A stretch of DNA of 64,000 bases. It comes from Pectobacterium zantedeschiae (GTDB lineage: Bacteria; Pseudomonadota; Gammaproteobacteria; Enterobacterales; Enterobacteriaceae). The translations under genes were made by a program, and so were the position numbers. This document shows, one piece after another, positions 1 through 64,000 of this stretch (the stretch's first letter is position 1; each line of letters begins with the position of its first letter). The notes under the pieces are model-generated. The model was given only the letters and a program-made list of their open reading frames with translations. It had not been told where the DNA came from and did not search any database. Location: positions 2,035,229 through 2,099,228 of the forward strand of contig NZ_NWTM01000001.1 of NCBI RefSeq assembly GCF_004137795.1, given 5' to 3'.

Positions 1-109
1 AATGCGCCAACAGGCACTTTGACGCGGCAATTATAGGGAGTTACCCCCCTTGACGCCACCCTTTCCGCGCATTGTGTCAGGGGAAACAAGGCACTGACGC
101 ATTCAACAA

Positions 110-127
110 GCCGGGACGATGCCCGGC
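110..127 (-). terminator. possible terminator after apbC
   Basis: A 6-bp GC stem (GCCGGG/CCCGGC) with a short loop lies just past the apbC stop codon. On the minus strand it is followed only by a weak TTGTTG tract, so termination is plausible but not strong. Confidence 0.35.
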
Positions 128-140
128 ATTGATAGAAACG

Positions 141-1250
141 TTATAGCGCTCTGAATGAAATTTCGCTGGGGATAACATTACCCTGCCAGTAGAGCTGAGC
201 GGCAACCTGCCCTGCCAGTTCACGGTACAGAGAAGTGAACTCACTGTCCGGCTGGCTGACCACCGTCGGCTCACCACGGTCAAGATCTTCACGCAGGGAG
301 ATGTGCAGTGGAAGCTGACCTAACAGAGAACAGTGATATTTTTCCGCCAGCTTCTGCGCCCCGCCAGTCCCGAAGATCGGTTCCAGATGACCACAGTTGC
401 TACAAATATGGACGCTCATGTTCTCAACGATACCCAACACAGGCACGCTGACTTTTTCAAACATCGCGATGCCCTTCATAGCATCCATCAACGCGATATC
501 CTGTGGCGTCGTCACGACAACGGCACCGGTAACAGGAATACTCTGCGCCAGCGTCAGTTGTATATCTCCTGTACCTGGAGGCATATCTAACACCAGATAA
601 TCCAGATCCGGCCAAAGCGTATCCTGCAGCAGTTGTAATAACGCTTTACTGGCCATCGGTCCACGCCACACCATCGCATTATCATCCGTCACCAGATAGC
701 CAATCGAGTTGGTTGCCAGACCGTGCGCGATTATCGGCGCCATGTGCTGGCCATCCGGTGAGGTTGGACGCTCACTGGCCGAACCCAACATGGTCGGGAT
801 GGAAGGGCCGTAGATATCGGCATCCAGAATACCCACATTCGCGCCTTCTGCCGCTAAGGCCAGCGCCATATTGACCGCCGTACTGGATTTGCCAACGCCC
901 CCTTTCCCAGAGCTGACAGCAATGATGTTTTTCACCCCCTTCACGCCCGCCAGGTCGTTAACCCGGCGTAGCGTAGCGACATCATGTGTTAAGCGCCATT
1001 CGACGGCGTTTGCGCCTGATAAACGTAATAACTCATCGCTAACCGTTTCTTTTAATACAGCCAAACCACTCAGCCAGACAAACGGCATCGTCAGTTCGAT
1101 GTGCAACACATTATCCAGCAGTGCACAATGGCGCAGCGCATTCAGTGTCGTCAGATTATTTTTCAGTGTCGGGTGCTGAAAAGTAGATAAAACCCCGGTG
1201 ACCATCGCACGCAATGCTTCAGGACGTTGTTCGGGGACTGTAGCGTTCAT
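141..1250 (-). CDS. apbC: Iron-sulfur cluster carrier protein ApbC (Mrp)
   Basis: A cytoplasmic P-loop ATPase that holds and transfers Fe-S clusters to apo-proteins. The 369-residue protein has the same length as E. coli ApbC/Mrp. A deviant Walker A motif, GKGGVGKSS, lies at residues 115-123, and the cluster-binding pair C283/C286 (CSNC) is intact. An N-terminal DUF59-type segment of about 90 residues precedes the ATPase domain. The start has a clear AAGGAG ribosome site. The gene is divergent from metG, as in E. coli. Confidence 0.96.
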   Translation of the reverse strand: MNATVPEQRPEALRAMVTGVLSTFQHPTLKNNLTTLNALRHCALLDNVLHIELTMPFVWLSGLAVLKETVSDELLRLSGANAVEWRLTHDVATLRRVNDLAGVKGVKNIIAVSSGKGGVGKSSTAVNMALALAAEGANVGILDADIYGPSIPTMLGSASERPTSPDGQHMAPIIAHGLATNSIGYLVTDDNAMVWRGPMASKALLQLLQDTLWPDLDYLVLDMPPGTGDIQLTLAQSIPVTGAVVVTTPQDIALMDAMKGIAMFEKVSVPVLGIVENMSVHICSNCGHLEPIFGTGGAQKLAEKYHCSLLGQLPLHISLREDLDRGEPTVVSQPDSEFTSLYRELAGQVAAQLYWQGNVIPSEISFRAL

Positions 1251-1473
1251 TCCGGCTCCTTGAAATTCTCATATTTGACCGTTGAGACCGTGTATAGCAT
1301 ATCAGAGCCATAGCGACCTGACGCTCTTCGGCATCAAAAACGTGGAAACGCTACGCAAAATAGAGTCTGCCGTGGTGTTTCCTACCGTTTTTACTCACGC
1401 CAGCGGTTTACGCAGCAAGGCGCTATCGGTTAACATCGATCTCCCTCTATTCACAAAAGAAAGCAAGTTCCTC

Positions 1474-3504
1474 ATGACTCAAGTCGCAAAGAAAATCTTG
1501 GTAACGTGCGCGCTGCCTTACGCTAATGGTTCGATTCACCTCGGTCATATGCTTGAACACGTTCAGGCCGATATTTGGGTTCGTTACCAGCGAATGCGCG
1601 GCAACCAGGTTCACTTTATCTGTGCGGACGACGCCCACGGCACACCGATCATGCTGAAAGCACAGCAGATGGGGATTGCGCCAGAACAGATGATCGCGGC
1701 AATGAGTCAGGAGCATCAACAAGACTTTGCTGGCTTCAATATCAGTTATGACAACTACCACTCTACGCATAGCGAAGAGAACCGTGAGCTGTCAGGCCTG
1801 ATTTATGGCCGTCTGAAAGAGAACGGTTTTATTAAAAATCGCACAATTTCTCAGCTGTACGATCCTGAGAAAGGCATGTTTCTGCCAGATCGTTTCGTTA
1901 AAGGCACCTGCCCGAAATGTAAGGCTGCCGATCAATATGGCGATAACTGTGAAGTGTGTGGCGCGACCTACAGCCCAACAGAGCTGATCGAACCGAAGTC
2001 TGCGGTTTCTGGTGCGACACCCGAGATGCGTGAATCAGAACACTTCTTCTTCGATCTGCCCGCTTTCAGCGACATGCTGCAAGCCTGGACGCGTTCCGGC
2101 GCATTGCAGGAACAAGTCGCCAACAAGATGCAGGAGTGGTTCGATTCTGGTCTTCAACAGTGGGACATTACTCGCGACGCGCCGTATTTCGGATTTGAAA
2201 TCCCTGATGCACCGGGTAAGTATTTTTACGTCTGGCTGGATGCACCAATCGGCTACATGGGCTCGTTTAAGAACCTGTGCGACAAGCGTGGCGATCTGAA
2301 TTTTGATGATTTCTGGAAGAAAGATTCAGACGCAGATTTGTATCACTTTATCGGTAAAGACATCGTTTATTTCCACAGCCTGTTCTGGCCAGCCATGTTG
2401 GAAGGCAGTGGTTTCCGTAAGCCAACCAATCTGTTTGTGCATGGCTATGTCACCGTCAACGGTGCCAAGATGTCTAAGTCACGCGGCACCTTCATTAAAG
2501 CGGGCACCTACCTGCAACATTTGGATGCCGATTGCCTGCGCTATTACTACGCGGCGAAACTGTCTTCTCGCATTGATGACATCGACCTCAATCTGGAAGA
2601 TTTCGTCCAGCGCGTGAATGCTGACATCGTTAACAAGGTTGTGAATCTGGCATCGCGTAATGCGGGTTTCATCAGCAAACGCTTTGACGGCAAACTGGCT
2701 GACAAACTCGCCGACCCCGAACTGTACAAAACCTTCACCGACGCCGCCGCTAGCATTGCGGAAGCCTACAACAGCCGTGAATCTGGGCGTGCTATTCGTG
2801 AGATAATGGCACTGGCAGATATTGCCAATCGCTATGTTGACGAACAAGCCCCGTGGGTGGTGGCGAAAGCAGAAGGTCGGGATGCCGATCTGCAAGCCAT
2901 CTGTTCAATGGGCATTAACCTGTTCCGCGTATTAATGACATACCTGAAACCGGTTCTGCCTTCGCTAGCGCAGCGTACAGAAGCGTTTTTAAACTCAGAA
3001 CTGAGCTGGGATGCTATCACCACTCCTCTGCTGAGCCATCAGGTTAATCCATTCAAAGCGCTGTTCAACCGCATCGATCTGGATAAGGTCAACGCAATGG
3101 TTGACGCGTCTAAAGAAGACATGGTCACAGCACAAAAAGTCGTATCCGGTCCATTAGCAGACAACCCAGTGCAGGACACCATTAACTTTGACGATTTTGC
3201 CAAAGTCGATATGCGCATCGCGCTGATTAAGCAGGCTGAACTTGTTGACGGCTCTGACAAGCTATTACGTCTGACGTTGGATCTAGGCGGAGAAACCCGT
3301 CAGGTCTTCTCAGGTATTCGTGAGGCTTATCCCGATCCAGCGAAGTTGGAAGGTCGTTTGACGGTGATGGTCGCCAATCTGGCACCGCGTAAAATGCGCT
3401 TTGGCATCTCCGAAGGCATGGTGATGGCTGCAGGTCCCGGTGGAAAAAATATCTTCCTACTGAGCCCGGACAGCGGCGCTCAACCTGGCATGCAGGTCAA
3501 ATAA
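1474..3504 (+). CDS. metG: Methionyl-tRNA synthetase
   Basis: Charges tRNA-Met and initiator tRNA with methionine. The open frame extends upstream to 1282, but homology to E. coli MetG begins at the ATG at 1474 (MTQVAKKI), giving 676 residues against 677 in E. coli. Class I motifs are present: HLGH at residues 22-25 and KMSKS at 332-336. A four-cysteine zinc knuckle (CPKC...CEVC) lies near residue 150. The last 110 residues form the EMAP/Trbp111-like tRNA-binding domain used for dimerisation. The gene is single and ends in a strong terminator. Confidence 0.97.
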
Positions 3505-3514
3505 TCATCCAATC

Positions 3515-3542
3515 AAGCCGGATTCTTATCCGGCTTTTTTTT
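3515..3542 (+). terminator. Rho-independent terminator of metG
   Basis: Perfect stem AAGCCGGAT/ATCCGGCTT with a 3-4 nt loop, followed by a run of eight T, ten bases after the metG stop codon. Confidence 0.9.
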
Positions 3543-3627
3543 GCAACAATTTCTCCACAAATGCCCGCTTCTCCTTCTCCGATTGATCCGTAACTTCGCA
3601 TAGTTTGTAACCACGAAATAACAAAAT

Positions 3628-3651
3628 CGTTATGCATTACAATATATAACG
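3628..3651. promoter_or_regulatory. Predicted ModE operator upstream of fdnG
   Basis: A 24-bp partial palindrome: CGTTATGC, eight bases, then ATATAACG. The arms and total length match the E. coli modA operator as recalled, and also the second copy before modA in this window (17989-18012). It lies 134 bases before the fdnG start, a plausible activator position for a molybdoenzyme operon. ModE binding is inferred from sequence only. Confidence 0.7.
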
Positions 3652-3703
3652 AATAAAAAATATACCTCTTTGTAGGTGTAATGGGGGTTTAAATACTTAA
3701 ATT

Positions 3704-3717
3704 TTGATTTTGCGCAA
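3704..3717. promoter_or_regulatory. Possible FNR site upstream of fdnG
   Basis: TTGAT-TTTG-CGCAA has one perfect FNR half-site and a right half matching three of five bases. It lies between the ModE-like site and the fdnG start, where an anaerobic activator would be expected. A NarL-like heptamer TACCTCT is at 3663-3669. Both are weak matches. Confidence 0.35.
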
Positions 3718-3784
3718 AGCCCACATTTTATGTGTTGTTAAATTGCTCGCAACAAAAATGACACATAATTACACAGGGAAACTA

Positions 3785-6700
3785 ATGCAACTGAATAGAA
3801 GAGGTTTCTTTAAAGTTTGCGCGGGGGGGATGGCCGGAACCACTCTCGCGGTATTAGGCTTTACACCCACGGAAGCAATGGCATCAGTACGTCAATACAA
3901 ACTGTTACGGGCGAAAGAGACGCGTAACAACTGCACATACTGTTCAGTCGGTTGTGGTGTGCTCATGTATAGCCTGGGCGATGGCGCCAAGAATGCAAAA
4001 CCCTCTGTTTTTCATATCGAAGGCGATGCAGATCATCCAGTTAGCCGCGGCTCCCTTTGCCCGAAAGGTGCAGGCCTGGTCGACTACATCCACAGCGAAA
4101 ACCGCCTGCTCTACCCTGAATACCGCGCGCCAGGATCAGACAAATGGCAACGAATCAGCTGGGACGACGCGATTGAACGCATCGCGCGCCTGATGAAAGC
4201 TGACCGTGACGCCAATTTCCAGCGCACCAACGCGAAAGGCGAAACCGTCAACCGCTGGCTGACTACTGGCATGCTATGCTCTTCTGCCGCCAGCAATGAA
4301 ACCGGTATTCTCGACCAGAAATTTGCTCGATCGCTCGGCATGGTTGCCATCGACTGTCAGGCTCGTTTGTGTCATGGCCCCACTGTCGCCGCACTGGCAC
4401 CGACATTTGGCCGCGGTGCAATGACCAACAACTGGGTTGATATCAAAAACGCCAACGTTATTATCGTGATGGGCGGCAACCCAGCAGAAGCGCACCCGGT
4501 TGGTTTCAAATGGGCTGTTGAAGCGAAAACGCACAATAATGCAAAACTGATTGTTGTCGACCCCCGCTTTAACCGCTCTGCTGCCGTTGCCGACCTGTAT
4601 GCACCAATTCGTGCGGGCTCCGATGCCGCTTTCCTACTCGGCATCGTTAACTACCTCATCACACACGAGAAAATTCATCGCGAATACGTGGTGTCCTACA
4701 CCAGCGCCAGCCTGATTGTGCGTGAAGATTTCAGCTTTGATGAAGGCTTGTTCAGCGGCTACGATGAACAAACGCGCCAATATGATAAATCCAGCTGGCA
4801 GTACGAGTTGGATGAGTCTGGTTTTGCCAAACGTGATAACACGCTGTTTCACCCACGCTGCGTCTGGAATCTGCTGAAAAAGCACGTTTCCCGCTATACG
4901 CCGGAAATGGTGACATCCCTGTGCGGTACATCAGCCAAAGATTATGAAACGATCTGTCGCACACTGGCCGAAACCTGCGTGCCAAATAAAACGGCGACCT
5001 TCATGTATGCCCTGGGCTGGACGCACCACACTAACGGTGCGCAGATTATCCGCTCAGCAGCAATGATCCAGCTTCTGCTGGGCAATATCGGCATGGCAGG
5101 AGGCGGCATCAACGCCCTGCGTGGTCACTCCAATATTCAGGGCTATACCGACCTTGGTCTGCTGTCGTTAAACCTGCCGGGCTATATGCCGTTACCGTCA
5201 GAAAAACAGCCAGATCTGAAAACCTATCTCACTCAAATTACGCCAGCAGCACTGTTGCCCGATCAGGTTAACTATTGGAAAAACACGCCAAAATTCTTTA
5301 TCAGCATGATGAAGAGCTTCTACGGCGATCATGCACAGGCTGCAAATAACTGGGGTTATGACTGGTTACCGAAGTGGGATCGTAGCTACGACGTCATGGT
5401 GCAAACCGAGCTGATGGTCGAAGGCAAAATGAACGGCTACATCGTTCAGGGCTTTAACCCCGTTGCCGCATTCTCCAACAAGAACAAAGCGACTGAAGCA
5501 CTCTCCAAACTCAAGTATATGGTCATCATCGATCCGTTGATCACTGAAACATCCACGTTCTGGCAGAACTACGGTGAATTCAATGACGTGGATACGAAGT
5601 CCATTCAGACTGAAGTCTTCCGTCTGCCCTCTTCCTGCTTTGCCGAAGAGAATGGTTCTATCGCCAACTCCGGCCGCTGGTTGCAATGGCACTGGGCGGC
5701 GGCTGAGCCACCAGGAGAAGCCCATCACGACGGTAAAATCCTCGGCAAACTGCTGATGCGCCTGCGTGAACTGTACACCGAAGAAGGCGGGGCTTATTCC
5801 GACCCGTTGATGAACATCAACTGGAACTATAAAGACCCGGAAGATCCAACACCAGAGGAGATCGCTCGCGAAGCCAACGGTATGGCGCTGGCCGATGTCT
5901 ACGACGACAGCGGCAAACTGCTCCTGAAAAAAGGCCAGCAGCTTGCTGATTTCTCACAGCTACGCGATGACGGTACAACCTCTAGCTTCTGCTGGATCTA
6001 TGCCGGTAGCTGGACGGAAGCGGGTAACCAAATGGATAGACGCGACAATGCCGATGCGGGTCTTGGCTGCACGCCGAACTGGTCATGGTGCTGGCCGCAG
6101 AACCGCCGCATCCTCTACAACCGCGCTTCCGCCGACCTGCAAGGTAAACCGTGGGATAGCAAGCGCAAGTTGCTGGAATGGAACGGCCAGAGATGGCAAG
6201 GCATTGATGTGCCTGATTTCGCCGCCACCGTACCACCGGGTAAAGACACCGGACCGTTCATCATGCTGCCGGAAGGTCTGGCACGTCTGTTCTCTGTGGA
6301 CAAACTGGTAGACGGTCCGTTCCCTGAACATTACGAACCGATCGAATCACCTATCGGCACTAACCCGCTGCATCCATCGGTGATTTCCAGCCCGGTAGCG
6401 CGTTTATTTGCACGTGATGCGAAAACGATGGGTACCGCGAAGGACTTCCCTTACGTAGCGACCACGTACTCGATTACCGAATTGTTCCGCCACTGGACAA
6501 AACACGCGCGTCTGAACGCGATAGTGCAGCCGGAGCAGTTTGTTGAGATCGGTGAAAATTTGGCGAAGAGCAAAGGCATCAAAGCAGGCGATGAAATCAA
6601 AATCTCCAGCCAGCGTGGCTATATCAAAGCCAAAGCGGTGGTTACCAAGCGCATCAAAACGCTGGAAATTGCCGGACGCAACGTGGAAACCATTGGTATT

Positions 6701-6832
6701 CCCTGCCACTGGGGCTTTGAAGGAACCACACGTAAAGGGTTCCTGGCTAATACACTCACCCCGAGCGTCGGCGACGCTAATTCACAAACGCCTGAATACA
6801 AAGCGTTTTTGGTTAATGTAGAGAAGGTGTAA
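3785..6832 (+). CDS. fdnG: Formate dehydrogenase-N alpha subunit, cysteine variant
   Basis: Catalytic molybdopterin subunit of respiratory formate dehydrogenase. It oxidises formate on the periplasmic side and feeds electrons to quinone through FdnH and FdnI. The frame opens at 3704, but the ATG at 3785 starts a 1015-residue protein, the length of E. coli FdnG. A twin-arginine export signal (NRRGFFK, R5/R6) is followed by the 4Fe-4S cysteines C50, C53, C57 and C92. The residue aligned with E. coli selenocysteine 196 is an ordinary cysteine (TGT at 4370-4372) in the context ARLCHGPTVA. Sequence is close to both FdnG and FdoG; the partner subunits favour fdn. Confidence 0.93.
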   Translation: MQLNRRGFFKVCAGGMAGTTLAVLGFTPTEAMASVRQYKLLRAKETRNNCTYCSVGCGVLMYSLGDGAKNAKPSVFHIEGDADHPVSRGSLCPKGAGLVDYIHSENRLLYPEYRAPGSDKWQRISWDDAIERIARLMKADRDANFQRTNAKGETVNRWLTTGMLCSSAASNETGILDQKFARSLGMVAIDCQARLCHGPTVAALAPTFGRGAMTNNWVDIKNANVIIVMGGNPAEAHPVGFKWAVEAKTHNNAKLIVVDPRFNRSAAVADLYAPIRAGSDAAFLLGIVNYLITHEKIHREYVVSYTSASLIVREDFSFDEGLFSGYDEQTRQYDKSSWQYELDESGFAKRDNTLFHPRCVWNLLKKHVSRYTPEMVTSLCGTSAKDYETICRTLAETCVPNKTATFMYALGWTHHTNGAQIIRSAAMIQLLLGNIGMAGGGINALRGHSNIQGYTDLGLLSLNLPGYMPLPSEKQPDLKTYLTQITPAALLPDQVNYWKNTPKFFISMMKSFYGDHAQAANNWGYDWLPKWDRSYDVMVQTELMVEGKMNGYIVQGFNPVAAFSNKNKATEALSKLKYMVIIDPLITETSTFWQNYGEFNDVDTKSIQTEVFRLPSSCFAEENGSIANSGRWLQWHWAAAEPPGEAHHDGKILGKLLMRLRELYTEEGGAYSDPLMNINWNYKDPEDPTPEEIAREANGMALADVYDDSGKLLLKKGQQLADFSQLRDDGTTSSFCWIYAGSWTEAGNQMDRRDNADAGLGCTPNWSWCWPQNRRILYNRASADLQGKPWDSKRKLLEWNGQRWQGIDVPDFAATVPPGKDTGPFIMLPEGLARLFSVDKLVDGPFPEHYEPIESPIGTNPLHPSVISSPVARLFARDAKTMGTAKDFPYVATTYSITELFRHWTKHARLNAIVQPEQFVEIGENLAKSKGIKAGDEIKISSQRGYIKAKAVVTKRIKTLEIAGRNVETIGIPCHWGFEGTTRKGFLANTLTPSVGDANSQTPEYKAFLVNVEKV

Positions 6833-6844
6833 GGGTAGCCAACT

Positions 6845-7753
6845 ATGTCAATGCAATCACAAGATATTATTAAACGTTCGGCCACCAACGGCTTTACACC
6901 GCCTCCGCATGTGCGTAATGACAAAAGCGAAGTGGCAAAACTGATCGACGTCACCACCTGTATCGGCTGTAAGGGCTGTCAGGTGGCCTGTTCAGAGTGG
7001 AACGATATTCGTGACGAAGTCGGCCATAACCTCGGGGTTTACGATAACCCGGCAGACCTGAGTGCCAAATCCTGGACGCTGATGCGCTTTTCCGAAGTGG
7101 AAGAGAACGATCGCCTGGAATGGCTGATCCGTAAAGATGGCTGTATGCACTGTAGCGATCCAGGCTGTCTGAAAGCCTGTCCTTCTGCTGGCGCAGTCAT
7201 TCAGTACGCCAATGGTATCGTCGATTTTCAGTCCGAAAACTGTATCGGCTGCGGCTATTGCATCGCTGGCTGCCCGTTCAATATTCCGCGTCTGAATAAA
7301 GAAGATAACCGCGTCTATAAATGTACGCTGTGTGTCGACAGAGTCAGCGTTGGGCAAGAGCCTGCCTGTGTGAAAACCTGTCCGACCGGTGCCATTCGTT
7401 TCGGTACGAAAGAAGAGATGAAGCATCTGGCGGAAGAACGCATCGCCGATCTGAAAAGCCGTGGTTACGAGCATGCAGGTCTTTACGATCCGCAAGGCGT
7501 GGGCGGCACGCACGTGATGTATGTTCTGCACCACGCAGACAGACCTTCGCTCTATCACAACCTGCCGGATGACCCGCAGATTTCTACACCAGTCAATCTG
7601 TGGAAAGGCATCCTGAAGCCACTCTCTGCGTTAGGTTTTGTCGCCACGTTCGCCGGGTTAATGTTCCATTACATTGGTGTAGGTCCGAACACAGAAGAAA
7701 TGGAACATGAGCACGAAGGAGAAGATAAAGAAGGGGGAGACAAACATGAGTAA
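6845..7753 (+). CDS. fdnH: Formate dehydrogenase-N beta (iron-sulfur) subunit
   Basis: Relays electrons from FdnG to the membrane cytochrome FdnI through four 4Fe-4S clusters. The cysteine clusters are visible, starting with C39, C42, C45 and C49, and including [13 protein letters not shown] and [12 protein letters not shown] single membrane helix near residues 257-279 anchors it. The acidic, histidine-containing tail makes it 302 residues, slightly longer than E. coli FdnH (294). Sequence is clearly nearer FdnH than FdoH. It starts 12 bases after fdnG and its stop overlaps the start of fdnI. Confidence 0.95.
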
Positions 7754-8381
7754 ACCAAAAATGATTTTGCGTACCAAGTTTATCGATCGCATCTGTCACT
7801 GGATTGTGGTGATCAGCTTTTTCCTGGTCGCGCTGTCAGGGATTGCTCTGTTTTTCCCAACTCTGCAATGGCTGACACAGACGTTTGGTACGCCACAAAT
7901 GGGGCGTATTCTGCATCCCTTTTTTGGCGTGCTGATCGTCATCTGCCTGATCCCGATGTTCTTCCGCTTTGTTAGCCATAACATCCCGAAGAAGCGCGAT
8001 CTGCCGTGGTTTCTCAACATCATTGAAGTGTTGAAAGGCAATGAACATGAAGTGGCTGAGGTGGGTAAATACAACCCAGGCCAGAAGATGATGTTCTGGA
8101 GCATCATGGGGCTGACGTTGGTACTGCTGATCACCGGGGTTATCATGTGGCGTCCTTATTTTGCCCACCTGTTCCCGATTGATATCGTGCGCTACGCCAT
8201 TCTGATCCACGCTGCTGCGGCTATCGTCCTCATCCACGCCATCTTGATCCACATGTACATGGCATTCTGGGTTAAAGGCTCGATCAAGGGCATGATTGAA
8301 GGCAAAGTCTCCAAACGCTGGGCACGTAAACACCACCCGCGCTGGGCGCGTGAAATGGAAGAGAAAGAAGCGAAGAAATAA
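7746..8381 (+). CDS. fdnI: Formate dehydrogenase-N gamma subunit, cytochrome b556
   Basis: Membrane cytochrome that passes electrons from FdnH to menaquinone. The start chosen is ATG 7746, with AAGGGGGAGA just upstream, rather than the in-frame codon at 7707. It overlaps the fdnH stop by eight bases, which suggests translational coupling. The product has 211 residues and four predicted membrane helices. The haem-ligand histidines H18, H57, H155 and H169 sit at the E. coli FdnI positions. It begins [14 protein letters not shown], diagnostic of FdnI rather than FdoI. Confidence 0.95.
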
Positions 8382-8736
8382 TTCATTCTCTTTTCATCTC
8401 ACGACTCTCACCACCGTCCGTAGTGCGCTAGTAACGGATAGATCGTAAAGACGCTGCAAGTACGTCCATGTAAGCTCGGATTGCGCAGATAGGTTTGTTA
8501 ACGGTCTCAAATGCCCGCCTTGCGGGCATTTTTCTTTTTATCCCGCAATCAGTACTAATCGTTATAACTTAAATCCAAAAGTCATAACTTTCCCATCTAT
8601 CGCTCGATGGCTATGATGCAGTATTATTTTTTAAATAGACATCCAGACATAAAGACAGCTATAAAGTGGTAACGCAAACTACATAACAATACTGTCATCA
8701 CACAACATCAATTTATAAAACGCCATGGAGCTGATA
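8382..8736. other. Intergenic region between fdnI and the binding-protein gene
   Basis: 355 bases without a gene. It holds the fdnI terminator (8510-8540) and, before it, a stretch at 8445-8479 (GTAAAGACGCTGCAAG...) that resembles a dispersed intergenic repeat I recall from other enterobacteria. The AT-rich part from about 8560 on probably carries the promoter of the next operon, but no convincing -35/-10 pair stood out. Confidence 0.5.
8510..8540 (+). terminator. Rho-independent terminator of fdnGHI
   Basis: Perfect stem AATGCCCGC/GCGGGCATT with a 3-nt loop, followed by TTTCTTTTTA, about 130 bases after the fdnI stop codon. Confidence 0.88.
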
Positions 8737-9813
8737 ATGAAGAAATTTACGCCTGCACTGCTTGTCCTGAGCTTACTGACAGCATTACCGGCACTGGCGA
8801 ATCAGGACGCCACCATTGCCCCCGTTCCAGCAGCTATCGCCAATCATAATGGTCCGGTTCGCATCGCCGTCATCCGCAATCTGGGATCGGACGACAACAC
8901 CACGCAGTTTGTTTCCGGCGTACTCGAAGAAGGTAAAAAGCTGGGCTTCAAGGTCAGCACGTTCCTGAGCAACGGCGATGACGCTCGTTTTCAGGATTTC
9001 GTGAATCAGGCCATTAGCCAGAAATATGATGGCATCATCCTGTCACAGGGACGCGATCCCTACTCTACCGATTTGATTAAGCGCATCGTCGACAGCGGCA
9101 TTGCCGTTTCCGTATTTGATACCGCCGTGAATGGCGAGATTCCGGGCGTGACCGTCACCCAGCAGGATGACGCTTCACTGACTAACGAATCACTCGGCCA
9201 ACTGGTGAAGGATTTCAACGGCAAAGCCAACATCATCAAACTGTGGGTCGCAGGCTTCCCGCCGATGGAACGCCGCCAGCTCGCTTATCAACAGATCCTG
9301 AAAGCTAACCCCGGAATCAAAGAACTGGAATCGATTGGTGCCGTGTCCTCTGACGTGCAGGGTGATACCGCCAACAAAGTCGGTGCAGTACTGGCGAAGT
9401 ATCCGAAAGGCAAAATCGATGCGATCTGGGGATCCTGGGATGCTTTCAGCCAGGGCGCTTATAAAGCATTGAAAGAAAATGGCCGGACTGAAATCAAACT
9501 GTACAGCATCGACATCTCCAATCAGGATTTACAACTGATGCGCGAAGCGAGCAGCCCGTGGAAAGTCAGCGTGGCCGTCGATCCTAAACTGATCGGTAAA
9601 GTGAATCTGCGTCTGGTTGCCAACAAGATTGCCGGTGAACCGACGCCTGCAACCTACGAATTCCGTGCGGCCGCGATTCCACAAGCGTTGTTAGCCAGCC
9701 AGCCGGGTGCAGTCAACGTCACCGGATTGGCGAAAATCATCCCAGGCTGGGGCCATACGGATGATTTTATCGCACCGTGGTTTGCTACACTGGAAGCCAA
9801 ACAGGCGAAATAA
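8737..9813 (+). CDS. Periplasmic sugar-type binding protein (RbsB family), orphan
   Basis: A 358-residue exported protein. The start at 8737 gives a classical signal peptide (MKKFTPALLVLSLLTALPALA), and a GGAG ribosome site sits nine bases upstream; the frame itself opens at 8725. The mature part has the type I periplasmic-binding fold of ribose-like ABC transporters, with a conserved segment YDGIILSQGRD near residue 95 and repeats typical of the Peripla_BP_4 family. No permease or ATPase gene lies nearby, so it either serves a transporter encoded elsewhere or acts as a sensor. The ligand is unknown. It is followed 13 bases later by the LVIVD-repeat gene. Confidence 0.8.
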   Translation: MKKFTPALLVLSLLTALPALANQDATIAPVPAAIANHNGPVRIAVIRNLGSDDNTTQFVSGVLEEGKKLGFKVSTFLSNGDDARFQDFVNQAISQKYDGIILSQGRDPYSTDLIKRIVDSGIAVSVFDTAVNGEIPGVTVTQQDDASLTNESLGQLVKDFNGKANIIKLWVAGFPPMERRQLAYQQILKANPGIKELESIGAVSSDVQGDTANKVGAVLAKYPKGKIDAIWGSWDAFSQGAYKALKENGRTEIKLYSIDISNQDLQLMREASSPWKVSVAVDPKLIGKVNLRLVANKIAGEPTPATYEFRAAAIPQALLASQPGAVNVTGLAKIIPGWGHTDDFIAPWFATLEAKQAK

Positions 9814-9826
9814 TACGGAGAAACTT

Positions 9827-11077
9827 ATGGCATCGACTCCTCTGCCAACACCCGATTACAGCCGCAATATGCGGCTGATTGGACACAGCGATCAGGGCGG
9901 CAGACCCGATGGTGTGCAGGTGATGGTTCATCGCGGCTACGCTTACATCGGGCATATGGTTTCACAAGGCGTGTCGATTGTGGATGTGCGCGATGCCAAG
10001 AATCCTAAGCCAGCGGGGTTTATTGCAGCCCCGCCAGGCACCTGGAATATCCATCTGCAAACACATGATGACCTCCTGCTCGTCGTCAATGCGCGCGATT
10101 TGTTTGCCGACGCCAGCTTCGCCGAGGAAAAGGTCTACTACACCCGCTCCGTCGCCGACACGGTCAGCACCAAACAGCAGGGCAAAAGCTGGAGCGCCGG
10201 ATTACGGATTTTCGATATTTCAACACCGGATAAACCGCGCGAAATCAGCTTCCTACCGTTAGACGGCATTGGCATTCATCGCATCTGGTACGTGGGCGGG
10301 CGTTGGGCTTATGTCTCTGCGTTGCTCGACGGCTATAGCGACTACATCTTTCTCACTATCGATCTGGCCGATCCGCAACGTCCTGAAGTTGCCGGCCGTT
10401 ACTGGTTACCCGGCATGCACACCGCAGGCGGTGAGACAGCAAGCTGGCCGGAAGGCAAGCGTTACGCCCTGCACCACGCCATCATCAGCGGCGACACCGC
10501 CTACGGAAGCTGGCGCGATGGCGGCTTGACGCTGCTGGACGTGAGCGATCGTACCAATCCACAGCTCATCAGCCACCGTAACTGGAGCCCACCGTTTGGC
10601 GGTGGCACACACACGGCGCTACCGCTGCCGGATCGCGATCTGTTGATCGTATTAGATGAGGCGGTATTGGATAATCAGGAAGATGGCGAGAAATTGATTT
10701 GGGTGTTCGACATTCGTGAACCGAGCAACCCGGTCAGTATTGCCACCTTTCCACAGCCGAAAGAGGCCGATTATGTGAAGAAAGGCGCACACTTTGGTCC
10801 ACATAATCTGCATGAAAATCGACCCGGCAGCTTCATCAGTTCATCACTGATCTTCGCAACCTACCAAAATGCGGGGGTGCGGGCTTACGACATCAGTAAC
10901 CCGTATCAGCCGAAAGAAACTGGCGCACTGGTGCCTGCTGCGCCCGCCACAATGGTCGATAAACGTCCCGGCAGGCCGCAGATTATTCAGTCTTGCGATG
11001 TATTTGTTGATGCCGACGGCATCATCTACAGCACGGACTACAATGCCGGTTTGTCGATTATCGAATACCGAGGCTAA
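9827..11077 (+). CDS. LVIVD-repeat beta-propeller protein
   Basis: A 416-residue protein with at least five LVIVD-type blades, for example GVSIVDVRDAKNP, GLTLLDVSDRTNP, WVFDIREPSNP and GVRAYDISNP. Such repeats build a beta-propeller. The start at 9827 has an ACGGAG ribosome site; the longer frame from 9707 overlaps the preceding gene and is not needed. No signal peptide is visible, so it should be cytoplasmic although its operon partner is exported. Its function is not known. Possible roles are a lactonase-like enzyme or a ligand-sensing propeller. Confidence 0.72.
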   Translation: MASTPLPTPDYSRNMRLIGHSDQGGRPDGVQVMVHRGYAYIGHMVSQGVSIVDVRDAKNPKPAGFIAAPPGTWNIHLQTHDDLLLVVNARDLFADASFAEEKVYYTRSVADTVSTKQQGKSWSAGLRIFDISTPDKPREISFLPLDGIGIHRIWYVGGRWAYVSALLDGYSDYIFLTIDLADPQRPEVAGRYWLPGMHTAGGETASWPEGKRYALHHAIISGDTAYGSWRDGGLTLLDVSDRTNPQLISHRNWSPPFGGGTHTALPLPDRDLLIVLDEAVLDNQEDGEKLIWVFDIREPSNPVSIATFPQPKEADYVKKGAHFGPHNLHENRPGSFISSSLIFATYQNAGVRAYDISNPYQPKETGALVPAAPATMVDKRPGRPQIIQSCDVFVDADGIIYSTDYNAGLSIIEYRG

Positions 11078-11128
11078 TGGCCTTCTCTTCTACCCCACCT
11101 GCATTCAACGTCTCACAATATTGGATGC

Positions 11129-11156
11129 AAAAAAAACCCTGCGGATAAACGCAGGG
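11129..11156 (-). terminator. Rho-independent terminator of pgl
   Basis: Stem CCCTGCG/CGCAGGG with a GATAAA loop. On the minus strand it is followed by eight T (the A run at 11129-11136), about 20 bases past the pgl stop codon. There is no T run in the plus direction. Confidence 0.85.
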
Positions 11157-11178
11157 CTTAATATCGTATTTAGCTTAC

Positions 11179-12177
11179 TCAATCCAGCGCCAGCACCGAC
11201 ACCCACATAGGTCCCTGACCGACAGCGTAACGCGCCAACGGTTGCAGATCGCCCGTGTGCTGATCGATGTGATACACCTCTATATGCTGAGACTTCTGCC
11301 CTGCTGAAATCAGGAACTCACCCGTGTGATCGATATTGAAACCGCGCGGCTGCGTTTCGGTCGGCTGATGACCGTTCAACGTTAACGTGCTGCCGTCTTC
11401 AGACACCTGGAAAATACTCAACAAGCTGGCGGTACGATCGCTGATGTACAGGAAACGGCCGTTCGGCGTGATGTGAATATCTGCCGCCCAGCGTGTATCA
11501 CTGAAGCCAGCAGGCATAGCATCCAGCGTTTGCACTTTCTGCAAGTCGCCGCTGGCTGCATCCAACTGATACACATCGACTGAACTGTCCAGTTCATTCA
11601 CACAATAGGCAAATCGCTGATTAGGATGGAAGGCCATATGGCGTGGACCCGCTCCAGATACCGTCGTCATTTCAGCCTGGCGATGTACGCTCAATTCGCC
11701 CGCCGCACCCAGATCATACAGGCGAATACGGTCTTCTTTCAGGCACGGTGCCCACACGATGCTGTTGGTTGGATCGATATTAGTAGAGTGACACCCTTCC
11801 AATCCGTCCAGTTGTTGAATCGGCTCACCGACAATACCGTCAGCATCAATCGGGCTAACGCTAACGCAAGCGCCGCTGTAAGACGCGCTGAACAGGAAAC
11901 GTCCGTCGTTATCGGTAGACAGGTGCGTCGGGCTACCCGGCAAGGATGCAACACCCGCTTCCGTCAATTTACCCTGCTCATCAATACGATAGCTAAGAAC
12001 CCTGAAGTCAGGACGAACACCGACATACAGGTGGCGCTTATTTGGCGCGATCGTCATCGGCTGAACCTGCCCTGGGACGTCAACGGTTTGCAATAATGTC
12101 AGATTTCCCTGAGCACCGAGTTGCCAGACATGAATCTGCTGGCTTTCCGGGCTGGCGACATAAACAACTTGCTGCAT
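11179..12177 (-). CDS. pgl: 6-Phosphogluconolactonase
   Basis: Hydrolyses 6-phosphogluconolactone in the oxidative pentose phosphate pathway. The 332-residue seven-bladed propeller matches E. coli Pgl (YbhE, 331 residues) from the first residues ([17 protein letters not shown]). An AAGGAG ribosome site precedes the ATG. In E. coli pgl also lies near ybhA and the mod genes, so context agrees. Confidence 0.95.
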
Positions 12178-12410
12178 CGTATTCTCCTTATTTCACGCGA
12201 ATGTGGCGGCACAGGAAAGCTCAGAAGAGGTTCATTGAAAGGATAACGAACTAGCTCACCCTGGCGCACGTATACCATAAATGATCAATCACTCTATTCT
12301 ACAGAGACATCGCAAGGCTACTATTGATTTAAGCAATGGCTGATTAAGTTATACGATGGTGCCCGCACCTATCGGTTATTGCACAATGTACGTTCTACGG
12401 ACTTCATATT

Positions 12411-12773
12411 ATGAACATGTTTGATTCGCTGTTTTCCCGGCTGTCGCGTTCCCCTTTTCGCCAGCGTTTTAAGTTGGGTGTCAAAGAGCGTGACTATTGC
12501 TACAGCAAAGGTAAGGAAACGGTCGCATCCCACGCGGCCGATTTTATCGCACGTAGGCTAGCACCAGCGGATCCGCTCAATGACGGGAAACAGACACCGA
12601 TGCGTGGTCATCCGGTGTTTATTGCACAGCACGCTACCGCGACCTGCTGCCGGGGATGTCTGGAAAAATGGCATCACATCGCCCAACACCGACCACTGAG
12701 TGACGAAGAACAGCACTATGTGGTCGAGGTCATTCTGTACTGGTTGGAAAACGATTTGATTAGTCGACGCTAA
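12411..12773 (+). CDS. DUF4186 family protein
   Basis: A small 120-residue protein with no signal peptide or membrane helix. The segment from about residue 65 on, with GHPVFIAQHATATCCRGC and a following KWH, is characteristic of DUF4186. The CC..C cluster and nearby histidines could bind metal, but this is a guess. It stands alone between pgl and tRNA-Ser. The ribosome site is weak, and an in-frame ATG two codons later could also be used. Function is unknown. Confidence 0.75.
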   Translation: MNMFDSLFSRLSRSPFRQRFKLGVKERDYCYSKGKETVASHAADFIARRLAPADPLNDGKQTPMRGHPVFIAQHATATCCRGCLEKWHHIAQHRPLSDEEQHYVVEVILYWLENDLISRR

Positions 12774-12871
12774 AAATGCAGGGTGATGAATAAAGTAGAA
12801 GCAATAGGAGATAAACAGCCAAGGATAAATGAGAAGAGAAGTAATCAGATAAGAAAGGGAAATATTGAAAG

Positions 12872-12959
12872 TGGCGGAGGAGTAGAGATTCGAACTCTAG
12901 AACACTTTCGCGTCGCCGGTTTTCAAGACCGGTGCCTTCAACCACTCGGCCACTCCTCC
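12872..12959 (-). tRNA. serT: tRNA-Ser (UGA)
   Basis: An 88-base gene with encoded CCA. The acceptor arm is GGAGGAG/CTCCTCC, the anticodon loop is CTTGAAA (anticodon TGA), and the long variable arm of a serine tRNA is present. The T arm (AGAGTTCGAATCTCT) is regular. Length and sequence match E. coli serT closely. Confidence 0.97.
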
Positions 12960-13220
12960 GCAATGACGCGCACTATAAACAGTACGCCGTGTATTGTAAA
13001 GCCACCTTGTGATTAATTGCTTAAAAAATAGGTGATAACCCGTTGAAAGCATAGAAAATAGACAATGATATCCTGTATAAGCCTATTTCATCCCACAGTA
13101 CCGAATACTTCATCACCCAGCCCGCCGGACACTTTTATCTCGCTGTTATCTGTCTATTTTTCGCCATGTCCTTTATCGTAGGGGTAATTTGATATCCACA
13201 TTTTTATTTGCGAGACAACA

Positions 13221-14042
13221 ATGACCTACCGAGTAATTGCACTTGATCTTGATGGTACGCTACTGAATCAACAGAAAAAAATCCTCCCTGAATCTCTTAG
13301 CGCACTCGCACTAGCCCGCCAGCAAGGCATAAAAGTGATGATCGTCACGGGACGCCACCATTCAGCGATCCACCCTTTTTATCAGGGATTGCAGTTGGAT
13401 ACGCCCGCTATCTGCTGCAACGGCACCTATGTCTATGATTACCAGCACGGCCAAGCGTCACACACCAATCCATTATCTGTCGATCAGGCCAAAAATGTCA
13501 TCTCGCTGCTAGAGGAGTTTGATATTCATGGACTGATGTATGCCGATGACGATATGTATTATCAATACTCTACGGGACATGTGGTTCGTACACTGGCGTG
13601 GGCTTCTACGTTGCCGGAACTACAGCGCCCGCGCTTCGCGCAGGTGGAAAATCTGGTGCGTCAAGCGGAGACATCTCATGACATCTGGAAATTCGCGACC
13701 ACGCACGCCGATGTCCCTACGCTAAACCATTTCGCTGCGGAAGTGGAAAAGCAGCTTGGATTGGCCTGCGAGTGGTCATGGCAGGATCAGGTTGATATCG
13801 CCCAAACCGGCAACAGCAAAGGTAAACTGCTTCAGCAATGGCTCGGTGAACAGGGTATCAGCATGAAGGACGTCGTGGCATTTGGCGATAACTTTAATGA
13901 TATCAGCATGCTGGAAGGCGTAGGATTGGGAGTGGCAATGGGTAATAGCGCCGACGAGATCAAAGCGCGTGCCGATCTGGTGATTGGCAGCAATGAAGAA
14001 CCTAGCATCGCTGAAGTTATCCGCACCCGCATTCTGGCATAA
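13221..14042 (+). CDS. ybhA: HAD-family pyridoxal phosphate phosphatase YbhA
   Basis: A Cof-type HAD phosphatase of 273 residues. E. coli YbhA dephosphorylates pyridoxal phosphate and some sugar phosphates. The DLDGT motif is at residues 9-13 with nucleophile D9 and D11. The metal-binding motif GDNFNDISML lies near residue 222. Shared segments such as TPAICCNGTYVYDY and CEWSW.DQVDIA identify YbhA within the family. It lies near the mod genes as in E. coli, though here glk separates them. Confidence 0.92.
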   Translation: MTYRVIALDLDGTLLNQQKKILPESLSALALARQQGIKVMIVTGRHHSAIHPFYQGLQLDTPAICCNGTYVYDYQHGQASHTNPLSVDQAKNVISLLEEFDIHGLMYADDDMYYQYSTGHVVRTLAWASTLPELQRPRFAQVENLVRQAETSHDIWKFATTHADVPTLNHFAAEVEKQLGLACEWSWQDQVDIAQTGNSKGKLLQQWLGEQGISMKDVVAFGDNFNDISMLEGVGLGVAMGNSADEIKARADLVIGSNEEPSIAEVIRTRILA

Positions 14043-14053
14043 CCAATAGTCTC

Positions 14054-14105
14054 GCAATCAGGCAAGCGGGTGGTATTAGACGATCCCGCCGCTTTTCCTG
14101 ATTGC
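14054..14105. terminator. Bidirectional terminator between ybhA and glk
   Basis: An imperfect long inverted repeat: GCAATCAGG..AAGCGGG pairs with CCCGCCGCTTTTCCTGATTGC. It sits between two convergent genes, where a shared terminator is expected. Confidence 0.65.
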
Positions 14106-14124
14106 GTTCAATTATCAAACAGGC

Positions 14125-15090
14125 TTACAGCGCGCTACCCAGCACCTGTCGCAGGTAAGCCCCTGCCCCCATTAATCCCGGCTGTTCATGGATAATCAGA
14201 TATACGGGAATATCCTGCATGTAGCCTTTAAATCGCCCTTTGTCTTCAAAAGCAGCCCGAAAGCCAGAGGCTTTAAAAAACTCAAGAAAGCGCGGTACGA
14301 TGCCGCCAGCAATATAAACACCACCAAATGTGCCTAAATTTAACGCCAGATTGCCACCAAAGCGCCCCATGGTGACGCAGAAGAGCGATAGCGCGCGGCG
14401 GCAATCCACATCCGTATTGTTGACGGCACGCTCGGTAATATCTTTCGGTTCCAGCGCCTCTGGTGTGCGCTCGTCAGACAGCACTATAGCGCGGTAAATA
14501 TTCACCAGCCCCTGCCCAGACAGCAAGCGCTCCGCAGAAACATGCCCTAACGATTGACGCAAAATAGTCAGAATGTTGTCTTCTTCGTCGCAATTGGCTG
14601 CAAAATCCACATGCCCGCCTTCACCCGGCAGACTGATCCATTGATTGGCAACATGAACCAGATGGGCCACCCCCAGCCCGGTACCTGCACCATAGACGGC
14701 AATAGGTTTACCCGGCACCGGTTCCCCGCCGCCGAACTGGAGCAAACTCTCTCGCCCCAATACCGGAACCGCCATGGAAACCGCAGTAAAATCGTTGATG
14801 ACCTCAAAATGGCGTAAACCCAGACTCGCTTTCATTTCAGCAATGGAAAATGCCCAGGTGTGGTTCGTCATCGCCACCCAGTCACCCGTAATCGGACAGG
14901 CAATCGCGATACAGGCATCCTGCACCGTGACCTGCCGCGAATCGAGATAATCACGGATCGCGCCTTCCAGTGAAGGGAAATCCAGTCCAGAATAAGTCTC
15001 AATTTGCGACAATTCGCCCGTCATGGCGTCACACAGCGCCAAACGAGTATTCGTGCCACCGACATCGCCCACTAAAACAAAGTGCGTCAT
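14125..15090 (-). CDS. glk: Glucokinase
   Basis: Phosphorylates free cytoplasmic glucose with ATP to glucose 6-phosphate. The 321-residue length equals E. coli Glk. The phosphate-binding motif DVGGTN is at residues 9-14. Strong shared blocks include [20 protein letters not shown] and [11 protein letters not shown]. The C-terminal part has the family segment [19 protein letters not shown]. Its place between ybhA and modC differs from E. coli, where glk lies elsewhere. Confidence 0.97.
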
Positions 15091-15157
15091 TCTTCTTTCC
15101 CCTCAATAAAGCAGATGCCCGATCATTGCGCGAAAACAGGCAACTACGCTATGGCTA

Positions 15158-15175
15158 TATCACTTTCTAGTGATA
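15158..15175. promoter_or_regulatory. Palindrome upstream of glk, possible operator
   Basis: TATCACT-TTCT-AGTGATA, arms perfect over seven bases, 68-85 bases before the glk start codon. Size and symmetry fit a repressor operator. No known regulator was matched, and it does not look like a Cra site. Confidence 0.35.
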
Positions 15176-15382
15176 AGGGTCGCATTTACGCCATTCAACA
15201 ACGTGTAGCTCAAATCAGCAAACATGCCGTGAAATTGTAGCCACAAGATGCCAGCCACTCAGGTAATAGAAGTAATAAAGCGTCCGCTAAAAGATAGGTA
15301 TTGAGGGGGAGGTTAATCAACACACGACATCAGTGGTGATTAACCGAACTTGACAACCCGTATCCACTAACCACAGGTTGAT

Positions 15383-15406
15383 GCAAGAAAGTCACGGCTT
15401 TCTTGC
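15383..15406 (-). terminator. Hairpin downstream of modC
   Basis: Perfect 9-bp stem GCAAGAAAG/CTTTCTTGC with a TCACGG loop, 45 bases past the modC stop. It lacks a U tract in either direction, so it may be a processing or 3'-stabilising hairpin instead. Confidence 0.4.
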
Positions 15407-15450
15407 CGATTGACTACACCGTAACAGAGAAAAATCGCGTTTCTTCTCCA

Positions 15451-16509
15451 TTACGCTGTAATAGACACGCTCTTAATCTGTGCGTAGAGCATTTGCCCCG
15501 GATGAAGCGCGAGATCGTCTCGTGCCCACGGTGTAATACGTGACCATAGCGTCTGCTGACCGACCGACAGCTTCACTTCAACCTGTTCGTCGACATCAAT
15601 GCATTCCACCACGCTGGCACGCAGTACGTTACGGATGCTGCTTTTTTCCGGCGGCTGTAGCACCAGAGAAACATCGGCGGCATTCACGCGAATGCGCAAT
15701 GCTGCATCCTGCGGTAGCTCGACTTTTCCGACCCACACCTGCTGGTCATCTAATGCTAATGCCGTCATCGCGTAATGCTCATGCTGGGCCAACACGCGTG
15801 CACTCAGAATACTGCTCTGCTCGTCTTTCGGTAACCAGGGGCGTAATGCGCTACTGGCCCACACCTCTTCCAGCAACCCTTGTGCTTTCACCTTACCTTT
15901 ATCAAGCACCACAACGTGATCGGCTAACCGGACAATTTCTTCCAGACTATGGCTGACATACAGAATGGGAATATTGACCTCTTTTGCCAGCCGTTCTAAA
16001 TAGGGCAACAGCTCACGCTTTCTGGGCAGATCCAACGACGCCAGCGGTTCATCCATGAGTAGCAATTCTGGCGCAGTCAGCAACGCACGACCAATCGCAA
16101 CACGCTGTTTCTCTCCACCAGACAGCGTCAGCGGGTAGCGATTCAGTAAATGTTCGATACCCAGTAAGTTGACGATGTCATCAAACTGCGATTCCATCGT
16201 TTGAGCCATACCGTAGCGCAAATTGCCGCGTACACGGTAATGCGGGAACAGGCGAGCATCCTGAAATACATAGCCGATGTGCCGCTTTTCGGGCGGGAGG
16301 AAAACACGCTTCTGCGTATCCACCAGCACGTGCTCATTAAGCACGATCCGACCTCCATCTGGTCGGGTCAGACCAACAACGGCGTTGATCAGTGACGTTT
16401 TCCCTGCCCCAGACACGCCGAAAATAGCGGTAATACCGTTCGCGGGTAATTCAGACTGAACGTGAAGTTCGAGGCTACCCAGTTGTTGATGAAAGTCGAG
16501 TTGCAGCAT
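15451..16509 (-). CDS. modC: Molybdate ABC transporter ATP-binding protein
   Basis: The ATPase of the high-affinity molybdate importer. The frame opens earlier (16596, GTG), but the ATG at 16509 overlaps the modB stop by one base (TAATG) and begins at the homologous residue, giving 352 residues. Walker [10 protein letters not shown] is at 31-39, the signature LSGGE at 129-133, and Walker B LLLMDEP at 149-155. The last 60 residues form a MOP molybdate-binding domain, as in E. coli ModC. Confidence 0.96.
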
Positions 16510-17195
16510 TATCCCCCCAACCGCTTGCGGCTCCAGTTTGTTAGCCATTCCGAAGCCAACAGCGCAGCTAGCGACAAGACGATAGCTATGATACACAGCC
16601 TTGCTGCATCAGCTTCCGCGCCGGGCGTTTCAATCAAGGTATACATCGCCAGTGGGATGGTTCGGGTTTCACCAGGAATATTAGAGACAAACGTAATTGT
16701 CGCGCCAAATTCGCCAAGCGAACGGGCAAACGCCAATACGGTCCCAACAACGATCCCAGGAAAAGAGAGAGGTAATGTGATAGTGAAAAACACCCGCCAA
16801 GGCGAGGCACCCAGTGTTCGAGCGGCTTGTTCCAGATGCACATCGACGGCATCAAGCGACAGCCGAATCGCTCGAACCATCAGTGGGAACGCAACAACCG
16901 CAGACGCTAATGCCGCGCCGCGCCAGCTAAAACTAAAACTGAAGCCGAACCAGTCATAGAGCCAGGAACCAATTACGCCGCGTTTTCCCATCGCTACCAG
17001 TAGCAAATAGCCAATGACTACTGGCGGGAGCACCAGTGGCAAATGGATAATGCTATCCAGCAGCGATTTACCGGGGAACCGACAGCGCACCAAAATCCAC
17101 GCCATCAGTATCCCAAACGGCAAGCTACAAGCCACGGCCACAACAGATACTTTGAGGCTCAGCTCAATAGCCTGCCATTCGTAATCACTCAGCAT
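16509..17195 (-). CDS. modB: Molybdate ABC transporter permease
   Basis: The membrane channel subunit of ModABC, 228 residues with five predicted helices. The ABC-permease contact loop ([21 protein letters not shown]) is present. The sequence tracks E. coli ModB (229 residues) end to end, including [15 protein letters not shown]. It starts two bases after the modA stop and overlaps modC by one base, so the three genes are one operon. Confidence 0.97.
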
Positions 17196-17197
17196 CG

Positions 17198-17968
17198 TTA
17201 ACGTGGCGTAAAGCCATAACGTTTAAACACTGCTGCCGCTTCCGGCGTTTTCAGATAGTCATAAAAACCAGTCACCGCAGGGTTTTTATGTTCTTTTACT
17301 ACCGCCATCGGATATTCGACAGGCTTGTGGCTTGATGCAGGGAACGTACCGATAACCTTAACTTTGTCGCTGGCAACCGCGTCAGAACCATAAACAATAC
17401 CCAACGGGGCTTCTTCACGTTCCACCAGCGCCATGGCTGCGCGCACGTTGTTGGCTCGTGCCATCAGCGGGGAAAGTTCATCCCAGGCTTTTAGATTCTG
17501 CAAAGCTTCCTTGGCATAGATCCCAGCCGGCACGTGATCCGGGTCACCTACGGCCAAACGTCCATCTTTCAGCAGGCTTTTCCAGTCAGTTTTTTCATCA
17601 ATGTTGATATCTTTCTGCGCACTCGCCTTCGGCGCAATCACTACTAGCTCATTGCCCAGCAGTGTGTGGCGTGTCGCGGTATCCATCAGGTTTTTATCCT
17701 GCGCGTAGTCCATCCACTGTTGGTCAGCAGAGATAAACAGATCGGCAGGGGCACCTTGTTCAATCTGGCGTGCCAGCGTTGAGGATGAGGCATAAGACGC
17801 CACTACAGAGACGTTTTTCTCTTTCTGATATTGCGTAGCGATCTCCTGCAACGCATTCGTCAGTGATGCCGCGGCGAACACCGTGACTTTATCTTCTGCC
17901 ACAGCGGGCAACGTCATTCCTGCACTGAGGGTCAATGCGGCAAACCATTTTAACCATTGCTGCTTCAT
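17198..17968 (-). CDS. modA: Periplasmic molybdate-binding protein
   Basis: Captures molybdate and tungstate in the periplasm for ModBC. The start at 17968 has an AGGAG site seven bases upstream and gives a signal peptide ending PAVA (residues 21-24). The product has 256 residues; the in-frame extension to 18031 is not supported. The mature protein begins EDKVTVFAAASL, a hallmark of ModA. The ModE-like operator lies 21 bases upstream. Confidence 0.96.
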   Translation of the reverse strand: MKQQWLKWFAALTLSAGMTLPAVAEDKVTVFAAASLTNALQEIATQYQKEKNVSVVASYASSSTLARQIEQGAPADLFISADQQWMDYAQDKNLMDTATRHTLLGNELVVIAPKASAQKDINIDEKTDWKSLLKDGRLAVGDPDHVPAGIYAKEALQNLKAWDELSPLMARANNVRAAMALVEREEAPLGIVYGSDAVASDKVKVIGTFPASSHKPVEYPMAVVKEHKNPAVTGFYDYLKTPEAAAVFKRYGFTPR

Positions 17969-17988
17969 TCTTGTCTCCTGACAATTAT

Positions 17989-18012
17989 CGTTGTGTAAAT
18001 AATGATATAACG
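17989..18012. promoter_or_regulatory. ModE operator of modABC
   Basis: 24-bp site: CGTTGTGT, eight bases, ATATAACG. Size and arms match the E. coli modA operator as recalled. In E. coli, molybdate-loaded ModE represses modABC from this position. The modE gene lies about 450 bases away. Confidence 0.82.
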
Positions 18013-18070
18013 AATGATGAAGCAGTGTCATGTGCTTTAAAGAGGTAGATACAGAGAGGTAGAAAAGAAA

Positions 18071-18091
18071 TGTCCGGCAAGAAGCCGGACA
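18071..18091 (-). terminator. Rho-independent terminator of acrZ
   Basis: Perfect 8-bp stem TGTCCGGC/GCCGGACA with an AAGAA loop, followed on the minus strand by TTTCTTTTCT. It separates acrZ from modA. Confidence 0.82.
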
Positions 18092-18114
18092 TCAAAATAG
18101 AAAAGGATCGTGAA

Positions 18115-18270
18115 TCAATGCTGATTCTTTGCGCGCTGACCGTCAGAATGGCCAATGCGGGACAACACGTTAAACACTTCGCCCAGGCAATAAATTGCCC
18201 CCATGATAACCACCATCATCACAGGAACCATAGCAACTGCAAACAGCAGGCTCTTCAACAATTCCAACAT
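18115..18270 (-). CDS. acrZ: AcrAB-TolC accessory small protein AcrZ
   Basis: A 51-residue inner-membrane protein that in E. coli binds AcrB and modulates export of certain drugs. It begins [19 protein letters not shown] and is one long hydrophobic helix (about residues 8-30) with a short polar tail ending GQRAKNQH. E. coli AcrZ (49 residues) shares [15 protein letters not shown] and LGEVFN. It lies between modA and modE, as in E. coli. Confidence 0.93.
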
Positions 18271-18466
18271 GCTTACCTCACTTATTGCAACGGTTAGCGC
18301 TACTTTAGCCCGCCTGACGCACTATTTCACTGTAAACCGAGATCGTCATAACTGCCACGTAGTCTACCGCAGTAATAGAAAATAGTGCGTCTATTTGTGC
18401 GATTTGCCCCTGATGAAGAAAATAGCGACAATACAGAGAATTAAACTCATCGACGGTGCTCTCACT

Positions 18467-19258
18467 ATGCAGGCTGAAATTCTTCTCACCCTGAAACTCC
18501 AACAGCGTTTATTCGCCGACCCGCGGCGTATTGAATTGCTCAAGCAAATTCGTCATACCGGTTCAATCAGTCAGGGTGCCAAACTGGCGGAAATCAGCTA
18601 CAAAAGCGCATGGGATGCCATCAATGAAATGAACCAACTGGCTGAACAAACCATCGTCGAGCGCATGACTGGCGGCAAAGGCGGCGGCGGTGCGCAACTC
18701 ACCCGTTATGGCGAACGCCTTCTCCAACTGTACGATTTGCTCGCACAGATTCAGCAAAAAGCCTTTGATGTATTGCAGGAAGATGGGCTGCCGTTAGATA
18801 GCCTGCTGGCAGCCATTGCGCGTTTCTCATTGCAAACCAGCGCACGTAATCAATTTTTTGGAACTGTGCTCGCACGCAGTGAAGAGCAGGTGCAACAACA
18901 TCTGGATATTTTACTCGCCGATGGTAAAACAACGATTAGCGCGCTGATTACACAGCAAAGCGCCGAGCGTCTGCAATTACAGAAAGGGAAAGAGGTGCTG
19001 GCACTGATTAAAGCCCCCTGGATCGATGTGTACGCCACCACATCCCCTGTGCCCGCTGTTGATAACATCTTGTCTGGGCAAATTCAGGCCATTCAGCGCG
19101 GTGCAGAAAACAGCGAAATTATCATTACGCTAATTGGTGGGGAAAGTCTGTGTGCCATGGTGCCAAATGCCTTGCTTGAGCAACAAAATTTACAACAGGG
19201 AACGGACGTGAAGGCCTGTTTCAATGCTGACCGGGTCATCATCGCCACGCTTTGTTAA
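18467..19258 (+). CDS. modE: Molybdate-responsive transcriptional regulator ModE
   Basis: A dimeric regulator that binds molybdate and then DNA, repressing modABC and activating some molybdoenzyme genes. The product is 263 residues from the ATG at 18467, where homology to E. coli ModE begins (MQAEILLTLKLQQ); the frame opens earlier at 18395. An N-terminal winged helix (about residues 20-80, with SISQGAKLAEISYKSAWDAI) precedes two MOP domains in the C-terminal half. Two candidate operators are in the window. Confidence 0.96.
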   Translation: MQAEILLTLKLQQRLFADPRRIELLKQIRHTGSISQGAKLAEISYKSAWDAINEMNQLAEQTIVERMTGGKGGGGAQLTRYGERLLQLYDLLAQIQQKAFDVLQEDGLPLDSLLAAIARFSLQTSARNQFFGTVLARSEEQVQQHLDILLADGKTTISALITQQSAERLQLQKGKEVLALIKAPWIDVYATTSPVPAVDNILSGQIQAIQRGAENSEIIITLIGGESLCAMVPNALLEQQNLQQGTDVKACFNADRVIIATLC

Positions 19259-19297
19259 TACCACTTTAGCGCTACGACCACTGACGAAGGATAGAAG

Positions 19298-20776
19298 ATG
19301 TCATTGTTGAAAATCACTCAAGGGCTATTTCGTCTCAGCGATACCCGCATGCTGCGTTTGGACGAGCTGACGCTTGAAAAAAACCAGTGCTGGGCCTTTG
19401 TTGGAGCTAATGGAAGCGGCAAATCCGCACTGGCACGGGCGCTATCTGGCGAACTACCGCTATTGAGTGGTGAACGAACAACAGGATTCCACCGCCCTAT
19501 TCGTCTGTCGTTTGAGCAATTGCAAAAGCTGGTTTCCGACGAGTGGCAACGCAATAATACCGATCTCCTGAGTGAAGGCGAAGATGACACCGGCCGTACC
19601 ACAGCAGAAGTAATTCAGGATAGCCTCAACAATCCCGCACGTTGCCAACAGTTAGCTCACCAGTTTGGCATTGCACCTTTGCTGGAGCGTCGCTTCAAAT
19701 ACCTCTCAACGGGGGAAACACGCAAGGTCATGCTTTGCCAGGCACTGATGCCTCAGCCTGACCTGCTGATCCTTGATGAGCCTTTTGATGGACTGGACGT
19801 TGCCTCTCGCCAGCAGCTTGCTGACGAGCTGAGGAAACTGGCAGGCGCTGGCTATGCGCTGGTACTCATTCTGAACCGCTTTGACGACATCCCTGATTTT
19901 ATCAACCATGTTGGTGTGCTGGCAGACTGTACGCTGACCCGCGTTGGCGAGCGTGAAGCTATTCTCTCTGAAGCACTAGTGGCTCAGCTCGCTTTTAGCG
20001 AAAAACTGTCGGGAAGCTCGCTGCCAGAACCCGAAGATCCACAACGGTATATGACGCTCCCCGCCAATGAAGCGCGTATTCTGCTACGTAACGGCGTAGT
20101 GCAGTACAACGATCGTCCTATTTTGCACAAGCTGACATGGGAAGTATTGCCCGGTCAGCATTGGCAAATTGTCGGACCAAATGGCGCGGGAAAATCGACG
20201 TTGCTCAGCCTGATTACCGGCGATCACCCACAAGGCTACAGCAATGATCTCACGTTGTTTGGCCGTAAGCGCGGCAGTGGTGAAACCATCTGGGATATCA
20301 AGCGCCATATCGGCTACGTCAGCAGCAGTTTTCATCTGGATTACCGCGTCAGCACCAGCGTACGCAACGTTATCCTATCTGGTTTCTTTGACTCTATCGG
20401 TATTTATCAGGCCGTCTCCGATCGTCAACGTCACCTGACCGAACAGTGGCTCATCCTGCTTGGGCTCAATGGCACCATCGCCGATGCACCGTTTCAATCG
20501 CTCTCCTGGGGTCAGCAGCGTCTGACGCTGATTGCCCGCGCGCTAGTCAAACACCCTGCCTTGCTCATTCTTGATGAACCTCTACAGGGGCTTGACCCCC
20601 TCAATCGCCAGCTAGTACGACGCTGGCTGGATATTCTGATTGGCGAGGGCGAAACGCAGCTACTCTTTGTCTCTCATCATGCAGAAGATGCACCCGAGTG
20701 CATCACACATCGGCTCACTTTCGTCCCACAAAGAAATGATATCTATGGCTATCAAATTGATGAGTTATCTAAATAA
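19298..20776 (+). CDS. modF: ABC ATPase ModF, molybdenum-linked
   Basis: A cytoplasmic protein of 492 residues with two ABC ATPase domains and no membrane part. Both P-loops are visible, GANGSGKS near residue 37 and GPNGAGKS near 293, each with its Walker B (LLILDEP). It matches E. coli ModF (490 residues) throughout. It lies 39 bases after modE and is likely co-transcribed. The exact role of ModF is not settled in any organism. Confidence 0.94.
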   Translation: MSLLKITQGLFRLSDTRMLRLDELTLEKNQCWAFVGANGSGKSALARALSGELPLLSGERTTGFHRPIRLSFEQLQKLVSDEWQRNNTDLLSEGEDDTGRTTAEVIQDSLNNPARCQQLAHQFGIAPLLERRFKYLSTGETRKVMLCQALMPQPDLLILDEPFDGLDVASRQQLADELRKLAGAGYALVLILNRFDDIPDFINHVGVLADCTLTRVGEREAILSEALVAQLAFSEKLSGSSLPEPEDPQRYMTLPANEARILLRNGVVQYNDRPILHKLTWEVLPGQHWQIVGPNGAGKSTLLSLITGDHPQGYSNDLTLFGRKRGSGETIWDIKRHIGYVSSSFHLDYRVSTSVRNVILSGFFDSIGIYQAVSDRQRHLTEQWLILLGLNGTIADAPFQSLSWGQQRLTLIARALVKHPALLILDEPLQGLDPLNRQLVRRWLDILIGEGETQLLFVSHHAEDAPECITHRLTFVPQRNDIYGYQIDELSK

Positions 20777-20975
20777 CGCCTAAAAACAGGGATGATAACG
20801 CTACCACAAAATAAAATGTAGGGTAGAAAGCCAGGCTCATTTACACTGTAGCCTACGCTTCACTAAGTTTATTCGTAATAAGAATCATCGATGACATAGG
20901 CAGATTATCGTTATAGATCACCTTTCTGAGCATCTAGCCATGTTATTTTGCAGCATTGCGATAATAGGGGTAATT

Positions 20976-21995
20976 ATGAACGTTCTCGTCACAGGTGGTA
21001 GCGGTTACATAGGAAGTCATACGTGCGTACAATTACTGGCTGCCGGGCACACCCCCGTCATTCTCGATAATTTGTGCAACAGCAAGGCTAGCGTCGTTAA
21101 AACCATTACACGTTTAACCGATAAAACGCCCATTTTTTATCAGGGAGATATCCGCGACAGCGCACTGTTGGACGATATTTTCGCTAAACACACCATTGAT
21201 TCCGTCATCCACTTTGCTGGCTTAAAAGCCGTGGGTGAGTCGGTGCGTGAGCCACTGAGCTACTATGACAATAACGTCTACGGCACGCTCGTGCTGGTTG
21301 AAGCAATGAAGAAAGCTGGCGTGAAGAACCTGATATTTAGCTCTTCCGCCACCGTCTATGGCGATCAACCACACACGCCTTATCAGGAAAGTTTTCCAAC
21401 AGGACACCCTGCCAGTCCTTATGGCCGCAGCAAGCTGATGGTTGAGCAGATCCTGCAAGACTTACAGCATGCAGAGCCGGAATGGAGCATTACGCTATTA
21501 CGTTATTTCAACCCGGTTGGTGCACATCCATCTGGTGAGATGGGCGAAGATCCACAAGGTGTTCCCAATAACCTGATGCCTTATATCGCTCAGGTTGCTG
21601 TAGGGCGTCGCGACTCGCTGGCCATTTTCGGTAATGACTACCCAACCGTTGACGGCACTGGCGTACGTGACTACATCCACGTTGTCGATCTGGCTGATGG
21701 CCACATCGCCGCTATGAACACACTGCAAAATCGTGCTGGCGTACACATTTATAACTTGGGTGCAGGTGTAGGCTACAGTGTATTACAGGTCGTCGAGGCT
21801 TTTAGTCAGGCTTGTGGTAAACCAGTCGCTCACCATTTTTCCCCACGTCGTCAGGGTGATCTGCCTGCTTATTGGGCGGATGCAGGACGTGCAGCAAAAG
21901 ATCTTAACTGGCGGGTCACCCGCTCATTGCAAGAAATGGCGCAGGACACCTGGCGCTGGCAATCCACCCATCCTAATGGGTACGAAGAGGCGTAA
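20976..21995 (+). CDS. galE: UDP-glucose 4-epimerase
   Basis: Interconverts UDP-galactose and UDP-glucose, needed for galactose use and for envelope sugars. The ATG at 20976 is preceded by AGGGG and gives 339 residues (338 in E. coli); the frame opens at 20940. The NAD-binding motif GGSGYIGSH begins at residue 7, and the catalytic YGRSK (Y149/K153 type) is present. In E. coli galE heads galETKM; here galM follows directly with no galT or galK. Confidence 0.97.
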   Translation: MNVLVTGGSGYIGSHTCVQLLAAGHTPVILDNLCNSKASVVKTITRLTDKTPIFYQGDIRDSALLDDIFAKHTIDSVIHFAGLKAVGESVREPLSYYDNNVYGTLVLVEAMKKAGVKNLIFSSSATVYGDQPHTPYQESFPTGHPASPYGRSKLMVEQILQDLQHAEPEWSITLLRYFNPVGAHPSGEMGEDPQGVPNNLMPYIAQVAVGRRDSLAIFGNDYPTVDGTGVRDYIHVVDLADGHIAAMNTLQNRAGVHIYNLGAGVGYSVLQVVEAFSQACGKPVAHHFSPRRQGDLPAYWADAGRAAKDLNWRVTRSLQEMAQDTWRWQSTHPNGYEEA

Positions 21996-22024
21996 CCGCG
22001 TTTTTTACGCCAGGTGATGAATTA

Positions 22025-22061
22025 GGGGAAGAGAAGCAGAGCTGATCTCTGCGCCTTCCCC
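22025..22061. repeat. Long hairpin between galE and galM
   Basis: GGGGAAG-AGAA-GCAGAG-CTGAT-CTCTGC-GC-CTTCCCC: two stacked stems of seven and six base pairs with a small internal loop. It lies where galT and galK stand in E. coli. No T run follows, so simple termination is unlikely. Confidence 0.7.
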
Positions 22062-22119
22062 AGCATTGCACACACCGATCAACTCTCTCTATCTTGTCGA
22101 GTCTCTACAGGAGCAAGTC

Positions 22120-23166
22120 ATGTTGAATGAAAGTCTTAGCACGCTGGCGCCAGATGGTCAGCCGTTTCAATTAACAACCTTGCAGAATCAGGCAGGTATG
22201 CGCGTGCGCCTGATGGACTGGGGTGCAACCTGGCTTTCCTGTGAACTTCCTCTACCGGAAGGTGAGGTGCGAGAGGTTCTATTGGGCTGTGCATCGCCCC
22301 AACAGTATCCACAACAAAGCGCTTATCTCGGTGCATCGATTGGCCGCTATGCCAACCGCATAGCCAAAGCTACATTCAGCCGAGAAACAGAAACCTTCCA
22401 TCTGGTACCGAATCAGAACGAACATCAATTACACGGTGGCCCGGAAGGCTTTCATGCCCGCCGCTGGCGAATCGCCAGTCAGGATGCAACGCAGGTAACG
22501 TATCAGTTGCACTCCCCGGATGGCGACCAAGGGTATCCTGGGCATCTTAATGTGCAGGTAACCTACGCGCTGACCGAACATAATTCGTTAGAAATTTCGT
22601 ATCAGGCTACCGTAGAGAAAGCCTGCCCCGTCTGCCTGACCAACCATGCCTATTTCAACCTTGATGGCGATTTGACTGATGTACGTAAGCACCAGTTGCA
22701 GCTATTTGCCGACTATTATTTACCCGTTAATAGCGCAGGAATCCCCAATGCCGATCTGACGTCGGTAAATGCTACGGGCATGGATTTTCGCCAGCCGAAA
22801 ACGCTGGAGGAAGATTTCCTACGCGATAGCGATCAAATGGCCGTCGGCGGCTACGATCACGCCTACTTGTTGCATCGCACCTGCGGATCCAGCGAAAGCC
22901 CGGCGGCCAATTTGTGGTCATCCGATGGTCGCGTGCTGATGAGTGTTTTCACCAGTGCTCCCGCCTTGCAGCTTTACAGCGGCAACTTTCTGGCCGGAAC
23001 ACCTTCGCGAGACGGCAATCTGTATGAAAACTATGCCGGTGTCGCACTGGAAAGTGAATTCCTGCCGGACAGCCCGAATCACCCAGACTGGCCGCAGCCC
23101 GACTGCTGGCTGAAGCCAGGGAAAGTCTATCGCTCGGATACCACGTACCAATTTCTTATCCAGTAA
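22120..23166 (+). CDS. galM: Galactose mutarotase (aldose 1-epimerase)
   Basis: Interconverts alpha and beta anomers of galactose and other aldoses. The ATG at 22120 has a CAGGAG ribosome site and gives 348 residues (346 in E. coli GalM); the frame extends to 22066 but lacks support there. Family blocks are intact: GASIGRYANRIA, the histidine motif QLHGGPEGFH, and ALESEFLPDSPNHPDWPQPD near the end. A perfect hairpin follows the stop codon at 23201-23224. Confidence 0.95.
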   Translation: MLNESLSTLAPDGQPFQLTTLQNQAGMRVRLMDWGATWLSCELPLPEGEVREVLLGCASPQQYPQQSAYLGASIGRYANRIAKATFSRETETFHLVPNQNEHQLHGGPEGFHARRWRIASQDATQVTYQLHSPDGDQGYPGHLNVQVTYALTEHNSLEISYQATVEKACPVCLTNHAYFNLDGDLTDVRKHQLQLFADYYLPVNSAGIPNADLTSVNATGMDFRQPKTLEEDFLRDSDQMAVGGYDHAYLLHRTCGSSESPAANLWSSDGRVLMSVFTSAPALQLYSGNFLAGTPSRDGNLYENYAGVALESEFLPDSPNHPDWPQPDCWLKPGKVYRSDTTYQFLIQ

Positions 23167-23200
23167 CTGAACGGTAAAGCATAATTAACCCATTGATAAC

Positions 23201-23224
23201 ATTGGCAGATAACGATCTGCCAAT
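23201..23224 (+). terminator. Hairpin downstream of galM
   Basis: Perfect 10-bp inverted repeat ATTGGCAGAT/ATCTGCCAAT with an AACG loop, about 35 bases after galM and before the copper operon. The T tract is weak (TTTACG). Confidence 0.55.
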
Positions 23225-23317
23225 TTACGCCCCTACTTTACAAAACTATGCCATTCCCCGCTTGCCCCTTTCCTACCCAGACGCTTACACTGCCACAACG
23301 TCCAAAAAGGAAATGCC

Positions 23318-23770
23318 ATGTCCGCATCATCACGGTCTCCATTGCTCATTCATCATCTGCGCCACAAAGGCAGATGGGGATTGCTATTGGCACTGTGCTG
23401 GCTTTTTCTGAATGCACAACTGGCTATCGCGGGTCATCAATGCGATATGACGCTCAGCCAGATATCCCCCGCTATCCAACATCAGGCGCATCTACAACAG
23501 TCTGACGTTCAGCCGTTATCATCTCACGCTCATCATGCAGTGAAAGCTTCTTACGCTGCCGACCAGCAAACGCCACTGTGTGAAAAACACTGCGTGCCGG
23601 ATAGCGTGAAGCAGGATAATGGGTCGCTGGCATTATTAGCGCTACCTGTTAGTAGCGAGCTGGTAGTAGCGGATAACCCAGTCATGCTTAATCAGGCATG
23701 CGATACCTGGTTTTCTCCTCCTGCGGCTGGCCCTCCGGCTGAGATCCGCTTCTGCCGATTCAGAGAATAA
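23318..23770 (+). CDS. Exported or membrane-anchored His/Cys-rich protein at the head of the cus operon
   Basis: A 150-residue protein I do not recognise. A hydrophobic stretch near residues 20-38 (GLLLALCWLFLNAQLAIAG) looks like a signal peptide or anchor. The mature part has possible metal ligands: GHQCDM, a run of His around SSHAHHA, and CEKHC. It is the first gene before cusF, after an AAGGAA-type ribosome site. The composition and context suggest a copper-related periplasmic role, which is inference only. Confidence 0.6.
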   Translation: MSASSRSPLLIHHLRHKGRWGLLLALCWLFLNAQLAIAGHQCDMTLSQISPAIQHQAHLQQSDVQPLSSHAHHAVKASYAADQQTPLCEKHCVPDSVKQDNGSLALLALPVSSELVVADNPVMLNQACDTWFSPPAAGPPAEIRFCRFRE

Positions 23771-23790
23771 CCCAAGCTATTGATAACTCC

Positions 23791-23805
23791 TGTGCCGTAG
23801 GCACA
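23791..23805. repeat. Hairpin upstream of cusF
   Basis: TGTGCC-GTA-GGCACA, perfect 6-bp arms, in the 72-base gap between the first copper-operon gene and cusF. No T run follows immediately, so it could be an intra-operon processing or attenuation element. Confidence 0.4.
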
Positions 23806-23842
23806 ACACTCTGTTTATCAATTATTTTTTGGGATTATTTTT

Positions 23843-24196
23843 ATGCGTATCACTTACTCGGCCATTATCAGCAGCCTGATTTTTTTCGTCTCTTCCTTCA
23901 TCTTCCCCGTGTGGGCAAATGACCACCAACACCACGCGATGATGCATACCAATCCAACTGCGGCCACGACAGCCGTTTATCAAAGCAGTGGTATCATAAA
24001 AAAATGGGATACCAACAGCGTCACGCTCTCCCATGCTCCGATTGCCGATCTAAAATGGCCCGCCATGACGATGGCATTCACGCTGCCATCCAGTGGTGAA
24101 ATAACACCGCTCCCAGTCAACACTCCAGTCACGTTCAGCTTTATCCAGAATGACAGCGGCTACATCCTGACCGCGATTACGCCACAGCAGCCCTAA
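23843..24196 (+). CDS. cusF: Periplasmic copper chaperone, CusF-like
   Basis: A small exported copper/silver-binding protein of 117 residues. A signal peptide ends near VWA (residue 25). The mature domain has the CusF ligands in the motif KWPAMTMAFTL (Trp-x-x-Met-x-Met). A stretch of His and Met (NDHQHHAMMH) follows the cleavage site. It sits before the three efflux-pump genes, whereas E. coli has the order cusC-F-B-A. Confidence 0.85.
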   Translation: MRITYSAIISSLIFFVSSFIFPVWANDHQHHAMMHTNPTAATTAVYQSSGIIKKWDTNSVTLSHAPIADLKWPAMTMAFTLPSSGEITPLPVNTPVTFSFIQNDSGYILTAITPQQP

Positions 24197-24208
24197 CCGG
24201 AGCACATC

Positions 24209-25468
24209 ATGAACTTATCCAAACACGGCGCCATGCGCGCGTGTCTGGCGATGTTGCTGTGGCTGCCTGCCGCCGTTTTTGCGGCAGATCTGAGTCTTGA
24301 GCAGGCCCTACAGGCGGCGGAACGTTATTCCGCCGATCTGTCAGCCAATCAACACCAGATTAATGCGCTACAGAACATGGCCGACTCCGCCACACAGCTT
24401 CCCGATCCTAAACTGAAATTTGGCGTCGAAAACCTGCCATTGGGTGGCAACAACGGTAGCCGACTCACGCGGGAAGGCATGACTATGCAACGTATCGGCG
24501 TCATGCAAACCTATGTCAGCAGCCGTAAGCGTGATAGCAAAGCGCAGGCCATTCGGGTAGAAGCCGATGCGCTGCAAAGCAATAGCGAAAGCATTCGTGC
24601 TCGCCTGCAACGTGAAACAGCACAGGCATGGCTGGATCTGGCGCTCTCACGCAAAGCGCTGAATGAGGTAACCGCGCTGGTTACAGAAAGCCAGCGGCAG
24701 ATCGCTTCGCAAAAAGCGAGTGTGGCGGCGGGGAGTGAAGCGAGTAGCGTACTGGATGCCCGCCTGACGTTGGCAACCATGCAGGACAAACAGGCCGATG
24801 CAGAGCGAGATACCCGTATTGCACATGCCCGACTGGTGCAGCTTACCGGCATTGCAGACATCAATGTAAACGGAGAGCTTCCTCGCTTTGAACGACTACC
24901 TGCGTCACCGGATGTGTTGAGCAACACCATTCATCAGCATCCAGAAATGCAACAGGCACAGCGTGAAGCCGAGTTAGCTCAGGCTCGTTCCGCACAGTCA
25001 GCCGTTGCAGCCATCCCTAATGTCGATGTTGAAGTCTATTACGCGAAGCGTGGGGATGATTACGACGACATGGCGGGCATGATGGTGACGGTTGATCTAC
25101 CGCTGTTCAAATCCAAACGTCAGGATAAGGACTACGCCGCAGACGTATCGCGCAGCATGGAGGCTCGCGACAAAGTATTGCTCACCGAGCGAGAACATCA
25201 GGCGCAACTCGATACGCTGATCGCTCAATATCAAGCAGCACAGTCACGCTGGCAGCGTCAGAACAACGAGATTCTGCCCCTCCAACAGCAGCGCATCAAA
25301 CTGATTCAGGCTCAGTATCAATCCGGCAGTAGTAATCTCTCTGCCGTATTGGATGCTCGCCGGGCACTGCTCGAAAGCAGAATTGCCGTTCAGGATACCG
25401 CACGGGAGATGGCTCAATATTGGGCCGCTATCCGCTATCTAACGCCACAGGGAAGCCCTACGCGATGA
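24209..25468 (+). CDS. cusC: TolC-family outer-membrane channel, CusC-like
   Basis: Outer-membrane exit duct for the CusBA pump, 419 residues. A signal peptide ends near VFAA (residues 22-26). There is no lipobox cysteine, unlike E. coli CusC, which is a lipoprotein. Long amphipathic helices rich in Gln, Ala and Glu show the OEP repeats; YYAKRGDDYDDMAGMMVTVDLP fits an extended metal-pump OEP. The stop overlaps the next start (ATGA). Confidence 0.85.
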   Translation: MNLSKHGAMRACLAMLLWLPAAVFAADLSLEQALQAAERYSADLSANQHQINALQNMADSATQLPDPKLKFGVENLPLGGNNGSRLTREGMTMQRIGVMQTYVSSRKRDSKAQAIRVEADALQSNSESIRARLQRETAQAWLDLALSRKALNEVTALVTESQRQIASQKASVAAGSEASSVLDARLTLATMQDKQADAERDTRIAHARLVQLTGIADINVNGELPRFERLPASPDVLSNTIHQHPEMQQAQREAELAQARSAQSAVAAIPNVDVEVYYAKRGDDYDDMAGMMVTVDLPLFKSKRQDKDYAADVSRSMEARDKVLLTEREHQAQLDTLIAQYQAAQSRWQRQNNEILPLQQQRIKLIQAQYQSGSSNLSAVLDARRALLESRIAVQDTAREMAQYWAAIRYLTPQGSPTR

Positions 25469-26958
25469 CCAAAACAGTAATGAGAAAATCACTGATGCTT
25501 AGCCTGATGACGCTGGCTATTCTCAGTGCGGGTGGCGTGGGCTATCTGGTTGGCAAACAGCAAACGCCGCATTCGCCTTCTACAGCCGCGCCAGAACGAT
25601 CTGTTCTTTATTGGTACGACCCAATGGTGCCGGATAAGCGTTTCGACAAACCGGGAAAATCGCCCTTCATGGATATGGAATTGGTTCCCCGCTATGCCGA
25701 TGACGTGCAGGAAGACGGAGGAGTCACGGTCAGCGCGCGTCAACAGCAAAATCTTGGCGTTCGTACAGCCCGCGCAGAAATGCGCGAACTTGCTGACCGC
25801 AACACGGGTTACGGTACAGTCGTGCTCAACGAACGTGGATTACACACGCTGGTCGCGCCTAGCGGCGGGATCGTCGAGAAACTCACGGTCAATGCACTGC
25901 AACAGCAGGTGAAGAAAGGCGAGACGCTAGCCACATTGTGGAACCCAACCTGGGCAGCAGCGCAGCGCGAATATCTGGCGGTGCGGCAACTGGGTGATGA
26001 AGCCCTGACACAATCAGCCCGTCAGCGACTGGCGCTGCTATTCATACCGGAAGCCATTATTCGGCAGGTAGAGCGTAGCGGCAAACCACAGGATAGGATC
26101 GTGATTACCACGCCGGAGGATGGCTACGTTAATAAGCTGGAGGTGCGGCAAGGTATGCAGTTAAGTCCTGCCCAACCGTTATTCGAGCTTGCCAGCCTGA
26201 ACCCGGTTTGGGTGGATGTCGATTATCCCGAGGCACAGGCGGCGCAGTTAACAATCGGTAGTGATATCAGCGCCGCCAATAGCGCCTGGCCGGGTAAAAC
26301 CTTCCACGGCAAAATCAGTGAGTTGCTCCCCGTACTGGATAGCACCACGCGCACGTTAAAAGCACGCGTGGTGCTGGACAACCCGCAACAGCAGCTCAAA
26401 CCCGGCATGTACCTGACTGTCCAACTTTCTCGCTCTCGGGCGCTGCCGCGTCTGGCGATCCCACAGGAAGCATTATTGGTCAGCGGTAGCCAGAATCGGG
26501 TTTTACTGAGCGACGGCAGCGGCCATTTCACCCCGCGTAACGTCACCGCTGGTGCATCGTTGGGCAACTGGGTGGAAATCATTGATGGATTGAAAGAAGG
26601 CGACAGCGTGGTCACCTCCGGTCAGTTCCTGATTGACTCCGAAGCCAGCCTGCGCAGCGCACTGCCGCAATTTGCGGCTGACGCATCAGCCACGCCCGCC
26701 GCTCCCGTTGGCTATCAAACTCAGGGAGTGATCAAAGCGATAAACGGCAATCAAGTTACCATTGAGCATGAAGCCGTTCCGGCGCTCAACTGGTCGCCGA
26801 TGACGATGGATTTCACGCTGCCACCGTCAGGACTGCCACAGGGTGTGGAGATCGGCAGCACCGTCAGTTTCCAATTCGACATGGACGATAGCGGGATTCA
26901 CGTTCTGCATTTTTTACCCGCTGACGATCCACATGCCGGGCACGGAGGTCACTCATGA
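25465..26958 (+). CDS. cusB: CusB-like adaptor with fused CusF domain
   Basis: Periplasmic membrane-fusion subunit of the copper/silver pump, 497 residues from the ATG overlapping the cusC stop. An uncleaved or cleaved N-terminal helix (residues 8-30) is followed by a heavy-metal-binding segment ([20 protein letters not shown], residues 49-68) with a nearby MDMELVP. The hairpin/lipoyl/barrel core follows. The C-terminal 80 residues form a second CusF-like domain ([16 protein letters not shown]) ending in HAGHGGHS. Confidence 0.88.
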
Positions 26959-29900
26959 TTGCCTACGTGATTCGGTGGTCACTCAAAAACCGCCTGCTGG
27001 TTTTACTGGCAGCGCTGTTTATGGCGGCTTGGGGTCTGCTTTCTCTGCAAAAAACGCCGCTGGATGCCCTGCCCGATTTGTCTGATGTTCAGGTCATCAT
27101 TCGCGTCAGCTATCCAGGGAAAGCGCCACAGGTGGTGGAAAATCAGGTGACCTACCCGCTGACTACAACCATGCTTTCCGTTCCGGGGTCCAAAACGGTA
27201 CGGGGCTTCTCCATGTTCGGTGATGCCTACGTCTATGTGCTGTTTGAAGATGGCACCGATCCCTACTGGGCACGATCCCGCGTACTGGAGTATCTCAGCC
27301 AGGTGCAATCCAGCCTGCCTAGCGATGCGAAAACCTCGCTTGGCCCGGATGCCACTGGCGTTGGCTGGATCTACGAATATGCGCTGGTTGATCGCAGCGG
27401 CAAATACAGTCTGGCCGATCTGCGCGGCTTTCAGGACTGGCTGTTGAAGTATGAGCTGAAAACCGTTCCCGATGTAGCGGAAGTCGCCAGCGTGGGCGGT
27501 ATGGTCAAACAGTATCAGATCGTCGTTGACCCAGAACGTATGCGGACTCAGGGTATCACCCACCAGCAGATCGTCAGTGCCGTTCAGGCGGCTAATCAGG
27601 AAAATGGCGGCTCTGTGTTGGAGTTGGGTGAAGCCGAGTATATGGTACGCACCACTGGCTACCTGAAAACGGCACAAGACTTTAATAACGTGGTGATTAC
27701 CACCCGCAACGGTATTCCTGTGCTATTGCAGGATGTAGCCACGCTCCGAGAAGGACCGGAGATGCGGCGCGGCATCGCGGAACTAAATGGCGAAGGCGAA
27801 GTGGCTGGCGGCATCATCGTGATGCGCTATGGAAAAAACGCGCTGAATACGCTGCATGCCGTCAAAGCACGACTACAGGAAATACAAAAAAGCCTGCCCG
27901 CAGGCGTAGAGATCGTCCCAACCTACGATCGCTCGCAGCTGATTGAACATGCCATCGACACGCTTAGCTTCAAACTGCTTGAGGAGTTTGTCGTTGTCGC
28001 CGTCATCTGCGCTCTGTTTCTGTTTCACTTCCGTTCCGCGCTGGTGGCGATCATCAGCCTGCCGCTGGGGATCCTGGGGGCGTTTATCATCATGCGCTAT
28101 CAGGGCGTGAACGCTAACATCATGTCGCTGGGCGGTATCGCGATTGCCATCGGCGCAATGGTAGATGCTGCCATCGTGATGATAGAAAACATGCATAAAG
28201 TCATTGAGCAGTGGCGGCATGAAAACCCCGGAAAGCAGCCGCAGAATAATGAATGGTGGCGGTTAGCAGAACGGGCAGCGGTGGAAGTGGGCCCCGCACT
28301 GTTTTGCAGCCTGCTAATCATTACGCTGTCGTTTGTGCCGGTGTTCTCACTGGAGGCACAAGAAGGCCGCATGTTTTCACCGCTGGCTTTTACCAAAACC
28401 TATGCCATGGCCGTCGCCGCAGGATTAGGGATTACGCTGGTGCCGGTACTCATGGGATATTTCGTCCGCGGTAAAATACCGGATGAACAGGCAAATCCGA
28501 TCAACCGTTGGCTGATTGCGCTCTATCACCCCATATTGCAAAAGGTACTGAGCTACCCAAAGACCACGCTGTTGGTGTCCGGCCTGCTATTACTACTGAC
28601 GCTATTTCCGCTCAGCCGTTTGGGGAGTGAATTTATGCCGCCGCTGGATGAAGGTGACCTGCTGTATATGCCCTCTACCCTGCCCGGTATCTCCGCACGG
28701 GAAGCAGGCCGACTGCTGCAACAAACGGACAGGCTGATTAAAACAGTGCCCGAAGTCGAGTCGGTCTTCGGCAAAGCAGGCCGTGCCGATACGGCGACTG
28801 ACCCTGCACCGCTGACCATGTTGGAAAGCACGATTAGGCTGAAACCCCGCGACCAGTGGCGTGAAGGCATGACTATGGACAAGCTGGTTGCCGAATTGGA
28901 TCGTACCGTCAATCTGCCAGGCATCGCTAACGTGTGGGTTCCTCCTATCCGCAACCGTCTGGACATGCTGGCTACCGGTATCAAAAGTCCGGTAGGCATT
29001 AAGGTTAACGGCAACAATCTGGAGGATATCGAACATACTGCTGCGCAAATCGAGCAGGTGGTAAAACAGGTTCCTGGTGTGACGTCTGCGCTGGCGGAAA
29101 GACTAGCGGGTGGGCGCTATATCGATATTGATATCGACCGCCAGCGTGCTGCACGTTACGGCGTGTCCGTCGAAGAACTTCAATCGGTGGTCGCTACGCT
29201 TATCGGCGGACAAAACATCGGCGAAACCATTGAAGGTCGTCAGCGTTATCCCATCAACATCCGCTACCCGCGTGAATTACGCGATTCGCTGCAAAAATTA
29301 CGCGACCTGCCTATCGTGACAGCCAATGGCAGCAGAGTAACGCTGGCCGAACTGGCCGATGTTCGCGTCAGCGAAGGGCCACCTATGCTAAAAAGCGAGA
29401 ACAGTCGACTGTCAGACTGGATTTATGTCGACCTGCGCGGCCGCGATCTAAAATCCGCCGTTGAAGACATGCAGCAGGCGGTCGCCCAACAGGTCACACT
29501 GCCGGAAGGCGTGTCGTTGAGCTGGTCCGGTCAGTTTGAGTATCTGGAGCGCGCCACGGAGAAAATGAAAGTTGTCGTGCCCTTTACGCTGCTGATCATT
29601 TTTGTGCTGCTATATATCACCTTCAACCGCATCAAAGATGCGCTGCTGATTATGGCAACGTTACCTTTCGCGCTGATTGGCGGCGTCTGGCTGCTTTATA
29701 TCCTCGGCTATAATCTTTCTGTAGCCGGTGCGGTAGGTTTTATTGCACTGGCGGGGGTATCGGCGGAATTTGGCGTCATCATGCTGCTGTACCTCAATCA
29801 TGCGGTAGAAAAGCACCGTGTAGAGGGTCAGGCGCTTTCGCGCCAACAGCTAATGGATGCGATCCACGAAGGGGCAGTTCTGCGCGTACGCCCGAAAATG

Positions 29901-30092
29901 ATGACCGTAGCAACGATTATGGCAGGGCTGCTTCCCATCATGTGGGGCGGCGGGAGCGGCTCTGAAATCATGCAGCGGATCGCCGCGCCGATGATAGGCG
30001 GAATGGTCAGCGCCCCTCTGCTGTCCATGCTGGTGATTCCAGCGGTTTATCTGTTATTACACAAGGGAGATTCCGCTTTGCTGAAACGGTAA
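26955..30092 (+). CDS. cusA: Heavy-metal RND efflux pump, CusA-like
   Basis: Proton-driven inner-membrane pump of 1045 residues that exports Cu(I)/Ag(I) through CusB and CusC. It overlaps cusB by four bases (ATGA). Twelve membrane helices can be placed, with the large periplasmic loops after helices 1 and 7. Motifs of the heavy-metal branch are visible: [20 protein letters not shown] in helix 4 and [18 protein letters not shown], which includes the methionine counterpart of the E. coli metal site. No cusRS regulators are in the window. Confidence 0.92.
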
Positions 30093-30098
30093 AGCCAG

Positions 30099-30138
30099 AG
30101 CGTGATTTTACGCAAATAACCTGCGGATAAATCACGCT
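30099..30138. repeat. Inverted repeat after cusA
   Basis: AGCGTGATTT (30099-30108) and AAATCACGCT (30129-30138): perfect 10-bp arms with a 20-base loop, directly after the cusA stop. It may mark the right edge of the copper insertion or act as a weak terminator. Confidence 0.45.
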
Positions 30139-30154
30139 TGCCAGCGACTATCGA

Positions 30155-30197
30155 TTGCCGATAACCGTTCTACGCCCCTATAATGAAATCAGTTATC
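30155..30197 (+). promoter_or_regulatory. gpmA promoter overlapped by a Fur-like box
   Basis: A -35 TTGCCG (30155-30160) and a perfect -10 TATAAT (30179-30184) with an 18-base spacer. The 19-mer starting at the -10 (30179-30197) matches 13 of 19 bases of the Fur consensus. In E. coli gpmA is reported as Fur-repressed, so the overlap makes sense. Confidence 0.6.
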
Positions 30198-30229
30198 ACA
30201 GAAATCTTAGGATAGGAAGGAGTTTAGCT

Positions 30230-30982
30230 ATGGCTGTAACTAAGCTAGTACTGGTAAGACACGGTGAGAGCCAGTGGAACAACGAAAACCGCTTCACAGG
30301 CTGGTACGATGTTGATCTGTCCGACAAGGGCCGTTCAGAAGCCAAAGCCGCAGGTCAGTTGCTGAAAGACGAAGGTTTTGCCTTTGATTTCGCGTATACC
30401 TCTGTGCTGAAACGTGCCATTCACACACTGTGGAACGTACTGGACGAGCTGGATCAAGCCTGGTTGCCAGTTGAGAAATCCTGGAAACTGAATGAGCGCC
30501 ACTACGGTGCGTTGCAGGGTCTGAACAAAGCCGAAACCGCTGAAAAATACGGTGACGAGCAGGTTAAACAATGGCGTCGTGGTTTCGCAATTACGCCTCC
30601 AGAGTTGACGCGTGATGACGAGCGTTTCCCTGGCCACGATCCACGTTACGCATCTCTGAGTGACAAAGAGCTGCCACTGACTGAAAGCCTGGCGCTGACC
30701 ATCGAACGTGTTGTGCCTTACTGGACCGAAACCATCCTGCCACGTATCAAAAGCGGTGAGCGTGTTATCGTTGCAGCTCACGGTAACTCACTGCGTGCAC
30801 TGGTGAAATATCTGGACAACATGGGTGAAGATGAAATTCTGGAACTGAATATCCCGACTGGCGTGCCGTTGGTATATGAGTTCGACGAGAACTTCAAACC
30901 TATCAAACGTTACTACCTGGGCAACGCGGACGAAATCGCCGCAAAAGCTGCCGCAGTAGCGAATCAGGGTAAAGCGAAGTAA
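30230..30982 (+). CDS. gpmA: 2,3-bisphosphoglycerate-dependent phosphoglycerate mutase
   Basis: Interconverts 3- and 2-phosphoglycerate in glycolysis and gluconeogenesis. The ATG at 30230 has a GGAAGGAG ribosome site and gives 250 residues, as in E. coli. The phosphohistidine motif [10 protein letters not shown] places H11, and the second catalytic histidine is in [11 protein letters not shown]. The frame opens upstream at 30155 but crosses the promoter. Confidence 0.97.
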
Positions 30983-31000
30983 TTTACCTCTGGATAAGAA

Positions 31001-31026
31001 AAACCCGGCCTACGCCGGGTTTTTTA
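31001..31026 (+). terminator. Rho-independent terminator of gpmA
   Basis: Stem AACCCGGC/GCCGGGTT with a short CTAC loop followed by TTTTTT, 18 bases after gpmA. Confidence 0.9.
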
Positions 31027-31112
31027 TTCTCCGCTATCTGTCACACCCTATTGCAGGCAGAAAAATAGAGGGAACGTTTTTGTATGGCGTGAGAATGCAA
31101 CGCCATTTGATA

Positions 31113-32168
31113 TTACTGACTGCGGCGTTCGCGCACAGCAGACGCTAACTGACGCAGCAGGGATTCTGTATCTTCCCAGCCAATACAAGCATCGGTAACG
31201 CTACGGCCATAAACCAACGGCTCATTGCTTTCCAGATTCTGGTTACCTTCAACCAAATGGCTTTCCACCATCACACCCATAATCGCTTTTTCGCCCTGAG
31301 CGATTTGCCCGCAGACATCAGTACAGACTTCCATCTGCTTTTTGAACTGCTTGCTGCTGTTCGCATGGCTAAAATCGATCATGACCTGCGGTGTCAGGCC
31401 CGCTTTTTCCAAGCCAACTTTCACGTCTTTAACGTGTTCGGCGCTGTAGTTCGGTGTTTTGCCACCGCGCAGAATGATGTGGCAATCGTTGTTACCGCTG
31501 GTGTTCACGATAGCTGAATGTCCCCATTTGGTGACAGACAGGAAGCAGTGCGGCGCGCTGGCTGCGTTGATCGCATCAATCGCTACCTTGATCGTGCCGT
31601 CGGTGCCGTTTTTAAAGCCAACAGGACATGACAGACCAGACGCCAATTCACGGTGTACCTGAGATTCTGTAGTACGTGCACCAATAGCGCCCCAGCTCAT
31701 CAGATCCGCCATGTATTGCGGGGTAATCATATCCAGGAATTCACCCGCAGCAGGTAAACCAATATCGTTAATCTCCAACAGCAACTGGCGCGCAATACGC
31801 AGGCCATCATTGATCTGGAAACTATTATCCATGTGCGGATCGTTAATTAGCCCTTTCCAGCCAATCGTGGTACGTGGTTTTTCAAAATAAACCCGCATGA
31901 CCACTTCCAGATCGTCACTCAACTCGTTACGCAGCGTCAGCAGACGCGCGGCATACTCTTTCGCTGCTTTTGTGTCGTGGATCGAACAAGGACCAATCAC
32001 CACCAGCAGGCGATCATCATTGCCGTTAAGAATTTTATGGATAGCAGTACGCGCGAACGATACCGTTTCCGCGGCCTTCTCCGTGGCTGGAAACTTTTCT
32101 AGCAAAGCAACCGGCGGCAACAGTTCATTAATCTCTTTAATTCTTAAATCATCATTTTGGTAATTCAT
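31113..32168 (-). CDS. aroG: DAHP synthase, phenylalanine-sensitive type
   Basis: Condenses phosphoenolpyruvate and erythrose 4-phosphate, the first step of the shikimate pathway. The chosen ATG at 32168 yields 351 residues (350 in E. coli AroG), four codons inside the open frame. The sequence begins MNYQNDDLRIKEI, which marks AroG rather than AroF or AroH. Blocks such as VVIGPCSIHD, GWKGLINDPHMDNSF and IDFSHANSSKQFKKQM are intact. Confidence 0.96.
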   Translation of the reverse strand: MNYQNDDLRIKEINELLPPVALLEKFPATEKAAETVSFARTAIHKILNGNDDRLLVVIGPCSIHDTKAAKEYAARLLTLRNELSDDLEVVMRVYFEKPRTTIGWKGLINDPHMDNSFQINDGLRIARQLLLEINDIGLPAAGEFLDMITPQYMADLMSWGAIGARTTESQVHRELASGLSCPVGFKNGTDGTIKVAIDAINAASAPHCFLSVTKWGHSAIVNTSGNNDCHIILRGGKTPNYSAEHVKDVKVGLEKAGLTPQVMIDFSHANSSKQFKKQMEVCTDVCGQIAQGEKAIMGVMVESHLVEGNQNLESNEPLVYGRSVTDACIGWEDTESLLRQLASAVRERRSQ

Positions 32169-32462
32169 AAATAAATCCATCGGTTCCGAAACGGTATGTT
32201 AGCCCCATCCAATACGCGCCATTCCGCCTGTGCGGGCAGCCTGAGAAACGGGATGTTTCATATTGAAGATTGATTATTATATGTCAAGCTGGTGTTATCA
32301 GGACGCTGAAATCAGTAGGATTTGCGCGATCAAATGCTCTCAGATGCCGCATCCGTCCTATTTTCACCAAAAAATAGCCCAACCAACGGGTCAGTGAACA
32401 CAGGATAGGTTTTCTCTGTGGGTTTCAGTAAAGTAGGATAAAACCGCAACTCAGGGTGATTT

Positions 32463-33425
32463 ATGGCACATAACCACAGCCACACGGAATCAGGCAACAG
32501 TAAACGTCTGCTGGCCGCATTTATCATTACCGCCACGTTTATGGTGGCAGAAGTCATTGGCGGCCTGCTGTCCGGCTCCCTGGCTCTGCTCGCCGATGCC
32601 GGTCATATGTTGACCGACGCCGCAGCGCTGTTCGTCGCGCTTGTCGCTGTACGTTTCGCACAGCGTAAACCGAATTCGCGCCACACCTTTGGTTATCTGC
32701 GATTCACCACCCTCGCAGCCTTTGTTAACGCGCTAACGCTGATACTGATTACTGCTTTTATCTTCTGGGAAGCGATTCAACGCTTCAATGACCCTCAGCC
32801 CGTTGCTGGCATCCCTATGCTGCTTGTCGCCATTGCTGGGTTACTGGCAAACATTGTGGCGTTTTGGCTATTACACCAAGGTAGTGAAGAGAAAAATATT
32901 AACGTCCGCGCAGCGGCCCTGCATGTGCTGGGCGATCTGCTAGGATCCGTTGGGGCGATTGCCGCCGCCGTCATCATTCTTTATACCAACTGGACGCCTA
33001 TCGACCCGATTCTCTCTATTCTGGTGTCGTGTCTGGTACTGCGTAGTGCGTGGGCGCTATTGAAAGAGAGTATTCATGAACTGTTGGAAGGCACACCAAA
33101 CCAGCTCAGCGTTGAGGCGCTGCAGAAAGATCTGACGCTGAATATTCCCGAAGTCAGGAACATCCATCATGTTCATTTATGGCAGGTTGGCGAAAAACCG
33201 ATGATGACGCTGCATGCACAAGTGGTGCCGCCTCACGATCACGATGCGCTGCTAAGACGTATTCAGGAATACTTACTGACGCATTACCAGATTGAACACG
33301 CAACCATTCAGATGGAATATCAACGCTGTGATGATGACCACTGCTCTTTTCATCAGGAAAACCATCATTCGGCTATTCATGATAATGAAAAGCATGATGT
33401 AGAAGGCCACCACCACAAGCATTAA
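32463..33425 (+). CDS. zitB: Zinc exporter ZitB, cation diffusion facilitator
   Basis: Inner-membrane Zn2+/H+ antiporter of 320 residues (313 in E. coli). Six helices can be placed. The metal-site pairs ADAGHMLTD (helix 2) and HVLGDLLGS (helix 5) are intact. The N-terminus (HNHSH) and C-terminus (HHKH, with several DDxH/HQENHH clusters) are histidine-rich, as usual for zinc exporters. It lies near aroG, as in E. coli, but ybgS is absent. Its stop is seven bases from the convergent pnuC stop. Confidence 0.94.
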
Positions 33426-33432
33426 GTTTGGG

Positions 33433-34158
33433 TTACACGCCGTTTGAAACCGCGCTGACGCGATTTTCCTTTGCGCTCTTAATCCACAGCCAAGAGCCGT
33501 TCAGGGCAATCAGCGTCAGGATCGCGTATTCGACCGCCATCGCATACACCCCCTGATAAGCAAAAATTACCACGCTTATCACATCAATCACCACCCACAG
33601 CAGCCAATTCTCGACGTATTTACGCGTCATCAAAATCATCGCCACAATCGACAACACCATCATCGTGGAATCCCAGAATGGAAACGCATCCGGCTGAAGA
33701 TTCGGCATTTGTACTGACAACCCTAGCCCCTGCATACCAGAAACGGCAATACGCGTTAGCACAGCAAACACCGCATCAATGTAGAACGTCATCAAACCAA
33801 TCGCGACAACGCAGGCTACCGACCAGCCAATGAGCTTCTGCGCGGGTAGCCAGCGAATGCGTAACTCGACTTCCTGCGTATCCGTCTTGCGCGTCCAGGC
33901 GTACCAACCATAGATATTGGCGGCAAAGAAGAAGATTTGCAGCAATAGGCTAGCGTAAAGCTGAATCTGAAAAAAGATCACGGCAAACAGCGTGACGTTA
34001 ATCAACCCAAATAGATAGTTGATGGTTTTTTCCTGGCTCGCGAACCAGATACACAGCAACCCAAATAGCGTGCCAATCGCCTCAATCCAGGAAAGATCGT
34101 ATCCCCCTTCGCCCAAAGGAATATGAATTAAAATATTACTGGTACTAAAAAAATCCAT
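33433..34158 (-). CDS. pnuC: Nicotinamide riboside transporter PnuC
   Basis: Facilitates nicotinamide riboside uptake for NAD salvage. From the ATG at 34158 it has 240 residues, matching E. coli PnuC from the first residues (MDFFS..NILIHIPLGEGGY). Seven membrane helices and the tryptophan-rich FAANIYGWYAW segment are present. It lies 59 bases downstream of nadA in the same direction, the known nadA-pnuC operon. Confidence 0.95.
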   Translation of the reverse strand: MDFFSTSNILIHIPLGEGGYDLSWIEAIGTLFGLLCIWFASQEKTINYLFGLINVTLFAVIFFQIQLYASLLLQIFFFAANIYGWYAWTRKTDTQEVELRIRWLPAQKLIGWSVACVVAIGLMTFYIDAVFAVLTRIAVSGMQGLGLSVQMPNLQPDAFPFWDSTMMVLSIVAMILMTRKYVENWLLWVVIDVISVVIFAYQGVYAMAVEYAILTLIALNGSWLWIKSAKENRVSAVSNGV

Positions 34159-34216
34159 CTCACCACCCTGTCTCAATTATTGTAAGAAACTTATATCAAA
34201 ATGCCCTGAATCCCCG

Positions 34217-35278
34217 TCAAGCATTCCCTTTCACACGCAATTTTAGCGAAGCAGCAAAATCCAACATGCGATTCAACGGGATTAGCGCGCCTTCTCGCAA
34301 AGCTGCATCAACATGTATCTCATGTGCATCACCGCCTTGCTCCAGACCGTTAACAATCGCCTCCAGCCCATTCATCGCCATCCACGGGCAGTGAGCGCAA
34401 CTGCGGCAGGTTGCCCCTTCACCCGCTGTCGGCGCTTCCAGCAATGTTTTCTCCGGGCAGGCCTGCTGCATCTTGTAAAAAATGCCGCGGTCGGTCGCTA
34501 CAATCAATTCACGCTGTGGCAGCGTCTTCGCAGCCTGAATCAGTTGGCTGGTTGACCCAACGGCATCAGCCATCTCTACCACGCTCTGTGGCGATTCTGG
34601 ATGGACCAAAATTGCCGCATCGGGGTACAGAATCTTCATGCGTTTCAGCGCCTGCGTTTTAAATTCATCATGCACAATGCACGCGCCTTGCCAACACAAC
34701 ACATCCGCCTGCGTCTGTTTTTGTACATAGCTTCCCAGGTGGCGATCCGGCGCCCAGATAATCTTTTCTCCCAGACTATCCAGATGTTCAATCAGCTCCA
34801 CCGCGATACTGGATGTAACGACCCAATCTGCACGCGCTTTTACTGCCGCAGAGGTATTGGCATACACCACTACCGTTCGGTCTGGGTGCGCATCACAAAA
34901 ACGGCTGAACTCATCGACGGGGCAACCGAGATCGAGCGAACATTCGGCTTCCAGCGTAGGCATCAGAATCGTCTTTTCCGGGTTAAGTATCTTGGCGGTT
35001 TCCCCCATAAAGCGCACCCCTGCTACCAACAGCGTCGATGCAGAGTGGGTGCTACCAAACCGCGCCATTTCCAGCGAATCCGCCACACAGCCACCAGTCT
35101 CTTCAGCCAGCGCCTGAATTTCCGGATCGGTATAGTAGTGCGCGACCATGACAGCGTTTCTTTCCCGCAGCAGCGTCTTTATCCTGCTGCGATAATGCTG
35201 TTTTGCATCAGCCGATAATGGCTTGGGCTTCGGCGGAAAGGGGTAAATAGTCTCATTGCTATCAAAAAGGATACTCAT
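34217..35278 (-). CDS. nadA: Quinolinate synthase
   Basis: Makes quinolinate from iminoaspartate and dihydroxyacetone phosphate in NAD synthesis, using an oxygen-sensitive 4Fe-4S cluster. The start at 35278 gives 353 residues; homology starts there (MSILFD). The three cluster cysteines lie in [23 protein letters not shown] and [13 protein letters not shown] possible NadR-like half-site TGTTTA lies at 35416-35421 in the upstream region. Confidence 0.96.
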
Positions 35279-35493
35279 TATGGATTTCCACGATGACAAC
35301 TCGGGTTGGAACACCTGATACTGGTTCAGCACCAGCAGCGGAGTTTTCTATCCTAAACAAAATACCGAAAACCTTGCCTAAAGTCGCGGTATTTTTTCTA
35401 GTAAACCCACCATTTTGTTTAATATGCTTAAAATAGTGATATGGGATACGTGGATGGGACCATCAGTAGAAGAGAGACAAGGAGAAAAATGGC

Positions 35494-35892
35494 ATGGCCA
35501 GCCTCTATATCAGAATATATCGCGATACGTTGACCGTCAGAAACGTGGACACTAAAAAAGAGGTGACTGAGCAATCAGAAGTACCTTTTACAACCACGCG
35601 CTTACTGCTCGGGCAGATGATTCCTGCGATGAAGCTATTGGACCGACTCGCACGCAAGGTAGCGGCCAAACGACTGGCTGATCTGTTCTCCTCACACAAC
35701 GTTATCATCCATGCTATGGAGATGAATGAAGGCGGGCACAGCCAGGTTGAGTTTGCCAGCTACATAGAGTTAGCCAAGAGCATCAGTCCGCAAGGAAAAC
35801 ATATTTATGTATGTAGCAAAAATGTGCCGCTTACCGACCAGGAAGTTATACAAATTTTTAGCGGCGACATGCCTTCTATCGTCAGCCGCTAA
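35494..35892 (+). CDS. YjaA-like small stress protein
   Basis: A 132-residue protein without signal peptide. Its start (MASLYIRIYRDTLTVRNV) and the segment AMEMNEGGHSQVE resemble E. coli YjaA (127 residues; LYIQIRRNQITVRDL, ALEMNEGGLSQVE). YjaA has been linked to stress responses, but no biochemical function is known. An AAGGAG site lies nine bases upstream of the ATG. It is isolated between nadA and the DUF554 gene, not at the E. coli yjaA locus. Confidence 0.68.
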   Translation: MASLYIRIYRDTLTVRNVDTKKEVTEQSEVPFTTTRLLLGQMIPAMKLLDRLARKVAAKRLADLFSSHNVIIHAMEMNEGGHSQVEFASYIELAKSISPQGKHIYVCSKNVPLTDQEVIQIFSGDMPSIVSR

Positions 35893-35906
35893 TCAGACAC
35901 TGCGTT

Positions 35907-36623
35907 TTAGGCGAAGAATCGATGCCAGTACAAAGAGATAGGGATAACCAGAACCAAAGCAGGCAGGAAGTTAACTACCGCAAATGATTTGATCTGCGCG
36001 ATTCTCAGCCCTACCGCAATCATGATAATTCCGCCACAGGCAGAAAAATCACCCATCGTGACCTCTGTCATAAAGGGCATAATCAATTTGGCGGAGAAGA
36101 ATAACAAGATCTGGACAATCATCTGCGGTATCGCAATCGACATTACAGCAAGGCCAAGCGTGATGGAGAAAATCAGCGCGGTGAAAATATCCAAAGCAGA
36201 TTTAATAATCAGCAGTTGATAATCACCCGTTAACCCTTCCGTCAACGCCCCAACTACACCAGTGCCGCTGGCACAAAACAGAACGATTAGCGCGGTAAAG
36301 TTCTGAGTGTAGACATCCTGCGGTAGGCGATGCTCCTGCGCAGGCAGAACGCGGTTTAATCCTTTCTGAATCATCGTACCAGCCCACTGCACGCCGGACT
36401 CCATACGTAGCAGTTCACCTAACGCCACGCCAATCACGATAGCCAGCGCCACTGCAGGGAGTTGCTGGACTTTAACAACCAGCGTGACCCCCATGGCAAT
36501 CGACACCATCGCAAATGCAGGAGGCAAACCATCCTGCAAACGCTGAGGAATAAAGCGACGTAAAGCAATGCCCAGACCGCTACCAATCAAGATGGCGGCA
36601 CCATTAATCAACGGACCAATCAT
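35907..36623 (-). CDS. DUF554 membrane protein, YqgA-like
   Basis: A 238-residue inner-membrane protein with about seven hydrophobic helices. It begins MIGPLINGAAILIGSGLG after an AGGAAGAT ribosome site; the eight-codon extension is not needed. The family is widespread, with E. coli YqgA as nearest relative. Function is unknown. Its stop converges with the yjaA-like gene 15 bases away. Confidence 0.82.
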   Translation of the reverse strand: MIGPLINGAAILIGSGLGIALRRFIPQRLQDGLPPAFAMVSIAMGVTLVVKVQQLPAVALAIVIGVALGELLRMESGVQWAGTMIQKGLNRVLPAQEHRLPQDVYTQNFTALIVLFCASGTGVVGALTEGLTGDYQLLIIKSALDIFTALIFSITLGLAVMSIAIPQMIVQILLFFSAKLIMPFMTEVTMGDFSACGGIIMIAVGLRIAQIKSFAVVNFLPALVLVIPISLYWHRFFA

Positions 36624-36857
36624 ATATCTTCCTAAACAGGGCGACACACGCTTCCCTGTGGCAATGACTTCCCTGCTTGATAGGATTAGGAAACAGTTCC
36701 TGACGGGTTATGTAGTCCATGCAGAGGGGTGAAACCCTACTATACTCCAAAGCTTTAACGAGCTGGGAATGATAATAGGTTTTATCTCATCGAGACGACA
36801 CGTGCTGCATAGACTAAAATGAATTTATTCAAAGGAGGAGATTTACTGCTGAAGCGG
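36624..36857. other. Intergenic region before the tRNA-Lys relics
   Basis: 234 bases between the DUF554 start and the first tRNA relic. It should include the DUF554 promoter on the minus strand and the downstream flank of the tRNA-Lys unit. A short hairpin GGGGTGAAACCC-like stem is at about 36726-36737. No gene is visible, and an open frame starting at 36819 only crosses the tRNA relics. Confidence 0.5.
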
Positions 36858-36946
36858 TGGTGGGTCGTGCAGGATGACTCAGCCTTCGGGGTCAACGTTG
36901 ACGCGCTTCGCTCGGCTCGAACCTGCGACCAATTGATTGAAAGTCA
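36858..36946 (-). pseudogene. tRNA-Lys relic 1, split by a 41-bp insert in the T loop
   Basis: From the CCA end (36858) it reads as the tRNA-Lys acceptor and T arm up to GGAT, then has 41 foreign bases (36876-36916), then resumes at TCGAACCTGCGACC and continues through the anticodon arm with one change (ATTGAAAG for ATTAAAAG). It stops at 36946; the D arm and 5' acceptor strand are missing. The insert contains a perfect palindrome GTCAACGTTGAC. Confidence 0.85.
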
Positions 36947-37003
36947 CGATGTTCATTGCGTAGAAACGCAGATAGTATTATCAGGAATTGAACTGCTAGA
37001 AGA

Positions 37004-37116
37004 TGGTGGGTCGTGCAGGATGACTCAGCCTTCGGCTTCGCCCCTTCGGGGTCAACGCTGGCGCGTTGCTGTCTCGCTTCGCTCGGCTCGAACCTGCGAC
37101 CAATTGATTGAAAGTC
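37004..37116 (-). pseudogene. tRNA-Lys relic 2, split by a 66-bp insert in the T loop
   Basis: The same break points as relic 1, but the insert is 66 bases (37022-37087). It carries three mini-hairpins: AGCC-TTC-GGCT, CCCC-TTC-GGGG and CAACGC-TGGC-GCGTTG. The tRNA part ends at 37116 and is followed by about 58 bases almost identical to those after relic 1, so the pair arose by duplication. Confidence 0.85.
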
Positions 37117-37174
37117 ACGATGTTCATTGCATAGAAACGCAGATAGTATTATCAGGAATTGAACTGCTAGAAGA

Positions 37175-37250
37175 TGGTGGGTCGTGCAGGATTCGAACCT
37201 GCGACCAATTGATTAAAAGTCAACTGCTCTACCGACTGAGCTAACGACCC
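37175..37250 (-). tRNA. tRNA-Lys (UUU), copy 1
   Basis: 76 bases with encoded CCA. Acceptor GGGTCGT/ACGACCC, anticodon loop CTTTTAA (anticodon TTT), and regular D and T arms. It lies in the position of the Lys/Val tRNA cluster between cpoB and nadA of E. coli, though no valine tRNA is present. Confidence 0.97.
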
Positions 37251-37290
37251 GCAATGCGGAACTACTGCTTACTAACATTCTTCTTGAAAT

Positions 37291-37366
37291 TGGTGGGTCG
37301 TGCAGGATTCGAACCTGCGACCAATTGATTAAAAGTCAACTGCTCTACCGACTGAGCTAACGACCC
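37291..37366 (-). tRNA. tRNA-Lys (UUU), copy 2
   Basis: Identical in sequence to copy 1 over all 76 bases including CCA; anticodon TTT. Separated from it by 40 bases, so both are likely processed from one transcript, this copy first. Confidence 0.97.
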
Positions 37367-37491
37367 AATTTCATGCTGCTTTAGCGTTTCGCTGTTTGCC
37401 TTGGCAACGGCGGCACATATTACTGATTTAAATTTTCAGCGCAACCTATTTTCTTAAAAAACTGTTTGATTGCTTACTCTTAAGACGTTTA

Positions 37492-37528
37492 GGCACAAAA
37501 ACCGCTCATGATGCGCAATTTTTGTGCC
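37492..37528. repeat. Inverted repeat between tRNA-Lys and cpoB
   Basis: GGCACAAAAA (37492-37501) and TTTTTGTGCC (37519-37528), perfect 10-bp arms with a 17-base loop, 15 bases past the cpoB stop. It may be the terminator of the tol-pal-cpoB transcript, or it may simply separate it from the tRNA promoter. Confidence 0.5.
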
Positions 37529-37542
37529 AATTAATACTGGTA

Positions 37543-38319
37543 TTACGATCCCGCTAAACGCTTTTGCGCCTGCTTTGCACTTTCCGTATTGGGGTACATT
37601 TTTACAACTTGCTGGTAAACGGCCTTGGCTTTATCAGCCTGACCTTTTTCCTGCATGATCACCCCAACCTTCAGCAAGGCTTCGGAACTTTTTGGTGACT
37701 TGGGATAATTTTTAACAACGTTGGCGAAATAGTACGCCGCATCGTCCTTTTTCCCCTTGTTGTAATTCAACTGACCAAGCCAATAGTTAGCGTTAGGTTG
37801 ATACGTTGAATCAGGGTACTTCTTGACGAATGCCTGAAATGCGCTGATCGCCTGATCGTACTGTTTTTTCTCCAATACGAGTGCGACTGCAGCATTGTAA
37901 TCAGTATTCGCATCACCCGTACTGGCCGGTGCCGCCGTATTGGCGGCACCGGTATCAGTACCCGCAGCAGCGGCAGGTGTGCCGTCTGTTGTCGGTGTAG
38001 AAGATGATTGCGAACTTAATCCATCAATCTGCTGATAGATCTGCTTCTGCCGTTCAACAATCTGATTCAACTGATACTGACTTTCCTGAATCTGCCCACG
38101 GAGGCTGTCCATATCACGTTGATTATCAGAGATCTGCTGCTGAAGTTGGGTTAAAAGCTGACTGTGAGCGTTAGAAATACGCTCCAATTGAGTGACGCGG
38201 TCTTCGACCGAGCCTGAGCCGACATTACTGATTGGCGCTTGGGCAGTAGCGGCCCAAGGGACCGCTACGCCAACCAGTAACGACAGACCCAACAGGTGAC
38301 GTCTGAAGTTACTGCTCAT
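37543..38319 (-). CDS. cpoB: Cell division coordinator CpoB (YbgF)
   Basis: Periplasmic protein that links peptidoglycan synthesis to Tol-driven outer-membrane constriction. 258 residues. A signal peptide ends near ATAQ (residue 27). A coiled-coil region (about residues 38-100, Gln/Leu heptads) forms the trimer. A Ser/Thr/Ala-rich linker leads to three C-terminal TPR repeats (DYNAAVALVLEKKQYDQAI onward). It starts nine bases after pal, the conserved end of the tol operon. Confidence 0.95.
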   Translation of the reverse strand: MSSNFRRHLLGLSLLVGVAVPWAATAQAPISNVGSGSVEDRVTQLERISNAHSQLLTQLQQQISDNQRDMDSLRGQIQESQYQLNQIVERQKQIYQQIDGLSSQSSSTPTTDGTPAAAAGTDTGAANTAAPASTGDANTDYNAAVALVLEKKQYDQAISAFQAFVKKYPDSTYQPNANYWLGQLNYNKGKKDDAAYYFANVVKNYPKSPKSSEALLKVGVIMQEKGQADKAKAVYQQVVKMYPNTESAKQAQKRLAGS

Positions 38320-38328
38320 GCGATTCTC

Positions 38329-38838
38329 TTAATATACCAGAACGGCACGACGGTTTTTGGCATATGCCGCTTCGTCATGACCGAGAACAGCTGGTTTCTC
38401 TTTACCGTAAGAAACGATAGAGATCTGATCGGAAGAAACGCCTTTACCCTGCAGGTACATTTGTACCGCGTTGGCACGACGCTCACCCAGAGCGATGTTG
38501 TATTCTGGCGTGCCGCGTTCGTCCGCATGACCTTCGATAGTCACTTTGTAAGACGGGTTGCTACGCAGGAATGCAGCGTGTGCGTCCAGCATCTGAGCGA
38601 ATTCAGAGCTCACATCGTACTTGTCCAGACCGAAGTAAACGATGTTGTTGCGCTGTAATTCTTGCATCTGCAAACGAGCTTGCTCAGAAGAAGACATGTT
38701 GCCGCCGTCCATCATGCCGTTGTTACCAGCACCCATGGAAGATTGGTCATTGTCCGCATTCTTGTTGGAGCTACAAGCGGCCACTGCCAGTACCGGCAGA
38801 GCCAACATCAGGCCTTTCAGCACTTTATTGAATTGCAT
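38329..38838 (-). CDS. pal: Peptidoglycan-associated lipoprotein Pal
   Basis: Outer-membrane lipoprotein that grips peptidoglycan and binds TolB. 169 residues; the lipobox LAVAAC gives lipidated C22. A flexible Gly/Met/Asn-rich linker is followed by an OmpA-like domain with the peptidoglycan-binding segment [20 protein letters not shown]. It lies 40 bases after tolB. Confidence 0.97.
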
Positions 38839-38878
38839 TTCTTATGTCCTTTGACGAGTTTATTGTACATATCTGTAC

Positions 38879-40171
38879 TTATAGATACGGCGACCAGGCA
38901 GGGAATTTAACCTGTCCATCAGTAGCCGGAAGACGCGCTTTGAAACGTCCATCTGTCGAAACCAGCTGTAGCACTGATCCCAGCCCTTGTTTAGAACTGT
39001 AGATCACCATCGTGCCATTCGGTGCGATACTTGGCGTTTCGTCCAGGAACGTGTCCGTTAATACTTGTACGGCACCCGTTACCAGATCCAGTTTGGAAAT
39101 ATGCTGAGCCCCACCATTAGAGCTCACCGTTACCAAAAATTTCCCGTCGGCGCTCACATCTGAGTCCTGGTTCTGAGAACCTTCCCAAGTCAGACGCTGT
39201 GGAGCACCGCCGTTAGCATTAACTTTGTAAACCTGAGGACGGCCAGCCTGGTCTGAAGTATAGGCCAAGGTTTGGCTGTCTGGGAACCAGGTTGGTTCCG
39301 TGTTATTGCTGCGGCCATCAGTCACCTGACTGATTTGTCCCGATCCCAGATTCATCACATACAGATTCAGGCTACCGCTCTTAGACAGAGCAAACGCCAG
39401 CTTGCTGCCATCAGGAGAGAAAGAAGGCGCACCGTTGTGACGCGGGAAAGAAGCAACCTGACGAATCGCGCCATTTGCCAGCGTTTGGATAACCAGTGCT
39501 GAACGACCACTTTCAAACGTTACATAGGCGAGTTTGCTACCGTCTGCTGACCAGGCTGGAGACATCAGCGGCTGCGGTGACCGGTGAACGACAAACTGGT
39601 TGTAACCGTCATAATCCGCAACGCGAAGTTCGTAAGGGAACTGGCCGCCGTTGGTCTGTACGACGTAAGCGATACGGGTACGGAACGCACCTTTAATACC
39701 GCTCAGCTTTTCAAACACTTCATCACTTGCCGTATGTGCAGCATAGCGCAACCACTGTTTGGTCACTTTGAACTGGTTCTGAGCCAGTACGTTCCCAGGG
39801 TTACCCGACGTATCAACGAGCTGGTAAGAAACCAGATAGCTGCCATCGGCGCTCGGTTGAACCTGACCAACAACCACCGCATCAATGCCCAACGCCGTCC
39901 ATGCAGCAGGCGTCACTTCAGATGCCGTTGCAGGTTGCTGCGGCATACGGTTTGCATCGATCGGATTGAATTTCCCGCTGTTACGCAAATCAGCACCCAC
40001 GATGCCGCCTACGTCTTCAGGCGCAGCGCCCGGCCCTGCCCATTTGAACGGAACGACACCAATAGGACGTGCAGAGTCTACCCCTTGGGTAATCTCTATA
40101 CGTACTTCCGCGTGCAGCGCCGCTGCCCACAGCATTAAAAAGCTTACTGCAACTTTCAGTACTTGCTTCAT
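38879..40171 (-). CDS. tolB: Tol-Pal system protein TolB
   Basis: Periplasmic protein bridging TolA and Pal. 430 residues (same as E. coli). The signal peptide ends LHA (about residue 21), exposing [21 protein letters not shown], the TolA-box region. An alpha/beta domain is followed by a six-bladed propeller with repeated [13 protein letters not shown]- and [13 protein letters not shown]-type blades. It is preceded by a 138-base gap from tolA. Confidence 0.97.
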
Positions 40172-40309
40172 CTCATCTCCCTTATCCAGACGCGAAGTCT
40201 ACGATAAATTAGCAGAATTTTAACAAAAACAAACCAATGTCAACAAAACAACATAACCTGGTTTATTTACCATCGTAATAATCTTAAATCTATTGGGTAA
40301 ACAGCCCGG

Positions 40310-41494
40310 TTACTGCGGTTTAAAATCTATTGGCGCATTTTTGAAAGCCTCATAAACATCCGTACTTGGTGGCTTCGGTATTTTGGCCTGTTTGGCAGCC
40401 GCAATAGCCGCCTGGCATAACGCAGGATCGCCACCTTCAGCCGTGACATCAATCAGCAGACCATCTGGCGCCAGCTTAATCCGTAATGTACAGGTACGCC
40501 CTTTGTAGAGCTGCCAGTCATAAAACTTGCTCTGAATGGCTGAACGAACCTGACCACCATAACTATCGAGTGCCGCACCTGATGCACCACTCTTTTTATT
40601 GTTACCTGTGCCCGCAGGCGCACCACCGCCAGACTTCGGCGCATTCTTCGATGATGCCAAGCCGCCCAGCAAATCATCAACGGCGTTTTCCTGCTTAGCC
40701 GCCTCTGCTGCCGCTTTCTTTTTATCATCAGCGGCTTTTTTAGCCGCTGCGGCTGCTTCTGCTTTTTTCGCCGCATCAGCATCAGCTTTTTGTTTAGCTG
40801 CCTCAGCTGCTGCTTTTTGTTTAGCTTGTTCAGCCTCTTTTGCTGCCTCCGCTGCGGCCTTTGCTGCTTCTGCTTTCGCGGTTTCTGCTGCCTTTTGCTT
40901 GGCTGCTTCAGCGGCTTTTTCTTTCGCCTCTTCTTCCGCCTGCTTCTTAGCAGCAGCGGCAGCAGCTTGCTTCTTCGCTTCGTCTTCTGCTTTCTTTTTA
41001 GCGTCTGCAGCCGCTTTCGCCTGCTGTTCAGCTTCCGCCTTCGCTTTTGCGGCAGCAGCTTCGGCTTGCTTCTGCTGTTCTTTTGCCTGCTGAGCCGCCG
41101 CTTCAGACTGCTTACGCTGTTCAGCCTGTTCCTGAGCCTGCTTCTTCGCCTCTTCTTGCGCTTGCAGACGTTCTTTTTCCAGCTCTTTCAGCCGCTGCTG
41201 TTCAGCGGCTTGCTTCTGCTGAAGCTCTTCGGCCTGCCGTTCAGCCTGCTTTTGACGCTGCTGTTCAGAACGTTTCGCATCAGTCTGTTGCTGCTGCTGG
41301 CGGTTATACTGCTCCACGACTGCGCTCGGATCGACCATTACGGCATCAATTGACGAGCCTCCGCCGCCCCCGCTGGCATCCATCGTTTGCGTCGACGAAC
41401 TCCAGAGCAGCAAAGCAATCAGTATGACGTGCAAAACAGCCGAGATAATAACGGCGCGTTTCAGCTTATCGTTTTGTTCGTTTGCCTTTAACAC
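40310..41494 (-). CDS. tolA: Tol-Pal system protein TolA
   Basis: Inner-membrane protein spanning the periplasm to reach TolB and Pal; energised by TolQR. 394 residues from a GTG start with GGGA nine bases upstream. Domain I is one helix near residues 14-34. Domain II is a long Ala/Lys/Glu/Gln helix, about residues 65-270, built from repeats such as AEAAKQKA. Domain III (about 295-394) has the paired cysteines in RTCTLRIKLAPDG and DPALCQAA. Confidence 0.95.
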   Translation of the reverse strand: MLKANEQNDKLKRAVIISAVLHVILIALLLWSSSTQTMDASGGGGGSSIDAVMVDPSAVVEQYNRQQQQQTDAKRSEQQRQKQAERQAEELQQKQAAEQQRLKELEKERLQAQEEAKKQAQEQAEQRKQSEAAAQQAKEQQKQAEAAAAKAKAEAEQQAKAAADAKKKAEDEAKKQAAAAAAKKQAEEEAKEKAAEAAKQKAAETAKAEAAKAAAEAAKEAEQAKQKAAAEAAKQKADADAAKKAEAAAAAKKAADDKKKAAAEAAKQENAVDDLLGGLASSKNAPKSGGGAPAGTGNNKKSGASGAALDSYGGQVRSAIQSKFYDWQLYKGRTCTLRIKLAPDGLLIDVTAEGGDPALCQAAIAAAKQAKIPKPPSTDVYEAFKNAPIDFKPQ

Positions 41495-41558
41495 AAGCGA
41501 TTCCCAAAAACAGTGTTGCCAGAAATAGGCTTAACGATCATTACCGTGATGTGCTCAT

Positions 41559-41984
41559 TTAAATCGGTTGCGTCATCAAACCAACGGATTTTACGCCAGC
41601 CTGATGCAACAAATTCAACGCTTTAATGATCTCATCATAAGGAACATCCTTCGCGCCACCAATCAAGAAGACCGTCTTGGGGTTGGTTGCCAGTCGTGAT
41701 TGCGCTTCGGCAACCACCTGCTCTGCCGGAAGCTGTTCCATACGGTTTTGCTCAACAACCAGACTATATTGACCTACGCCCGAAACCTCTACGATCACAG
41801 GCGGATTGTCGTTGCTTGAGACCGTTTTTGAGTCGGTCGCATCAGGCAGATCCACCTCAACGCTCTGCGTAATAATCGGTGCTGTCGCCATAAAAATCAG
41901 CAACAGCACCAACAGCACGTCCAGTAGCGGAACAATGTTGATCTCGGATTTCAGCTCACGACGACCTCTGCGTACTCGTGCCAT
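41559..41984 (-). CDS. tolR: Tol-Pal system protein TolR
   Basis: Part of the proton-driven TolQR motor. 141 residues with one membrane helix (about 17-37) that carries the conserved aspartate D22 in LLDVLLVLLLIFM. The remainder is the periplasmic domain, ending VGLMTQPI. It follows tolQ after 12 bases. Confidence 0.97.
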   Translation of the reverse strand: MARVRRGRRELKSEINIVPLLDVLLVLLLIFMATAPIITQSVEVDLPDATDSKTVSSNDNPPVIVEVSGVGQYSLVVEQNRMEQLPAEQVVAEAQSRLATNPKTVFLIGGAKDVPYDEIIKALNLLHQAGVKSVGLMTQPI

Positions 41985-41996
41985 GATCCCCCCTGA

Positions 41997-43084
<1,088 letters not shown>

Positions 43085-43217
43085 TCTACATCCCGGTAAT
43101 GCATTAAACCTCGCTACTATACGCAAGAGAAATGAGGTTTGGAATGGATTGTGACTGCGGAAAGAAAATAATTATGGGCTGCAAGCAACCCATAACTAAA
43201 TGGAATAGGAGGCTATT

Positions 43218-43511
43218 TTAGCCGAAGAAATAGTACAATCCTGCGCACAGGATCACAAAGGCGGGAAGTGGGGCGAAAAACGCGCGCCAGAGCAGACGAT
43301 GTGGACGGAAGCCGACACCATGAACAACGCCAGCGCAAACGGCCCAAATCAACAGCAGCCCTTGCCAAACCGCGAGTTCACTGGTACGCGCCGCAAAGCG
43401 CGTCGGATCCCAGAATACACAGCCAGCCAGCAGCAACGCCATGATAAGGGAAAGAGCCCTTATCGGGCTCTTATCCATCAGGCGATAGAGTTTATCGACC
43501 AGATCACTCAT
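43218..43511 (-). CDS. ybgE: Cytochrome bd operon protein YbgE
   Basis: A 97-residue inner-membrane protein with three predicted helices. It always follows cydX in enterobacteria; its role in oxidase assembly is not settled. Its start overlaps the cydX stop by four bases (ATGA). The segment VVHGVGFRPHRLLWR is typical. Confidence 0.93.
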   Translation of the reverse strand: MSDLVDKLYRLMDKSPIRALSLIMALLLAGCVFWDPTRFAARTSELAVWQGLLLIWAVCAGVVHGVGFRPHRLLWRAFFAPLPAFVILCAGLYYFFG

Positions 43512-43624
43512 TGCTTATCTTCTTCAGCCGCTTTGCTTGCCTCACTCTGCTCAATCGCCAGGGCCGTGATGATCCCCAGTGAGCAAGCAAGAAGCGTTCC
43601 GAGTATCCAGGCAAAATACCACAT
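43508..43624 (-). CDS. cydX: Cytochrome bd-I oxidase small subunit CydX
   Basis: A 38-residue membrane peptide required for stable bd-I oxidase. It reads MWYFAWILGTLLACSLGIIT followed by a polar tail ending EEDKQ; E. coli CydX (37 residues) begins MWYFAWILGTLLACSFG. An AAGGAG site precedes the ATG. It lies 16 bases after cydB and overlaps ybgE. Confidence 0.96.
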   Translation of the reverse strand: MWYFAWILGTLLACSLGIITALAIEQSEASKAAEEDKQ

Positions 43625-43640
43625 AAATTAAGCTCCTTAC

Positions 43641-44780
43641 TTAGTACATAGAGTGAGTGTTTTGCTCAATCTGCTCTTTGGTAATGCGACCGAACATCTT
43701 GTAGTAACACCACGCGGTATAAGAAAGCACGATAGGAACGAAAATAATCGCAACCACCGTCATCACTTTCAGCGTCAGCAGGCTCGATGTCGCATCCCAT
43801 ACCGTCAAGCTGACGTTAGGCACCGTGACTGATGGCATGATGAACGGGAACATTGCGATCCCAGCAGTCAGAATCACACAAGCAATAGTCAGAGAAGAGA
43901 ACAAGAATGCCCATGCTCCTTTCTCTGCGCGCGCCATGAGGGTGGTCAAGATCGGCAATATCACGCCCAGCACTGGAATAGCCCACAACACCGGATGGTT
44001 ATTGAAGTTAACCAACCAGGCACCCGCCTGCTGAACAACTTCTTTACGCAGTGGATTAGACTCAGCCGCGGTATTTATCGCAGAAGTCACTACATAACCA
44101 TCAATACCGTAAATCACCCATACGCCAGCCAGAGCAAACGCCACCATCATCACCAATGCGGAAATCTGCGCGGCAGATTTGGAACGCACGTGCAAGTCGC
44201 CCGTGGTCCGCATCATCAGGTAGGTTGCGCCCTGAGCAAGAATCATTGTCAGACTCACCACACCAGCCAGCAAACCAAACGGGTTCAGCAGTTGGAAGAA
44301 GTTTCCGGTGTAGTACAGACGCAGATACTCATCGACGTGGAACGGTACACCCTGCAACAGGTTGCCAAACGCGACACCGATGACAACTGGCGGAACAAAG
44401 CTACCAATGAAGATGCCCCAGTCCCACATCCCACGCCAGCGCGGATCTTCGATTTTTGAACGGTAATCGAAGCCGACAGGACGGAAGAACAATGAGGCCA
44501 GAACCAAAATCATGGCGATATAGAAACCGGAGAACGCGGCAGCGTAAACCATCGGCCAGGCAGCAAACAAAGCGCCACCCGCGGTGATCAACCATACCTG
44601 ATTACCGTCCCAGTGCGGCGCAATGCTGTTAATCATGACACGACGCTCAGTATCCCCACGTCCCATCAGACGGACCAGAATGCCCACACCCATGTCAAAA
44701 CCATCAGTGACAGCGAAGCCAATCAGCAAAATACCGATCAACAGCCACCAGATAAAACGTAAGACTTCATATTCAAACAT
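43641..44780 (-). CDS. cydB: Cytochrome bd-I ubiquinol oxidase subunit II
   Basis: Structural membrane subunit paired with CydA. 379 residues, as in E. coli, with eight helices. Conserved parts include WWLLIGILLIGFAVTDGFDM near the N-terminus and PHWDGNQVWLITAGGALFAA, which are family signatures. It starts 13 bases after cydA. Confidence 0.97.
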   Translation of the reverse strand: MFEYEVLRFIWWLLIGILLIGFAVTDGFDMGVGILVRLMGRGDTERRVMINSIAPHWDGNQVWLITAGGALFAAWPMVYAAAFSGFYIAMILVLASLFFRPVGFDYRSKIEDPRWRGMWDWGIFIGSFVPPVVIGVAFGNLLQGVPFHVDEYLRLYYTGNFFQLLNPFGLLAGVVSLTMILAQGATYLMMRTTGDLHVRSKSAAQISALVMMVAFALAGVWVIYGIDGYVVTSAINTAAESNPLRKEVVQQAGAWLVNFNNHPVLWAIPVLGVILPILTTLMARAEKGAWAFLFSSLTIACVILTAGIAMFPFIMPSVTVPNVSLTVWDATSSLLTLKVMTVVAIIFVPIVLSYTAWCYYKMFGRITKEQIEQNTHSMY

Positions 44781-44793
44781 AGTGGACTCCTGT

Positions 44794-46362
44794 TTACCGT
44801 GCTTCCTGCGCAGCCGCTATAGGTTGTTCAAAATGGTAACGCCCAGTTCTCAGGCTGCTCGGCCCCAAACGTGCGTATTTGAACATCAGATACATTTCTG
44901 CAACCAGGAAGAGCGTATACAGACCACAGATCAGCGCCATTGAGAACAGGATATCCCCTGCTGTCAGTGATGACGTCGCGACGGCTGTTGGCAGAATTTC
45001 ACCAATGGCCCAAGGTTGACGACCGTATTCAGCGACAAACCAGCCGGCTTCGATAGCAATCCACGGCAGCGGAATACCATACAGTGCGATACGGTGCAGC
45101 CAGCGTTTCTGACCAATTTTGCCACGCAGAACGGTCCAGAAAGACAGGCCGATGATCAACAGCATCAGAATGCCGCAACCCACCATAATACGGAAAGAGA
45201 AGTACAGCGGCGCAACGCGTGGGATAGAATCTTTAACCGCTTGTTGAATCTGAGTTTCTGTCGCATCAGAGACTTTCGGCGTATAGCGTTTCAGCAACAG
45301 GCCATAGCCCAGATCTTGCTTAGACTGATCGAACGCTTCTTTAACCGCTGGGTCGGTATTGCCTGCGCGTAATTCTTCCAGCAGATGGTAAGCCTGCATA
45401 CCATTACGAATACGCACTTCATGCATCGCCATCAGCTCTTTCAGACCTGTGACTTCTTTGTCAGTCGAACGGGTGGCAATTATTCCCAGAGCGTAAGGAA
45501 TCTTGATGGAATAGTTATTTTCCATCGTATCCTGGTTCGGGATGCCGATCAGCGTAAAGGATGCTGGGGCGGGCTGTGTTTCCCATTCGGCTTCAATCGC
45601 GGCCAGTTTGGTTTTCTGCACGTCGCCCATTTCATAACCGGATTCATCACCCAATACGATAACGGACAGAACAGAAGCCAGACCGAAGCTTGCTGCGATG
45701 GCAAATGAACGCTTGGCAAAGGCAATGTCGCGGCCTTTCAGCAGATAGTAAGAGCTGATACCCAGAATGAACATCGCACCAGTACAATAACCTGCTGCCA
45801 CCGTGTGAACGAATTTCACCTGAGCGACTGGGTTCAGTACCAGATCGGCGAAACTCACCATTTCCATACGCATGGTTTCGAAGTTGAAATCCGATGCGAT
45901 AGGGTTTTGCATCCAGCCATTGGCGACCAGAATCCACAGTGCAGAGAAGTTAGAGCCCAGTGCAACCAGCCAGGTAACGGCCATATGCTGCACTTTTCCT
46001 AAACGGTCCCAACCGAAGAAGAACAAGCCAACAAAGGTCGATTCCAGGAAGAATGCCATCAGGCCTTCAATCGCCAGTGGTGCGCCGAAAATATCCCCGA
46101 CATAGTGAGAGAAATATGACCAGTTGGTCCCGAATTGAAACTCCATGGTCAATCCGGTAGCAACCCCCAGAGCGAAGTTAATTGCGAATAACTTGCCCCA
46201 GAATTTGGTCATATCTTTATAGATCTGTTTGCCGGACAGCACATATACCGTTTCCATAATCGCCAACAAAAACGCCATCCCCAGCGTTAATGGTACGAAT
46301 AGAAAATGGTACATTGCGGTCAAGGCAAACTGTAAACGTGACAGTTCGACTACATCAAACAT
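44794..46362 (-). CDS. cydA: Cytochrome bd-I ubiquinol oxidase subunit I
   Basis: Catalytic subunit of the high-affinity quinol oxidase that reduces oxygen at low tension. 522 residues, as in E. coli. Haem ligand H19 lies in [11 protein letters not shown]. The quinol-binding Q loop covers about residues 240-370, and the motif [11 protein letters not shown] near residue 445 is intact. Nine helices are predicted. An FNR-like site lies about 390 bases upstream. Confidence 0.97.
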
Positions 46363-47029
46363 TTTGACTCCTTGCTCCTCGCAGGAAGGGATTAGCTTGC
46401 AAACGCTAACAAGCTGCCAAACATCCGGCCATTACACCCAAAAAGAACACAACAAGAATTGCTTTAACACAGGCTGTAACAAACGCTAAAAATACCGTTC
46501 ACTAAGGCAGCCACACCGTGACGCCCCGACAGCAAGCTCAAGATAAATCACAAGTATTACAAATAGCGTACCCCGTAAGGAGGTAGTCGTATATTACGCC
46601 TGTAATCCCACACAATAAATAGGTTTTTACGTGACCCAGACTAGGTTTTTGGCTTCAAATCAACTTTTCCACTAAGCAATGCGAAAACCGATAATTGACC
46701 TCGCGCAATTTAAGCCTATTTCAGAAATTATATCCAGAGGCGTTTTTTGATCTAAAACAATTTAACGCTTTTCTCGTGATAGATGCGTTGCATTAATTTC
46801 TTTATTACGCTCATTGTTAATTTATTGTGACTTTTCAGTTTAAATTAAAATTAATTCAGCAATATAATTTTTACTTCCCGTTATCGATTATTCACATGTT
46901 TTTTTATCTTCTATTTTGTGTCAGATTTTTATTTTTTATTTCTGACAAAAAATCGATATTTTTTATCAACCTGAAGAGAACTCCCCCTGCTCTTTCCTCG
47001 GTGTATCGTCAGTTTGTCACGCTGCATGC
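46363..47029. other. Long intergenic region upstream of cydA
   Basis: About 670 bases without a convincing gene. It holds the cydA promoter(s) and a long leader, with an FNR-like site at 46747-46760. The part from about 46800 to 46980 is strongly AT-rich with long T runs. A 77-codon open frame there (46827-47060) has no recognisable features and runs into a terminator, so I do not call it. No hairpin strong enough for a small RNA was found apart from the terminator at its edge. Confidence 0.5.
46747..46760. promoter_or_regulatory. FNR-like site upstream of cydA
   Basis: TTGAT-CTAA-AACAA has a perfect left half and a right half matching four of five FNR bases. The E. coli cyd promoter is under ArcA and FNR control, so a site here is expected. 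Confidence 0.55.
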
Positions 47030-47054
47030 AAAAACGGAGGCCAAAAGGCCTCCG
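47030..47054 (-). terminator. Terminator of the DUF2135/TPR gene
   Basis: Stem GGAGGCC/GGCCTCC with an AAAA loop, followed on the minus strand by TTTTT, about 40 bases after the stop codon of the gene at 47096. Confidence 0.88.
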
Positions 47055-47095
47055 CGGTGATCACAGATTAGATGATACGTAGCAAGATGCGGTAT

Positions 47096-48265
47096 TCACA
47101 TCTTCGTTTTCATACGCTCGATAGCCTTATCGTAAACCGTGTTACTTTTCTGGCTTCTCGCAAGCTCATAATGCTGAAGTGCATCGCTGAACTGGCCCGC
47201 ATTCTCGTAGATTTTTGCAATGTTGTAGTACGAGCTGGCACGCGTGGTTGCCGCATTGCTACCGTTTGCCAGCGCTATCGCTTTACGGTTGGCCCAAATC
47301 GCTTCGGCAATATTGCCCCGTTTTTGATAGGCCAGGCCCAGGTTGCTGTATGCCTGACCAAATGCACTATCCTGTTCGATCGCGGCCAGAAACAGAGTTG
47401 TGGCCTGTTCCAGTTCACCGCGCCCATAGGCAGCCTCACCGTCACGGTTAAGCGTTTTTGCCAGTGCGGTATTTCCAGTAATGAAAGTGGCCGTCTGCGC
47501 CGGGTTAAGCACCATTGGCAACGCATTACCATCCTTCGCTTTTGAGAAATCGGCCTCGCCAACGGCATTGATATCGTCAAAATCACCGTTAGGGTTAAGA
47601 CGGAAAACCGTCCAGATATTCCCCAGCTTATTCATTGGGACGGAATACGTCCGCACTAATGAACTCCCCACATAGACAAATACCTTTGCACTACTTGCGG
47701 AAAGCGCGGATGAATTAGTTTTATCACCATTCGTATAATCATGAACAGCATAAAGATAACTTTCACCTAAACGCTTTTTATCAATGGTGATGGTTTCCGG
47801 CCCAAAGCTATCGGTATCATCGACATCAAGATTGGCATCGCGTCCTTTCTTGTGTTGGAAATAAATATGATTATCCGGATATATAAGATGGGAATCTAAA
47901 TCGAAAGGCCTTTCACCCCAAGTTAATACAATTCGCATACCGTCCAGATTTTTCATTACTGGACTAATAGCATAAGTCATTCCATCACACGGACATTTCA
48001 CCACCAGATCGGAATAGCCTTCTTTTTTAATGATCAGCAGACTGTCCTGATCGACGTCGAACGACACATTAAGCGCCGCGCGGCCTGCGGCATCAGAGCG
48101 AGCAGTCACTGACTGAGCACCGTTCTTCTGTAGAATCACCGCCGCGTCATCAATCTTTTTATCTTTAACCGTCGCACTCAGCACTTCAATATTAATAGAT
48201 TGCGCACTGGCCGCACAGGTAAATACAGACAATGCCAGAGTTAGCGCTATTATATTTCCTTTCAC
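47096..48265 (-). CDS. Exported TPR protein with DUF2135 (YfaP-like) domain
   Basis: A 389-residue protein with a GTG start after AAGGGGATG. The signal peptide ends near CAASAQ (residue 22). Residues 23-100 look like a carboxypeptidase-regulatory/Ig-type fold (AVILQKNGAQSVTARSDAAG). Residues 105-230 hold a DUF2135-like domain with ILTWGERPFDLDSHLIYP, similar to E. coli YfaP. Three TPR units fill residues 275-385. It stands between cydA and sucD, not known there in E. coli. Function is not known; a periplasmic scaffold is possible. Confidence 0.68.
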   Translation of the reverse strand: MKGNIIALTLALSVFTCAASAQSINIEVLSATVKDKKIDDAAVILQKNGAQSVTARSDAAGRAALNVSFDVDQDSLLIIKKEGYSDLVVKCPCDGMTYAISPVMKNLDGMRIVLTWGERPFDLDSHLIYPDNHIYFQHKKGRDANLDVDDTDSFGPETITIDKKRLGESYLYAVHDYTNGDKTNSSALSASSAKVFVYVGSSLVRTYSVPMNKLGNIWTVFRLNPNGDFDDINAVGEADFSKAKDGNALPMVLNPAQTATFITGNTALAKTLNRDGEAAYGRGELEQATTLFLAAIEQDSAFGQAYSNLGLAYQKRGNIAEAIWANRKAIALANGSNAATTRASSYYNIAKIYENAGQFSDALQHYELARSQKSNTVYDKAIERMKTKM

Positions 48266-48444
48266 AAAACATCCCCTTAAGGCAAATTAATTAATCATTC
48301 CCTGCTTACATTAGCTCAATGAGATAATCATCATTTCTATTTATCACTAACCACCCTTTTCAGGCGCGCGAATTATCCAATAAAACAGTGAGAAAGTCAT
48401 GTGTAATTCGATTGTGCCAATTAACCTTAACAACCAAATTTGGA

Positions 48445-48469
48445 TAAAAAAAGCCACCCGAAGGTGGCT
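48445..48469 (-). terminator. Terminator of the sdh-suc operon
   Basis: Stem AGCCACC/GGTGGCT with a UUCG-type tetraloop, followed on the minus strand by seven T, 24 bases after the sucD stop. The short 3' region ending here (about 48445-48492) occupies the position from which E. coli makes the 3'-derived sRNA SdhX. Confidence 0.92.
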
Positions 48470-48492
48470 AGGATATTTAATCGAATAGTAGA

Positions 48493-49365
48493 TTAACGCG
48501 CTAATATCGCTTTTACTGCGTCGCCGATATCCGCCAGACTGCGAACGGTTTTAACACCCGCCGCTTCTAACGCTGCGAACTTATCATCAGCAGTACCTTT
48601 ACCACCGGCAATAATGGCACCAGCATGGCCCATACGTTTGCCTTTCGGTGCCGTCACACCTGCGATGTAACCAACAACAGGTTTAGTCACGTGCTCTTTA
48701 ATATACGCCGCCGCTTCTTCTTCTGCCGTACCGCCGATTTCACCGATCATGACGATGGCTTCTGTCTGTGGATCCTGCTCAAACAGCTTCAGAATATCGA
48801 TGAAGTTAGAACCGGGGATCGGGTCGCCACCGATACCTACACAGCTGGACTGACCCAGCCCCGCATCGGTCGTTTGCTTCACCGCTTCGTACGTCAGTGT
48901 ACCTGAACGAGAAACGATACCGACTTTACCCGGCAGGTGAATATGGCCAGGCATAATCCCGATCTTACATTCACCCGGCGTGATCACACCTGGGCAGTTC
49001 GGACCGATCATCCGTACGCCGCTCTGGTCGAGTTTTACTTTCACCGTCAGCATATCCAGCGTCGGGATACCTTCAGTGATACAGATAATCAGTTCGATAC
49101 CTGCGTCAATCGCTTCCAGAATGGAGTCTTTACAGAACGGTGCAGGAACGTAGATAACGGATGCCGTTGCGCCCGTCGCTTCTACCGCTTCACGCACCGT
49201 ATTAAATACAGGCAGACCCAGATGTTCCGTGCCGCCTTTACCCGGCGTCACACCACCGACCATTTGCGTACCGTAAGCAAGCGCTTGCTCAGAGTGGAAT
49301 GTCCCCTGACTACCGGTAAAACCCTGACAGATAACTTTGGTATTTTTATTAATCAGAATGGACAT
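48493..49365 (-). CDS. sucD: Succinyl-CoA synthetase alpha subunit
   Basis: Forms succinate from succinyl-CoA with ATP synthesis in the TCA cycle. 290 residues; E. coli SucD has 289. The CoA-binding segment [19 protein letters not shown] is at the N-terminus, and the phosphohistidine lies in [11 protein letters not shown] near residue 247. The start overlaps the sucC stop by one base (TAATG). Confidence 0.97.
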
Positions 49366-50531
49366 TATTTATCCCCCACTGCTGCAACAACCTGCTGAGC
49401 CGCACCCGTCAGGCTGGTGGCGGCAATGATATTCAGGCCGCTATCCGCCAGTTTCTTGGCACCCAGTTCCGCATTGTTTCCTTCAAGACGTACCACAACC
49501 GGTACGTTAACACCGACTTCGGCCACCGCGCCGATGATACCGTCAGCGATCAAATCGCAACGCACGATGCCACCAAAGATGTTAACAAAGACGGCTTTTA
49601 CCTTGTCGTCCGACAGGATAATTTTGAATGCTTCAGTCACGCGTTCTTTTGTTGCGCCACCACCTACATCGAGGAAGTTAGCAGGAGAACCGCCATGCAG
49701 CTTCACGATGTCCATGGTACCCATTGCCAGACCAGCACCGTTCACCATACAGCCGATGTTACCGTCCAGCGCCACATAGTTCAGTTCCCACTGTGCCGCA
49801 TGCGCCTCACGGGAATCTTCCTGGCTTGGGTCACGCATTTCACGCAACTCAGGCTGACGGAACAGTGCATTACCGTCCGCGCCCAGTTTGCCATCCAGAC
49901 AGATCAGATCGCCCTGCTTGGTGATAACCAGCGGGTTGATTTCGACCAGCGCCAGATCGCGCTCAAGGAACAGCGTCGCCAGCCCCATGAAAATTTTGGT
50001 GAATTGGGCAACTTGCTTGCCGCTCAGACCCAGTTTGAAGGCCAACTCACGGCCCTGATAAGGCTGTGGGCCTACCAATGGATCAATGGCAGCTTTGTGG
50101 ATCAGTTCCGGCGTCTCTTCCGCAACTTTTTCAATTTCTACGCCACCTTCGGTGGATGCCATGAACACAACACGACGAGTGCCACGGTCAACAACCGCGC
50201 CCAGATAAAGCTCTTTATCGATATCCGTTGCCGCTTCAACCAGGATTTGATGAACCGGTTGGCCCTGTGCGTCGGTTTGATAAGTCACGAGCTTTTTACC
50301 CAACCAGTTTTCAGCAAAAGCGCGAATGTCTTCTTTGTTGCTGACCACTTTAACGCCGCCCGCTTTACCGCGACCGCCTGCGTGAACCTGACATTTTACG
50401 ACCCACGGACCTGCACCAATCTTAGATGCGGCTTCTTCTGCTTCACGCGGTGTAGTACAGGCATAACCGGTCGGTGCCGGCAAACCATATCGAGCAAAGA
50501 GTTGTTTTGCCTGATACTCGTGTAAATTCAT
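49365..50531 (-). CDS. sucC: Succinyl-CoA synthetase beta subunit
   Basis: Nucleotide-binding partner of SucD, 388 residues as in E. coli. It has the ATP-grasp domain ([20 protein letters not shown] at the start, [16 protein letters not shown] near residue 50) and a C-terminal CoA ligase domain with [16 protein letters not shown]. It is separated from sucB by 195 bases containing only a short imperfect hairpin (50638-50656). Confidence 0.97.
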
Positions 50532-50726
50532 GATGTTCTATCCATTTAGGTTTGGAGATAAGTCGGCAGACGATTTTTCATCACCGAATCTTCAGGTCGA
50601 GAAAAACGCCATTAACTCTCTGATATATTTGGATAACGCCGTTGAGAAAAAACGGCCTGCATAGCACTTAATCAGTGTTTCAGGCGGAAACCGTCAGGGT
50701 TATCCGCCCGAAAGTCTATCTGTGGA

Positions 50727-51953
50727 CTACACGTCCAACAGCAGACGCGCTGGATCTTCCAGCATCTCTTTCACCGTGACCAGGAAGCCAACGGATTCAC
50801 GACCATCGACCAAACGGTGATCGTAAGACAGTGCCAGATACATCATTGGCAGAATAACCACCTGACCATTAACCGCCATTGGGCGATCTTTAATGGCGTG
50901 CATACCCAGAATCGCACTCTGCGGTGGGTTGATGATCGGGGTAGACATCAGAGAGCCAAAGACACCGCCGTTGGTAATCGTAAAGTTACCACCCAGCAAC
51001 TCTTCAACCGTCAGTTTGCCGTCACGACCTTTCACTGCCAGATCTTTGATACGCTTCTCGATGTCGGCCATGCCCAGCGCATCCACATCTCGCAGCACTG
51101 GCGTAACCAAGCCACGCGGGGTAGAAACCGCGATACTGACATCGAAGTAGTTGTGGTAAACCACGTCTTCGCCATCAATTGAGGCATTCACTTCAGGGTA
51201 GCGTTTCAGCGCTTCAACGACGGCTTTGATGTAGAAAGACATGAAGCCCAAACGTACACCATGACGCTTCTCAAACGCTTCACCGTATTGCTTGCGCAGA
51301 TCCATGATTGGCTGCATGTTGATTTCGTTAAACGTCGTCAACATTGCCGTGCTGTTTTTCGCTTCCAGAAGACGTTCTGCAACGCGTTTACGCAGACGCG
51401 TCATCGGTACGCGTTTTTCGCTGCGCGCGCCCAGAGCAGGTGCAGGAGAACCTGCCGGAGCCTCAGGCTTAGCGGCTTTACCAGAATCTTTCTTCTGGGC
51501 AGCCAAATGCTTATCCACATCTTCACGAGTAATTCGACCACCGACGCCGCTGCCTTTGATAGTAGACGCATCGAGATCGTGCTCTGCAATCAGGCGGCGG
51601 ATTGCCGGGCTAAGTGCGTCACTGTTCTCTTCTTCCAGACCAGCGGTATGACGCTGTGCCGGTGTGGATTCTTTACTCTGAGATTTCTCGCCGGTTTCTT
51701 TACCAGAGCTATCGCCACGGCGAATACGGCCCAGAAGTTGGCGAGACGTGACGGTTGCGCCTTCGTCTTCCAGCACAGCATCCAGAATACCCGCTTCAGA
51801 AGCAGGAACTTCCAGCACCACTTTGTCAGTTTCAATCTCAACCAATACTTCATCACGCTGGACGCTATCGCCTGGTTTTTTATGCCAGGTAGCAACAGTG
51901 GCGTCAGCTACAGATTCAGGCAGGTCGGGTACAAGAATATCTACGCTACTCAT
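50727..51953 (-). CDS. sucB: 2-Oxoglutarate dehydrogenase E2, dihydrolipoyl succinyltransferase
   Basis: Core of the 2-oxoglutarate dehydrogenase complex. 408 residues (405 in E. coli). One lipoyl domain carries K44 in [13 protein letters not shown] Ser/Glu/Lys-rich linker leads to the E1/E3-binding domain (about 108-145, [14 protein letters not shown]), then the catalytic domain with the active-site [11 protein letters not shown] near the C-terminus. Starts 15 bases after sucA. Confidence 0.97.
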
Positions 51954-51968
51954 TATCTATCCTTTTAT

Positions 51969-54776
51969 TTAATCAACGTTCAGCGCGTCATCAACCAGAT
52001 CTTTCTGTTGTTTCTGGTGTACGGACATATAGCCAACGGCGGGTGATGCAGACGCCGGGCGTCCTGCGTAACGTAAAGAAGCCCCAAACGGAATCACTTC
52101 ACGGAAATGGTGCTGACTGCAATACCAGGCTCCCTGATTCAGCGGCTCTTCCTGACACCACACGAAATCGTGAACATGGGCAAAAGGTTCCAGTGCCGCT
52201 TGAACGGACTGATGCGGGAACGGATAAAGCTGTTCGATACGGACGATCGCGACATCTTTTTGCTCGTTCTTGCGGCGCTGTTCCAGCAAATCATAGTAGA
52301 CCTTGCCGGAACAAAGCACGACACGCTTCACGGCTGCCGGATCTAATTCTTCTACCTCACCAATCGCTGGCTGGAAGGAACCATTTGCCAGTTCATCCAG
52401 TGAAGAGATTGCCAGCGGATGACGCAACAGGGATTTCGGTGACATCACCACCAGCGGACGGCGCATCCCGCGCAGCGCCTGACGGCGAAGCATGTGATAA
52501 ACCTGTGCTGGTGTTGACGGGATACATACCTGCATATTTTGCTCAGCGCACAGTTGCAGATAACGCTCCAGTCGGGCGGACGAGTGCTCAGGCCCCTGCC
52601 CTTCATAACCATGTGGCAGCAACATGACCAGACCACACATCCGGCCCCATTTCTGCTCGCCGGAGCTGATGAACTGGTCGATCACCACCTGTGCACCGTT
52701 GGCAAAGTCACCAAACTGCGCTTCCCAGATGGTCAGCGTACGCGGTTCTGCGGTGGCATAGCCGTATTCAAACGCGAGTATCGCTTCTTCGGATAATACA
52801 GAGTCCCATACATTGAACTCGCCCTGTCCGTTATGCACATGGTTCAGCGGCGTGTAGCTGGAACCGTTTTTCTGATTGTGCACAACAGCATGGCGATGGA
52901 AGAACGTACCGCGACCGCTGTCTTCACCAGACAGGCGAATCGGAATGCCTTCATCCACCAGCGTAGCGTAGGCCAGCGTTTCTGCGCCGCCCCAGTCGAA
53001 CGGTTTGTTACCTGCGGCCATTTCAGCACGGTCAGAATAAACCTTAGCCACGCGAGGGTGGATCTCAATACCTTCAGGTACTTCACTGATACGTTTGGCA
53101 AGCTCCTGCAAACGTTTCATTTCCGTTGCGTGCGGATAAGGCTCATCCCATTCGTGATTGAGATACGGCGTCCAGGTAAAGGACTGCATATCCATCTCAC
53201 GCCATTCATCGACTACGCACTCACCGGCATCCAACGCGTCACGGTACAGATTGACCATTTCGGTGGCATCTTCCAACGTGATCGTTTTTTCTTGTTCCAG
53301 ACGATCGGCATACACCTTGCGTGGCGTCGGATGCTTTTTGATCTTCTGATACATCATTGGTTGCGTTGCACTTGGCTCGTCGGCTTCGTTATGGCCGTGG
53401 CGACGGTAACAAATCAGATCGATAAATACATCGCGCTTAAAGGCGTTGCGGAAATCCAGCGCCAGACGCGTGACAAACGCCACGGCTTCTGGATCGTCTG
53501 CATTAACGTGGAAAATCGGTGCCTGCACCATTTTACCGATATCGGTACAGTATTCGGTGGAACGGATATCCAGCGGGTTAGAAGTGGTGAAGCCGATACG
53601 GTTATTGATCACAATACGCAGCGTACCGCCTACTTCGTAGCCGCGCACCGTCGACATATTCAACAGTTCCTGCACTACACCCTGGCCACTGACCGCTGCA
53701 TCACCGTGAATGGTGATTGGCAGAACACGCGGACCACTCTGGCTATTCAGGCGATCGAGACGCGCACGAACCGAGCCCGTCACAACCGGGCTGACGATCT
53801 CCAGATGCGAAGGGTTGAACGCCAGCGCCAAGTGCACCAGACCACCAGCCGTCTCGAATTCAGACGAGAAGCCCTGATGATATTTAACGTCACCCGTACC
53901 CAGATGTTCTTTATGTTTACCGGCGAACTCGTCGAACAGGTCTTGAGATTTTTTGCCCAACACGTTGATCAGTACGTTGAGACGACCACGGTGAGCCATC
54001 CCCAACACCACTTCACGAGTATCGTTTGCACCCGCATGGCGAATCAGCTCTTTCAGCATCGGAACCAGTGCATCACCGCCTTCCAGCGAGAAACGCTTGG
54101 CACCAGGATATTTAGCGCCCAGATAACGCTCCAGCCCTTCGGCTGCGGTTAACTCTTTCAGGAAACGGCGCTTCTCTTCTACCGTAAACGACGCCTGACC
54201 AGCTACCGATTCGATACGTTGCTGGATCCAACGTTTCTCTTCCGTGCTGGTCATATGCATGTATTCCGCACCGATAGAACCGCAATAAGTGCGTTTCAGC
54301 GCGTCATACAGATCTTCCAGCTTCATGGTGTCTTTGCCGATAGCAAAAGAACCCACGTTGAAGGATTCCTGCAGGTCATCCTGAGTCAGGTTATGGTAAT
54401 CCAGATCCAGTTCAGCAACGGGTTCCTGAGGGCGCAGGAAGATCGGGTCCAGGTTAGCTCGCTGATGTCCACGGAAGCGGAACGCATTGATCAGCTGTAA
54501 TACCTTGACCTGCTTAGCATCAATATCGGGATCGGTGACTGATGAGGTAAAGCGCGAAGAATCTTTCGCCAGACGGCGGAAATATTCACGCGTTTTGGAA
54601 TGGAGTTGATCCGGTTTGACTCCACTCGTAGGCAATTGCTGGAAGATCGAGCGCCAGCTATGTTCGATCGAGTCAGGATCGGTTAAAAAATCTTCATAGA
54701 GTTGCTCTATGTAGGACTGATTCGCACCCGCCAAATAGGAGGAATCCAGCCAGGCCTTCATCGCGCCGTTCTGCAT
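51969..54776 (-). CDS. sucA: 2-Oxoglutarate dehydrogenase E1
   Basis: Thiamine diphosphate-dependent decarboxylase of the TCA cycle. 935 residues (933 in E. coli). The N-terminal helix region binds E2. The motif GMAHRGRLNVL and the ThDP motif IHGDAAVSGQGVV...INNRIGFTTSNP are intact. The C-terminal transketolase-like domain contains GSSYTPLNHVHNGQGEF and PHGYEGQGPEHSSARLER. Confidence 0.97.
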   Translation of the reverse strand: MQNGAMKAWLDSSYLAGANQSYIEQLYEDFLTDPDSIEHSWRSIFQQLPTSGVKPDQLHSKTREYFRRLAKDSSRFTSSVTDPDIDAKQVKVLQLINAFRFRGHQRANLDPIFLRPQEPVAELDLDYHNLTQDDLQESFNVGSFAIGKDTMKLEDLYDALKRTYCGSIGAEYMHMTSTEEKRWIQQRIESVAGQASFTVEEKRRFLKELTAAEGLERYLGAKYPGAKRFSLEGGDALVPMLKELIRHAGANDTREVVLGMAHRGRLNVLINVLGKKSQDLFDEFAGKHKEHLGTGDVKYHQGFSSEFETAGGLVHLALAFNPSHLEIVSPVVTGSVRARLDRLNSQSGPRVLPITIHGDAAVSGQGVVQELLNMSTVRGYEVGGTLRIVINNRIGFTTSNPLDIRSTEYCTDIGKMVQAPIFHVNADDPEAVAFVTRLALDFRNAFKRDVFIDLICYRRHGHNEADEPSATQPMMYQKIKKHPTPRKVYADRLEQEKTITLEDATEMVNLYRDALDAGECVVDEWREMDMQSFTWTPYLNHEWDEPYPHATEMKRLQELAKRISEVPEGIEIHPRVAKVYSDRAEMAAGNKPFDWGGAETLAYATLVDEGIPIRLSGEDSGRGTFFHRHAVVHNQKNGSSYTPLNHVHNGQGEFNVWDSVLSEEAILAFEYGYATAEPRTLTIWEAQFGDFANGAQVVIDQFISSGEQKWGRMCGLVMLLPHGYEGQGPEHSSARLERYLQLCAEQNMQVCIPSTPAQVYHMLRRQALRGMRRPLVVMSPKSLLRHPLAISSLDELANGSFQPAIGEVEELDPAAVKRVVLCSGKVYYDLLEQRRKNEQKDVAIVRIEQLYPFPHQSVQAALEPFAHVHDFVWCQEEPLNQGAWYCSQHHFREVIPFGASLRYAGRPASASPAVGYMSVHQKQQKDLVDDALNVD

Positions 54777-55052
54777 TATGATCCCTTAAGCTAATAAGCT
54801 TCAGTTTTCGCCGTGGTTAACATGTAATTAGTGTCCGTATATCGTTTGCCATACAAACGGTTCACTTGTCGTACAATCGGTACGCGCTTAGGGTATCCGT
54901 CCCCCCTAAGGAACCTTTAAAAACTGGTTCTGGCGCGCAAGCCAGCTTTTAAAGGTTTCCTGCGCTCCCTCTGAAGAATAGCAACTTCAGAGGGAGATAC
55001 ATGTTTTACTACTTAATCTTTATGCAATAACGCGTTACGTATTAACTATCGG
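54777..55052. other. sdhB-sucA gap with two strong inverted repeats
   Basis: 276 bases. Read in the operon direction, the first element is a perfect 12-bp stem (CTCCCTCTGAAG/CTTCAGAGGGAG, 54965-54996) with an 8-base loop. The second is a longer imperfect stem (54909-54961) of about 19 bp with one indel and one mismatch. Neither is followed by a proper T tract. In E. coli this gap holds a weak internal suc promoter; here the elements may control processing or partial termination. Confidence 0.7.
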
Positions 55053-55769
55053 TTACGCGCTACGGTGCAGCAACATCGATTTAATATGGCCAATAGCCTT
55101 GGTCGGGTTCAGCCCTTTCGGACAAACGCTGACGCAGTTCATGATGCCGTGGCAGCGAAACACGCTGAACGCATCGTCCAGATCGTCCAGTCGTGGCTTG
55201 GTTTCCGTATCACGACTGTCGATCAAGAAGCGATACGCCGCCAGCAGCCCCGCAGGCCCAACAAACTTGTCCGGGTTCCACCAGAACGACGGGCAAGACG
55301 TTGAACAACAGGCGCACATAATGCATTCATACAATCCATCCAGCTTGGCACGTTGTTCAGGCGACTGCAGATGTTCACGCGCTGGCGGATTTTTCCCATT
55401 ATTCAACAAGTAAGGCTTTATTTTCTCATATTGAGCATAGAACTGCCCCATGTCCACTACCAAATCACGTACAACGGGTAATCCAGGTAAAGGACGGATA
55501 ACAATTTTGCTGTTTCCACGCCGTAACGCGGAAACTGGCGTAATACAGGCCAGTCCATTCTTGCCATTCATGTTAACGCCGTCGGAACCACAGACGCCTT
55601 CACGGCAGGAACGACGGAACGAGAGCGTCGGATCCTGCTCTTTCAGCAGCATCAGTGCATCCAGCAACATCATGTCGCGGCCTTCTTCCGCTTCCAGTTG
55701 GTAATCCTGCATCCGCGGAGCATCGTCAACATCCGGGTTGTAACGATAAATAGAAAATTCGAGTTTCAT
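55053..55769 (-). CDS. sdhB: Succinate dehydrogenase iron-sulfur subunit
   Basis: Carries the three Fe-S centres of complex II. 238 residues as in E. coli. The plant-type cluster cysteines (SCREGVCGSDG) and the two ferredoxin-type sets (CIMCACCSTSCP and CHGIMNCVSVCPKGLNP) are complete. It begins 16 bases after sdhA. Confidence 0.98.
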   Translation of the reverse strand: MKLEFSIYRYNPDVDDAPRMQDYQLEAEEGRDMMLLDALMLLKEQDPTLSFRRSCREGVCGSDGVNMNGKNGLACITPVSALRRGNSKIVIRPLPGLPVVRDLVVDMGQFYAQYEKIKPYLLNNGKNPPAREHLQSPEQRAKLDGLYECIMCACCSTSCPSFWWNPDKFVGPAGLLAAYRFLIDSRDTETKPRLDDLDDAFSVFRCHGIMNCVSVCPKGLNPTKAIGHIKSMLLHRSA

Positions 55770-55785
55770 CGTTTGATCTCCGCAA

Positions 55786-57552
55786 TTAATAAGTACGTAT
55801 TTTCGGCGGGAAGGCCGGACGCAATTTAGGCTGCATGTTCACCTCACGGCGCGTCATGCTGTCGGTTTGCGGCAGATATAACGAATGGCACAGCCAATTC
55901 TCATCGTCACGCTCTGGGTAATCGAAGCGGCTATGGGCACCACGGCTTTCAGTACGGAAGTTAGCCGAAACAGCCGTTGCATACGCGGTTTCCATCAGGT
56001 TATCCAGTTCCAGACACTCAATACGCTGGGTGTTGAACTCCGTTGATGTGTCATCCAGACGAGCGTCTTTCAGGCGCTCACGGATCACTTTTAGCTCTTC
56101 CAGCCCTTTCGCCATCGCATCGCCTTCGCGGAATACCGAGAAGTTGTTTTGCATACAGGATTGCAGCGCTTTACGGATTTCCACTGGATCTTCACCGGAA
56201 CGGGTATTGTTCCAGCGGTTGAGGCGGTCAAGAGAGGCTTCAATATCAGATTCGCTGGCATCGCGGCTTTCGCCCTGCTCTTCCAGAGACTCTTGCAGAT
56301 GGACACCCGCCGAGCGGCCGAATACCACCAGGTCAAGCAGCGAGTTCCCCCCTAGACGGTTGGCACCATGGACCGATACGCAGGCAATCTCACCCACGGC
56401 AAACAGCCCAGGAATCACCACATCTTCGCCTTTCTCATTCACCGTCAGCGCCTGACCACTCACTTTGGTCGGAATACCGCCCATCATATAGTGGCAGGTT
56501 GGGATAACGGGAATCGGCTCTTTAACCGGATCGACGTGAGCAAACGTACGAGACAGTTCCAAAATACCCGGCAGGCGGGATTCCAGAACATCTTTACCCA
56601 GATGGTCCAATTTCAGCTTGGCGTGTGGCCCCCACGGGCCTTCACAGCCGCGGCCTTCACGGATTTCGATCATAATAGAACGGGCAACAACGTCACGCCC
56701 CGCCAGATCTTTCGCGTTTGGCGCATAGCGTTCCATGAAACGTTCACCGTGCTTATTCAGCAAATAGCCGCCTTCACCACGACAGCCTTCGGTTACCAGC
56801 ACACCCGCACCAGCAATACCAGTCGGGTGGAACTGCCACATTTCCATATCCTGCAACGGAACACCGGCACGCAGTGCCATGCCCACGCCGTCGCCAGTAT
56901 TAATGTGCGCATTGGTGGTGGACTGGTAGATACGGCCCGCACCGCCGGTTGCCAGCACGGTTGCTTTCGCTTTGAAATAAACCACTTCGCCCGTTTCGAT
57001 ACAAATTGCCGTACAGCCGACAACCGCACCATCCTGATTCTTCACCAGATCGAGTGCGTACCATTCGGAAAAAATCGTGGTGTGATTTTTCAGGTTCTGC
57101 TGATACAGCGTATGCAGCAGCGCATGGCCAGTACGGTCAGCAGCGGCTGCGGTACGTGCGGCCTGCTCGCCGCCAAAATTCTTGGATTGACCACCGAATG
57201 GACGCTGATAAATGCTGCCATCGTCCAAACGAGAGAACGGTAATCCCATGTGTTCCAGTTCCAGAATCGCTTCTGGGCCGGTTTTACACATATATTCAAT
57301 TGCGTCCTGATCGCCAATGTAATCCGACCCTTTTACGGTGTCGTACATGTGCCACTCCCAGTTATCCTCATGGGTGTTACCTAGCGCAACGGTAATACCG
57401 CCCTGCGCGGACACAGTATGGGAACGGGTTGGGAACACTTTAGATAACAGGGCACAGGACAGGCCCATTTGGGAAATTTGCAGTGCGGCGCGCATACCTG
57501 CACCACCCGCACCTACAACCACTGCATCAAACTCTCTGACTGGCAAATTCAT
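55786..57552 (-). CDS. sdhA: Succinate dehydrogenase flavoprotein subunit
   Basis: Oxidises succinate to fumarate with covalent FAD. The ATG at 57552 gives 588 residues, the E. coli length, and overlaps the sdhD stop (TGATG); a four-codon longer frame is ignored. The Rossmann motif [11 protein letters not shown] is at residues 14-24, and the FAD-linked H45 lies in SHTVSAQGG. The catalytic arginine segment TEGCRGEGG is present. Confidence 0.97.
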
Positions 57553-57899
57553 CACGCACCCCACACCACAATAGTTCCATAAATGACGTACACCAACAGC
57601 GCTACCACAATTGCCAACTGTAAAGTCAGGCGTAAGGCCAGCGGTTTAATGTAGTCGGTCAGCACTTGCCACATCCCTATCCAGGCATGAACCAGAATGG
57701 AAAATAACGTTAGCAGTGTGAATACTTTGGTGAGGGCCATCGCGAAGAAACCACGCCAGATTTCATAAGTGATGTCGCCAGTAGTGGCAATAAAGCCAAT
57801 AATATAAACCACATATAGAACAATGACGATGGCGGAAGCGCGAATCAGTAACCAATCGTGTACGCCATTGCGTCCTAACGCAGAAGCATTGCTTACCAT
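57552..57899 (-). CDS. sdhD: Succinate dehydrogenase membrane subunit SdhD
   Basis: Membrane anchor, 115 residues, three helices. Together with SdhC it binds haem b and ubiquinone. The haem-side histidine lies in [15 protein letters not shown], and the quinone-site tyrosine is in the last part of that segment. The start overlaps the sdhC stop by seven bases. Confidence 0.96.
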
Positions 57900-58282
57900 A
57901 CGAGGACTCCAGCCAGAATTGAAAGCACGACAGTAATAATAAAGGAGATATTTGCAGAACGCTTACCTGCGGCAAGCTCTTCTTCTATATAGCCAAAATC
58001 CATCAATAGGTGACGTATACCACCAACAATGTGATAAGCCAACGCGACGAGGATGCCCCAAACGATAAATTTGACGATGAAGCTATCCATAATTTCCGCA
58101 GCGCGCAGGAACCCTTCCTCAGAAGAAAGAGAAGTGCCTAACAGCCACAGTAAAATACCGACAGCGACAAAGGTGATAACGCCGGAGACGCGGTGAAGAA
58201 TAGATGCTATCGCAGTAACGGGAAACTGGATCGTCTGCAATTCCAGATTGACAGGTCTTTGTTTTTTCACGGATTTGCCCAC
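57893..58282 (-). CDS. sdhC: Succinate dehydrogenase cytochrome b556 subunit SdhC
   Basis: Membrane anchor of complex II, 129 residues as in E. coli, with three helices. It starts with GTG at 58282; a second GTG four codons later is possible. The quinone-site serine is in [10 protein letters not shown] and the haem-ligand histidine in [12 protein letters not shown]. First gene of the sdhCDAB-sucABCD operon. Confidence 0.95.
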
Positions 58283-58932
58283 ACAGCTTTTATTATTGTT
58301 TCTTCCTCCGGGCCTGATGTGAGGTCAGACAGCATGAAAGTTACAGCCCTGAGAGTGGGTTTGCGATACGCGCTCAAACATCGACATTCCGGTGTCTAAA
58401 CAGCGCATGATCCTTCCATACTGGGTGCTCCTACTGCAGGGTGATTCCGGAGACCTGGCGGGAGTATAGGTCCTTCACATTCCTATTACAATTCCCATAC
58501 AAACTGTTTGGTGACATTTGCCCCGAACAGTGATTTAGATCACGAAGTTCACAATTTATATAAAATTAATTATCTGATTTGACAAAACTTCAACATTTCA
58601 ATTACAACTAGGGGATTGAATTCCTTATGATGTGTTAAAGCACAACGGTGACACTTCCACACTGACGTAACTTATGTAACAGTGAAGAGAGTCCACGTAA
58701 AAGTCATAGGTAATGACTACAATCTATTCAGAGCATGGTTAATTGCCTGAAGATCGCTAATTACCTGGAGAACGAATTTTTCATCCTGAATGCGGCTATC
58801 CGCCTTACTCTGTATCCTATTTGACGGCTGTGTCACAACAGAGTTTCACTGGTCATTATTTGTCCGGTGCACAGGCATGACGGTATTTCTTCAGTGAAAA
58901 TTTTTAAAATTAAAGCGCTAAGGAGACTGTAA
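58283..58932. promoter_or_regulatory. Divergent sdhC-gltA control region
   Basis: 650 bases with no gene, holding both promoters and the long gltA leader. A good CRP-type site AGTGA-TTTAGA-TCACG is at 58529-58544 (eight of ten core bases). A possible gltA -35/-10 pair, TTGACA (58579) and TTACAA (58602) with a 17-base spacer, lies about 330 bases before gltA, in the range of E. coli gltA start sites. The gltA ribosome site AAGGAG is at 58919-58924. Confidence 0.55.
58529..58544. promoter_or_regulatory. CRP-type site in the sdhC-gltA region
   Basis: AGTGATTTAGATCACG: the two half-sites (AGTGA, TCACG) have the canonical six-base spacer. In E. coli the sdh operon is activated by CRP. Which of the two promoters it serves here cannot be read from sequence alone. 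Confidence 0.62.
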
Positions 58933-60219
58933 ATGGCTGATAAAAAAGCAACACTTACCCTAGAAGGTAAAGAACCAATTGAGCTAAATGTCCTATCCGG
59001 CACATTAGGGCATGATGAGATTGATATTCGTCCTCTCGGTTCCAAAGGTTACTTCACATTTGACCCAGGCTTTACCTCTACCGCATCTTGCGAATCCAAG
59101 ATTACCTATATCGACGGTGACGAAGGCATTCTGCTGCACCGTGGCTTCCCAATTGCCCAACTGGCTGAAAAATCTAATTATCTTGAAGTTTGTTACATCC
59201 TGCTGTTCGGCGAAACCCCGACCGTAGAACAGTATGAAACCTTCAAGACGACCGTGACTCGTCATACGATGATCCATGAGCAGATTACCCGTCTGTTCCA
59301 CGGTTTCCGTCGTGACTCACATCCAATGGCGGTCTTGTGCGGCGTTACTGGCGCACTGGCAGCGTTCTATCACGATTCGCTGGATATCAATATTGAGCGC
59401 CACCGCGAAATCGCGGCCTATCGCCTGCTGTCTAAAATGCCGACCGTCGCGGCGATGTGCTACAAATATTCACTGGGCCAGCCGTTTGTTTATCCGAAAA
59501 ACAACCTGTCCTACGCGGGTAATTTCCTGCACATGATGTTCTCCACCCCTTGTGAAGAATATGTTGTGAATCCGGTGCTGGAACGAGCAATGGACCGCAT
59601 TCTGATCCTGCATGCCGATCACGAACAAAACGCCTCGACGTCTACCGTGCGTACCGCGGGTTCATCTGGTGCAAACCCGTTTGCCTGTATCGCCGCGGGG
59701 ATCGCCTCGCTGTGGGGGCCAGCGCACGGCGGCGCGAACGAAGCCTGTCTGCGTATGCTGGAAGAAATCAGCAGTGTGGAACACATCCCGGCGTTTATTG
59801 AACGTGCAAAAGACAAGAACGATTCCTTCCGTCTGATGGGCTTCGGCCACCGCGTGTACAAAAACCACGATCCACGCGCCACAGTCATGCGTGAAACCTG
59901 CCATGAAGTGCTCAAAGAGCTGGGCAGAAAAGATGACTTACTGGAAGTGGCGATGGAGCTGGAACATATCGCGCTTAACGACCCGTACTTCATTGAGAAG
60001 AAACTGTACCCGAACGTGGACTTCTACTCTGGTATCATCCTGAAAGCAATGGGGATTCCGTCTTCCATGTTTACCGTTATCTTCGCGATGGCGCGTACCG
60101 TAGGCTGGATTGCACACTGGAACGAAATGCACGACGACGGCATCAAAATTGCACGTCCACGCCAGCTGTATACCGGCTACGACAAACGTGACTTCTCGTC
60201 TAATCTGAAACACGATTAA
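58933..60219 (+). CDS. gltA: Citrate synthase, type II
   Basis: Condenses oxaloacetate and acetyl-CoA into citrate. 428 residues (427 in E. coli), hexameric NADH-sensitive class. The N-terminal regulatory domain is present. Active-site blocks [15 protein letters not shown] and [15 protein letters not shown] are intact. An AAGGAG ribosome site precedes the start. Divergent from sdhC, as in E. coli. Confidence 0.98.
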
Positions 60220-60238
60220 TCTATTCAGCACCAACACA

Positions 60239-60265
60239 AAAGGCCGGATATCACTATCCGGCCTT
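60239..60265. terminator. Terminator between gltA and nei
   Basis: Perfect 12-bp stem AAAGGCCGGATA/TATCCGGCCTTT with a TCAC loop. It serves gltA and, being symmetric, probably also the convergent nei gene. Confidence 0.88.
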
Positions 60266-60295
60266 TGTTGTTTCAGAACGGTATTTACATACTCT

Positions 60296-61087
60296 CTAGT
60301 TCTGGCAGTGCGGACACCAATAGAACGGGCGTGATGACAGCATCGTTCTTTCAATGGTTTCGCCGCAGCGCTCACAGCTTTCCCCTTCACGATGGAAAAC
60401 CTTGAACGAAAAAATCGCCCCATGATGTCGATTTTCATCCACGGTACCACGCGTGTTGTAAGACAACCGAGGAATCTCCAGCAGCGCCCGACTTAACGTC
60501 TGCAACTGCTCTTCATTCAGTTGAGACGCCGTATGCTGCGGTGCCAGCTGTGCCTGCCACAGAATCTCAACGCGCAGATAATTCCCTAACCCCGCGAGAA
60601 AAGCCTGATCCAGCAGCAACCCGCTGAACTGGCGACGACGGAAACGCGGTAATAACAAACGCTCACACACCTGTTCTGGCGTCAGAGAAAGATCCAATAC
60701 ATCCGGCCCAATACGTTGCAGGAAAGGATGCATCGTGAGTGTCTCCGGTGTCAGCATTTCAATATCTGACGCGCTGTAGAGCAGAATGGCGCGATCCTGC
60801 GTCTCCAGCCGGATGCGTAAATCCCGCTTCGTTTCCGGCGACTCACCAGCATTCACGACTCGCCACACACCATAGAGTTGATTGTGGCTATACAGCACCC
60901 GATCGTTGCTAAAATAGGTCAGCAGTGCCTTCCCGCGCGTTTCGATCTGCCTGATCTGCTGCCCAACCAATTCTGTTTCGTACGGCTTAAGTGCGGGAAA
61001 CGCAAACCAGACGCGCGTCAGCGTTTTTCCCACCACTGCCTCAACCAGCTTATCGGCCGCTCGGCGAATTTCCGGCCCTTCCGGCAT
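60296..61087 (-). CDS. nei: Endonuclease VIII
   Basis: DNA glycosylase/AP lyase that removes oxidised pyrimidines. 263 residues, the E. coli Nei length. The mature N-terminal proline nucleophile and E3 are in [14 protein letters not shown]. The zinc ribbon cysteines are C238, C241, C258 and C261 at the C-terminus. It lies beside pcp and the pxp genes, as in E. coli, where nei ends this cluster. Confidence 0.96.
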
Positions 61088-61139
61088 ACTCGACTACTCC
61101 CTGAAAATCAGACGCACTGCGACTGAGCGATTCGCTAAA

Positions 61140-61787
61140 CTAATGTAATGCCCCACCAGTGACCGCCACATCAATTTGCTGCACCAGTGATTGCTTAATC
61201 ATCACTTCCAGCGCCGCCGTGACTAACGGCGTTGGCATGCTCGGTTCGCTGGGGTGTCGTGCTGCCTGTTCAGGTGAATAGGGAATATGAACAAATCCAC
61301 CGCGAACCACATCACCTTGTTGGTGTAACTGGTGCAAAAGCCCGTACATCACGTGATTGCAGACAAACGTCCCTGCGGTTTGTGACACCGATGCAGGAAT
61401 CCCTGCTGCGCGTAATGCCTGCACCAGCGCTTTTACTGGTAGCGTCGAGAAATACGCCGCAGGCCCCTTTTCTACCACAGGCGTATCTATCGGCTGGTTG
61501 CCTCGGTTATCCGCAATTCGGGCGTCATTAATATTAATTGCCACGCGTTCGACAGAAATATCAGCTCGTCCGCCCGCCTGCCCCACCGCGATCACGACTT
61601 CCGGCTGCCATTCAACTATCGCACGGTAAAGCTGTTCCAGTGACAGATCAAAGACGCAAGATAAACGGCAAGCTACCACTCGTGCACCGCCAACTTCTTG
61701 CTGATGGAGTACTCTCACCGCTTCCCATGAGGGATTAATCGGTTCGCCCTCAAAAGGTTCAAACGCCGTGATCAAAACGGTTTTCAT
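61140..61787 (-). CDS. pcp: Pyrrolidone-carboxylate peptidase
   Basis: Cysteine peptidase that removes N-terminal 5-oxoproline (pyroglutamate) from peptides. 215 residues. The catalytic triad is E80 (ISVERVAIN), C143 ([11 protein letters not shown]) and H167 ([12 protein letters not shown]). It sits between nei and pxpA, and the released 5-oxoproline is the substrate of the PxpABC enzyme encoded next to it, a sensible pairing not found at this place in E. coli. Confidence 0.96.
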
Positions 61788-61816
61788 CTATTATCCCCGT
61801 CATACAAAAATAATGA

Positions 61817-62554
61817 TTATGCCGCAGCAACCGCGATCTTATGCAGGCTAAAGCAGTTACGTAACTTACGGGCAAACAGCAGCGCATGTTGTCCATCACC
61901 GTGAACACACACGGTATCCGCTTGTACGTTAACCCAGGAACCGTCGATCGCCCTAACCCGCTGACGTTGAATCATTTCCAGTGTCTGCGCCAGCGCCAGT
62001 TCATCGCTATTAATCAGCGCGCCAGCCTGAGTGCGTGGCACCAGCGATCCGTCAGGCTGATAGCAGCGATCGGCGAACACTTCCTGACGCGTCTCTAACC
62101 CCAACCGTTTCCCGGCGCGGATCAACTCACTTCCCGCCAGTCCAACCAGGCGTAACGCAGGGTTAACGACCTTCACCGCCTTGGCTATCGCATCAGCCAG
62201 TGCCGCTTCGCTCGCAGCCTGATTGTAAAGCATACCGTGGGGCTTAACGTGGGACAGCGTTCCCCCCTCAGCAGCGACGATCGCGCTAAGTGCGCCTAGT
62301 TGATACACCATTTGTGCAAAGACAATTTCCGCAGGCACATTCATTGCCTTACGGCCAAAATTTTCACGATCGGGGAAACTGGGATGTGCGCCAAGCGCGA
62401 CGCCATAGCCCATTCCCCAGCGTACTGACTGACGCATGGTTTGCGCGTCACCCGCGTGAAATCCACAGGCAATATTGGCAGAGGTCACCAGCTTGAGCAG
62501 CGCTTCGTCATGCTCACCGCCCTCTCCCAGATCGGCATTCAGATCAATAATCAT
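61817..62554 (-). CDS. pxpA: 5-Oxoprolinase subunit PxpA
   Basis: With PxpB and PxpC cleaves 5-oxoproline to glutamate using ATP. LamB/YcsF family, 245 residues (244 in E. coli). The start at 62554 has a GGAGG site; the longer frame to 62650 lies within pxpC. Family signatures are [20 protein letters not shown] and [10 protein letters not shown]. It overlaps the pxpC end by 11 bases. Confidence 0.96.
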
Positions 62555-63488
62555 GCAGCCTCCACGCCAGTTGTTCGAGGTAACGCCGCTGTTCATCAGC
62601 AGCTTTTTGCGCCTGAGCCTGCGTACAGTGAATAAAATGTATCGGTTCACCGAGTCGAATTTGTGCCAGATGGAACAGATCTGCTTCGATCACACTCGCA
62701 ATACGCGGATAACCACCGGTTGTCTGCGCATCCGCCAGCAGTACGATAGGGTGGCCATTATGTGGAACTTGTACGACACCCGGTAGCAGCCCATGTGATG
62801 GTAGTTCGCGAGGTTTATTGCCTGATGATGTGGTGCGCTGTAGCTCGGCACCCAGTAAACGGTAACCCATACGATTACTTTGCGGACTCAACTGCCAAGA
62901 GGTTCGCCAGAACAACTCCTGCATCTCGTCGCCGAATTCCTGATACTCCGGTCCCGGTAATGCCCGCACGCGGTTGCTGAATAACAGCTGCTTGATACCA
63001 ATTTCTCGCGTTAGTTCGCGAGTCGGCGTTCCCAGCGGAAGCTCATCTCCATCCATGAGTAAACGTCCGTCAAAACCACCGAATCCGGCTTTCAAATCGG
63101 TACTACGTGAACCCAGTGCTTCCGGCACGTCCACACCGCCAGACAAGGCCAGATAGCTGCGCATTCCGTTACGCGGCATACGCATTTTCAACGTTTGCCC
63201 CGGCTTCGCGGCGAAACGCCAGCCAGTCCAGAGCGGCTTTCCATCCAGTTCGGCATGGCAGTCTGCACCGGTCAGCGCCACCCAGCAGGCCGTCGTGAAC
63301 GTTGCGGTAAACTTGCCCAGTGTAATTTCCAGCGCAGCGGCGTTATCGTCGTTGCCCACCAGCAGATTGGCCATTTTCAGGGCAGGCAGATCGAGTGCTC
63401 CTGACTGGCTGATACCCAAACGACGAAAACCGACGCGACCACCGTCCTGCACCGAAGTATGCAATCCTGCATGGATAACTTTCAGCAT
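62544..63488 (-). CDS. pxpC: 5-Oxoprolinase subunit PxpC
   Basis: The larger carboxyltransferase-like subunit of 5-oxoprolinase (YbgK), 314 residues. It begins [25 protein letters not shown]-like, with [17 protein letters not shown] and [17 protein letters not shown]-type segments typical of this family. The start overlaps the pxpB stop by seven bases and its end overlaps pxpA, so the three genes are one translationally coupled unit. Confidence 0.94.
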
Positions 63489-64000
63489 ACCCCCTCCTTC
63501 TGTGGCACAAACCGAACGTTATCTCCAGGGCGCAGCAGCGTTGGCGGCATCGTTTGTGGGTTGAATAGCGTCAATGAAGTCTGGCCAATCAACTGCCAGC
63601 CGCCCGGTGTTGCCAGCGGATAAATCCCCGTCTGTGCACCACCAATCCCGACCGATCCCGCTGGCACTCGCAGGCGTGGTTCAGCACGACGCGGCATATG
63701 TAATTTCTCATTTAATCCGCCGAGATAGGCAAACCCCGGTTGGAAACCCAAAAAGTAAACCACGTACTGTACGGCCGCATGCGCTTCTACAACCTGACTC
63801 TCACTCAGGCCGCTATGAACGGCAACCTCTGCCAGATCCGGCCCCGCCTCACCACCATAAATGACAGGAATGTCGATATCTCGTGGATCAAACACCAGCG
63901 ATTCGCTTTCTTCCCACCAGCTCTGCAAACGCTCAATCGCATCCAGCGCCACCTGTTGCGGATGCGCCAACAGCACCGTCAGGTTGTTCATACCCGGAAT
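63482..64000 (-). CDS. pxpB: 5-Oxoprolinase subunit PxpB, cut by the window edge
   Basis: C-terminal 172 residues of the smaller subunit (YbgJ; about 218 in E. coli). The internal ATG at 63991 corresponds to the Met within PGMNN of the E. coli protein, not its start, so the gene continues beyond 64000. The frame before that Met reads Ile-Pro-Gly, as expected. Diagnostic segments are [31 protein letters not shown] and the ending [11 protein letters not shown]. Confidence 0.95.

Follow-up and report, generated by a model that had tools for sequence, protein, structure and literature searches.

Directly behind a pair of tRNA-Lys genes in Pectobacterium zantedeschiae stand two tandem units whose sequence places them in a known class, the tRNA-linked repeats (TLRs; RtT in Rfam). 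We read the array as a tRNA-Lys operon whose two TLRs would be released from its trailer, whose hairpin chains would derive from a cassette and whose chimeric units would have arisen by recombination; to this joint reading we give a probability of about 0.72. The evidence consists of the anatomy of the units, their family, ends that match the upstream tRNA, covarying hairpins, variable unit numbers and the kinship of the hairpin chain, each demonstrated below. Two of the observations go beyond the known class: the chimeric form of the units, and the relation of their chain to a cassette found in ERIC elements.

All parts of the array lie on the minus strand of the 64-kb stretch of DNA analysed here (the window). 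A sequence-only reading had described two intact tRNA-Lys(UUU) genes beside two interrupted copies, and ARAGORN confirms the genes, at 37291..37366 (array position 1) and 37175..37250 (array position 2), both with 79.2 bits for the Rfam tRNA model. TLR unit 1 (37004..37174, 171 nt) adjoins the second gene directly, position 37174 lying next to the tRNA end at 37175, and unit 2 (36858..37003, 146 nt, with a shortened hairpin chain) follows in tandem with no gap. Each unit opens with a 57-nt spacer (37118..37174 in unit 1, where it differs between species; 36947..37003 in unit 2), continues with a 30-nt tRNA-Lys-like segment (37088..37117 and 36917..36946) that covers most of the anticodon arm, the variable region and the 5' half of the T arm, then enters the hairpin chain (66 nt at 37022..37087 and 41 nt at 36876..36916) and closes with an 18-nt copy of the tRNA-Lys 3' end (37004..37021 and 36858..36875), that is, the 3' half of the T arm, the acceptor strand and CCA. 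Both units finish in ATCCTGCACGACCCACCA, the same as the two intact tRNA-Lys genes. A further incomplete repeat, a spacer with a remnant of the usual 5' part, begins behind unit 2 (36778..36857, limits approximate), as judged by eye from its likeness to unit starts and array ends in relatives.

The inserts of 41 and 66 bases do interrupt both copies at the identical point of the T loop, with exactly these lengths and the same flanks, GCAGGAT before and TCGAACCTGCG after on the plus strand, and the mini-hairpins named for them are all present in the sequence. Next to the chain of unit 1, that of unit 2 has two losses, one of them between direct repeats CCGAAGG (read from the alignment). Beyond the insert the two units differ at a single one of 87 bases each, the 30 tRNA-Lys-like bases plus the 57 of the spacer; the near-identity of about 58 bases reported earlier is borne out, but these bases are the 5' part of the unit, not its downstream part, the tRNA genes being on the minus strand. 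The D arm is missing, as had been said, but the units also retain tRNA-Lys sequence from the anticodon arm (most of it) through the variable region into the T arm (its 5' half), and this 30-base segment is 29/30 identical to the intact tRNA-Lys genes. ARAGORN finds no tRNA in 36858-37174, where the D arm and the acceptor 5' strand are absent and the T loop is split. Neither a promoter-like site nor a minus-strand terminator-like site was found in 36400-37700. The array is flanked by what we take to be a cpoB-like gene on one side and a membrane-protein open reading frame on the other; Rfam places the CpoB/ybgF thermometer at the cpoB-like gene (RF02782, 153.5 bits, 38290-38428, minus strand), and cpoB also precedes a tRNA-Lys/Val cluster in an E. 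coli strain. An antisense open frame of 141 aa crosses the array (36819-37244, plus strand) and is most likely mechanical.

Set against the RtT model RF00391, with its cut-off of 45 bits, unit 1 scores 68.6 bits (E 1.5e-12) and unit 2 27 bits (E 0.03) in a 4-kb search, a similarity that exceeds chance in unit 1 and is weak in unit 2. A profile built from TLR chains of other genera matches, across the 64-kb window, the two units only, the chain of unit 1 at E 1.4e-8 and unit 2 at E 0.0027. The same genome holds two RtT units after tRNA-Tyr, and Rfam searches return RtT matches in 86/149 genomes of the family and in 85/394 genomes of the order, from 34 of its 114 genera. In 51 of 55 loci picked by Rfam score from the family and order searches (L036-L065 and L138-L162), the last 16 nt of the unit equal the tRNA immediately upstream with at most 3 changes, that tRNA being Tyr, Pro, Lys or Ser; the remaining four (L142, L144, L156, L159) are truncated or diverged. 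Unit lengths cluster at about 165-180 nt across many genera, and RefSeq annotates an "RtT sRNA" behind tRNA-Lys in an E. coli strain.

These features agree with the class as presented in the portions of PMC8144298 that treat it, where an identity of 18-19 bp with the tRNA 3' end is the hallmark of TLRs and E. coli K-12 has 22 of them at ten loci; the same portions date their first description to 1978 and describe them as still without a known function. With the E. coli TLRs, including the rttR/RtT RNA (RF00391; rttR is 171 nt long), the window units share the place behind a tRNA gene, the unit length, the tandem copies, the repeat of the tRNA's final 18 nt and the chain that splits the T arm. 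They differ from them in lacking an inverted copy of the T arm, in whose place 30 nt of tRNA-Lys stand, and in the shortened chain of unit 2. Of the origins offered by the sequence-only reading, a duplicated array with a new role, such as a tRNA-derived RNA, comes closest in kind, the units being RtT-family TLRs, a known sort of trailer in tRNA operons, with any new role being conjectural. The YrlA model (a Y RNA-like RNA with a tRNA-like domain; RF02553) overlaps the array across the two intact tRNA genes with 41.7 bits, below its cut-off of 69, and the tRNA sequence itself is the most likely source of that match. Three loci of the class deserve mention in their own right: a tRNA-Tyr operon with at least 6 TLR units at 167-nt spacing (L145; genome G396, contig 5), a unit behind tRNA-Ser(GGA), a tRNA type seen beside a unit at no other examined locus (L160; G191), and a stretch behind lysV of E. 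coli K-12 (L238, about 21403-21469) that the profile recognises as a TLR chain and for which the K-12 feature table holds no RNA feature.

In most relatives the unit runs in a fixed order: an inverted T-arm copy, the 5' half of the T arm, the hairpin chain, the 3' half of the T arm, the acceptor strand and CCA. The inverted copy, which is absent from both window units, is the anatomy of most relatives and no part of the published TLR hallmark; one E. coli strain shows 13 nt of it copied without a change (GATTCGAACCTGC, L107). Since it varies with the type of tRNA, the closing stem that it forms remains paired. Counted by script over the 81 units of 107 that could be parsed, at least three of the four extra pairs of this stem (G-T allowed) are present in 32/32 units behind Tyr, 32/36 behind Lys and 8/13 behind Pro.

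The hairpins also covary. In an alignment of 33 of 58 listed units, whose shared ancestry inflates the counts, 96.6% of the cells of the first hairpin and two chain hairpins are paired and both sides have changed in 8/17 pairs. None of 500 shuffles scored as high on four of the five measures, while 182/500 did so for further pair types; versions of the hairpins slid along the sequence reach at most 43% pairing. Overall folding is a different matter. The minimum free energies of the window units are no better than those of shuffled sequences (z -0.13 and +0.14), and a stable global RNA fold was dropped as support on these z-scores near zero; part of unit 1 folded as single-stranded DNA gives z -1.43. 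A whole-unit consensus from RNAalifold was poor because MAFFT had displaced the closing stem in part of the rows, and the model built on it was discarded.

The window units are chimeric, with 30 nt of tRNA-Lys where most relatives have the inverted T-arm copy, and we observed this variant in one genus only. In the genus we examined 19 loci of the type seen in the window (L108-L122 and L128-L131, counted by reading and drawn from 25 genomes, the other six being outside the count), and 14 of them carry the variant, intact, truncated or decayed. Three show nothing but the usual form, namely L121, a decayed L128 and L130, where a second chain is present; the remaining two are L129, a truncated core, and L131, with no complete unit. 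A second locus type, Val-Lys, has the usual form at 10/10 fetched loci (L123-L127, L133-L137). An exact-pattern search for the chimeric junction through 149 genomes of the family, one per genus, where one mismatch would hide a copy, met it in none of the 148 other genera; the search returned 13 places in 6 genomes, namely the two window units and 11 ordinary tRNA-Lys genes of five other genomes. Several relatives carry an extra usual unit between the two tRNA-Lys genes, which the window and some others lack, as would be expected from recombination between repeated 3' ends. Identity among the 14 chimeric units is 93% in the tRNA-like part, 89% in the chain, 97% in the 18-nt 3' end and 70% in the spacer, a pattern that fits exchange with neighbouring tRNA genes, or constraint. 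The term "relics" finds no support in units whose ends are kept in this way. Most simply, the chimera would have formed by recombination with the neighbouring tRNA-Lys gene at the shared GGTTCGA; a cassette inserted directly in a tRNA copy whose D arm was lost later would look alike.

The hairpin chain itself leads out of the tRNA operons. When the unit was searched against its own genome, all five of the inspected non-tRNA places were ERIC elements with inserts. These inserts measure about 70 bp and recur with the edges GA|CAAA...CGARTA, which were set partly by the search pattern, the BLAST limits being independent of it; two chance coding matches were dropped among 20 cassette patterns. At one site the ERIC homology ends at base 28 (GCAGGA) and continues there past the insert CAAAACG...GAATA, two more insert sites lie near bases 45 and 86, and of the 44 genomic ERIC matches listed for an approximate ERIC query, 30 or more are continuous. 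Inserts of about 70 bp in ERIC (also IRU or RU-1) were reportedly described by Wilson and Sharp in 2006. With these, the window chains share the order of hairpins and a related sequence; in contrast to them, the window units have no ERIC ends and sit in a tRNA operon. A 127-base ERIC query against the own genome, with E up to 1e-5, gave no match at the units (C3:2072086-2072402). Two E. coli ERIC copies hold a similar insert. Several ERIC copies among those fetched (L163-L192) contain two or more chain inserts at different sites (L164, L167, L168, L188), and some own-genome copies are down to fragments around one hairpin (L189, L192).

Profiles link the two sets in both directions, with E-values that refer to small search sets. 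The profile built from 50 TLR chains of other genera matches 23 distinct places among 60 own-genome loci that a cassette or ERIC search had supplied, and 22 of these places lie in or beside ERIC; singly, most of the scores are weak (E 0.005 to 0.8). Conversely, when 18 ERIC cassettes were made into a profile and run against 40 TLR loci of other genera, it matched 37 places with E up to 1, of which 33 fall in called units; it reaches 20/40 loci, with a best E of 1.5e-11. Reversed sequences, used as controls, gave no match for either profile. Across the window, the ERIC-cassette profile scores best on unit 1, at its chain (E 0.0097), and does not pick up unit 2; four other places follow at E 0.48 to 0.99. 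The tyrT units of K-12 are barely within its reach (E 0.34 to 0.53). Over 100 kb of E. coli K-12, the TLR profile finds only the lysV unit (E 3.4e-7) and a stretch of rrnB after the 5S gene (E 1.6e-4), and the ERIC-cassette profile finds a single weak place (E 0.38) besides rrnB (E 0.0015). The kinship of ERIC cassette and TLR chain rests on the whole set and on the best matches, and on these the hairpin chain appears related by sequence both to the ERIC cassette and to the stretch after E. coli 5S rRNA. The latter belongs to RrA/RrB/RrF, rrn-linked TLRs whose chain is related by profile at rrnB and which differ in their linkage to rRNA and, according to PMC8144298, in repeating the end of 5S.

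We did not find the link between TLRs and ERIC inserts in our searches of the open-licence literature; older papers may state it. A link of rtT to dispersed repeats is already in print: according to PMC2965389, the rtT transcript has a counterpart in a cluster of repeats classed among the BIMEs that is similar to it, and given this likeness the kinship of the chain may extend beyond ERIC. BIME/REP sequences differ in that neither profile picked any of the 45 REP-like cores (identified by an approximate motif) in the 100 kb of K-12.

A filled and an empty site bear on how the chain may have spread. At L137, the last unit is incomplete, and its inverted T-arm copy holds a chain of 74 bp in the loop (GTGAGA|CAAAATC...GCGAATA|ACC). 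The same place is empty at L124, in another species (GTGAGA|ACC), and the right flanks differ at 4/79 bases. A nearly identical 74-bp chain occupies the matching place at L130, in a unit at the other locus type, and both filled copies stand behind the last tRNA-Lys. Insertion is the simplest reading of the L137/L124 pair, with precise deletion or exchange between TLR copies as the alternatives. A small palindromic element that targets T loops, as suggested earlier, is partly recovered here: the chain is cassette-like with recurring edges, but T loops are not its sole site, related cassettes lying also in ERIC elements and in the inverted T-arm copies of the units at L130 and L137. We tentatively envision that TLRs, the RNAs behind E. 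coli 5S and the ERIC inserts share one dispersed cassette, which would insert, or be copied as hairpin DNA, into palindromes at GA|A sites. We rate this proposal higher because the clean 74-bp filled/empty pair was confirmed, and hold it at somewhat short of even odds. tRNA T loops would be natural targets of such a cassette because the T arm is itself a near-palindrome.

To explain the array as a whole, we propose that the units are transcribed together with the tRNAs in one precursor. Since an exact copy of the tRNA 3' end closes each unit, the tRNA end-trimming enzymes would free the two as individual RNAs, about 171 and 146 nt long and with CCA at the 3' end. Our working guess is that the released units are processed trailer RNA with no essential role. 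TLRs would have originated when a duplicated tRNA 3' end acquired a cassette in its T loop; the units would then have multiplied by unequal recombination between the repeated 3' ends.

A rival that deserves weighing, though we consider it unlikely, holds that the DNA is what matters: hairpins in single-stranded DNA would maintain and correct the palindromes, the cassette would copy itself as DNA, and the RNA would be incidental. The loops of the chain speak to this. d(cGNAg) and d(cGNNAg) are unusually stable DNA loops, while GNRA is the form favoured in RNA. With two groups summed, triloops are GNA in 133/176 cases, 130 of these closed by C-G, and tetraloops are GNNA in 42/60, all closed by C-G, only 8 of these 42 being GNRA; mononucleotide shuffles give 11% of G...A loops. 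These figures come from 88 chains; a count over 90 chains, the set used with the shuffles, differs slightly as the chain start was parsed differently; duplicates were collapsed, and we left out a chance unit (L135, 142 nt, from the loop counts), three units with N, one far match and, in the 90-chain count, two chains with no recognisable T-arm start. The bias does not resemble what selection for RNA GNRA loops would leave and agrees with the rules for DNA loops, and the presence of related cassettes in non-tRNA DNA (ERIC) is in line with it. The argument is weakened by the relatedness of the sequences, which are not independent, and by the small tetraloop numbers outside the genus (GNNA 16/29, GNRA 4/16). 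Moreover, G-A closing helps RNA loops too, and the loops of ERIC cassettes, compared by eye, differ in sequence from those of TLR chains.

Somewhat less likely still, in our estimate, is that the units are regulatory small RNAs, for instance a sponge or a binder of Hfq or CsrA, whose hairpins and ends are kept by selection. Hairpin covariation would suit such a role; in addition, the parts of PMC8144298 and PMC4986893 that deal with these RNAs report that RrA/RrB/RrF bind Hfq and CsrA in vitro and that RtT-family RNAs give Northern signals in Actinobacillus pleuropneumoniae. Against it, sections of PMC8144298 rate the 19 TLRs of E. coli tRNA operons at <0.01 as CsrA binders and relate that the starvation role claimed early, and first, for TLRs was later retracted. 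The numbers of units and hairpins also vary among close relatives, down to L131, which has no complete unit.

Far less credible is a reading as decaying tRNA pseudogenes with chance insertions and no family behind them. In its favour, 30 nt of tRNA-Lys are retained 5' of the insert and no tRNA can form, and truncation or decay has affected a number of the copies within the genus (L111, L112, L116, L119, L122, L128, L129). Yet the same anatomy recurs family-wide after Tyr, Pro, Lys and Ser tRNAs, which speaks against this as the main account, as do the covarying hairpins and the identity of the 3' end and the tRNA-like part (97% and 93%) relative to the spacer (70%). Relatives of the insert are widespread, where the sequence-only reading had named a unique insert and gradual random decay as the outcome that would overturn it, and random decay of tRNA copies was rejected on family recurrence, covariation and the identity pattern. 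We give equally little credence to the units as duplicated attachment sites that serve or record the integration of mobile elements: tRNA 3' ends are common integration sites and each unit repeats one, but the adjoining open reading frames are presumably a CpoB-like and a membrane protein, and unit lengths cluster near 165-180 nt in many genera.

Our reading of the array as a tRNA-Lys operon with two cassette-derived TLRs has a practical side for annotation, where such units can be marked as RtT/TLR rather than as tRNA pseudogenes. The chimeras in the window suggest that TLRs and their tRNA genes exchange sequence. The link to ERIC inserts offers a concrete hypothesis for the origin of TLRs, with cassette-bearing and cassette-free sites in one genome, and it merits a proper phylogenetic test. 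If the one-cassette proposal is true, TLRs would be cassettes caught in duplicated tRNA ends, and the question of the TLRs would become that of a minimal mobile palindrome.
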